Shown here: piece by piece, positions 1 to 39,576 of the stretch
Position numbering within the stretch: the first letter of the stretch is position 1
Layout of the letters: the number at the start of each line of letters is the position of its first letter
Source of the DNA: an uncultured Erysipelotrichaceae bacterium
Lineage (GTDB): Bacteria > Bacillota_I > Bacilli_A > RF39 > UBA660
Assembly (NCBI GenBank): GCA_902780585.1
Contig: CACZGA010000008.1
Coordinates: 1-39,576 of the forward strand
DNA: 39,576 nt
Reading direction: 5' to 3'
Position numbers and translations under genes: made by a program
The notes under the pieces: generated by a model
Told to the model about the DNA's origin: nothing
What the model saw: the letters and a program-made list of their open reading frames with translations, nothing else
Databases searched by the model: none

Positions 1-18
1 CTTTTGATTTGAAATATA

Positions 19-441
19 TTAACGTTTTGAGAATTGTGGTGCACGACGTGCTTTTTTCAATCCTGGTTTCTTACGTTCTTTCTTACGTGAATCTCTAGTA
101 ATAAATCCAGCAACTTTTAGAGTTTTTCTATAGCTATTTTCTGAGCCAGCTGGTGTAGTTTTGTCATAATCAAGTAAAGCTCTTGTAATACCTAAACGAA
201 TAGCTCCTGTTTGTCCTTGGAATCCACCACCTCTAACTTGACAATCAACATCAAAGATTTCTCTTGTATTTGTTAAATCAAGTGGTTGGCATAAATCCAT
301 TACACAAATTTCAGAAGGGAAATATTCTCTTACATCTCTTCCATTAACTGTGATTTTACCTTTTCCTGAAGTTAATGTAACTCTTGCTACACTAGTCTTT
401 CTGTGACCAGTTCCTGTATAAACATTTTTTCCTTTTGCCAT
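19..441 (-). CDS. rpsI: 30S ribosomal protein S9
   Basis: Small-subunit protein whose C-terminal tail reaches the P-site tRNA. The 140-residue product opens with the family pattern [14 protein letters not shown] and ends in a basic tail finishing in the conserved SKR. It lies 12 nt after rplM, the standard rplM-rpsI pair, and should share the L13-leader promoter upstream of rplM. ATG start with a GGAGGG-type RBS. No terminator is visible in the 18 bases left in the window. Confidence 0.98.
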
Positions 442-453
442 AACTTAACCCTC

Positions 454-885
454 CTACTTAACTTCAAGCACTTCTGGCTTTTGAGCCTCTTGACGGTGCT
501 CGCTTCCTCTGTATACAAATAATTTCTTATACATTTGTCTTCCTAACCTGTTATGTGGAAGCATTCCTTTAACAGCTCTTTCAACCATTTCTTCTGGATA
601 TTGTTCACGCATTGTTTTAGCATTTCTTTCTCTTAAACCACCAGTATACATTGAATGGTTGTAATACATTTTATTTTCAAGCTTATTTCCAGTTAAATTA
701 ACTTTTTCAGCATTGATAATAATAATGTAATCTCCACAATCAATGTGTGGGGTATAAGTAGGTTTGTGTTTTCCACGTAAGTATGTAGCAGCTAAAGATG
801 CTACTCTACCTAAAGATTTTCCTTCAGCGTCGATAACGTACCATTTACGTTCAACATTTTCTTTTTTTTGCATATAACTTGTCAT
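454..885 (-). CDS. rplM: 50S ribosomal protein L13
   Basis: Early-assembly large-subunit protein, 143 residues (usual 142-147). Visible family motifs are [17 protein letters not shown] near residue 15 and [15 protein letters not shown] near 108. First gene of the rplM-rpsI unit. An AAAGGAG ribosome binding site precedes the ATG. The leader upstream carries a hairpin and pseudoknot like the L13 autoregulatory leader of Bacillota, so expression is probably controlled by free L13 (inference). Confidence 0.98.
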
Positions 886-953
886 AATTTTTCTCCTTTT
901 ACTTAAATTGGATTTTCCCAGGATCCAATCAAGTGGGATATTTGAATGTACCG
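886..953 (-). ncRNA. L13-type ribosomal protein leader
   Basis: Untranslated leader between the promoter and rplM. A perfect six-pair hairpin TTGGAT/ATCCAA (plus positions 908-913 with 923-928) encloses a nine-base loop containing TGGGA. TCCCA lies just upstream of the hairpin, so the loop can form a 5-pair pseudoknot. The position before rplM and the CCCACTTGATTGGAT / CCTGGGAAAATCC pattern match my recollection of the Rfam L13 leader family; no covariance search was possible. Confidence 0.7.
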
Positions 954-959
954 ATTGTA

Positions 960-988
960 ATTATACTAAAAATTACTTTAAAAATCAA
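960..988 (-). promoter_or_regulatory. rplM-rpsI promoter
   Basis: On the minus strand TTGATT (983-988) and a consensus TATAAT (960-965) are separated by exactly 17 bases. Predicted start is near 953, giving a leader of about 68 nt. Placed after truA, it lets rplM-rpsI be transcribed apart from the upstream genes. Confidence 0.75.
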
Positions 989-1037
989 TAGTTTTACCTT
1001 TTTTTGTAGTTATTTTATTAAAAAATTACAATTTAAT

Positions 1038-1769
1038 CTAATATTTTACTTTAGATAAGTATAACCCTTCAGCTGGGGCTGTTTTTCCAGCTTTAGTACG
1101 ATCTTTACTTTCTAAGATTTTTTCCACAGTTTCTGGGGATATTTTGTTTTCACCAACTTTTATTAGAATTCCCACCATATTTCTTACTTGGTATCTTAAA
1201 AAGCCATTTCCCGTGAATTTTATCGTTATTATTTCATCTTGTTCTGAAATAGTTGCCTTAGTTATTGTTCTAATGCAATTTTCTTTTTCTTTATTATCTG
1301 TTACAAAAGCTCTAAAGTCATGTTCCCCTAAGAAGTACTTTATAGCTTCTTTCATATTGTTTATATCTAGTTTGTAATTGTATTGGAAGACATAATTTCT
1401 TTCTAGAGGATTATACTCTCCCATATTTATTTTATAAGTATATTCTTTTTCTTTGACATTATATCTAGCATGGAAGTCATCGGCGACCTGTTTTGTTTCT
1501 ATTACATGGATATCGTCTGGTAAATTACTATTAAGGGCTCTTTTTAATTTTTTTTCAGTAATTTTTACATTTATGTCAACATGAGCATATTGACAAAGTG
1601 CATGTACACCCTTGTCAGTCCTTCCAGTCGCAACTATTACAGTCTTTTGATGGTTATTGACAATACTGGCAGCGTTTTCTAATTGTTCTTGGATAGTATT
1701 TAAGCCCCTTTGGGTTTGAAAGCCAGCATATGCTGAACCATCATAGGAAAATTTAATTAAGAATCTCAT
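1038..1769 (-). CDS. truA: tRNA pseudouridine(38-40) synthase TruA
   Basis: Converts U38-U40 of the tRNA anticodon arm to pseudouridine. 243 residues, normal for the family. Motifs: the N-terminal FSYDGSAYAGFQTQ, the catalytic-Asp loop ATGRTDKGVHA near residue 50 (the Asp of GRTDKGVHA), and the C-terminal FTGNGFLRYQVRNMVG. It starts 9 nt after the second ABC gene and keeps the classic position between the ecf genes and rplM, although ecfT, which normally separates them, is absent. Confidence 0.97.
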   Translation of the reverse strand: MRFLIKFSYDGSAYAGFQTQRGLNTIQEQLENAASIVNNHQKTVIVATGRTDKGVHALCQYAHVDINVKITEKKLKRALNSNLPDDIHVIETKQVADDFHARYNVKEKEYTYKINMGEYNPLERNYVFQYNYKLDINNMKEAIKYFLGEHDFRAFVTDNKEKENCIRTITKATISEQDEIITIKFTGNGFLRYQVRNMVGILIKVGENKISPETVEKILESKDRTKAGKTAPAEGLYLSKVKY

Positions 1770-1778
1770 TATTCCTCC

Positions 1779-2570
1779 TTATACATGTTTATATATATCT
1801 TTGATCATATCTCTTACGTCTTTATGATAATCTATTTTGGCTTTTTTCTCTTTTTTCGCTATATAAGTCCATTCTACTTTTTCAGGTATTTGAATACTAT
1901 TATTTTTTAATAATTCTACGTTTTGATATACTTCTTCGGTATTACCTTCTATTAGTACTTCATTTGCTTTAGTTATTATAATATGTGATGTATACTCATA
2001 TAAAATGTTTGGATTACTGCTTACTATAATAATAGTTTTATTATATTGTTCTACCATTTTTTCTAATAATACCATTAGTCTTTTTTCGTTTTTTAAATCT
2101 AAATTATTTAAGAATTCATTTATAATTATTACTTCAGGATTTGACATAAGAGCTATACTTAATTGAAATAGTTTTTTTTCAGATGTAGACAGGTCTTTTA
2201 CACTTCTAGTTAGACATGATATGTCTAAGCCTACTATTTTTAATGAGTCTATCATTTTTCTTTTAGGATCTTTTAGAACCATTCTTTTTCTTCTCATTTC
2301 TTGATACATGCACTCATATACTTTATAGGCATTTAATCTACTATCAAGATATTTATTTATAATACCTATGTTTCTTTTTAGATTATTTATATCTGTTTCT
2401 GATAGATCTTTTTTATTGATTGTTATTTTACCTTTTTTATTAAGTTTTAGTTTCAATATCTCTATTAATTCTAATCTATCTGGGCCTGTTATACCATTTA
2501 TTTTGTTTTCCTTAATAGTGAAAGAGTAGATACCTTTATTTTGATGATAGTCTGTTACCTTTATTTCCAT
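1779..2570 (-). CDS. EcfA2-like ABC protein, catalytic motifs lost
   Basis: 263 residues with the position and length of EcfA2, the second ATPase of energy-coupling-factor vitamin transporters. The nucleotide-binding signatures have decayed. Around residues 26-38 the Walker A slot reads GITGPDRLELIEI with no GK[ST]. The signature region is LSTSE (127-131). Walker B is VIIINEF, with Asn151 where Asp is expected, although Glu152 remains. The H-loop slot reads SSNPN with no His. It probably cannot hydrolyse ATP (inference from motifs). The start codon overlaps the end of the preceding ABC gene by 10 nt, so the two are translationally coupled. The frame is full length, so it is not an obvious pseudogene. 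No EcfT gene follows. Confidence 0.75.
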   Translation of the reverse strand: MEIKVTDYHQNKGIYSFTIKENKINGITGPDRLELIEILKLKLNKKGKITINKKDLSETDINNLKRNIGIINKYLDSRLNAYKVYECMYQEMRRKRMVLKDPKRKMIDSLKIVGLDISCLTRSVKDLSTSEKKLFQLSIALMSNPEVIIINEFLNNLDLKNEKRLMVLLEKMVEQYNKTIIIVSSNPNILYEYTSHIIITKANEVLIEGNTEEVYQNVELLKNNSIQIPEKVEWTYIAKKEKKAKIDYHKDVRDMIKDIYKHV

Positions 2571-3331
2571 AACATATCCACCATCCTATTCTTATCTAGT
2601 TCTATCTCTTTTATTAAGTCATAATCTTTTAGTTTTACTGATAAGTCTACCATAAATGGTAGTTTTAAACCTAATTTGTTAATGATATTATCTTTTTCTA
2701 AAACATCAAGTGGTTTACCTGATAAGCATATTTTTCCTTCACTAATAATATAAAGAAAATCTGTTTCTAAACTTTCTGTTAGATTGATTGTTGAATAAAT
2801 AATGGTCATAGGATGCTTACTTTGAAATGTTTTTAAAAACTTTAATATTTTTATAGTATCTTGTTCTTCTAAAACAGTACTTAATTGATCTACTAGTAAT
2901 ATTCTAGGTTTTTGGCATAGCGCTATTACTAGATATGAAAGTAGTAGTTCCTTTTCGGACATAGTACTAAAAGCTTTCTTAATTATTCTTTTACAACCTA
3001 ATCCTTTTAATATTTCTTCTATATCTTTTTTATCTGGATTGTATAAAGATATTTCTTCTTCTAAAGTACTTTCCTCAAAGTAATATTCTGTTGGGATAAT
3101 ACATTGTACTAAAGATGAATATTCGTCTATTTTGTGTTCTATTATATCTTTTTCTAGGACAGTTATATTACTATTTGTTATTATTTGTCTATCTAATATT
3201 CTTAATAGTGTAGTTTTGCCACAATTATTTGGACCTGATAGAGTTACAAATGAATTATCTTCTATTTCTAAAGACATATTATTAAATAGATTCCAATAAG
3301 AAAAATTTTGAATAGAAATAATATTATTCAT
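2561..3331 (-). CDS. EcfA1-like ABC ATPase, partly degenerate
   Basis: 256 residues from the ATG at 3331, chosen for its strong GGGGAGGA site 7-8 bases upstream; the frame is open further upstream without an RBS. EcfA1 position and fold. Walker A survives (GPNNCGKT, residues 33-40) and Gln76 could serve as the Q-loop. The signature is MSEKE (124-128) instead of LSGGQ. Walker B RILLVDQL has Gln149 in place of the catalytic Glu, and the H-loop slot reads STINLT with no His. The C-terminal LGLKLPFMVDLSVKLK resembles the EcfA tail. It may bind but probably not efficiently hydrolyse ATP (inference). A partner EcfT and S-components would have to be encoded elsewhere. Confidence 0.75.
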   Translation of the reverse strand: MNNIISIQNFSYWNLFNNMSLEIEDNSFVTLSGPNNCGKTTLLRILDRQIITNSNITVLEKDIIEHKIDEYSSLVQCIIPTEYYFEESTLEEEISLYNPDKKDIEEILKGLGCKRIIKKAFSTMSEKELLLSYLVIALCQKPRILLVDQLSTVLEEQDTIKILKFLKTFQSKHPMTIIYSTINLTESLETDFLYIISEGKICLSGKPLDVLEKDNIINKLGLKLPFMVDLSVKLKDYDLIKEIELDKNRMVDMLWK

Positions 3332-3364
3332 AATCCGTCCTCCCCAAATAATTTTTTTAATTTT

Positions 3365-3390
3365 AAAAGCCAACTATTAGCTGGCTTTTT
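3365..3390 (-). terminator. Terminator after the SDR gene
   Basis: Eight-pair hairpin AGCCAGCT..AGTTGGCT (3368-3386, one G-U pair, loop AAT) that contains the SDR stop codon. It is followed by only TTTTAAAATT, so the U-tract is weak and readthrough into the ABC genes is possible. Confidence 0.5.
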
Positions 3391-4141
3391 TCTTTTGAAC
3401 TTTATAAATCATACGTAATAGAAATTTATCTGATACAAATCTACTAAAGAATTTTGCACATTTCATTTTCATACCTGGAATGATAAGCATTTTCTTTTTA
3501 AACATATTGTCTATTGCATATTTCGCTACATATGAACTTTTTAGTGGTTTTACTGCAAATTTTACGCCTGCTACATTATTAAAATTTGTTTCTACAGGTC
3601 CAGGGCATAATACTGATACATGTACTTTTTTCTTTTTGTGTTTTTCTTCATAATAAAGAGCTTCTGATAATTGATATACATAAGATTTGGTAGCATAGTA
3701 TGTACTCATTAGTGGCCCTGGTTGAAAGGCCGCTGATGAAGCTACATTTAAAATATATGTATCAGTATCTCTATTTTCCATATCTCTTGCTAAGAATTTT
3801 GTTAAGATATGTACAGCTTTAATGTTTGTATTAATCTGTTCTAAGTCTTTATTAATATCGGTATCTGTTAAATATCCAAAATCCCCAAAACCTGCGTTAT
3901 TTATTAGTATATCAATGTTTTCATTTTTTGCAAGTACATATAACTCTTTTACTCTTTGTTCATTGGCTAAATCTGCAACTATAATGGTTACTTTAGTAGG
4001 TAATTGTTCTTGTATTTCTTCTAGTTTTTCTTTATTACGTGATACTAATATTAATTCACACTTTTTAGTTGCTAAATATCTAGCCATATCTAAACCAATT
4101 CCCGAAGACGCTCCGGTTATAAGTGCTTTCGTAATAATCAC
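3377..4141 (-). CDS. Short-chain dehydrogenase/reductase
   Basis: Classical SDR oxidoreductase of 254 residues. The N-terminal Rossmann motif TGASSGIG (9-16), NNAG near residue 83, the catalytic Ser in NVASSA and the YYATK catalytic Tyr-x-x-x-Lys are all present. The substrate cannot be told; close look-alikes are annotated as generic SDR or acyl-reductase. The start is a GTG at 4141 only 3 nt after GGAGG, a tight spacing; the true initiation codon could be one codon later (ATT, rare). The gene sits between rplQ and the ABC pair, a place normally without a gene, and is bracketed by terminators, so it looks like an inserted free-standing unit. Confidence 0.88.
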   Translation of the reverse strand: MIITKALITGASSGIGLDMARYLATKKCELILVSRNKEKLEEIQEQLPTKVTIIVADLANEQRVKELYVLAKNENIDILINNAGFGDFGYLTDTDINKDLEQINTNIKAVHILTKFLARDMENRDTDTYILNVASSAAFQPGPLMSTYYATKSYVYQLSEALYYEEKHKKKKVHVSVLCPGPVETNFNNVAGVKFAVKPLKSSYVAKYAIDNMFKKKMLIIPGMKMKCAKFFSRFVSDKFLLRMIYKVQKKKAS

Positions 4142-4159
4142 CTACCTCCACTTATATTA

Positions 4160-4167
4160 TATCAAAG
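4160..4167 (-). promoter_or_regulatory. Possible -10 element for the SDR gene
   Basis: A consensus TATAAT on the minus strand (within GATATAAT) lies about 20 bases before the SDR start and just after the rplQ terminator. No convincing -35 hexamer is seen at 17 bases. Confidence 0.4.
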
Positions 4168-4187
4168 TATTTTTTCTATTTCCACAC

Positions 4188-4214
4188 AAAAAAAAACAAG
4201 TATTGTATACTTGC
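4188..4214 (-). terminator. Terminator of the ribosomal superoperon
   Basis: Directly after the rplQ stop, the minus strand reads GCAAGTA then TACAATACTTG and an unbroken run of nine T. The stem CAAGTA/TACTTG has loop TACAA. It marks the end of the 13.8-kb rpsJ-rplQ transcript. Confidence 0.75.
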
Positions 4215-4216
4215 TT

Positions 4217-4630
4217 TTATTCTTCTTCTTTTTTCTTTTTAGTAGTTCTTTTAGCAGTTTTCTTTTCTTCTTTAACTGGTTCTTCTTCTACAACTAATCT
4301 TAGAATAGACATTAAAGAATTATCCCCACGTCTTTCTCCTACTTTTAATATTTGAGTATATCCACCATTTCTATTTTCATAACGTTTTGTTAATTCATTG
4401 AATACTTTATTTACTGCAACTGTGTCGTTATGAAGAAATGCTAGAGCTTTACGACGAGATATTAAATCTCCTCTTTTTCCGTAAGTAATCATTTTATCAA
4501 CAAATTTACGTACTTCTTTGGCTCTTGTATCAGTAGTAGTAATACTCTCATTCATAATTACTTGTTTTGTTAGGGTAGCTAACATACTTCTTCTATGTTT
4601 GTTATCTCTACCTAATTTTCTATATGCCAT
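4217..4630 (-). CDS. rplQ: 50S ribosomal protein L17
   Basis: Large-subunit protein near the exit tunnel, last gene of the superoperon. The N-terminal [20 protein letters not shown] is diagnostic. 137 residues: the usual 115-120 plus a C-terminal low-complexity tail rich in Lys, Glu and Thr (from about residue 113 on), an extension not typical of the family. The ATG has an AGGAGG site and lies 15 nt after rpoA. Confidence 0.97.
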
Positions 4631-4645
4631 AGTAATACCTCCTTA

Positions 4646-5596
4646 TTAATCATCATCACGTAATACTAGGCCCATATCTCTTATCTTATCTAATACTTCT
4701 TTAAGAGATTTTTTACCTAAATTACGAATTTTCATCATGTCTGATTCGCTCTTGTTAACAAGATCTTGTAAGGTATGAATTCCAGCTCTCTTTAAGCAGT
4801 TATATGCTCTTACTGAGAAATCTAAATCTTCAATTGAAGTTTCTAAAGCTTTTACTTTAGGATCTTCTGTTTTTTCAATCATCATACCGCTTACATCTGC
4901 GATAGCTGATAAATCAGTTACGATTTGTAAATGTTCCATTAAGATACGAGCAGCTAATGCAATAGCTTCTTCTGGTTTAATAGAACCATTTGTCCAAACA
5001 TCCATGATTAATTTATCATAGCTTTCATCTTGTCCTACGCGGGCATTTCCTACTTCATAGGAAACTCTTTCAATAGGAGAATATAATGAGTCAATGGCAA
5101 TTTCTCCTACTTTCTTAATATCATGTATTTTCTTGTTGTCTTCGCTTCTTACATATCCACGACCATTTGTTACAGTCATTTCCATACTTAATGAAGCACC
5201 TTTAGATAGTGTACAAATAACTTTATCTTGGTTAATAACTTCGATATCTGCATCATGTTCAATGTCAGCAGCAGTTACTTCTCCTTCTTTATTAGTATTT
5301 ATACGTACTATTTTTTCTTCATTTGAATGATTTTTAAATACTATTCCTTTTAAGTTTAGGATAATAGTAGTTACATCTTCATATACTCCATCAATTGTTT
5401 GAAACTCGTGAAGTACTCCATCTATTTTAATACTACTAATTGCGCTTCCTGGAAGAGATGAAAGCATTACTCTTCTTAAAGCATTTCCTATGGTTGTTCC
5501 AAAACCTCTCTCTAATGGTTCTAATTCAAATCTCCCATAGAAATTATTTTCTATTGAATCCGTTATTTTATAAATTGGTTTTTCAAATTGTAACAT
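4646..5596 (-). CDS. rpoA: RNA polymerase alpha subunit
   Basis: Scaffold for core RNA polymerase assembly; its C-terminal domain contacts UP elements and activators. 316 residues, normal. N-terminal domain with ERGFGTTIGNALRRVMLSSLPG near residue 29. C-terminal domain with SVRAYNCLKRAGIHTLQDL near 260 and the helix-hairpin-helix MKIRNLGKKSLKEV near 291. GGGAGG RBS nine bases before the ATG. It is preceded by a 69-nt spacer containing two copies of a 10-bp repeat. Confidence 0.98.
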   Translation of the reverse strand: MLQFEKPIYKITDSIENNFYGRFELEPLERGFGTTIGNALRRVMLSSLPGSAISSIKIDGVLHEFQTIDGVYEDVTTIILNLKGIVFKNHSNEEKIVRINTNKEGEVTAADIEHDADIEVINQDKVICTLSKGASLSMEMTVTNGRGYVRSEDNKKIHDIKKVGEIAIDSLYSPIERVSYEVGNARVGQDESYDKLIMDVWTNGSIKPEEAIALAARILMEHLQIVTDLSAIADVSGMMIEKTEDPKVKALETSIEDLDFSVRAYNCLKRAGIHTLQDLVNKSESDMMKIRNLGKKSLKEVLDKIRDMGLVLRDDD

Positions 5597-5641
5597 GAAA
5601 CTAACCTCCCTTTACTTTTTTTCACGAACTATTTTTATTAA

Positions 5642-5664
5642 ATTTCCACAATAGATTTCCACAA
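5642..5664. repeat. Pair of 10-bp direct repeats upstream of rpoA
   Basis: ATTTCCACAA occurs exactly twice, at 5642-5651 and 5655-5664, offset 13 bp, in the rpsK-rpoA spacer. Each copy is one base away from the DnaA-box pattern TTWTNCACA. Role unknown. Confidence 0.45.
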
Positions 5665-5665
5665 A

Positions 5666-6049
5666 TTATCCTCTTGGACGTTTTGGTGGACGGCATCCAT
5701 TATGTGGAATTGGTGTAACATCTACGATTGATGTTACTTCTAGTCCTGCAGTTTGTAATGAGCGGATTGCTGTTTCACGTCCTGGTCCTAATCCCTTTAC
5801 ATGAACTTCAACTTTACGCATTCCCATGTCGTAAGCAGCTTTTCCAGCAGCTTCTGCAGCCATTCCAGCAGCGAATGGAGTTGATTTTTTGCTACCCTTG
5901 AAGCCAATTGCTCCAGATGATGCCCAACTAATTACGTTACCATCTTTATCTGTGATTGTTGTAATTGTATTATTAAATGTAGAGTGAATATGAGCCATAC
6001 CTTCAGGTACATTCTTTTTCACTTTTTTCTTTCTTGTTTTATAAGCCAT
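5666..6049 (-). CDS. rpsK: 30S ribosomal protein S11
   Basis: Platform protein of the small subunit. 127 residues with family motifs [26 protein letters not shown] interrupted only by expected variation, [14 protein letters not shown] near 87, and the C-terminal [14 protein letters not shown]. Typical place between rpsM and rpoA; AGGAGG RBS. Confidence 0.98.
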
Positions 6050-6079
6050 AAGTCTTACCTCCTTTTTTATTTAATTAAA

Positions 6080-6448
6080 CTAAACCTTTTTCTTATTTGC
6101 TACTGTTTTTCCTTTACCCTTACGAGTGCGAGCATTACGATTAGTTCTTTGTCCTCTTACAGGTAATCCTTTTTTATGACGAGTTCCTTCGTATGAGTTA
6201 ATTTCCATCTTAGTTTTGATGTTCATACTTACCTCACGACGTAAGTCTCCTTCTGTTAAATGCTTGTTGATTTCATCACGAAGTTTTACTAAATCATCTT
6301 GTGATAAATCTTTTGTTTTTGTTGTTGGATCAATTCCTACTGATTCACAAATTTGTTTTCCTAAACTTCTACCAATTCCGTAGATATATGTTAGTGAAAT
6401 ACATATATGCTTGTCGTTTGGAATATCCACACCTTTAATACGTGCCAT
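6080..6448 (-). CDS. rpsM: 30S ribosomal protein S13
   Basis: Head protein contacting the P-site tRNA and L5. 122 residues. Opens with [22 protein letters not shown] and carries [12 protein letters not shown] near 23 and [18 protein letters not shown] near 95. It lies 18 nt after rpmJ with an AGGAGG site. Confidence 0.98.
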
Positions 6449-6466
6449 AGATACACCTCCTAATAA

Positions 6467-6580
6467 TTATCCTTGAACTTGTTTGTGCTTTGGATTTTCA
6501 CAAATAATTCTTACTTTTCCTTTTCTTTTAACCACTCTGCATTTTTCACAAATTGGTTTTACAGATGCTTTTACTTTCAT
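6467..6580 (-). CDS. rpmJ: 50S ribosomal protein L36
   Basis: A 37-codon gene between infA and rpsM. It reads [20 protein letters not shown] and continues to a C-terminal [11 protein letters not shown]. The three Cys and one His of the zinc site (C11, C14, C27, H32) are all present, so this is the zinc-binding form. ATG at 6580 preceded by a GGAGGG site; stop TAA at 6467. Confidence 0.96.
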
Positions 6581-6622
6581 TCTTTTTCCCTCCTATTATT
6601 AACGATAGGTTTTATTACATCA

Positions 6623-6838
6623 TTATTTTCTATAAATGATACGCCCACGTGTTAAATCATATGGTGAAAGTTCTAACACAACAGTATCACCTGCTAAAAT
6701 ACGTATACTATTCATTCGCATTTTACCAGAAACGTGAGCCTCTACGATGTGTTTATTCTCCAATTGTACTTTAAATTTTCCGCCTGGTATAACTTCTAGA
6801 ACTATTCCTTCCATTTCAATTGTATCTTCCTTAGCCAT
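6623..6838 (-). CDS. infA: Translation initiation factor IF-1
   Basis: OB-fold factor occupying the A site during initiation. 71 residues, the normal size, starting [13 protein letters not shown] and ending in the conserved [10 protein letters not shown] region. It follows adk after an 82-nt spacer in which many Bacillota have map. The spacer holds a possible pseudoknot close to the AGGAG ribosome binding site. Confidence 0.97.
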
Positions 6839-6852
6839 CTCTTCACTCTCCT

Positions 6853-6897
6853 GTGTAAGATTTTTTTGTACCCTCCTAAGAAGGCTTACACCTTCTT
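6853..6897 (-). promoter_or_regulatory. Possible pseudoknot upstream of infA
   Basis: On the minus strand a perfect 7-pair hairpin AAGAAGG / CCTTCTT (6891-6897 with 6878-6884) has a six-base loop TGTAAG. CTTACAC at 6853-6859, two bases before the infA AGGAG, is complementary to the loop and one flanking base (GTGTAAG). An unexplained second Shine-Dalgarno-like AGGAGGG lies between them at 6872-6878. Found by eye; no homologous RNA family recalled. Confidence 0.45.
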
Positions 6898-6920
6898 ATT
6901 CTTCAGATACTTTGATACAT

Positions 6921-7574
6921 TTATTCATTGATAATCTTATCAATTTTTTTGAATATATTTTCAACGGTATCGTCTCCGTCTACCTCTACTAATACATTCT
7001 GTTTTCTGTAGTGATCAATAATTGGTTCGGTTTTTTCAGTATACATTTGAAATCTTGTATTAAATGATTCCAAATTGTCATCACTTCTTTGGTATAATTT
7101 TCCACCACAATTGTCACATACAGATTCTACTTCTGGAGAATTGTCTTTATCATTTATGTTATAAGTAGCATTACAATCCTCACATACTCTTCTGCCTGTT
7201 ATTCTTTTTTCTAAGGTCTTTTTATCAATGTTAATATAAATGATTTTTCCTATATCATAACCAAGTTTTTTTAATACTTTATCATATTCATAAGCTTGGT
7301 CAAGACTTCTTGGAAAACCTTCTATGACAAACCCATTCTTGCAGTCATCTTTTGCTAAGCGTTCTTTTAATAGTTGAAGGGTTATGTCATCTTTTACTAA
7401 TTGCCCACTTGCTTGGGTTTCTTTTACGTAATTTCCTATTTCACTATCTTCTTTAGCTTTTTCTCTTAGAATGTCGCCTGTTGATATGTGAGGTATTGCG
7501 TATTTAGCTGAAACCAAATCTGCTTGAGTTCCTTTACCGGCAGCAGGTGGAGCTATAAACATTATATTTTTCAT
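6921..7574 (-). CDS. adk: Adenylate kinase, zinc-LID type
   Basis: Catalyses ATP + AMP to 2 ADP. 217 residues. The P-loop is APPAAGKGTQ near residue 8 (Ala where Gly is usual in GxPGAGKGT). The NMP domain has the HISTGDILR motif, and FVIEGFPRSLDQA is the P-loop-adjacent lid hinge. The LID carries two CxxC pairs (CEDC and CDNC), the zinc-binding form of Gram-positives. The start overlaps the secY stop by one base (TAATG), implying coupled translation. Confidence 0.97.
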   Translation of the reverse strand: MKNIMFIAPPAAGKGTQADLVSAKYAIPHISTGDILREKAKEDSEIGNYVKETQASGQLVKDDITLQLLKERLAKDDCKNGFVIEGFPRSLDQAYEYDKVLKKLGYDIGKIIYINIDKKTLEKRITGRRVCEDCNATYNINDKDNSPEVESVCDNCGGKLYQRSDDNLESFNTRFQMYTEKTEPIIDHYRKQNVLVEVDGDDTVENIFKKIDKIINE

Positions 7575-8845
7575 TATCTTCTACTATATCCTCTCTTATA
7601 ACTTCTAGTTAGTATACTACCTTCTAGTTGTTTATAAGTTTCTAAGGCTACACCAACTACGATTAGTAATCCGGTTCCCCCGATAGACACTGATGTTGGT
7701 AAGCTAGTTAGTTTTGAGAAGGCAATTGGAAGTCCAGCAATAATTGATAAGAATGTTGCTCCCAAAACAGTCAATCTTGTTAGTATTTTGCTAACATATT
7801 GTTTTGTTTCTTCGCCTGGTCTTATTCCTGGAATATAACCACCATTATCTTGTAAATTCTTTGCAAACTCTTCTGGCTTTAATTGTATAAAAGTGTAGAA
7901 GTATGCAAACAAGAATATAAGTATAATATACAATACAAATCCTACTGGAGTTGTATATGTTAAATATTTTTGAACAATTAGTGTAAAATTGTCATTTTTT
8001 ACTACTTGAGCTATAATACCAGGGATAGATAATAGACTTGAAGCAAAGATAACTGGTATTACTCCAGCTGAGTTTATTTTAATTGGCATAAAGCTTTGAG
8101 CATTTCCATATGCGCTTGTTGATTTATTTGCATATTGAATTGGGATTCTTCTTTCAGATTCTTGAACGAATATCATTCCAATTACAATTGCGAAGTACAC
8201 AATTACAAATAGTATAAATTTAATAACTCCTAAAGCAATTACTTGAGTTGTTCCTTCAAATGATATTAAACTAGTAAACACTGTTATAAACATTTGAGGA
8301 AGTGTTGCAATAATACCAGCCATAATTATTAAACTGACACCATTACCAATTCCTTTTTGAGTCATTTGGTCTCCCATCCATAATAGGAAAGAAGTTCCTG
8401 CTGTTAAGACAGTAGCAATATACATATATTGCATTGGATTTCCAGTCTTTCCTAGGAAAGCAAAGGCAAAGGCATAACCTTCTATGAAGGCAAAAGCAAT
8501 TCCCATATATCTAGTAATTTGATTAATCTTTTGTCTTCCAGTATGACCTTGTTTACTTAACTCAGTAAAGTAAGGAAATATATCCATTTGTAATAATTGT
8601 GTAATAATTGATGCTGTAATGTATGGCATAACTCCTAAAGCGAATATTGAGAAATTTTTAAGAGCTCCTCCACCAATAGTATTGATTAACTCTAAAAAGC
8701 CTAAGCTTTTAGTTAAGTTTTCTGTTCCAGGAACTCTAATAGAGATTCCTAAGATGAAAACTGTTAAGCATAGTAATGTAAAGTAGATTCTATGACGTAA
8801 ATCTTTGTTTCCTGAAGTAAATAATTCCTTCATTGTTTTAAACAT
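7574..8845 (-). CDS. secY: Protein translocase subunit SecY
   Basis: Pore subunit of the Sec translocon in the cytoplasmic membrane. 423 residues with ten hydrophobic segments. Family motifs: ISIRVPG at the end of TM1, the plug-region residues after it, and LKPEEFAKNLQDNGGYIPGIRPG near 325, the cytosolic loop that docks SecA. It lies 1 nt after rplO, the conserved order. Confidence 0.98.
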   Translation of the reverse strand: MFKTMKELFTSGNKDLRHRIYFTLLCLTVFILGISIRVPGTENLTKSLGFLELINTIGGGALKNFSIFALGVMPYITASIITQLLQMDIFPYFTELSKQGHTGRQKINQITRYMGIAFAFIEGYAFAFAFLGKTGNPMQYMYIATVLTAGTSFLLWMGDQMTQKGIGNGVSLIIMAGIIATLPQMFITVFTSLISFEGTTQVIALGVIKFILFVIVYFAIVIGMIFVQESERRIPIQYANKSTSAYGNAQSFMPIKINSAGVIPVIFASSLLSIPGIIAQVVKNDNFTLIVQKYLTYTTPVGFVLYIILIFLFAYFYTFIQLKPEEFAKNLQDNGGYIPGIRPGEETKQYVSKILTRLTVLGATFLSIIAGLPIAFSKLTSLPTSVSIGGTGLLIVVGVALETYKQLEGSILTRSYKRGYSRR

Positions 8846-8846
8846 C

Positions 8847-9290
8847 TTAGATCACCTCAGCTTTACTTCCAGCCTCTTTAATCTTCTCTAATGCACTAAC
8901 TGAAAATTTATTAGCTTGAATTGTAATTTTCTTTTCAAGTTTTCCAGTACCTAGTACTTTTACTCCATCATATTGTTTTTTTAATAATCCTGTATCTTTT
9001 AATAATGCAGGAGTAACTACTGTACCATTTTCAAATCTGTTTAAATCTTCAACATTGATTGTTCCATAAGTAGTTTTAAATTTTGCATTTGTAAATCCTC
9101 TTTTAGGGATTCTTCTATATAGTGGTAATTGTCCACCTTCAAATACAGGATTGATACTAGCACCACTACGTGCTTTTTGTCCTTTTTGACCGCGTCCACC
9201 TGTTTTACCAAGACCACTACCTGGACCACGACCTATACGCTTTTTAGCATGAGTAGCACCGATATTTCTTTCTAATTCATGTAACTTCAT
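8847..9290 (-). CDS. rplO: 50S ribosomal protein L15
   Basis: Late-assembly large-subunit protein. 147 residues with the glycine-rich KKRIGRGPGSGLGKTGGRGQKG near residue 17 and FEGGQLPLYRRIPKRGF near 50. It starts within the stop of rpsE (TAATG). Normally rpmD (L30) separates rpsE and rplO; here there is no room for it. Confidence 0.98.
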   Translation of the reverse strand: MKLHELERNIGATHAKKRIGRGPGSGLGKTGGRGQKGQKARSGASINPVFEGGQLPLYRRIPKRGFTNAKFKTTYGTINVEDLNRFENGTVVTPALLKDTGLLKKQYDGVKVLGTGKLEKKITIQANKFSVSALEKIKEAGSKAEVI

Positions 9291-9799
9291 TATCCTAATA
9301 TCTCCTCTACTGTTTTTCCGCGAAGTGCAGCAACTTCTTCTGGAGTCCTAATTGACTTTAATGCTTCCATTGCAGCTCTTGCCATATTTAATTTAGTTCT
9401 TGCTCCTAGTGATTTAGAAACAACATCACGAATTCCTGCTAATTCTAAGATTGCACGAACAGATCCACCAGCGATTACACCAGTACCTGCAGTAGCTGGT
9501 TTAATAATAACTCTAGCAGCCCCTGCATGTCCGATTGCCTCATGTGCAACTGTTCTTCCATCTGTTAGAGGGATTGTGATAATATTTTTGTTTGCATCTT
9601 GTAATGCTTTTTTGATTGCATCAGGTACTTCATTTGCTTTTCCAATACCTAATCCAACACGACCTTTACGATCACCAACAACAACTGTAGCAGAATATCT
9701 TCTTTGACGTCCACCTTTGTTAACCTTAACAACGCTCTTAACGTCAATTACTAATTCTTCAAATTGTTTTTCTTTAGGTTCTTGAGTTCTCTTTTGCAT
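9290..9799 (-). CDS. rpsE: 30S ribosomal protein S5
   Basis: Decoding-fidelity protein with an N-terminal double-stranded RNA-binding domain. 169 residues. Motifs: VKVNKGGRQRRYSATVVVGD near 24, GYGIGKA-like GLGIGKANEVPDAIKKA near 52, and GVIAGGSVRAILELAGI near 107. Its stop overlaps the rplO start. Confidence 0.98.
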   Translation of the reverse strand: MQKRTQEPKEKQFEELVIDVKSVVKVNKGGRQRRYSATVVVGDRKGRVGLGIGKANEVPDAIKKALQDANKNIITIPLTDGRTVAHEAIGHAGAARVIIKPATAGTGVIAGGSVRAILELAGIRDVVSKSLGARTKLNMARAAMEALKSIRTPEEVAALRGKTVEEILG

Positions 9800-9811
9800 A
9801 TTACCCTCCTA

Positions 9812-10174
9812 TTAGAATTCTAATCCATTTTCACGTGCAGCTTCTGCTAATGCTTTTACACGTCCATGATATAGGTATCCACCTCTATCAAATACAACTT
9901 TTGTGATTTTTGCTTTTTTTGCTTTTTCAGCAATACTTTTTCCAACTACTTTAGCTGCTTCTACATTACTTCCGTTTTTAATTTTAAGTTCTTTATCTAA
10001 TGAGGAAGCAGATACAAGAGTAGTTCTAGATTCATCATCGATGATTTGGGCATATATTCCAGTGTTTGAACGGAATACACATAATCTTGGTGTTGTGCTA
10101 GTTCCCATTAAAGTCTTACGAATTCTTTCATGACGAGCTACACGCATACTATTACGAGATTCTTTTTTAATCAT
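9812..10174 (-). CDS. rplR: 50S ribosomal protein L18
   Basis: 5S rRNA-binding protein. 120 residues with [18 protein letters not shown] near 30 and [23 protein letters not shown] near the C terminus. It lies 22 nt after rplF in the spc order. Confidence 0.98.
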
Positions 10175-10196
10175 ATAACTTTCTCCTTCCTACTGA

Positions 10197-10727
10197 TTAA
10201 GCAGCTTTCTTTCCTTCTTTACGACGAACATGTTCGTCTTTGTAACGAATTCCTTTACCTTTATATGGTTCAGGTTTTCTAACTTTTCTTATATTAGCAG
10301 CAAATTCTCCTACTAATACTTTGTCGATTCCTTTAACAGTAATTTCTGTATTGCTTACAGATTCAACTGTTAGTCCTTCTGGTATTTCCATATTAACTGG
10401 ATGTGAATATCCTGCGTTAATTACCAATTTTTTTCCTTGAACATTGAAACGATAACCTACACCAATAATTTCTAATCCTTTTTCGTAACCTTTTGTTACA
10501 CCAATGATCATATTATTGATTAAGGCGTTCATTGTTCCATGCATTGCCTTAGCACTTTCATTATTACGTTCTAAGGTAATTCCGTTTTCGTCAACCTTCA
10601 TTGTAATATCTTTTAATAATGGTTGTTTTAATTCACCCTTAGGTCCTTTAACTGAAACAACACCATCATTTTCTTCGATTGTTACTCCGGTTGGAACTTT
10701 TATTAAACGATTTCCTATACGGCTCAT
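10197..10727 (-). CDS. rplF: 50S ribosomal protein L6
   Basis: Two-lobed protein at the factor-binding region. 176 residues. Opens MSRIGNRLIKVPTGV; the C-terminal signature KVRKPEPYKGKGIRY lies near 147. AGGAGG RBS. A 69-nt spacer, longer than elsewhere in this operon, separates it from rpsH. Confidence 0.98.
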   Translation of the reverse strand: MSRIGNRLIKVPTGVTIEENDGVVSVKGPKGELKQPLLKDITMKVDENGITLERNNESAKAMHGTMNALINNMIIGVTKGYEKGLEIIGVGYRFNVQGKKLVINAGYSHPVNMEIPEGLTVESVSNTEITVKGIDKVLVGEFAANIRKVRKPEPYKGKGIRYKDEHVRRKEGKKAA

Positions 10728-10796
10728 AATGACACCTCCTATATCTCATTTTAAATTTACCATATACATGGGTTTCAAATTATCTTTGCCCTTATA

Positions 10797-11198
10797 CTAC
10801 CATATATAAGCTAGAACTTCTCCACCTAATTTTTCTTTACGAGCTTCTTTATCTGTCATAATTCCTTTTGATGTAGAAATAATTGCGATTCCTAAACCAT
10901 TTAATACTTTAGGAATTTCATCGCTCTTTGCATAAACACGTAGTCCTGGTTTAGAAATTCTCTTCAAACCAGTGATTACACTCTCTTTCTTATCTGTATA
11001 TTTTAAAGTTAAGATAATTGTTCCTTGAGCATTATCACTATCGATTTTATAATCATTAATAAATCCTTCTTCTTTTAATATTCTAGCGATTTCTTTCTTG
11101 ATGTTAGAAGCTGGAACTTTTACTTCTACGTAACGCATTTGAACAGCATTACGAATTCTTGTTAACATATCTGCAATTGTATCTGTTACTACTGCCAT
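10797..11198 (-). CDS. rpsH: 30S ribosomal protein S8
   Basis: Central-domain 16S rRNA binder. 133 residues with the N-terminal [13 protein letters not shown] and the C-terminal [19 protein letters not shown] signature near 105. It lies 19 nt after the S14 gene in normal order. Confidence 0.98.
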
Positions 11199-11217
11199 GT
11201 TTATTCCTCCTTTCCAA

Positions 11218-11403
11218 TTACCAACTTGATTTCTTTACACCTGGTATTTGTCCTTTATAAGCTAATTCACGGAAGCAAATACGGCAGATTCCGAATTTAC
11301 TCATAACTGCGTGTGGTCGACCGCAACGAGAACATCTTGTATATTCACGTACTTTATATTTTTGTGGTCTATTAGCCTTAATTATCATACTTTTCTTTGC
11401 CAT
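11218..11403 (-). CDS. rpsZ: 30S ribosomal protein S14, zinc type
   Basis: 61 residues from the ATG at 11403, chosen because GGGAGG lies 7 bases upstream and the product then starts [12 protein letters not shown] as the family does; the frame is open further upstream. Two CxxC pairs (CSRCGRPH near 23 and CRIC near 39) form the zinc ribbon of the short C+ paralogue. Confidence 0.96.
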
Positions 11404-11416
11404 AATATCCTCCCAT

Positions 11417-11956
11417 TTACTTTCTAAAAGGAATTCCAAGTCCATTTAATAAGTCAAATGATTCTTCATTTGTTTTTGCTGTTGTGACGAAAATGATATC
11501 CATTCCACGTACTTTAACAACATCATCATAATCAATCTCTTGGAAGATTAATTGTTCTTTAATTCCCATTGTGTAGTTTCCTCTACCATCAAAGGCTTTT
11601 GAACTAACTCCACGGAAATCTCTTACTCCTGGAAGAGAGATTGATATTAACTTATCCATAAAGTTATACATGTTATCTCCTCTTAGAGTAACTTTACAAC
11701 CAATTGCTTGTCCTTCTCTTACTTTGAATCCTGCAATTGATTTTTTTGCTTTTGTAATAACTGGTTTTTGTCCTGAGATTTTAGTTAGATCATTTACTGC
11801 TGCTTCTAATAATTTAGAATTACCAGTAGCGTCTCCAACACCCATATTAATTACAATTTTTTCTAATTTTGGAACTTCCATTACTGACTTATAATTATAT
11901 TTTTCTTGTAAACTTGGAACTACTTCTTTTAAGTATTTCTCTTTTAGGCGGTTCAT
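11417..11956 (-). CDS. rplE: 50S ribosomal protein L5
   Basis: Binds 5S rRNA and forms the bridge to S13. 179 residues. Signatures: [14 protein letters not shown] near 30, [17 protein letters not shown] near 86 and [20 protein letters not shown] near 112. GGAGGG RBS. Confidence 0.98.
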
Positions 11957-11973
11957 AAATACCCTCCTTCCAA

Positions 11974-12294
11974 TTAATCAATCTTCTCGTTTGATTTTTT
12001 TGTAATTCTTATTTTTTTACCTGTTTTTGTATCAGTTGTATGACCTATTCTAGTTCTTTTCTTTGTTTTAGGATCAACTATCATTACATTTGATGCAGCG
12101 ATTGGTGCTTCTACATCTAAAATTCCACCAGTTTCTTGACCAGTTGATTTTTGATGTTTCTTAACTACATGTACACCTTCAACTACTACTTTTGTAATGA
12201 TTCCTTCAGTTCTAATTACTTTTAGTATTTTTCCTGTTTTTCCTTTATCAGAACCAGTGATAACTACAACTTCATCTCCTACTTTAAAGTTCAT
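11974..12294 (-). CDS. rplX: 50S ribosomal protein L24
   Basis: Assembly-initiator protein with a KOW motif. 106 residues: the KOW segment is [20 protein letters not shown] near residue 5, and [12 protein letters not shown] and the C-terminal KKTRIG-type stretch follow. AGGAGG RBS; 14 nt after rplN. Confidence 0.97.
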
Positions 12295-12307
12295 ATTTAT
12301 CCTCCTA

Positions 12308-12676
12308 TTATAGTACTTCGTTTGCTAAAGAAACAATTTTCATGTAATCTTTATCACGAAGTTCTCTTGCGACTGGTCCAAAAATACGAGTTCCTACTGG
12401 ACTCTTGTCATCACGAATGATAACACAAGCATTGTCATCGAACTTTATATAACTTCCATCTTCACGACGAACGCCTTGACGACTACGAACGATAACTGCT
12501 TTTACAACTTTTCCTTTTGGTATTGGTGAGTTAGGGATAGCACTTTTAACTGTTCCAACTACAACATCACCAATGTTACCTGTCTTTACTTTGCTTCCTC
12601 CTTCAACGCGAATTACTAATAATTCACGAGCTCCAGAGTTATCAGCAACCTTTAAACGGCTTTCTTGTTGTAACAT
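12308..12676 (-). CDS. rplN: 50S ribosomal protein L14
   Basis: Intersubunit-bridge protein. 122 residues, exactly the usual length. [19 protein letters not shown] at the N terminus and [21 protein letters not shown] at the C terminus are diagnostic. Confidence 0.98.
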
Positions 12677-12703
12677 AGATTATTCCTCCTTCTCATCTAA
12701 GCG

Positions 12704-12964
12704 TTAAATAATAACTGCTTCTTTTACGATTTCTTTTAAATAGAAATGCTTAGTCTTTGATAATGGTCTTGTTTCAACTATACGAACAGTATCTCCAACT
12801 TTTGCAATATTCTTTTCATCATGTACACAATATTTTTTAGAGCTTTTAACTCTTTTGTGATATAACGGATGGTTTTTATAAGTTTCAACTAAAACAGTGA
12901 TTGTTTTATCATTAGTGGCACTTACTACTTTTCCAACTAATTCTTTCTTATTTTTCTTTTCCAC
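12704..12964 (-). CDS. rpsQ: 30S ribosomal protein S17
   Basis: Primary 16S rRNA-binding OB-fold protein, 86 residues. Carries [17 protein letters not shown] near 12 and [19 protein letters not shown] near 56. It lies 12 nt after rpmC. Confidence 0.97.
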
Positions 12965-12976
12965 TTACTTTCCCTC

Positions 12977-13171
12977 CTACTCGTTTCCTTCACGTTCTTT
13001 TAGAACTGTTTTTAATCTAGCAACAGTGTGTCTTAAATCTCTTAATCTAGAAGGTTTTTCTAGGGTACCAGTTGCTTGTTGGAAACGTAAATTAAATAAT
13101 TCTTCTTTAGTTTCCACTAATTTTTTCTGAATTTCTTCAGTTGTTAATTCTCTAATCTCCTTAACCTTCAT
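12977..13171 (-). CDS. rpmC: 50S ribosomal protein L29
   Basis: Two-helix protein beside the tunnel exit. 64 residues from the ATG at 13171, where the product begins [10 protein letters not shown] as the family does, with GGTGG about eight bases upstream. A longer frame to 13186 adds five residues and lacks an RBS. It overlaps the end of rplP by 11 nt. Confidence 0.95.
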
Positions 13172-13592
13172 TTGATTCACCACCATCTTCTTTTGTTACG
13201 AATTTTGTTGCAATAGGTAGTTTGTGAGATGCAAGTCTTAATGCTTCACGTGCAGTTGCTTCATCCACATCAGAAATTTCAAACATGATTTTTCCTTCCT
13301 TTACTACTGCAACCCATCCTTCAACATTACCTTTACCTTTACCTTGTCTAGTACCGATTGGTTTCTTTGTTAAAGGCATGTGTGGGAAGATATTAATCCA
13401 AACTCTTCCACCACGTTTCATATAACGAGTCATTGCAATACGAGCTGCTTCGATTTGATTTGCTGTAATCCAAGCTCCTTCTTTTGCTTGTAAGCCATAT
13501 TCACCGAAGGTTAGCTTTCTATTACCACGTGATCTACCTTCGTGAGGTAATCTATGTACACGACGATATTTAGTTCTTGACGGAATCAACAT
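13161..13592 (-). CDS. rplP: 50S ribosomal protein L16
   Basis: Late-assembly protein near the A site. 143 residues; opens [14 protein letters not shown] and carries [20 protein letters not shown] near 53 and the [11 protein letters not shown] loop near 77. It lies 2 nt after rpsC. Confidence 0.98.
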
Positions 13593-13594
13593 AA

Positions 13595-14299
13595 TTAATT
13601 ACCTCCCTTAGCCTTATTTTCTTTATTTTCCTTGTTTTCTTTTTCTACTTTAGGTTGGTTGTTATTCTTTTTATTAAGAATTTCACCTTTATAGATCCAT
13701 ACCTTAACACCAATCTTACCGAATGTTGTATCAGCTTCTGCAAATGCATAATCAACATCAGCTCTTAGTGTATGTAGAGGGATAGTTCCTTCTGTATATC
13801 CTTCGCTACGAGCCATATCTGCTCCACCTAAACGTCCAGATACACTAGTTTTAATTCCTTTAGCTCCTGCTTTCATAGCATTTCTAATAGCACGCTTTTG
13901 AGCCATACGGAATGATGCTCTATTGGTAATTTGATTTGCAATTGAATCAGCTACTAATTGAGCATTTAAATCTGCTTTTTTAATATCAACGATGGAAATT
14001 TGAACATTTTCACCAGTGATTTTTGAAAGTTGTTTCTTTAATTTTTCAATTTCTTCTCCACCGTGTCCAATCATAACACCAGGTTTAGAAGTATGGATAA
14101 CAACTTCTGTTTTCTTAGCATTTCTTTCAATTTCAACTTTAGCAATTCCAGCATTTTTTAAGTTATCAGTTAAGTATTCACGGATTTTAACATCTATATC
14201 TAAATACTTAGCAAAATCTTTTTTATTACTGTACCATTTTGCTTCCCAGTCTTTATTAATACCAAGTCTTAGTCCATTAGGATTAACCTTTTGTCCCAT
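13595..14299 (-). CDS. rpsC: 30S ribosomal protein S3
   Basis: mRNA-entry-channel protein with an N-terminal KH domain ([17 protein letters not shown] near 74, the usual GxxG loop as GHGG). 234 residues. The C-terminal core signature [20 protein letters not shown] lies near 150. The last 30 residues are a Lys/Asn/Glu-rich low-complexity tail with repeated KEN units, beyond the conserved core. Confidence 0.98.
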
Positions 14300-14314
14300 T
14301 TTGTAACCTCCTTA

Positions 14315-14650
14315 TTAGTTTCTTGTAGCCACTACTATATGAATGTGACTAGTTCTGTGATTTCTGTGTCCTATATGTGAACGTGAATCAAAAAAGTGAC
14401 GTTTCATAACAGGACCGGCATCTACTCTTGCTTCTTTAACATATAGTGTTGCAGCGTCTGCACCATTATTATTAACAGCATTTGCAATAGCAGAATCTAA
14501 TACTTTTTTTGTTAATCTTGCTGATTTATTGTTAACATTGCTTAATATGGTTTGTGCTTCAGTGCAACTTTTTCCACGTATCATATCAGAGATTAATCTT
14601 GCTCTGATTGGAGATACTCTTAAACCTTTTGCAATTGCTTTTGCTTCCAT
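14315..14650 (-). CDS. rplV: 50S ribosomal protein L22
   Basis: Tunnel-lining protein, 111 residues. Opens MEAKAIAKGLRVSPIRARLI; the C-terminal hairpin region has VDAGPVMKRHFFDSRSH near 78 followed by the TSHIHIVV end. Normal place between rpsS and rpsC. Confidence 0.97.
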   Translation of the reverse strand: MEAKAIAKGLRVSPIRARLISDMIRGKSCTEAQTILSNVNNKSARLTKKVLDSAIANAVNNNGADAATLYVKEARVDAGPVMKRHFFDSRSHIGHRNHRTSHIHIVVATRN

Positions 14651-14675
14651 ATATTTACCCTCCTAGTCATTATTT

Positions 14676-14942
14676 TTATTTCTTTTCTGAACCATGTCCA
14701 CCGAATTTACGTGTTAAGGCAAATTCTCCTAACTTGTGTCCTACCATATCTTCTGTTACATAAACTGGAATAAATTCTTTTCCGTTATGTACTGCGAAGG
14801 TGTGTCCTATAAAATCAGGAAAAATAGTGGAACGGCGTGACCAAGTTTTAATGACTTCTTTTTTTCCAGATTTATTTAATTCTTTAACCTTATTTAATAA
14901 TCTCTTAAAAACATAAGGCCCTTTTTTTAAGCTTCTTGCCAT
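14676..14942 (-). CDS. rpsS: 30S ribosomal protein S19
   Basis: Head protein paired with S13. 88 residues with [16 protein letters not shown] at the N terminus, [18 protein letters not shown] near 33 and [12 protein letters not shown] at the C terminus. Confidence 0.98.
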
Positions 14943-14959
14943 TTTTTAATCATCCTTTC

Positions 14960-15790
14960 CTATTTACTTCCACGACGACGTACTATGAACTTGTCAGAAT
15001 GTTTTTTCTTACGTGTCTTTAATCCAAGTGCAGGTTTACCCCAAGGAGTCATTGGTGCTTTACGTCCTACTGGAGCACGTCCTTCACCACCACCATGTGG
15101 GTGATCATTTGGATTCATAACAGAACCACGAACTGTTGGACGAATTCCCATGTGACGAGTACGTCCAGCTTTTCCAACTTTAACTAGGGAAGCATCTTCG
15201 TTTCCAACTTCTCCTACTGTTGCCATACAGGTTCCTAATACTAATCTTTGTTCACCACTTGATAAACGAATCATTACATAATTATTTTCACGACCAAGTA
15301 TTTGAGCAGCAGATCCAGCAGATCTTGCTAATTCTCCACCTTTACCAGGACGTAATTCAATATTATGAATCATTGTACCAACTGGGATATTCATAATTGG
15401 TAATGCGTTACCAACTTTAATGTCTACATTTTCTCCAGATTCAATTGTTGTTCCTACTTCTAATGTTTTAGGAGCTATAATGTATCTTTTTTCTCCATCT
15501 GCGTAATTTATTAAAGCAATATTTGCAGTTCTATTTGGATCATATTCAATACTGACTACTTTTCCAGGAACGTTTGCTTTGTTTCTTTTGAAATCAATGA
15601 TACGGTATTTTCTCTTTTCTCCACCACCATGATGGCGAACTGTTATTTTACCTTGATTATTACGGCCACCATTCTTTTTCATGGTAACTGTTAAAGATTT
15701 CTCAGGAGTGCTAGTAGTTATTTCTTCATTTACTAATGCACTCATTTTTCTACGTCCTGGTGTAGTAGGTTTATAATTTCTGATTGCCAT
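14960..15790 (-). CDS. rplB: 50S ribosomal protein L2
   Basis: Peptidyl-transferase-region protein. 276 residues, normal. Family signatures: [22 protein letters not shown] near 42, and near 220 the [13 protein letters not shown] stretch that includes the conserved His of the catalytic-centre loop. Confidence 0.98.
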
Positions 15791-15806
15791 AATTTACTTC
15801 CTCCTT

Positions 15807-16091
15807 CTACCCAAGATCAATTGTTTGTCCTTCTGCAAGGGTTACAATTGCTTTCTTTGTACGATTAGTTAATCCAGTATAACGACCAACTCTTCTTTTT
15901 TTAGGTTTAACATTCATTGTTCTAATAGATGTTACCTTTACATTAAATATTTTTTCGATTGCTTCTTTAATTTCTAATTTGTTAGCTTTTGAATCTACTT
16001 TAAAAGTATATTTTCCTTCGCTACGAGCATTTTCTGATTTTTCAGTAATTACTGGTGCCTTGATGATTTCTAAATATTTAGTGTCTTTCAT
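15807..16091 (-). CDS. rplW: 50S ribosomal protein L23
   Basis: Docking site for trigger factor and SRP at the tunnel exit. 94 residues. [11 protein letters not shown] near 9 and [19 protein letters not shown] near 48 are diagnostic. Its ATG overlaps the rplD stop by one base. Confidence 0.97.
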
Positions 16092-16717
16092 TATTTAAGC
16101 ACCTCCTCAACGTATTTAATTGCATCTTCAGTTGCTACCATTACATCTGTTCCAACAATATCTAATACATTAATTTCATCAGCTAAGATTAATACTAAAT
16201 TTTGAATATTTCTAGAAGCTAAGATGATGTTATCATCAAATTCTTTAACTACTAATAATACTTTCTTATCTGCTACTTTTAATGTTTCTAATACTTCTAA
16301 TAAATCTTTAGTCTTAGGAGTCTTTACTGTTAACTTGTCTAATACTATTAATTCTTTATTAGCAACTTTTTCTGTTAATGCACTTTTAATTGCTATTTGT
16401 CTTTCTTTTCTATTTTGTTTTTTACTATAGTCTCTAGGTACTGGAGTTCCATATCTTCCTCCACCTACCCATTGTACAGCTCTAATTGATCCTTGACGTG
16501 CACGTCCAGTTCCTTTTTGTCTCCATGGTTTTCTTCCTCCACCAGAAACTTCTGAACGGTTTTTAGTTTTATGTGTTCCTTGTCTTAATGATGCCATTGT
16601 TAAGATGATTGCATCATTTAAAACAGCTTTGTTTGGTGTAATTCCAAATATTTCTTCATTTAAGTTAATGTCCTTTACTTTTTCACCTTTAAGATTTAAA
16701 AGTTCTACTTTTTTCAT
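16091..16717 (-). CDS. rplD: 50S ribosomal protein L4
   Basis: Tunnel-constriction protein, 208 residues. Carries [33 protein letters not shown] in pieces around 46-78, the tunnel loop. In some bacteria L4 also autoregulates this operon; whether it does so here is unknown. A 67-nt spacer separates it from rplC. Confidence 0.98.
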
Positions 16718-16784
16718 CTACGATTCCTCCTTTCATCACTTAATCATTATAAATATATAAATATTAATTTTGTTAACGTGATGA

Positions 16785-17519
16785 TTATTCTTCAGTTGTT
16801 GTTTCTTCGGTAGTTGTTTCTTCAGTTACTGGTTCTTCTACTTCAGGAGTAGCTTCTACATAAGATATCAAATCTCTTTGTTCTATCTTTTCGTTTGGTT
16901 TCTTAACTGCAGTACGAATCATAACTAATGATTTCTTTGGACCAGGAACATTACCCTTAACTAAAATTACACTATTTTCTGTATCTATTGATACAATTTC
17001 AAGATTTTGAACTGTTCTTTGAACATTACCCATTTGACCAGGCATTTTCTTTCCTTTAAGAACATGCATTGGTAACATGGTACCTAACGAACCAACACCT
17101 CTATGGTATTGAGATCCGTGACCCATAGGGCCAGTTGATTGATTGTGTCTTTTAATAACACCTTGGAACCCTTTTCCTTTTGAAGTTCCTGTAACATCAA
17201 CAATTTCCCCTGCTTCGAAAATGTCTACGCCAATAGTTTGACCTAATGTGTAATCATTAACATTAACTCCTCTAATTTCTTTTAAGAAGCGCTTAGGTGT
17301 TGTGTTAGCTTTTTTTGTATGTCCCATTGCTGGCTTGTTACTTAATCCTTCTCTAATAGATTCTGTAGCAAGTTGAATGGCATCATATCCATCTTTTTCT
17401 ACTGTTTTAATTTGAGTAACAACATTTGGTTCTACTTCAACAACAGTAACTGGGATAAGCTTTCCATCTTTTGTAAAAACTTGAGTCATCCCGATTTTCT
17501 TACCTAAGATTCCTTTCAT
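16785..17519 (-). CDS. rplC: 50S ribosomal protein L3 with acidic tail
   Basis: Assembly-initiating large-subunit protein. The core is normal: [38 protein letters not shown] in parts near 130-150, and [14 protein letters not shown] near 205. 244 residues against about 205-210 usual. The extra C-terminal stretch is strongly acidic and repetitive, with ETTTEE repeated at the end (16788-16860 approximately). An acidic tail on an rRNA-binding protein is unusual. Good GGAGG site and ATG. Confidence 0.98.
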
Positions 17520-17533
17520 TTACTTTTCCTCCA

Positions 17534-17845
17534 TTATATTGTTTTAATTTCGATATCTACTCCGCTTGGTAAATCTAAGTGAGCTAGTGCATCAATAGTT
17601 TCCTTGCTTGGATTTTTGATATCAATCAATCTTTTGTGTGTACGCATTTCGAATTGTTCACGAGAATCTTTATATTTATGTACAGCTCTTAAGATTGTGA
17701 ATTTTTCAATTTCTGTTGGTAGTGGTACTGGACCAGATATTTCTCCACCAGAACGTTTGATAGTTTCAACAACTTTTTTTACTGCATTTTCAAGTAATCT
17801 GTGATCATATGCCTTCATTCTAATGCGAATTTTGTTTGTTGACAT
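17534..17845 (-). CDS. rpsJ: 30S ribosomal protein S10
   Basis: Head protein and the NusE component of antitermination complexes. 103 residues. [20 protein letters not shown] near 7, [17 protein letters not shown] near 37 and RTHKRLIDI near 67. First gene of the superoperon. The leader carries a GGGAGG site. Confidence 0.98.
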
Positions 17846-17985
17846 TGTAAATCCTCCCTTCGCCTATATCTAGTATAGACTTGCTCCGAGCGAATAACCC
17901 GATCCCCATTTTAGAGTTTTTATTTATTTAAATTAGCAACTCTTCCTGGAGTATCGACAACCTCGCACATCTAAGCAGTCACACG
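17846..17985 (-). ncRNA. Structured leader of the S10 superoperon
   Basis: About 140 nt between the predicted start and rpsJ. Visible pairings on the minus strand: AGAGTT (17938-17943) with AACTCT (17913-17918); TTCGC (17890-17894) with GCGAA (17859-17863), enclosing a small CTATA/TATAG hairpin (17864-17878). It contains GC-rich blocks such as GTGCGAGGTTGTCG, unlike the AT-rich surroundings, suggesting conserved RNA. It resembles what I recall of Bacillota rpsJ leaders, but I cannot confirm the family. Confidence 0.55.
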
Positions 17986-17991
17986 TATATA

Positions 17992-18020
17992 ATTATAACA
18001 GCCACTTCCTTTTTTTGCAA
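17992..18020 (-). promoter_or_regulatory. Main promoter of the S10 superoperon
   Basis: TTGCAA (18015-18020), a 17-base spacer and a perfect TATAAT (17992-17997) on the minus strand. Predicted start is near 17985. It is the only strong promoter seen for the 13.8-kb ribosomal unit. Confidence 0.8.
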
Positions 18021-18047
18021 CACTTTTTTTCAAAATATTCTTATTAA

Positions 18048-18086
18048 ACAAAAAAGAAAAGATTATTCTTACTCAGAATAGATCTT
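18048..18086 (-). terminator. Terminator of the DUF2975-like gene
   Basis: AGATCTATTCT pairs with AGAATAATCT across loop GAGTA (one mismatch/bulge), then TTTTCTTTTTT. The stop codon lies inside the hairpin. It separates this gene from the S10 promoter. Confidence 0.6.
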
Positions 18087-18791
18087 TCCTTTTGTTTCTT
18101 TTTGTAATTTATAACCATATTTAAATATATATAATAAGCAATATACAAATAATATTTCCATTATATCTGTTAAATTTATGTTCATTGAATTGTTTAATAT
18201 AATAGAGTTAATTATTTTTGATACTAATGATATTACAAAAGCATAAATTAGCAACTTTCCAAATTTTTCTAGTAATTCTATATTTTCTTTACTAAATGGT
18301 GTTTCTTCATTACGAATGTTTTTAAAGAAATGATATACTTTTTTAAGTATTAAGATTTCAATAACTAAGATAATAGCAATTATTAATAGTTCAAACTCTA
18401 CAAACATAATAGCAGTTGTATAATTACCTTGTTCTAAGTAAGCAAGAGCTTTATTAAAGGTATCCACATCTTTTGGGTTAGATACTATTTCTAAACCATT
18501 TTTATTGTCTCCATCGTTTATTGTTACTAGGTTTTCACTACGTTCATAAGTAATTTCCTGGTCAAGCACTGTAATTGTTCCAGAAGTTATTCCTGAATCT
18601 TCCTTAAAATTTACTTTAACATTTGATGATAATACAGGCACAACTAGCATAGCAAGTATCAAGCATACCAAACCAACAGTTACACAAACTTCACATATTT
18701 TAGTAACAACATAAATAAACTTACTTATTCCTTTCAATCTTTTTGATTCTTTCTTTTCAAGTGAGTAGTTTTTTGTTTTTTCTTTTTCCAT
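18069..18791 (-). CDS. Membrane protein, DUF2975-like
   Basis: 240 residues with four likely membrane helices: about 33-56, 124-147, 172-193 and 205-223. A 70-residue, probably extracytoplasmic, polar loop lies between the first two. The stretch FFKNIRNEETPFSKENIELLEKFGKLL resembles the conserved F-x-x-[IV]-x-x-x-x-PFS-x-EN-x-x-x-L region of DUF2975 proteins. Those usually sit beside a small XRE regulator; the nearest here is the XRE gene at 20983, on the other strand and not adjacent. Start ATG with AGGAGAG. Function unknown. Confidence 0.7.
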   Translation of the reverse strand: MEKEKTKNYSLEKKESKRLKGISKFIYVVTKICEVCVTVGLVCLILAMLVVPVLSSNVKVNFKEDSGITSGTITVLDQEITYERSENLVTINDGDNKNGLEIVSNPKDVDTFNKALAYLEQGNYTTAIMFVEFELLIIAIILVIEILILKKVYHFFKNIRNEETPFSKENIELLEKFGKLLIYAFVISLVSKIINSIILNNSMNINLTDIMEILFVYCLLYIFKYGYKLQKETKGKIYSE

Positions 18792-18850
18792 AACACTTCT
18801 CTCCTTTTTCTTTTATTTTACCACTTTCTAAAAAAAAGTGAATATTTTTT

Positions 18851-18876
18851 AAAAGAAAAAAAGAGGATACCTCTTT
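18851..18876 (-). terminator. Terminator after the NQP-rich membrane protein
   Basis: Perfect 7-pair stem AAAGAGG/CCTCTTT with loop TAT (18860-18876), continuing into a T-rich tract. Confidence 0.75.
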
Positions 18877-18881
18877 TATAA

Positions 18882-19844
18882 TTAATATGGTTGTCCATTA
18901 TTATTCGGTGGCATAACACTTGGTTGTCCTCCGCTCATTATAGGTGGTTGATTTAACATCTGATTGTTGTTCATGATTGGTGGTTGATTTAGCATTTGCT
19001 GTGGATTCATTGGTTGCTGATTCATCATTGGTGGTTGGTTCATCATCCCACCATTGTTAAACACTGGTTGTTGGTTCATTTGTTGTGTTTGTCCCATTAG
19101 ATTTTGTGGAGGTTGATTTGCTTGGTTTTGTTGTTCAGCCAGCCTTGCCTGTTGTGCTTCTAAAGCCGGATTTCTAAACCTAGGACCATTTGATGTCGAA
19201 AAGTCTGTTTTAGGTTTCTCCTGAGGAGAGTTTTCTATAACCTCTCTGGTCTGTTGCTCTTCTTCAGCAAACAACTGATAAACTACTAAAGCAAATATGG
19301 CAATAGGAATTACTTCTTTACTGACAGATTTTACTTTTGTTAGAAAATCAGATAGTTTTTCTACCATACACAAACCATGATAAACAAGAACAGATACGTA
19401 GGCGCTTATTTTACTAACTACAACTAGCACATCATCTGTACTTATACTAATCAAATTAAATATAGAATAGTATTTTAAAATAGCTATTACTTCTAGTGCT
19501 ATTCCTTCAACTCTTTGGAGTTTTTCAACTTTTTCGTAGAACTTCTGAATGGCACTAAAATCAAGATTTTTCATGGTTTTGTGTGCCATCACAACAACAA
19601 TTATCGCTATGACAACGTAAACTAGTAAAGAAATAAAACCAGCTATTGAGACTATTGATTTATTCTTTTTAAAGTCTACAAAAAATATTAACAATTCAAT
19701 AATAGTTGTTGAAACTATAGTTTCCAAAAACGCAATTACAATTTTTAAATTCATAGACATTTTGATGTCAGAAGCTACTAATATTGTAGCTGTTAGTATT
19801 AATAAAAAGACTACCGGTAATAATTTCACTATTGTTTTACCCAT
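18882..19844 (-). CDS. Multi-TM protein with N/Q/P/M-rich tail
   Basis: 320 residues from the ATG at 19844, chosen for its AGGTGA site five bases upstream; an in-frame TTG at 19871 lacks an RBS. Three clear N-terminal helices (about 7-24, 33-57, 63-86) and a likely further one near 182-200. It ends in roughly 115 residues of low complexity built on NQPPIM/NQQPM units, probably disordered. I recognise no family. A possible promoter TTGAAG-17-TACAAT lies just upstream (TACAAT at 19861-19866). It has its own terminator, so it is probably monocistronic. Confidence 0.75.
   Translation of the reverse strand: MGKTIVKLLPVVFLLILTATILVASDIKMSMNLKIVIAFLETIVSTTIIELLIFFVDFKKNKSIVSIAGFISLLVYVVIAIIVVVMAHKTMKNLDFSAIQKFYEKVEKLQRVEGIALEVIAILKYYSIFNLISISTDDVLVVVSKISAYVSVLVYHGLCMVEKLSDFLTKVKSVSKEVIPIAIFALVVYQLFAEEEQQTREVIENSPQEKPKTDFSTSNGPRFRNPALEAQQARLAEQQNQANQPPQNLMGQTQQMNQQPVFNNGGMMNQPPMMNQQPMNPQQMLNQPPIMNNNQMLNQPPIMSGGQPSVMPPNNNGQPY
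18895..19125 (-). repeat. Low-complexity NQPP-coding repeats
   Basis: Imperfect tandem units coding N-Q-P-P-[IM]-M and N-Q-Q-P repeat in the 3' end of the membrane-protein gene. On the plus strand this appears as recurring ATTGGTGGTTGATTTA-like words (for example near 18940, 18973 and 19028). Confidence 0.6.
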
Positions 19845-19923
19845 GTTATCACCTATTTTAATTGTAGCCAAATTTCATTATTTCTTCAACAATATTTTTA
19901 TATTCTTTTTTTATAGATGTAAA

Positions 19924-19952
19924 CAAAAAAAGGAACTAGTTTTCACTAGTCC
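19924..19952 (-). terminator. Terminator after the TM-anchored protein
   Basis: AGGACTAGT pairs with ACTAGTTCCT around a GAAA loop (one bulged T), followed by seven T on the minus strand. The rho-independent form is strong. Confidence 0.8.
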
Positions 19953-20824
19953 TCTACCGGTATATATTTAACACTTTGAAGTTTTCTATTACCATCTTTA
20001 ATATTAAATGTAAATTGGTATGTATCATATTTTGTTTTGTCTAAGGATGGTTCATCTGTTGTTTCTATTGGGCTTTGGGCACCTTCAGCTTTATAGAAAT
20101 TAAATACAAATGTGTTTTTACTATCATCAAAATCTAGCACTTCTTGGTAGTAATATGTATAACTTAATACTATTTGTTCAGAATTTTTCTCAGCTTTATA
20201 AAGTTTTATTCTACCACCATTGTTTCCTGGGCCCTCACAACCAAAGCCATATGCTGTTATAGTTATGTTATTATCATTAAATCTAATATAAGAAGGAAAT
20301 ACTAATGCTCCAGCTATTTTTGCGCCATCATGAGAAGGTACTCCATTTCCTTTAGTAGATGAGTCAATAGCAGGACGATATTCATCTAAGAAACTTAAAT
20401 CGTCAAAGTATTTATTTAGTTCAGATTCAGAAATGGTATAATCACTATAATCTGCGGCTGTTTTAATTATTGGATTTGCATAAATTGCTAGCATAATATT
20501 TAATTTTTCAAGGTTTGTAAATTCTTCAATATCCTTATCTTTTTGATTTAATTCTAAAGCAGTTCCTGCACATGGATAGGTAGGTAGCATATCATTAACC
20601 TCTATTACTAATGGATCTTCTAAATCTACATTTTGCAATGGTTCTGTTTTTGTTTCTGTTTTATCATTTGTTTCTGGTGTTGTTGGCTTATTACTGTTTT
20701 CTTTGGTGTCTTTAGTTGTTAATAAATACAAGCACCCTCCTAATAATATTACTAAAATAATAATGATTGCCCATAAAACGCCTGTCCCTTTACCCTTTTT
20801 TGGTATTTCTTTTTGCTCTTCCAT
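19946..20824 (-). CDS. Membrane-anchored extracytoplasmic protein
   Basis: 292 residues. A positive N-terminal region is followed by a single hydrophobic segment (about 16-36), then a Thr/Glu/Lys-rich linker and a ~230-residue outer domain containing a CAGT near 90 and a second Cys in FGCEGPGNNGGRI, which could form a disulfide. LLGGC at 27-31 resembles a lipobox, but the hydrophobic stretch continues past the Cys, so a TM anchor is more likely. No family recognised. It has its own promoter and terminator. Confidence 0.75.
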   Translation of the reverse strand: MEEQKEIPKKGKGTGVLWAIIIILVILLGGCLYLLTTKDTKENSNKPTTPETNDKTETKTEPLQNVDLEDPLVIEVNDMLPTYPCAGTALELNQKDKDIEEFTNLEKLNIMLAIYANPIIKTAADYSDYTISESELNKYFDDLSFLDEYRPAIDSSTKGNGVPSHDGAKIAGALVFPSYIRFNDNNITITAYGFGCEGPGNNGGRIKLYKAEKNSEQIVLSYTYYYQEVLDFDDSKNTFVFNFYKAEGAQSPIETTDEPSLDKTKYDTYQFTFNIKDGNRKLQSVKYIPVED

Positions 20825-20849
20825 AAGAATTCTCCTTTCTATTATCTTT

Positions 20850-20878
20850 ATTATAATTTATTTCTTATTTTAGTACAA
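20850..20878 (-). promoter_or_regulatory. Promoter of the TM-anchored protein gene
   Basis: TTGTAC (20873-20878), 17-base spacer, TATAAT (20850-20855) on the minus strand; AAAGGAG RBS and ATG follow within 26 bases. Confidence 0.7.
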
Positions 20879-20982
20879 TTATCATTTTTGGCTAATTTAT
20901 TTTATTTGTATATCTATAGTTTACATATATTTTTATCTTTTTCATTCATAATAGTGTTATAAATTCTTTTTGGAGGGATAAT

Positions 20983-21240
20983 ATGTCTATCAATAAATAT
21001 GAAATAAACATTTATGAGCAAATTGCTCGTAATATTAAAAAATATAGAAAAGAAGCTGGAATTACGCAAGCTGAATTAGCAGAAAAAATTGGTGTTTCAC
21101 ATGAATTTATTCGTAGAAATGAATCTAAGAAGGGTAAAAAGTCCTTTTCAGTAGATACAGTATGGAAGATATCAGTTGCTTTAAATATTCAACCTGGCAA
21201 ATTATTTGAAATTGATTTAGATGAATTAATTCAACAATAA
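20983..21240 (+). CDS. XRE-family transcriptional regulator
   Basis: 85 residues, a single Cro/CI helix-turn-helix: IARNIKKYRKEAGITQAELAEKIGV, then SHEFIRRNESKKG as the recognition helix region, and a short C-terminal tail. TTGGAGGG RBS seven bases before the ATG. An extended -10 (TGTTATAAA) lies just upstream. One of only two plus-strand genes. It is divergent from the TM-anchored protein gene, sharing a 158-bp intergenic region, so that gene and itself are the natural candidate targets (inference). Confidence 0.92.
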   Translation: MSINKYEINIYEQIARNIKKYRKEAGITQAELAEKIGVSHEFIRRNESKKGKKSFSVDTVWKISVALNIQPGKLFEIDLDELIQQ

Positions 21241-21268
21241 AAATACTAGAATGATATCTAGTATTTTC
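21241..21268. terminator. Bidirectional terminator between XRE and ATPase genes
   Basis: Perfect 10-pair stem AAATACTAGA/TCTAGTATTT with loop ATGATA (21241-21266), placed between convergent genes. It is flanked by A-rich sequence on the left and T-rich on the right, so it can serve both strands. Confidence 0.75.
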
Positions 21269-22546
21269 TTATGATTGGTTATCTTTTAAGCAGAAAGCTG
21301 CGTATACTGGAATATAACGAATTTCTTTTTTGGTTGAGAAATTGTTTTCAGTTATACGATATGCTTGAATAATTGTAAATTTCTTCATTAGAACAGCTAA
21401 AGACTTAGCTTTGGAATTACTACGTGTTGTTAATTCTATAGGAATAATTTGGCCATTTCTATTTTGAATAACAAAGTTAACTTCGGCTTTTCCTTCAGAC
21501 TGATAATAATATAGGGTATACCCTCCATCTGATAGAGTACTTGCAAGATGATTTTCATATAGTACTTCTTTTATTTTTTCATCGGTTAATAATTGTTTTT
21601 TATTTAGATGAAGCATTGTATATAATAAACCTTCATCATTAGCATATAGTTTAAAACTATCTTTTTCTTTGCAAGAACTAAGTGGTGATTTAATTTTACT
21701 TATCTTATTACTTCTTATTACAATTTGATTATTAATAAGATAATTAATGGTGCTTTCATATTCCTTAGCTCTTTTACCAGAACCCATTAGGCCATATTGA
21801 AACTTTTTATTGTCCTTTTTAAGTTGTTCTGGTAAAGAATCTAATACTTCTATTCCTCTAGGTATATCTATTAATACATTATTAATAGCAATTTCTTTTT
21901 TGTATACATCTATTATCTTTTGTTTAATAGCATCTAATTCATTACTGCTTTTTCCATTAATACTTTCATATATTACTTCTGGTAAGCCACCTGTTTCTAG
22001 GAAATCCATAAATAGATCCAAAGCAACTTTATGAAATGGACAAGTTTTTTTCTTAGTAAATGATTCTCTAATTATCTCAGCTAAACTTTTTTCATCTTTA
22101 GCCCATAAGTATTCTTCAAAGTCCATAGCAGTCATGGCTTTAAATTGTAATTCTTCACCTTTAAACTCTGATAATTTTTCTTTTTTAGATGTAATCGCAA
22201 TAATATGATATTTACTATGTTCACTACCAAATACTTTTAAACCTTTAATAATATCAAGTTCTACTACGTTATCTAAGATAATTAAAGTATCTTCTTTTAA
22301 GATTGTTTCTCCAGATAATAAAGATAGATTTAATATTATTTTTTCAGTTGCTCTTTCTTTCTTAAATACATTTAATAAATTTTTATTGTTTTCGGTATTA
22401 AAATAAATTGTGTTTTTATATTCTTTTTTTCCAAAGTCTAATACGGAAAATGTCTTACCTATTTGTTTAGCGCCATATAATAGTAATGGTTTTCTAATAA
22501 TATCCTGTTTCCATTTTTGATAAAATTTTTCTATCTTACGTTCCAT
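21269..22546 (-). CDS. AAA ATPase with DUF4143-type C-terminal domain
   Basis: 425 residues. N-terminal P-loop ATPase of the AAA_14 type: Walker A GAKQIGKT near residue 25, Walker B TLIILDN near 101. A middle segment matches the LPEVIYE and VLIDIPRG patterns of the family. The C-terminal DUF4143 domain is PD-(D/E)XK-like and normally reads EIDF...PIEVKS; here it reads AEVNFVI and IPIELTT, so the Asp is Asn and the Lys is lost. Such proteins are widespread, often variable between strains, and of unknown role. A strong own promoter and terminators on both sides make it a single-gene unit. Confidence 0.85.
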   Translation of the reverse strand: MERKIEKFYQKWKQDIIRKPLLLYGAKQIGKTFSVLDFGKKEYKNTIYFNTENNKNLLNVFKKERATEKIILNLSLLSGETILKEDTLIILDNVVELDIIKGLKVFGSEHSKYHIIAITSKKEKLSEFKGEELQFKAMTAMDFEEYLWAKDEKSLAEIIRESFTKKKTCPFHKVALDLFMDFLETGGLPEVIYESINGKSSNELDAIKQKIIDVYKKEIAINNVLIDIPRGIEVLDSLPEQLKKDNKKFQYGLMGSGKRAKEYESTINYLINNQIVIRSNKISKIKSPLSSCKEKDSFKLYANDEGLLYTMLHLNKKQLLTDEKIKEVLYENHLASTLSDGGYTLYYYQSEGKAEVNFVIQNRNGQIIPIELTTRSNSKAKSLAVLMKKFTIIQAYRITENNFSTKKEIRYIPVYAAFCLKDNQS

Positions 22547-22579
22547 TATTTGTACTCACCCCACATATTTTATACATTA

Positions 22580-22608
22580 AGTATACTATCATACTAATAT
22601 ATTGTCAA
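22580..22608 (-). promoter_or_regulatory. Strong promoter of the DUF4143 ATPase gene
   Basis: Perfect TTGACA (22603-22608), 17-base spacer and TATACT (22580-22585) on the minus strand. The -10 lies in an 8-bp palindrome AGTATACT, which could be an operator. Confidence 0.75.
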
Positions 22609-22610
22609 AT

Positions 22611-22632
22611 GAAAAAGACCTATACGGTCTTA
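22611..22632 (-). terminator. Terminator of spo0A
   Basis: AAGACC/GGTCTT stem (22615-22620 with 22626-22631), loop GTATA, followed by TTTTC. It overlaps the stop codon. Confidence 0.65.
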
Positions 22633-23403
22633 ATTGGTTAATAATGGTTTACTGAATTCTAATCTTAATTTGTCTGCAATAGTTATGATGAATTCTGAAT
22701 TAGTAGGTTTTGCTTTATCAATATCTATACTATTACCAAATATATCTTCCATTAGATCCCAATTGCCACGATTCCAACTTACTTCAATGGCGTGTCTTAT
22801 GGCTCTTTCTACATTTGGAACAGTAGAATCATATTTCTTGGCTATTACTGGGTATATTTCTTTTGTAATACCTATAGTAACATTATTCTCATAAACCAAG
22901 ATTATTCCTTCTCTTATATATTGATATCCCTTAATATGCGATGGTACTCCTAGTTCGTGTAGTGTTTTGGTAATAAATACTTCTAGATTATTATGAATTA
23001 AGTCTATTGTTCCACCAATATGTTCATTACTATTTATTGTTTCTAAGACTTTTTTCTCTAGTTCTTGTAGTTCAAATGGTTTAACTAATAAATAATAAGC
23101 TCCTAAAATAGCAACCTTATGTATAATTTCGGGGGTATTATAAGAAGTTTCCACGATTACTTTCTTATCTATCCTATTATTATTGATATATTCTAAGACA
23201 CTTATGCCATCTTTATAAGGCATTATCAAATCTAATATTATTAGATCATATTCCTCTTTCTTATTATCAATAAATAGTATTCCTTCATTACCATCTTTGG
23301 CTGTTAATGATACTTCTATATTGGGAGTTTTAGCAAAATAATCCTTAATCATATTTACTAATGTTTCATTATCATCTATAACAAGCAGCCTTGTTTTTCC
23401 CAT
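22630..23403 (-). CDS. spo0A: Sporulation response regulator Spo0A
   Basis: Phosphorelay-controlled master regulator of sporulation and stationary phase in Bacillota. 257 residues from the ATG at 23403, which follows AGGAGAGG; upstream in-frame ATGs lack a site. The receiver domain has Asp10/Asp11, phosphoacceptor Asp58 in LIILDLIMP, and the late Lys in LVKPFE. The Spo0A_C DNA-binding domain includes KGYQYIREGI, VPNVERAIRHAIEVSWNRG (recognition region) and KPTNSEFI. It stands alone; no spo0A neighbour such as spoIVB is present. Whether this organism sporulates cannot be told from the window. Confidence 0.95.
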   Translation of the reverse strand: MGKTRLLVIDDNETLVNMIKDYFAKTPNIEVSLTAKDGNEGILFIDNKKEEYDLIILDLIMPYKDGISVLEYINNNRIDKKVIVETSYNTPEIIHKVAILGAYYLLVKPFELQELEKKVLETINSNEHIGGTIDLIHNNLEVFITKTLHELGVPSHIKGYQYIREGIILVYENNVTIGITKEIYPVIAKKYDSTVPNVERAIRHAIEVSWNRGNWDLMEDIFGNSIDIDKAKPTNSEFIITIADKLRLEFSKPLLTN

Positions 23404-23437
23404 TACCTCTCCTCTCATCTTTTTACCACGCATTATA

Positions 23438-23466
23438 ATTATATAAATTAAAGATAAAAAAAACAA
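23438..23466 (-). promoter_or_regulatory. Promoter of spo0A
   Basis: TTGTTT (23461-23466), 17 bases, TATAAT (23438-23443); a second TATAAT abuts it at 23432-23437. The -35 overlaps the T-run of the tpiA terminator. Confidence 0.55.
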
Positions 23467-23482
23467 GTTTTTAACTTGTTTT
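23456..23482 (-). terminator. Terminator of the pgk-tpiA unit
   Basis: Perfect 9-pair stem AAACAAGTT/AACTTGTTT with loop AAA (23461-23481), followed by a T-run on the minus strand. Confidence 0.8.
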
Positions 23483-23484
23483 GA

Positions 23485-24183
23485 TTAATGTAGTTTTTCT
23501 ATAAATACTTTTAATTTATCTACTTTTAAGCTTAATCCTCCTAGTAAATAACCATTAATAGATGGAATTTGTTTTAATTGATCAATGTTTTCTTCGTTAG
23601 CACTTCCTCCATATAGAATATATGAAGCAGGAACAAGCCTTTTTATTTCTTGGAATACTTCTTCTATTTGTTCATTAGTAGGAATTACACCTGTACCAAT
23701 TGACCATATTGGTTCATAGGCAATTATTAATCTTTTCTTTTCTTCTTCTGTTAAGTCTCTTGTGGCGATGGTTAGTTCTTCCTCTAATACTTTATTTACT
23801 TTATTTTGTTTTCTTTCTTCTAGTGTTTCACCAATACATAAAATAGGAGTTATATCATTTTTAAATAATTGTTTTATCTTTTTGTTTATTTCTTCATTTG
23901 TTTCTCTTTGATATTCTCTTCTTTCACTATGTCCTACTATGGCGTATTCTACTTGATATGATTTTAACTGAGAAGCTGATATTTCTCCAGTGTAGGCACC
24001 ATTATCTGATACGCTTACATTTTGGGAACCTAGTTTAATATTACTATTTGATACCATACTTATATTTAAAAATGTAGGACATAATATTAATGTTTCTGTT
24101 GTCTCTACAGTTTTTAATTCTTCTAAGTATTTTTTAAATTCTTCTTTTTCTAAATTACTTTTATTATTTAAAGCTATAATCAT
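23485..24183 (-). CDS. tpiA: Triosephosphate isomerase, short form
   Basis: Interconverts DHAP and glyceraldehyde 3-phosphate. 232 residues against about 250 usual. Catalytic residues are present: Asn6 and Lys8 in LNNKSN (usual GNWKMN), His in VGHSERRE near 83, Glu in AYEPIWSIGTG near 151, and the phosphate-binding YGGSANEENI. The N-terminal GNWK motif is divergent. The start overlaps the glycosyltransferase stop by ATGA, indicating coupling. Last gene of the pgk unit. Confidence 0.95.
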   Translation of the reverse strand: MIIALNNKSNLEKEEFKKYLEELKTVETTETLILCPTFLNISMVSNSNIKLGSQNVSVSDNGAYTGEISASQLKSYQVEYAIVGHSERREYQRETNEEINKKIKQLFKNDITPILCIGETLEERKQNKVNKVLEEELTIATRDLTEEEKKRLIIAYEPIWSIGTGVIPTNEQIEEVFQEIKRLVPASYILYGGSANEENIDQLKQIPSINGYLLGGLSLKVDKLKVFIEKLH

Positions 24184-25415
24184 TGGAACCTCTCCTTTAT
24201 GCTTCTTACTATTTTTGATATTAAACCGAATCTGTTTTCAGATTGTTTTTCTTTTATTGCTCTATTATAGACTTCTAATACTCTTTCACCATAATATTTG
24301 GAACTATATGTTTCAGCTTGGATTCTGGCTTGTTTATCAAATCTTTCTAACTCTTTAGGATTATCATATAATCTTAAGATGTCTTTTATATATTCATCTT
24401 GTGTTTCAAAAAACAAACCATCTAATTCTTCAGTTACCATACTTATAAAAGCTTCATCTCTCATACAGACAGGCACTACGTTAGAAGCCATGGCTTCAAT
24501 AATCGTTAAACCTTGCGTTTCTGTTTTAGATGCTGTTACAAAGATATTTGCTAAATGATAATAATATGGCATATCTTCCCAAGATGTTTTACCCGTAAAT
24601 ATAACAGAATCTTTTAGTCCTAGTTTTTCAGCATATGATTCATATTTTTCTTTATCTGGACCATCACCAACTATAACTAGTTTTATATTATTATGTTTTT
24701 CTTTAATTGTTTTATGAGCTTTTATTAAGAATTCAACATTTTTTTCTTCAGCTAATCTTCCTACAAATAGTAATATAAAATCATTTTTATTAATATTTAA
24801 ATTATTTTTTAAATCTTTTAACTCATTACTATTAATTTTATCATCATAGAATCTTTCTATTTCTATACCAGTAGGTATAATATTAATATTCTTTTCAAAG
24901 TTATATTTTTCTTTAAATAACTTATATGTTTTATTTGTAGGTACAATTAATTCTGTAGCAGTTGTATCACAATAGAATTTGGTAAAGTACTCTAGGAGTT
25001 TTTTACTGGATTTTTCAAAATAGCCTTTAGTTATATAGTAAATATAATCTTCATACATTGTGTGATATGTATGTACTAAAGGGATATTAAATTGTTTAGC
25101 AAATAATCTAGCAAATGTTCCTATAGCGAACTCTGTTTGGGAGTGTATTACCTCTAAATGCCAGCCTTTTATTATATTTACGGCTCTTACTGGGTAAATA
25201 CTACTTAATCTAGAGTCATAAATACCTGTTGGGATACCAGGTATTTTTAATATTTTTTCTTTTTCATCATACTCATATTTAAAACTTTCTAAGTTGGCAG
25301 TTACTACATACACTTCATGGCCTTGTTTTTCTAAGGCTCCTTTTAGCATAGCTATACTAGTTACCAAACCACTAATATAGGGGGTATACGTTTCGCTGAA
25401 AATACCTATTCTCAT
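24180..25415 (-). CDS. GT4 glycosyltransferase, probably glycolipid synthase
   Basis: 411 residues, GT-B fold. The N-terminal MRIGIFSETYTPYISGLVTS is typical of 1,2-diacylglycerol 3-glucosyltransferases; HTYHTMYEDYIYY near 116 is a family marker. IIPTGIEIERF follows, and the C-terminal EX7E motif is ETQGLTIIE near 314. These enzymes transfer glucose to diacylglycerol to build membrane glycolipid and lipoteichoic-acid anchors. The neighbouring flippase-like gene supports that, but a phosphatidylinositol- or other lipid-specific enzyme is not excluded. ATGA overlaps on both sides. Confidence 0.88.
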   Translation of the reverse strand: MRIGIFSETYTPYISGLVTSIAMLKGALEKQGHEVYVVTANLESFKYEYDEKEKILKIPGIPTGIYDSRLSSIYPVRAVNIIKGWHLEVIHSQTEFAIGTFARLFAKQFNIPLVHTYHTMYEDYIYYITKGYFEKSSKKLLEYFTKFYCDTTATELIVPTNKTYKLFKEKYNFEKNINIIPTGIEIERFYDDKINSNELKDLKNNLNINKNDFILLFVGRLAEEKNVEFLIKAHKTIKEKHNNIKLVIVGDGPDKEKYESYAEKLGLKDSVIFTGKTSWEDMPYYYHLANIFVTASKTETQGLTIIEAMASNVVPVCMRDEAFISMVTEELDGLFFETQDEYIKDILRLYDNPKELERFDKQARIQAETYSSKYYGERVLEVYNRAIKEKQSENRFGLISKIVRSIKERFQ

Positions 25416-26413
25416 ATTTTACTCCTCTTTTCAGTATTAAATAATATAGCTCCTATTATGATCCCCATATAATATGTTATAAATCTCCAGGTTAATAAGA
25501 CAGCTGCTAGCTGGGTAGAATTAATAAAATTTCCAAAGAATTGGGTAAATCCGTATTCAATTCCGCCACTAGCTCCTGGTATTGGTACAAAGGCCCCAAT
25601 TACATATACGTAAGCTGAGGCAGTTATCGTATTAATGGCTGTTACGCTATTGAAGATTCCCATACTATAAAATACCCATAAAGGAACCATATATAGGCAT
25701 AATAAACTAGCAATATTTAAAGATATTCCCATTACTAGTAAGTTTTTTCTTTTCTTTAATTCTTGAAATCCGTTATAGAAGTCTTCTATTATCTTTTTTA
25801 TTTCTTCTTCAGAAGTTTTTAATTTTAATTTTTTTGATATATATATAATTATTTTACTAGTCTTTTTCATCATTATTTTAGAATAAGAAATAAGTAATAA
25901 AACAATTACTACACCAATGTTGATTGCAAAACCTAGTAAGACTAATTTTTGCAATAGTTTTACTTTGGGAAATATATGAAAGAAGAAATTATATATTACA
26001 GCAGCAGTTCCACATATAACTAATGCTAATTGATAAAATATAAAGCTTTGAATAGTTTGGTTAGTAGCTTTTGTAACAGAAAAATCATGTTCAGTTAACA
26101 TATATACTTCTAAAGGTTGCCCTCCTGTGGAAAAGGGCGTAATACCATTAAAGAATTGCGTAATCCAGTTATGCTTTATAGCTTCTAATAAAGTAAACTT
26201 TTCTTTATTATTCGCAATTTTATAGTTAATATATCCTTTTAAAATTACAGAAATTGCAAAGAATAAGCAGGCTACTAATAAGAATTTTATATCCATTGTT
26301 TGAAATGCTCTTATAGTGGCAGGTAAGTCATCTTTAAGAACAACAAACAACACAATTAATGTAATAAGGACTAAAAATATAGTATTCTTTTTAATATTTT
26401 TAATGATATTCAT
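25412..26413 (-). CDS. UPF0104/LPG-synthase-TM integral membrane protein
   Basis: 333 residues with about eight membrane segments, of the lysylphosphatidylglycerol synthase TM-domain (AglD/YbhN) family. The family marker FNGITPFSTGGQPLEVYML near 89 and the C-terminal PIPGASGGIEYGF near 276 are clear. Related proteins next to diacylglycerol glycosyltransferases are thought to act in glycolipid or lipid handling; no MprF catalytic domain is fused here. Its stop overlaps the glycosyltransferase start. Confidence 0.88.
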   Translation of the reverse strand: MNIIKNIKKNTIFLVLITLIVLFVVLKDDLPATIRAFQTMDIKFLLVACLFFAISVILKGYINYKIANNKEKFTLLEAIKHNWITQFFNGITPFSTGGQPLEVYMLTEHDFSVTKATNQTIQSFIFYQLALVICGTAAVIYNFFFHIFPKVKLLQKLVLLGFAINIGVVIVLLLISYSKIMMKKTSKIIIYISKKLKLKTSEEEIKKIIEDFYNGFQELKKRKNLLVMGISLNIASLLCLYMVPLWVFYSMGIFNSVTAINTITASAYVYVIGAFVPIPGASGGIEYGFTQFFGNFINSTQLAAVLLTWRFITYYMGIIIGAILFNTEKRSKI

Positions 26414-26417
26414 ATTA

Positions 26418-26903
26418 TCATCCTTTTAGTCTTTCTTCTTTTTCTTTTAAAAATAAGATATTTCCTTGTTCTTCTCCTAAATATTCGTATCCTTGTTTTG
26501 ACAAATAATTAATCATACCTTTATCTGCGGGGTCTAACATTATAAAGACCTCTTCTAATTTTAGGGAATCTAGAGCATAATCTACTGCTAAAGATACTAT
26601 TTTCTTTTTATTTGTAATATTCTTGGTAGTAGATAAGGTAATTCTCCCTGTTTTTATATCTTTTTCACCTTGTATTTGGCAACTATCTAGAAGTAAGGAG
26701 TCCTTTTCAATGAATAGTCTTTCTTCTATTTCATTACCGTTTCTTTTGTTTTTTAGATATTCTTCTTTTGTTTGAGAGGTGGTTATTCTTTTTAGAAAAT
26801 CTACTATATCTGATGAATTGTTATTCCTTGTTTCATACTCGTTTATCTTTTTGATATGAGATTTATTATAAGGATCTACTATTAATAATCTAGATACAGA
26901 CAA
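26418..26903 (-). CDS. GNAT-like protein, acceptor unknown
   Basis: 161 residues if translation starts at the TTG at 26903, favoured because AAGGTGA lies five bases upstream; a GTG at 26912 sits inside that site. The C-terminal half has the acetyltransferase-like pattern VSLAVDYALDSLKLEEVFIMLDP then MINYLSKQGYEYLGEEQGN. I do not see the Q/RxxGxG/A acetyl-CoA loop clearly, so it may be a degenerate GNAT. It lies 16 nt after pgk and 4 nt before the flippase-like gene, in one unit. Confidence 0.65.
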   Translation of the reverse strand: MSVSRLLIVDPYNKSHIKKINEYETRNNNSSDIVDFLKRITTSQTKEEYLKNKRNGNEIEERLFIEKDSLLLDSCQIQGEKDIKTGRITLSTTKNITNKKKIVSLAVDYALDSLKLEEVFIMLDPADKGMINYLSKQGYEYLGEEQGNILFLKEKEERLKG

Positions 26904-26919
26904 TTTGTTCACCTTCTCT

Positions 26920-28092
26920 TTATTTTAACGATTCTATTCCAGGTAATGTTTTTCCTTCTAGATACTCTAAAGTTGCGCCTCCTCCTGTAGAGGCATGATA
27001 TACTTTTTCTTTATATCCGGCAGCAGTAGCAGCAGCTACTATGTCGCCTCCGCCTAAGATTGTTTTAATGTTATTATCAACGATGTATTTTAATAATTCA
27101 TCGGTATTTTTCTTATATTTAGTAAATTCATATACTCCTAAAGGACCATTCCATACTACTATTTTGGCGGTTGAAAGAGCATTTTCAAATAATTCAAGTG
27201 TTTTATTACCAATATCTAGTCCCATCTCATTAGAAGTAATTTCATCAATATTTTTTACGCGATATTCTTCATCATTAGTATATTCGTTCGTAATAGCAAC
27301 ATCTATAGGTAATATTATTTTATCTGGATGTTCGCTTAATACTTTTTTGCAGAAATCTATGTTTTCTTCATCTAATAGAGATTTACCTATTTCTTTTCCT
27401 TGAGCTTTTAAGAAAGTAAAGGCCATTCCTCCACCGATTAAAATTTTATCTGCTTTTTTTACTAGGTTTTCAATTACACCAATTTTATCTGCTACTTTGG
27501 CTCCACCTAATATTACAACAAATGGGTGTTCTGGGTTATCTAATTCACTTAAAGCTTTTAATTCTCTTTCAATTAAGAATCCTGGAGCTGATGGTAAGTG
27601 AGCAGCTATTCCACAATTTGAGGCATGAGCTCTATGGATTGTTCCAAAGGCATCATTAATAAATACTTCTCCTAGTGATGCCCAATATGAACCTAGTTCT
27701 TCATCGTTACTACTTTCTTTTTTACCATCTAAGTCTTCATATCTAGTATTTTGAACAAGTAATACGTCTCCACCTTGCATACTATCTATAGTAGCTTCTA
27801 ATTCTGGACCTCTAGTTTTCTCTGAGAATAGTACATCTTTCTTAAGTAACTGGCTTAATCTATCTGCAACAGGTGCTAAATCATTTTTGGCTAAGTCAGC
27901 TTCTTCCTTTACACGGCCTAAGTGTGATAATAGAATTACTTTAGCATTTTTTTCTAAACAGTAGTTAATTGTTTCTAGAGCTGCAACTATTCTAGTATCA
28001 TCAGTTATTTTTCCTTCCTTCATTGGAACATTAAAATCACAACGAATAATTACTTTTTTATTATTAATATCTAAATCTCTTATTGTCTTCAT
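26920..28092 (-). CDS. pgk: Phosphoglycerate kinase
   Basis: Makes ATP from 1,3-bisphosphoglycerate. 390 residues from the ATG at 28092 (AGGAG ten bases upstream; a TTG two codons earlier is too near the RBS). Motifs: VIIRCDFNVPMKEGKI near 14, LLSHLGR near 55, GGAKVADKIGVI near 193, and the C-terminal GGGDIVAAATAAG and TGGGATLEYLEGK. First gene of a unit with GNAT-like, flippase-like, glycosyltransferase and tpiA genes. Confidence 0.98.
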   Translation of the reverse strand: MKTIRDLDINNKKVIIRCDFNVPMKEGKITDDTRIVAALETINYCLEKNAKVILLSHLGRVKEEADLAKNDLAPVADRLSQLLKKDVLFSEKTRGPELEATIDSMQGGDVLLVQNTRYEDLDGKKESSNDEELGSYWASLGEVFINDAFGTIHRAHASNCGIAAHLPSAPGFLIERELKALSELDNPEHPFVVILGGAKVADKIGVIENLVKKADKILIGGGMAFTFLKAQGKEIGKSLLDEENIDFCKKVLSEHPDKIILPIDVAITNEYTNDEEYRVKNIDEITSNEMGLDIGNKTLELFENALSTAKIVVWNGPLGVYEFTKYKKNTDELLKYIVDNNIKTILGGGDIVAAATAAGYKEKVYHASTGGGATLEYLEGKTLPGIESLK

Positions 28093-28115
28093 TGGCAACT
28101 CTCCTAACTATTAAA

Positions 28116-28124
28116 ATTATAGCA
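28116..28124 (-). promoter_or_regulatory. Extended -10 promoter of pgk
   Basis: TGCTATAAT on the minus strand, between the upstream terminator and the pgk start. No good -35, as expected for an extended -10 site. Confidence 0.6.
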
Positions 28125-28137
28125 TTTTTTTTAAATT

Positions 28138-28161
28138 AAAAAAAGGAAATCTTACATTTCC
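28138..28161 (-). terminator. Terminator before pgk
   Basis: GGAAAT/ATTTCC stem, loop GTAAG, then seven T on the minus strand, directly after the stop of the two-TM protein gene. Confidence 0.75.
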
Positions 28162-28163
28162 TT

Positions 28164-28799
28164 CTACCTATTATGTTTCCAGGTGAAAAAAGCAAACCCT
28201 AAACCAAATATTATTATTATGATACAACCTATTATATTTTCTATTGAATGAGTTCCTGTTACCAAGGCATATAATCCCACTAATGTAAATATAATACTTA
28301 TTATGGTGTTTCCAATAACTTTATCTTTATTTTTTGGTTTATTATTAGTTGTCTTTTCTTTGTTATTTTTCTTTAATTCAGCATAAGAAGAAACTTTAAT
28401 AGTAGCTTCTAGATTTAATTCTTCTTTCTTCTGTGGGCTAGTGAAAGCTACTCCAGAGAGTTTTATATGTGCGGTGGAGTTTTCAATACTAATTATTTCT
28501 ACTGTTAGTTTTTCAAATGGTTCACTCTCATATAACATTAAATAGTCTTCTCTTGTTTCTGATTCTTCCTTAGTATTAGTACTTAGAATTTTTCCTTTTA
28601 TATCAGTTAACTTTTCTACATTTAATGGTATTGTATTTATATTTATAAAGGGAGTTAATTTCTCTCCTTTATAGTTTCCTTCTAAAAAGTTAATTTCTAG
28701 ATCGCATGATATAATTTTATTATTTTCAACAGAATAATTAAGAAAACTATTTTCTTTATCTATATTAAATGATCTACTTCCAATTATTAATTTGTTCAT
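28164..28799 (-). CDS. Unknown protein with C-terminal two-TM hairpin
   Basis: 211 residues from the ATG at 28799 (AGAGGT site); a longer frame exists but would run into the preceding terminator. The first ~150 residues are a soluble, probably beta-rich domain. A Lys/Asn linker and two membrane segments (about 161-181 and 187-205) follow. No family recognised. It is a single-gene unit wedged between gapA-slipin and pgk, with terminators on both sides and its own extended -10. Confidence 0.75.
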   Translation of the reverse strand: MNKLIIGSRSFNIDKENSFLNYSVENNKIISCDLEINFLEGNYKGEKLTPFININTIPLNVEKLTDIKGKILSTNTKEESETREDYLMLYESEPFEKLTVEIISIENSTAHIKLSGVAFTSPQKKEELNLEATIKVSSYAELKKNNKEKTTNNKPKNKDKVIGNTIISIIFTLVGLYALVTGTHSIENIIGCIIIIIFGLGFAFFTWKHNR

Positions 28800-28817
28800 A
28801 ATATTACCTCTTTTTTT

Positions 28818-28826
28818 ATTATAACA
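28818..28826 (-). promoter_or_regulatory. Extended -10 promoter of the two-TM protein gene
   Basis: TGTTATAAT on the minus strand begins exactly where the previous terminator T-run ends; RBS and ATG follow within 20 bases. Confidence 0.55.
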
Positions 28827-28850
28827 AAAAAACCACACTTTTAGTGTGGC
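28826..28850 (-). terminator. Terminator of the gapA-slipin unit
   Basis: Perfect 7-pair stem CCACACT/AGTGTGG with loop AAA (28833-28849) and seven T. Confidence 0.85.
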
Positions 28851-28856
28851 TGTTTA

Positions 28857-29627
28857 TTATTGTTGTCTATTTTCGTTATTTAGTTTTTGATTTAAACCTT
28901 CTACAGCTTTTAATACTTCAATTGGTACAGCAAAAATAATAGTGTTTGATTGATCTGAACTTAAGTCATTTAAAGTAGATAATGTTCTTAAGTGAAGTGC
29001 TCCTGGAGTTGCTCCCATTGTATTAGCAGCTTGAGCTAAGCTATTAGCAGCTTCAACTTCACCAGCAGCTTTAGTAAGAATTGCTTGTTTTTCTCTTTCA
29101 GCTTCAGCAGCTTTAGCAATAACTCTCTTCATTTCTTCTGGTAAACTTACGTCTTTTAATTCAACGTTTTCAACTTTGATTCCCCATGGGTCAGTTGCTT
29201 TATCAATTACTTCACAAATACCATTTGATATTTTTTCTCTTTCACTTAATAATTCATCAAGTGTTACAGAACCTACTACGTTACGCATTGTAGTTTGAGC
29301 AAGTTGGCTTACTGCATAGTAATAATCTTGAACTTCACAAATTGCTTTACCAGCATCAAAGATTTTGTAGTAAATAACAGCATTAATTCTAATTGAAACG
29401 TTGTCTTTAGTAATTGTTTCTTGTTCAGGAACGTCTACAGCTTTTGTTCTGATATCTACTTTTCTGAATGATTGAATAATAGGTAATACTATTTTCCATC
29501 CTGGAGTTAATACTCTAGAATATTTACCAAAAGTAAATAATATTCCTCTTTCATATTCATTAATTTGTTTTATTGAACCAAGAAGTACACAACCTACGAT
29601 AAATAATAAAAATACTAATCCACTCAT
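28857..29627 (-). CDS. Slipin-type SPFH/band-7 membrane protein
   Basis: 256 residues. One N-terminal membrane segment (about 3-18), then the SPFH domain with VNEYERGI-like INEYERGILFTFGKYSRVLTPGW near 22, ITKDNVSIRINAVIYYKI near 73, and the helical AKAAEAEREKQAILTKAAGE near 170. Slipins are thought to scaffold membrane microdomains. They often pair with an NfeD protein; none is present. The gene begins 1 nt after gapA and shares its promoter and terminator. Confidence 0.93.
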   Translation of the reverse strand: MSGLVFLLFIVGCVLLGSIKQINEYERGILFTFGKYSRVLTPGWKIVLPIIQSFRKVDIRTKAVDVPEQETITKDNVSIRINAVIYYKIFDAGKAICEVQDYYYAVSQLAQTTMRNVVGSVTLDELLSEREKISNGICEVIDKATDPWGIKVENVELKDVSLPEEMKRVIAKAAEAEREKQAILTKAAGEVEAANSLAQAANTMGATPGALHLRTLSTLNDLSSDQSNTIIFAVPIEVLKAVEGLNQKLNNENRQQ

Positions 29628-29628
29628 A

Positions 29629-30639
29629 TTATTCTCCTAATTTCATTAAATATTTGGCAGTTCTAACCATTTGAGCCGTATAACTCATTTCGTTATCGTA
29701 CCATGATACAACTTTTACTAATTGTTTGCCATCAACTTCAAGTACACTTGTTGATAAACCATCTACTAGTGATCCACAACGTCTACCAATTACATCGCTT
29801 GATACAATTGGGTCCATTGTAAATTCCATTGTTTCATTAGTATGTGCTTTTAAAACATTATTGATTTCTTCAGCTGTGGTATTTTTACCTAACTCTAAAG
29901 TTAAGTCAACTACTGAACCAGTTGGTACTGGTACACGCATAGCAGTTCCATCTAGTTTTCCAGCTAAGTTTGGACATACCAAACCAATTGCTGATGCAGC
30001 TCCAGTTGAAGCTGGTACTATATTAGCAGCACATGCTCTACCACGACGAGCTAGGTGTCCTTTCTTATGAGCAATATCAAGTGATGCTTGGTCATTTGTA
30101 TAAGCATGAACTGTTGTCATGTAGCCTTTTACAATGCCAAATTCTTTATCTAATACATCTACTACTGGTGCTAAGCAGTTTGTAGTACATGATGCAGCAG
30201 ATATAATTTTTTCACTACCATCTAAGATGTTGTGGTTTACGTTATAAACGATAGTCTTTAAATCTCCTTTTGCAGGTGCTGAAATAATAACATGTTTTGC
30301 TCCTGCTGTAATATGAGCCATAGCTTTTTCATCACTAGTGAATAAACCAGTACATTCAAATACTACATCAATATTTAAATCCTTCCATGGTAACATTGCA
30401 GGGTCTTTTTCAGCATAAACTCTTACACGTCTTTCTCCTACTACAATATACTCACCATCTGCACTAATTTCATCAATACGATAATTTCTATGGTTTGTAT
30501 CATATTTTAGTAAATAAGCAAGTTGTTCTGCATCTGTTAAGTCGTTTACTGCAACTACTTCAAACTCCGGATTTTCTTCCATAAGTCTAAAGCATAATCT
30601 TCCGATTCTTCCGAATCCATTAATTGCAACTCTAATCAT
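29629..30639 (-). CDS. gapA: Glyceraldehyde-3-phosphate dehydrogenase
   Basis: Oxidative phosphorylation of glyceraldehyde 3-phosphate with NAD. 336 residues, normal. N-terminal MIRVAINGFGRIGRL; catalytic Cys in SAASCTTNCLAPV near 150; VHAYTNDQASLD near 176 and WYDNEMSYTAQM at the C terminus. AGGAGGATG site. It leads a two-gene unit with slipin, separate from pgk and tpiA. Confidence 0.98.
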   Translation of the reverse strand: MIRVAINGFGRIGRLCFRLMEENPEFEVVAVNDLTDAEQLAYLLKYDTNHRNYRIDEISADGEYIVVGERRVRVYAEKDPAMLPWKDLNIDVVFECTGLFTSDEKAMAHITAGAKHVIISAPAKGDLKTIVYNVNHNILDGSEKIISAASCTTNCLAPVVDVLDKEFGIVKGYMTTVHAYTNDQASLDIAHKKGHLARRGRACAANIVPASTGAASAIGLVCPNLAGKLDGTAMRVPVPTGSVVDLTLELGKNTTAEEINNVLKAHTNETMEFTMDPIVSSDVIGRRCGSLVDGLSTSVLEVDGKQLVKVVSWYDNEMSYTAQMVRTAKYLMKLGE

Positions 30640-30658
30640 TTTTCATCCTCCTAAAATC

Positions 30659-30687
30659 ATTATATCCTTTTCTTAAAATCCTTTCAA
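30659..30687 (-). promoter_or_regulatory. gapA promoter
   Basis: TTGAAA (30682-30687), 17 bases, TATAAT (30659-30664) on the minus strand. No CggR-type operator was evident. Confidence 0.8.
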
Positions 30688-30706
30688 TCTTTCTTTTTAT
30701 TTTTAC

Positions 30707-30734
30707 AAAAAAAAATATCCACATTTGTGAATAT
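30707..30734 (-). terminator. Terminator of the zinc-ribbon/Ltp unit
   Basis: Eight-pair stem ATATTCAC/GTGGATAT (one G-U pair, loop AAAT) and nine T on the minus strand. Confidence 0.8.
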
Positions 30735-30736
30735 TT

Positions 30737-31630
30737 TTAATCGTCTAAATGATCTATCGCGTATTGAGCTTCTTCGGCAGTAAATCCTTCTCCATATTCA
30801 GATGTTAATTGTTGGTATATAGCATTTTTAGACATACTCATCATTTCTTGATAATTTTTTGCTGTAGCTAAAGCATTAGCATTCCAATCTGCTTTTAAAT
30901 TGTCTATCGCATATTGAGCTTCTTCGGCAGTAAATCCTTCTCCATACTCAGAGGTTAATTGATTATAAATTCCCTTTTTTGACATATGCATAACTGTAGA
31001 ATATGTTTCTGCTTTTTTCAAGGCGTTTTTTTGACCATTTGTTGGTTGTTTTCCTAATGAATATGTAATTGTAATTCTTGTATTTTCTGAGACTTTTTCT
31101 GATGCATTAACACTTTGACTGATGAATCCATCTTTGGGAACGATATCTGAATATTCTCTTTTAAAATTGCAATTTAAATTATTCTCTTTACACCAACTTA
31201 ATATTTCATTTTCTTGCATAGAACTAAAATCTATTACTTCTACTTCTGCCTTTACTTTGCTTGTTGTATTTGAACCGCTATTATAGCTTGATCCACTATC
31301 AGTTGTTGCTTCATCCCCTGCACTACCAATAGCAATAATCAAGAATAAAATAGCAAATACAATTGTTAATATTATTTTTGTGTTTTTTTTCATTTCCGGA
31401 TGGAATTTCCACATTAAAAATATTCCAACAGGTGCGAATAATATAAGCATTACCCACATAAACCATTTTTTAGCATAAAATTTGCTTTTTTCATCATATT
31501 CATCATCTTTTTGATTTGAAGTTGATTTTTCTTCTTTTTTTACTATTTTTAATTGTCTTCCACATTTTGGACATACAATTGAATCTTTTTCAATTTCTTC
31601 CCCACAGAATTTACAAAACTTTTTATCCAT
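30737..31630 (-). CDS. Zinc-ribbon membrane protein with PASTA-like and Ltp repeats
   Basis: 297 residues. Zinc ribbon Cys6, Cys9, Cys20, Cys23 at the N terminus; two membrane segments (about 56-72 and 85-105); a PASTA-like segment of about 70 residues (from about 129); and two copies of the Ltp-family (host cell surface-exposed lipoprotein) repeat at the C terminus. The core of each repeat is LTSEYGEGFTAEEAQYAID. Ltp proteins of lactic-acid-bacterial phages block superinfection, and the repeat is also common on non-phage surface proteins; role here unknown. Translation probably follows the TM2 gene 11 nt upstream. Confidence 0.8.
   Translation of the reverse strand: MDKKFCKFCGEEIEKDSIVCPKCGRQLKIVKKEEKSTSNQKDDEYDEKSKFYAKKWFMWVMLILFAPVGIFLMWKFHPEMKKNTKIILTIVFAILFLIIAIGSAGDEATTDSGSSYNSGSNTTSKVKAEVEVIDFSSMQENEILSWCKENNLNCNFKREYSDIVPKDGFISQSVNASEKVSENTRITITYSLGKQPTNGQKNALKKAETYSTVMHMSKKGIYNQLTSEYGEGFTAEEAQYAIDNLKADWNANALATAKNYQEMMSMSKNAIYQQLTSEYGEGFTAEEAQYAIDHLDD
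30751..30964 (-). repeat. Two 50-residue coding repeats (Ltp)
   Basis: Near-identical copies at 30751-30814 and 30901-30964, exactly 150 bp apart and in frame, coding the Ltp repeat core. High nucleotide identity suggests recent duplication. Confidence 0.85.
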
Positions 31631-31641
31631 GATTAATCCTC

Positions 31642-31992
31642 CTATACATAATATGGATTAGGCTTAAATAAAATAACTATAAAATCAACTATAACACCTA
31701 TTCCAAATAATCCTAATGTAAATAAGTATAAAACCCCCATTCCAGTTTTTCCTTCATAAAACTTGTGTCCACCTAAAACCCCCAAAAAAATGCATAACAA
31801 TAGTGCAACCCATTTATCACATTGTTTTCTACCATATGCGCCATTAATTGTATTGTTATTATTAATAATAACTTGTGGGTTTGAATTAGATGAATCAGTT
31901 TTTAACTCTTCTAATTGCTTCCCACATTTTGGACATAAGACTGCATCAGTAGCAATTTTATTTCCACAAAACTCACAAAATTTAGTTTCCAT
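31642..31992 (-). CDS. Zinc-ribbon TM2-domain protein
   Basis: 116 residues. Cys6, Cys9, Cys20, Cys23 form the same N-terminal zinc ribbon as the downstream gene. An Asn-rich linker and a TM2 domain follow: CDKWVALLLCIFLGVLGGHKFYEGKTG and a second helix ending PNPYY. TM2 proteins are small two-helix membrane proteins of unknown role. The divergent RHH gene shares its upstream region. Confidence 0.88.
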   Translation of the reverse strand: METKFCEFCGNKIATDAVLCPKCGKQLEELKTDSSNSNPQVIINNNNTINGAYGRKQCDKWVALLLCIFLGVLGGHKFYEGKTGMGVLYLFTLGLFGIGVIVDFIVILFKPNPYYV

Positions 31993-32025
31993 TCATACAC
32001 TCCTTTCTATTTCAAGAATAGCACA

Positions 32026-32064
32026 TTCTAATATAAATTTCTAGTATATATTTCTAATATATTT
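32026..32064. repeat. Three 13-bp direct repeats between divergent genes
   Basis: TTCTAATATA, TTCTAGTATA and TTCTAATATA begin at 32026, 32039 and 32052, exactly 13 bp apart, in the 113-bp space between the TM2 gene and the RHH gene. Tandem sites of this spacing are typical of binding by small dimeric regulators; the RHH protein beside them is the natural candidate (inference). Confidence 0.6.
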
Positions 32065-32105
32065 TTTACTATATGAAAATAATAAAATATAGATAGGTGA
32101 TGATG

Positions 32106-32300
32106 ATGACATTTGTTCCTAAAGACACAAAGAAAAAAGAGACTTCTGTTTATAAATCTCTTTATATTAAAGAAGAATTATCTAAAAAAATTGAAGAAAT
32201 TGCGAGAGTTAATAATACTTCTTATAATAACGTAATTATTAGTATGATTGAGTTTTGTTTATTAGAAGATGAGGAAAAAGAAAGAAAAGAAAATCACTAG
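32106..32300 (+). CDS. Ribbon-helix-helix-like small protein
   Basis: 64 residues from the third ATG of an ATGATGATG run; it is five bases after AGGTGA, which decides the start (earlier codons lie within or abut the site). A short strand SVYKSLYIKEELSKKIEEIARVNNTSYNNVIISMIEFCL gives the beta-helix-helix pattern of CopG/Arc regulators. No toxin gene is beside it, so it is an orphan regulator rather than an evident antitoxin. Confidence 0.75.
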   Translation: MTFVPKDTKKKETSVYKSLYIKEELSKKIEEIARVNNTSYNNVIISMIEFCLLEDEEKERKENH

Positions 32301-32320
32301 TTGGCTAGTGATTTTTTATT
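32289..32320. terminator. Bidirectional terminator between RHH and kinase genes
   Basis: AATCACTAG/CTAGTGATT stem with loop TTGG (32292-32313), then six T on the plus strand; the stop codon of the RHH gene is in the stem. It can serve the convergent kinase gene too. Confidence 0.75.
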
Positions 32321-33971
32321 CATGGAAATATCCCCCACCAATAAATTCTCTTATTACGGCATCTTCTGGGATAGAATCTGCGGGTATTGGTAAGAATAAT
32401 CTTAAAAAGTTTATTAAGCGTTTTGCTTCTTCATAATATGGTGAGTCACTTTCTACTGAATATAGAAGTGGTTCTACATATGTTTTTAATACTCCTAATT
32501 CGTATATAGCAGCAGAGTTTACTGTAGCGTCACTATCATCTTGGAAAGGGAAGATATATTCTTCTTCACCTTTTCTAACACTTGGCCATTGTTTTAGGGT
32601 ATGTTCTACAGTATAATTTCTGGTTCTATTATCTCTTACTATTCTTCTTAATAATCTATTATCTGTTGTAGGTATACGATTATGGTTATCCATATTTAGT
32701 TCTGTTAATGGGGAAATATATATTTTATATTTCTTTTCTCTTGTAATATTATTTAGTATTTTACTATCTAGAGCATGAATTCCCTCAATAATTAGAATAT
32801 CATTATCTTCTAGTTGCATTTCATCACGATATTCTTTTTCACCTAATACAAAGTTAAATGTTGGTAGTTTTACTTTTTCACCTTTTAGTAAATCTCCTAC
32901 TTGTTTATCAAATAGTTTTAAATCCATAGCTTCTAAACATTCAAAATCATAATTACCATTTTCATCTTTAGGAGTATCTACTCTATTTAGAAAATAATTA
33001 TCCATTTCTAATGATTTTGGATGTAGACCAAAACTTTTTAAAAACATACATAATTTTCGGCAAGTAGTAGTTTTTCCTGAGGAAGATGGTCCGGCCATTA
33101 AAACTATTTTTACTTTATTTTTACGATTATTTATTTCTTTAGCTATTTCTAATAGACGATTGCTTTGTAGAGTTTCATCTATTTTTATTAAGTCACTAAT
33201 TTTACCGGTTGAAACTACTCTATTTAAATCAACAGCTGTTTCTATTCCTATTAATTTTCCCCAGTCTTTATATTCTCTAAATACTTCAAACATACTTGGA
33301 TGATGTTTATATTTTGCGATATGATCAGATACATATACAGTTGGGAAACGTAGAGTAAGTCCATTATTATTAATATAAGTTAAATCAAAGTCTTTTAATT
33401 TACCAGTTGATTGTGGCATTAAATAGTAAAAATAATTATAAATATTTCCTAAGCGATATAGAGTTATATAATTATCAGTATTATATCTCATAGCCCCAGC
33501 TTTTGATTCGTCGCCTACTTCTTTAAAGTATTTTATAGCTTCTAATCTATCTATTGTTAGTCTATTAATTGGCATATCTTTTTTAATAATAGCTTTCATT
33601 TCTTCTTTTATAGCTAGAAGTTTTTCTTCAGTTAGTTTAAAAGATGTTTGAAAGTAAATACCTTTATCTAAAGAATGTTGTACTATGACATTAGCTGATT
33701 TACCAAATAATTTTTTTACTGCATAAATAAGTATAAATGTTAAGCCACTTACATGAGTTCTGTGTCCTTCACAAGAAGTCAAATCTAGGAATTCTACGGT
33801 GCAACTTTCTGTTAAGTTATATGATAATTCTCTTAATCTGTTATTTACTCTAGCAATTAATATTGGATATTGGTGTTTTTCTTGATGTTCTATGTATATT
33901 TCTTGTAGAGTAACATTTTTACTATACTTAAACTTTTGACCATTAATTGTTACTTCTATAGTATCTATCAT
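32316..33971 (-). CDS. TGS-domain uridine-kinase-like nucleoside kinase
   Basis: 551 residues. An N-terminal TGS domain (about 1-65) and a threonyl-tRNA-synthetase-like second domain (to about 230, with CEGHRTHVSGL and MPQSTGKL) are joined to a C-terminal P-loop kinase: Walker A GPSSSGKTTT near 290, DNYFLNR near 321, and DILIIEGIHAL near 390. This fused uridine-kinase family is widespread in Bacillota and Bacteroidota; the true substrate is not settled. RBS GGGGTGG. An inverted repeat lies upstream. Confidence 0.93.
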   Translation of the reverse strand: MIDTIEVTINGQKFKYSKNVTLQEIYIEHQEKHQYPILIARVNNRLRELSYNLTESCTVEFLDLTSCEGHRTHVSGLTFILIYAVKKLFGKSANVIVQHSLDKGIYFQTSFKLTEEKLLAIKEEMKAIIKKDMPINRLTIDRLEAIKYFKEVGDESKAGAMRYNTDNYITLYRLGNIYNYFYYLMPQSTGKLKDFDLTYINNNGLTLRFPTVYVSDHIAKYKHHPSMFEVFREYKDWGKLIGIETAVDLNRVVSTGKISDLIKIDETLQSNRLLEIAKEINNRKNKVKIVLMAGPSSSGKTTTCRKLCMFLKSFGLHPKSLEMDNYFLNRVDTPKDENGNYDFECLEAMDLKLFDKQVGDLLKGEKVKLPTFNFVLGEKEYRDEMQLEDNDILIIEGIHALDSKILNNITREKKYKIYISPLTELNMDNHNRIPTTDNRLLRRIVRDNRTRNYTVEHTLKQWPSVRKGEEEYIFPFQDDSDATVNSAAIYELGVLKTYVEPLLYSVESDSPYYEEAKRLINFLRLFLPIPADSIPEDAVIREFIGGGYFHE

Positions 33972-34001
33972 GATACCACCCCTTATTATAAAATAAGTAT
34001 A

Positions 34002-34027
34002 ACATACTTTTACTTACTTAAGTATGT
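34002..34027. promoter_or_regulatory. Inverted repeat upstream of the nucleoside kinase
   Basis: Perfect 8-bp arms ACATACTT (34002-34009) and AAGTATGT (34020-34027) around 10 bases, in the promoter region of the kinase gene (an extended -10 TGTTATACT lies at its edge). Possible operator or mRNA hairpin. Confidence 0.5.
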
Positions 34028-34049
34028 ATAAATTATATGGTTGACACTA

Positions 34050-34073
34050 ATAAAAAAAGAGTTTTACTCTTTT
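34050..34073 (-). terminator. Terminator of the lgt-yvcK-whiA unit
   Basis: AAAGAGT/ACTCTTT stem, loop AAA (34056-34072), then TTTT. The whiA stop is in the loop. Confidence 0.75.
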
Positions 34074-35005
34074 TCGTTCATTTTTCTAAATTGATTAGCT
34101 AAATCCTCTATTTTCTTTAATCTATGATTTAAGCCAGATTTAGTAATTGATTTATTTGTTTCTAAAGATATAATCTCAGCTAATTCTTTAAGAGATGCCT
34201 CTGGGTACTTCTTACGATATTTTAGTGCTATTAAAACTTTGTCATCTAAAAGAACTAAGCCATCGTTTTCTTCTATTATTTCAATATCTTTTAATTGGGA
34301 GTTTGCAGTTTCTATAACTTTATCCATATTAGCTTGTTCCATATTATTTAGACGATTAGTGTTATTCTTTTTATCTCTATATACTCTTATATCTTCATAG
34401 TACAATACTGCTTTATTAGCGCCTATTATTTTTATAAAGTCACTTATTCTTTCAGCTTCTTTAATATATATCATATAGCCTTTATCTCTATTTAGTATTT
34501 TAGCATTTAGATCAAATAAATTTAATAATTTTTGAACAAATACTGCTTCTGATGGTCTTTCTACTAGTAGTTCCATATGATATCTAGATGTTTTAGGATC
34601 ATTAATACTTCCACAAGCTAAGAATACGCCTCTTAAATAGCCTCTAATCTCTTCATTAGCACCTACTATATAACTAGGTATTGTTTCTAAATACTCATTA
34701 TTATCATCTATAATTCCTAGTTCTTTTAAACATTTATCATTGGCAAGAGATATTTTTATTTGATATAAATCTTTTTTACTAAAATTTAGATTTTCTACTG
34801 TCTCTATAGGGATATCTATATTGTAGAAGTCTTTTAAGGAGTTAGTCACTATCTCCATAATCCATTTGTTTTCAGTACTCATGGTAATCATATTATCTTG
34901 GATATTACCATTATTTCTTATATAACCAGATAGTTCAGCAATTAATTCAGATTTAGTGTTTTTAAAGCTAGATATTTCTTCTTTTATATTAGTAGTAAAG
35001 GACAT
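34064..35005 (-). CDS. whiA: DNA-binding protein WhiA
   Basis: 313 residues: LAGLIDADG-homing-endonuclease-like N-terminal part (LSGYIRNNGN near 25, EIRGYLRGVFLACGSINDP near 131) and a C-terminal HTH (YPEASLKELAEIIS..SKSGLNHRLKKIE in pieces near 270-305). In Bacillus WhiA affects cell division and chromosome segregation. It lies 1 nt after yvcK in the conserved yvcK-whiA order. The usual rapZ gene ahead of yvcK is absent. Confidence 0.95.
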   Translation of the reverse strand: MSFTTNIKEEISSFKNTKSELIAELSGYIRNNGNIQDNMITMSTENKWIMEIVTNSLKDFYNIDIPIETVENLNFSKKDLYQIKISLANDKCLKELGIIDDNNEYLETIPSYIVGANEEIRGYLRGVFLACGSINDPKTSRYHMELLVERPSEAVFVQKLLNLFDLNAKILNRDKGYMIYIKEAERISDFIKIIGANKAVLYYEDIRVYRDKKNNTNRLNNMEQANMDKVIETANSQLKDIEIIEENDGLVLLDDKVLIALKYRKKYPEASLKELAEIISLETNKSITKSGLNHRLKKIEDLANQFRKMNEKE

Positions 35006-35006
35006 A

Positions 35007-35960
35007 TTAATCTCTCATTAAGTATGAAAAGATAATTGCCCCTAATTTCATACTATCGTGTTTTAGAGTTCCATCAGCAATTGTCATCAAGTCGGCATCT
35101 ATTAATTCGATGTCCATCTTAGCAAGTTCATCATAATCAATTGGAACAGGATCTTTTCTTTCTCTAGCTTCGTACTTCTTGGCCATTTCTTTGGAAATTG
35201 GGGTTTTATTGGCAATAACAACATCTAACTTATTCTTATCTAAATAACTGTTAATCAATTTAACGTGGTCTCCTACAGTAAACTTATCTGTTTCCCCTGG
35301 CTGGGTTACAATATTACAGATATACATAAGGGGAGCTTTTGTCTCGTTAAGAGCTTTTTTTACTTCTTTGCATATTACATTTGGTAATACACTAGTATAT
35401 AGACTTCCCATGCTGAATATTATTAAATCAGCTTCTTTAATAGCTTTAATTACTTCTGGGCAGACTTTTGGCTCATTTTTATAATAAACTCTTTTCATTT
35501 TTTTATGAGCAAAGGTTATTTGCTCTTCACCTTCTATTATTTCTCCATCTTCAGAAAGCCCCATTAAAGTTAAATCAGAATCTTCTGAAATTGGTAAAAC
35601 AGTATGTTTTACATCAAATAATTTACTTAAATATTTTATTGATTCTTTTAGTGAACCTGTAATATCTAACATAGCTGTTAAAATTAAGTTACCTACGGCA
35701 TGATTGTCTAAGTCACTGGTAGTATGAAAACGATAAGCCATCATTTCTTTAATTGGTTCATCAATTTGTGATAAGTTTATAATTGACTTTCTAATATCAC
35801 CTACAGCAGGGGTATGAAATTCTTGTCTTAATTTACCTGTTGAGCTGCCATTATCAGATACTGAAATAACCGCTGTTATATCCATTGGGAAATCTTTTAA
35901 GCCTTTTAATAAATAAGCAATTCCATAGCCACCACCAAAAACAACTACTTTCTTATACAT
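35007..35960 (-). CDS. yvcK: YvcK/CofD-like UDP-GlcNAc-binding protein
   Basis: 317 residues. The N-terminal VVVFGGGYGIAYLLKGLK and VSDNGSSTGKLRQE (usual GGGTGLSVLLRGLK / VADDGGSSG) show it is a divergent YvcK. DIRKSIINLSQ and FRHT-like YRFHTTSDLDNHAVGNLIL near 80 are family marks. In Bacillus it is needed for growth on gluconeogenic carbon and cell-shape control. It lies 13 nt after lgt. Confidence 0.94.
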   Translation of the reverse strand: MYKKVVVFGGGYGIAYLLKGLKDFPMDITAVISVSDNGSSTGKLRQEFHTPAVGDIRKSIINLSQIDEPIKEMMAYRFHTTSDLDNHAVGNLILTAMLDITGSLKESIKYLSKLFDVKHTVLPISEDSDLTLMGLSEDGEIIEGEEQITFAHKKMKRVYYKNEPKVCPEVIKAIKEADLIIFSMGSLYTSVLPNVICKEVKKALNETKAPLMYICNIVTQPGETDKFTVGDHVKLINSYLDKNKLDVVIANKTPISKEMAKKYEARERKDPVPIDYDELAKMDIELIDADLMTIADGTLKHDSMKLGAIIFSYLMRD

Positions 35961-35973
35961 AAATCCTCCTATA

Positions 35974-36768
35974 TTAAACTATTTTCCCCTCTTTATAATA
36001 TTTTTCTTTTTTACTATTTATTCCTAATAAATATACTCCACATACTATAAATATTATGGATATTATTTGAGCTATTTTTAAAGAACTTAGCATAAGTGAA
36101 TCTGATCTAAAGGATTCTATTATTAATCTTTCTATACCATACCAAGTTAAATATAGGCCTGTTAGTTGGCCAATTTTTAAATTATTTTTCTTTCTAATTA
36201 TTATTAGAACAATAAAACCGATTAGAGAAGCAATTGATTCATAAAGAAAAGTTGGTTCTCTATACTCATTATTAATATACATTCCATCTATTATAAATTT
36301 AGGTAGATGTAGGCTTTTTAAAAAACTTAAAGATACTACTCTACCATAGGCTTCCCCGTTAAAGAAGTTTCCCCATCTACCAATAGATTGAGCAATTATT
36401 AAGCCTACTACCATACAGTCTAGTAGTAATAAAATATTCATTTTTTTCTTTTTTGAAAGAAAAAGTAAAAATAGGAGGCCAGCTATTAGTCCACCATGAA
36501 TTGCGAGCCCGCCATTCCAAACCATTCCTATTTCTAGGGGATATTTAGAATAGTATGACCAATTAAATATTACATAATATATTCTAGCTCCTATTATTCC
36601 AAGTAATAAACTATAAAAAATTATATCTATGGCTTGATCTTTATTTAGACCTTTTTTATTAAATTCTTTTAATACTAGAATACTACCAATACCCATACCT
36701 ATTAATAAACAAATAGAGTACCATTTGATTTGTAAATTACCAATACTTATAAATATACTTCTATCCAT
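35974..36768 (-). CDS. lgt: Phosphatidylglycerol-prolipoprotein diacylglyceryl transferase
   Basis: First enzyme of lipoprotein maturation, in the cytoplasmic membrane. 264 residues with about seven helices. The Lgt signature IGRWGNFFNGEAYGR lies near 128, preceded by GGLAIHGGLIAG near 85. Its ATG overlaps the end of the holin-like gene by 8 nt. Confidence 0.96.
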   Translation of the reverse strand: MDRSIFISIGNLQIKWYSICLLIGMGIGSILVLKEFNKKGLNKDQAIDIIFYSLLLGIIGARIYYVIFNWSYYSKYPLEIGMVWNGGLAIHGGLIAGLLFLLFLSKKKKMNILLLLDCMVVGLIIAQSIGRWGNFFNGEAYGRVVSLSFLKSLHLPKFIIDGMYINNEYREPTFLYESIASLIGFIVLIIIRKKNNLKIGQLTGLYLTWYGIERLIIESFRSDSLMLSSLKIAQIISIIFIVCGVYLLGINSKKEKYYKEGKIV

Positions 36769-37186
36769 GCTTTTTAAACCTTTTAATTATTTTTTTAATA
36801 ATCTGTTCCATTATAAAGTTTGTTATTGAAAGAAGAATACCTACTAAAAAAGCAATCAATAGATTTTCAACTTCAAAGTGAGGTCCTAATATCCAATCAA
36901 CCATCTTTAATATTATTACATTAATACAGGGATAAAAAAGTCCTAGAGTAACTCCTGTTATGGGGATAGTTAAAGTTACTAAAATTGGTTTTATTGTTTT
37001 ATTTAGTACGTATAGGGTGAATACTATAATAGCAGACCATATTATTAAATGATCACTATCAATATATATTGTTTTAAATAAACTAGTTACAAGAATAAAT
37101 ACCACTGTATAGCCAAACATATAAAGTAACCAATCTACTGCTTTATTTATTCTTAGTTTGTTTTTTTCTTTTACGATTAAATCCAT
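36761..37186 (-). CDS. 4-TM holin-like membrane protein (YvlD family)
   Basis: 141 residues with four membrane helices. The pattern LNKTIKPILVTLTIPITGVTLGLFYPCINVIIL near 61 (shown in family as a conserved K-P-[IL] turn between helices) matches the PF04020 phage-holin superfamily IV, the YvlD type in Bacillus, which lies near uvrA and lgt. Function unknown; no lysis role is shown. Begins 10 nt after uvrA. Confidence 0.88.
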   Translation of the reverse strand: MDLIVKEKNKLRINKAVDWLLYMFGYTVVFILVTSLFKTIYIDSDHLIIWSAIIVFTLYVLNKTIKPILVTLTIPITGVTLGLFYPCINVIILKMVDWILGPHFEVENLLIAFLVGILLSITNFIMEQIIKKIIKRFKKHG

Positions 37187-37196
37187 AGATACACCT

Positions 37197-39576
37197 CTAT
37201 AATATCTTTTTTAAGAACTGCCCTGTATATGATTCTTTTACTTTTGATACCTCTTCTGGAGTACCGGTAGCCACTACTTGGCCTCCTTCGTCTCCCCCCT
37301 CTGGTCCTAAATCAATGATATAATCAGCTACTTTTATAACATCTAGATTATGTTCAATGATTAATACGGTATCTTTATTATCTACTATTTTCTGTAAAAT
37401 TGCAAGTAAGCGCTTGATATCATCAACGTGTAGGCCTGTTGTTGGTTCATCTAAGATAAAGATTGTTTTACCAGTGGCTTGTTTTTGTAATTCTTTAGCT
37501 AGTTTTACTCTTTCAGCTTCTCCACCTGACAGAGTTGGAGCACTTTGTCCTAATTTGATATAGCCTAAACCAACATCTTCTATTACTTGAAGTTTTCTTT
37601 TGATTTTTGGGACATTTTCGAAGAACTTTAAAGCTTCTGAGACACGCATATCAAGTACTTCGGCAATATTCTTATCTTTATACTTTATACTTAGTGTTTC
37701 TAAGTTATAACGGGTTCCATGACATACTTCACATGGGACGTATACATCTGGTAAGAAATGCATTTCTATTTTCTTTACACCATCTCCACGACAGGCTTCA
37801 CATCTACCGCCCTTTACATTGAAAGAAAAACGATTCTTGCCAAAGCCATACATTTTAGCTTCTTTGGTGGTTGTAAATATTTCTCTGATATCATCAAATA
37901 CGCCTGTATAAGTAGCCGGATTAGAACGCGGTGTTCTACCAATCGGGTTTTGAGAAATAGCAACTATTTTGTCTACATTATCAAAACCTAGTATTTTTTC
38001 ATGATTACCTGGTTTATCTTTACTATTATATATTTTTTGAGATAAAGCCTTTACCAATATTTCATTTACTAATGTAGATTTACCAGAACCTGAAACTCCA
38101 GTTACACAAGTAAATGTTCCTAGAGGGATATCTACATCTATATTTTTTAAATTATGTTCTTTAGCACCTCTTATTTTTAAATATTTTCCAGTGCCTTTTC
38201 TTCTTTTTTTAGGAGTTTCAATACAAAGTTTGCCACTTAAATACTTACCAGTTATACTATTTTCATTCTTCATTACTTCTTCTGGAGTACCACAAGCAAC
38301 TACTTCTCCACCGGCATCTCCAGCACCAGGGCCAATATCTACTAAATAGTCAGACGCTAACATAGTATCGCTATCGTGTTCTACAACAATTAAAGTATTT
38401 CCCAGATCGCGCATTTCTAAAAGGGAGTTTATTAATTTTTCATTATCTCTTTGATGAAGACCTATGCTTGGTTCATCTAGGACGTATAATACTCCTGTTA
38501 GGTGAGAACCTATTTGAGTAGCAAGTCTAATTCTTTGAGCTTCTCCTCCAGATAAAGTTCCTGCTCCTCTACTTAGAGTTAGATACTCTAGTCCTACATT
38601 TTTTAAGAAGTTTAATCTATCTAATATTTCTTTTATTACTAAGCGAGCTATCTCTTTCTTTTCTTCTGATAGCTTTAAGTTTTCAAAAAAAGGAATTAAC
38701 TCTTTAATAGACATCTCGGTTACTTGAAAGATGTTCTTATTATTTAGTTTTACTGATAAAACATCATCATTTAATCTAGCCCCATGGCATGTTTCACAGG
38801 TATGTTCTACCATGTAGGTTTCTAACCAGTCCCTTATCCAAGTAGAAGTTGTTGACATATATCTTCTTTCTAATCTATTTATAATTCCTTCATAGAAGTC
38901 TTTTTTATCTCTGCTTATTCCACCACGAGTAGAATATTTTATTCTAATTAATTCATCGCTTCCATATAAAATATAGTTTTGTTCTTTCTTTGATAATTTA
39001 GACCAAGGTTTATTCATATCAATTTTATAGTGTTTACATAAGCATTCTAATTCCATAAATTCTATTGCTTCTGGGTCATCTGTTAAGGTTTTAATTGCCC
39101 CTTCATTTAAACTTAGTGTTTTATTTGGGATAATCAGCTCTTCATCTATTTGAAGTTTTACACCTAAGCCCTTACAATCTGGGCAGGCTCCATATGGAGC
39201 ATTAAAACTAAACATTCTTGGTTCTAGTTCTGGAAGAGAGAATTCACAATGAGGGCAGGCAAATTGTTCTGAGAAGACTAATTCTTTTTCTTCTTCTCCT
39301 AATATTTGAACTACTACTTTACCATTCGCTAGTTTAGTTGATTGTTCGATAGCTTCAAATAATCTAGAACGAGAATCTTCTTTTAAAACAATTCTGTCTA
39401 TTACGACATCAATTTTATCTTTCTTATTTTTTTCTAGATCTATATCTTCACTTAAGTCAAGCATTTCACCATTTACTCTTACTCTGATATAGCCTTCTTT
39501 TCTTAATTTTTCTAATAAGTCTTTATGAGTACCTTTTTCGCCATGTACTACAGGGGACAATATTATAAGTTTTGTA
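37197..39576 (-). CDS. uvrA: UvrABC excinuclease subunit A, 5' end cut by the window
   Basis: DNA-damage recognition subunit of nucleotide-excision repair. About 792 of the usual ~940 residues are here; translation of the last bases (TKLIILSPVVHGEKG) shows the frame continues beyond the right edge, so the N terminus with the first Walker A is missing. Visible: zinc module CPHC..CPDC, the CETCHGARL motif, first ABC signature LSGGEAQRIRLA with DEPSIGLHQRD; second Walker A GVSGSGKSTL; second zinc module CEACRGDG..CEVCHGTRY; second signature LSGGEAERVKLA with DEPTTGLH. No truncation or frameshift inside. Confidence 0.98.
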   Translation of the reverse strand, partial: TKLIILSPVVHGEKGTHKDLLEKLRKEGYIRVRVNGEMLDLSEDIDLEKNKKDKIDVVIDRIVLKEDSRSRLFEAIEQSTKLANGKVVVQILGEEEKELVFSEQFACPHCEFSLPELEPRMFSFNAPYGACPDCKGLGVKLQIDEELIIPNKTLSLNEGAIKTLTDDPEAIEFMELECLCKHYKIDMNKPWSKLSKKEQNYILYGSDELIRIKYSTRGGISRDKKDFYEGIINRLERRYMSTTSTWIRDWLETYMVEHTCETCHGARLNDDVLSVKLNNKNIFQVTEMSIKELIPFFENLKLSEEKKEIARLVIKEILDRLNFLKNVGLEYLTLSRGAGTLSGGEAQRIRLATQIGSHLTGVLYVLDEPSIGLHQRDNEKLINSLLEMRDLGNTLIVVEHDSDTMLASDYLVDIGPGAGDAGGEVVACGTPEEVMKNENSITGKYLSGKLCIETPKKRRKGTGKYLKIRGAKEHNLKNIDVDIPLGTFTCVTGVSGSGKSTLVNEILVKALSQKIYNSKDKPGNHEKILGFDNVDKIVAISQNPIGRTPRSNPATYTGVFDDIREIFTTTKEAKMYGFGKNRFSFNVKGGRCEACRGDGVKKIEMHFLPDVYVPCEVCHGTRYNLETLSIKYKDKNIAEVLDMRVSEALKFFENVPKIKRKLQVIEDVGLGYIKLGQSAPTLSGGEAERVKLAKELQKQATGKTIFILDEPTTGLHVDDIKRLLAILQKIVDNKDTVLIIEHNLDVIKVADYIIDLGPEGGDEGGQVVATGTPEEVSKVKESYTGQFLKKIL

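Follow-up and report, generated by a model that had tools for sequence, protein, structure and literature searches.

Two adjacent genes on the minus strand of the 39,576-nucleotide stretch of DNA analyzed here (the window), from an uncultured Erysipelotrichaceae bacterium of the RF39 lineage, encode an EcfA1-like and an EcfA2-like pseudo-ATPase that have lost the membrane subunit EcfT and their catalytic residues, keep conserved C-terminal domains, and remain under purifying selection. We favor, with reasonable though not strong confidence, the interpretation that the two proteins (A1 and A2) form a non-hydrolyzing, EcfT-independent EcfA1-A2 heterodimer that probably binds ATP at one composite site and acts as a scaffold or switch.

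The minus-strand gene order is rplQ, an SDR-family gene (3377–4141), A1 (2561–3331), A2 (1779–2570), truA (1038–1769), rplM and rpsI, and all features described below lie on this strand. A1 is 256 amino acids long when read from the ATG at position 3331, which is preceded by GGGGAGG (an in-frame TTG lies at 3373), and A2 has 263 amino acids. The preliminary description of two adjacent, overlapping, full-length genes in the ecfA1-ecfA2 position holds in coordinates and strand: the two reading frames overlap by 10 nucleotides, and truA starts 9 nucleotides past the A2 stop codon, immediately downstream, where ecfT would usually intervene between A2 and truA. The SDR-family gene upstream of A1 is a neighbor in many genera, whether or not they have EcfT; between it and A1, one genus (G132) carries a 311-amino-acid open frame (L003:565-1500) and another (G158) an insertion of ~700 bases (L217, about 3600–4300).

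Profile homology, fold and the conserved locus ahead of truA place both proteins in the EcfA family. The best NCBIfam profile matches were EcfA2 (TIGR04521, 8.7e-28) and EcfA1 (TIGR04520, 1.3e-22), with scores of 80–97 bits that lie far below the equivalog cut-offs of 315–330, and a PDB sequence search likewise grouped A1 and A2 with ECF ATPases. AlphaFold models (pLDDT 92.4 for A1 and 84.8 for A2) compared with Foldseek revealed an ABC fold with an EcfA-type C-terminal domain in both proteins, the top matches being EcfA/CbiO chains for A1 and EcfA2/CbiO for A2. A different ABC family, which the preliminary description had named as a result that would count against it, was ruled out, as none of the profile, PDB sequence and fold searches returned a better non-Ecf match. 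An artifact of assembly or contamination (the draft genome has 6.5% contamination) was rejected because 36 of the 39 genus members share the pair at the same place.

The reported loss of catalytic motifs was borne out residue by residue. In A1, the Walker A motif GPNNCGKTT (residues 33–41; 3209–3235) is intact, MSEKE (residues 124–128; 2948–2962) replaces the LSGGQ signature, the Walker B motif ILLVDQ (residues 144–149; 2885–2902) retains Asp148 and carries Gln149 for the catalytic Glu, reading VDQ where VDE is expected, and Ile182 (2786–2788) occupies the position of the H-loop His. In A2, the Walker A site reads GPDRLE, a remnant (GPDRL; 2472–2486) without GK[ST], the signature is LSTSE (residues 127–131; 2178–2192), of the LSxxE form retained across the genus, the Walker B region reads IIINE with Asn151 for Asp followed by Glu152 (2115–2120), and Ser185 (2016–2018) replaces the H-loop His. 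Features of a functional ECF transporter that are missing are the EcfT subunit, the catalytic Glu, the H-loop His and LSGGQ. The earlier wording, catalytically damaged, was right as to the loss of catalytic residues and needs sharpening, since it was silent on the intact Walker A and Walker B Asp of A1, and the pair still has its C-terminal domains and one half-site for nucleotide binding. Judged from sequence, one Walker A/B set and the opposing signature motif persist, as in a nucleotide-binding pseudoenzyme, and one composite nucleotide site, made of the A1 Walker A/B and the A2 signature, appears to be left without its catalytic residues.

The same pattern extends to relatives that lack EcfT. 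Among full-length EcfT-less pairs, A1 conserves Walker A in 47/49 and the Walker B Asp in 49/49 sequences, and has the catalytic Glu in 2/49 and the H-loop His in 1/49, while A2 shows LSxxE in 33/41 (40/59 when all EcfT-less rows are counted) and Walker A in 12/41; the opposite composite site thus seems to be mostly gone in these pairs. Within the window's genus, the A1 motif GxNxxGK is present in 37/37 rows, and the position of the catalytic Glu is variable with Asn the commonest residue. Among pairs without EcfT, 1/49 A1 and 2/41 A2 sequences have an NP[D/E]-type motif in the Q-loop, versus 20/49 and 21/52 where EcfT is present. EcfT-bearing relatives are partly degenerate too, the A1 His being present in 31/51 and A1 LSGGQ/E in 25/51. 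In five EcfT-less genera (G007, G045, G088, G094 and G097), A1 is only about 150–213 amino acids long and its P-loop is missing, so ATP binding cannot be required everywhere; the C-terminal domain persists in these truncated proteins, making it the most persistent part.

The absence of ecfT, with truA coming next, was confirmed with two profiles. Pfam CbiQ (PF02361) had no match in the window's genome and nothing above cut-off among the 39 genomes of its genus, and a family-specific EcfT profile built from 48 sequences had no match in G000 or G013; with both profiles negative in G000 and G013, an EcfT hidden elsewhere in the genome was rejected. The S-component search, which comprised PF12822, PF07155, PF07456 and BioY, gave no match in G000, and BioY and PF12822 had none above cut-off in the window's genus. 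Of the 55 genera that have EcfT, 29 carry a PF07456 (Gx-type) S-component candidate; no EcfT-less genus does. In EcfT-bearing genera, PF07456 candidates adjoin ApbE-like and FMN-binding-type genes (L229-L235), neighbors from which we infer a resemblance to the Listeria S-component EetB; this gene context hints at extracytosolic flavinylation as a possible task of the ancestral ECF module. Separate S-component/ATPase/EcfT-like clusters, distant from the truA locus, were seen in G126 and G092 (L236, L237).

We read the truA locus across about 130 genera of the window's GTDB family, a large group of uncultured, gut-type Bacilli, the genomes searched being mostly fragmented drafts. EcfT of at least 225 amino acids stands at the locus in 55 genera, a shortened EcfT-like protein of 187–219 amino acids in which the first coupling-helix motif was not seen in 9 genera, and the pair without EcfT in 58 genera. 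The shortened proteins (L053:2925-3548, L074, L112, L071, L179, L065, L079, L068, L063, L084) are apparent intermediates between a working EcfT and none. In three sister genera (G027, G066 and G100) the SDR gene abuts truA and the A1, A2 and EcfT genes are all absent, a clean three-gene deletion indicating that retention of the pair is not forced. A concatenated-marker tree implied about 20 changes of EcfT state, 10–12 of them forced by starred, well-supported branches, the exact count being soft because the tree was made with FastTree from many partly filled rows; losses are the natural reading of these changes, since EcfT stands at its usual place in other genera. A phylogeny-corrected sign test on independent pairs, underpowered with 6 well-supported pairs, did not reach significance.

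Within the genus of the window, 36/39 species have an open A1-A2 pair, with no stop codons or frameshifts across the genus, and total loss of the genes is confined to the three-genus clade and scattered cases. Neutral change of 0.1 substitution per site was computed to create about 8 stop codons in the pair, so that the open frames are beyond chance. In the closest species pairs, dN/dS was 0.18–0.37 for A1, 0.16–0.43 for A2 and 0.08–0.19 for truA. Relative to TruA, A1/A2 diverged only a little more in the absence of EcfT (1.97/1.87) than in its presence (1.73/1.65). The most constrained segments are the C-termini, namely the A1 C-terminal domain (2564–2725), with a near-invariant PFMxDLSVKLxDY and a conserved Trp close to the end, and the A2 tail KIDYHKDVRDMIKDIYKHV (1782–1838), which is near-invariant in the genus while its codons vary synonymously. 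Near-invariant residues (P-F-M-x-D-L-S-V-K-L in A1 and D-x-R-D-I-I-K-D-I-Y-K-H in A2) encoded by synonymously variable codons place the constraint at the protein level, and the same variation rules out an RNA-level or codon-overlap cause, with the exception of the overlap of A1 LWK with A2 MEI, which may in part reflect coupling. Several residues are newly fixed in the window clade compared with EcfT-bearing relatives: R253 (98% versus 0%) and K261 (92% versus 6%) in A2, and V232 (87% versus 0%) and N215 (85% versus 6%) in A1; A2 H262 and A1 D236 are near-fixed in the clade and rare or absent in those relatives. The preliminary description had offered either a retained role distinct from standard ATP-driven uptake of vitamins or very relaxed selection. 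The results support the former, while close-pair dN/dS values of 0.16–0.43, far from 1, and invariant tails with synonymous variation largely exclude the latter.

The motif loss, the faster evolution than truA, the truncations in some genera and the complete loss in the three-genus clade could all be expected of slow reductive decay under relaxed selection, the pair being an incipient pseudogene pair in a shrinking genome. We regard this as improbable, because dN/dS is far below 1, none of 36 species has a stop codon, the tails are invariant despite synonymous variation, residues have become newly fixed, and the pair has been retained across many EcfT losses. More improbable still is that the frames serve only as a spacer or to couple the translation of truA-rplM-rpsI; the tight or overlapping A1-A2 and A2-truA junctions would fit such a role, but codons vary under invariant tail residues, a shortened A1 of 225 amino acids is tolerated in G148, and the SDR gene directly abuts truA in G027, G066 and G100.

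A continuing transport function is unlikely, though a stronger contender than either of these. The pair would then serve a membrane transporter whose unrelated or extremely diverged membrane subunit is encoded elsewhere, a possibility to which the family lends some substance, as its EcfT can be diverged enough for PF02361 to miss G005 and others, and shortened EcfT forms exist; moreover, ECF ATPases can serve several membrane subunits in Listeria (PMC9973259). Against it, the family-specific EcfT profile was negative in G000 and G013, PF12822 and BioY gave nothing above cut-off in the genus and PF07155 and PF07456 nothing in G000, NP[D/E]-type Q-loop motifs are almost gone, and a pair without the catalytic Glu and His should not power transport.

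In the non-hydrolyzing heterodimer that we favor, A1 and A2 would dimerize through their C-terminal domains, which are known to hold EcfA dimers together. ATP would be bound at the single composite site of the A1 Walker A/B and the A2 signature, and with no hydrolysis a stable closed clamp would result, which might serve as a soluble scaffold or a nucleotide-occupancy switch for a partner, not as a pump. No partner of the pair was found. Isolated EcfA pairs without membrane subunits close on nucleotide binding (PMC4820897; PMC10368641), and Glu-to-Gln EcfA mutants lose ATPase activity, the double mutant being trapped closed and ATP-bound (PMC10368641, 8BMS). The engineered ECF module 2EQ (8BMS, PMC10368641) shares with the window's A1 the change of catalytic Glu to Gln, and by analogy an ATP-bound, non-hydrolyzing state would be expected; however, 2EQ is engineered, contains EcfT and has two intact nucleotide sites. 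With the Group II ECF module EcfA1-EcfA2-EcfT (EcfAA'T), which provides its best profile and structure matches, the window's pair has in common the gene order beside truA, the ABC fold and the EcfA-type C-terminal domain, and it differs in having no EcfT and no detected S-component, in lacking the catalytic Glu/His pair and in the destruction of one ATP site. The PhnK/PhnL ABC modules of C-P lyase (PMC9947105) likewise have no transmembrane partner and act on a soluble complex, with PhnK touching PhnL via the PhnK C-terminal domain, but they require ATP hydrolysis in vivo and are not of the EcfA family.

ECF ATPases are textbook transport motors that normally drive vitamin or cofactor transporters. 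In the literature searched, neither the retention of EcfA pairs in the absence of EcfT nor a non-transport role for EcfA was reported. That the pair has been kept by selection after repeated loss of the membrane subunit and of catalytic residues implies a function other than transport. More tentatively, and at somewhat less than even odds in our estimation, EcfA pairs of this family may have had an ancestral second, EcfT-independent function that survived many independent EcfT losses and was refined into a non-hydrolyzing ABC heterodimer acting as a soluble scaffold or switch. Members of the family range from working motor to pseudoenzyme, a natural series on which a non-transport function can be tested. 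RF39 has been described as reduced and auxotrophic (PMC6784871). Where reduced gut genomes carry an 'EcfA' annotation, it should not be taken as vitamin uptake.
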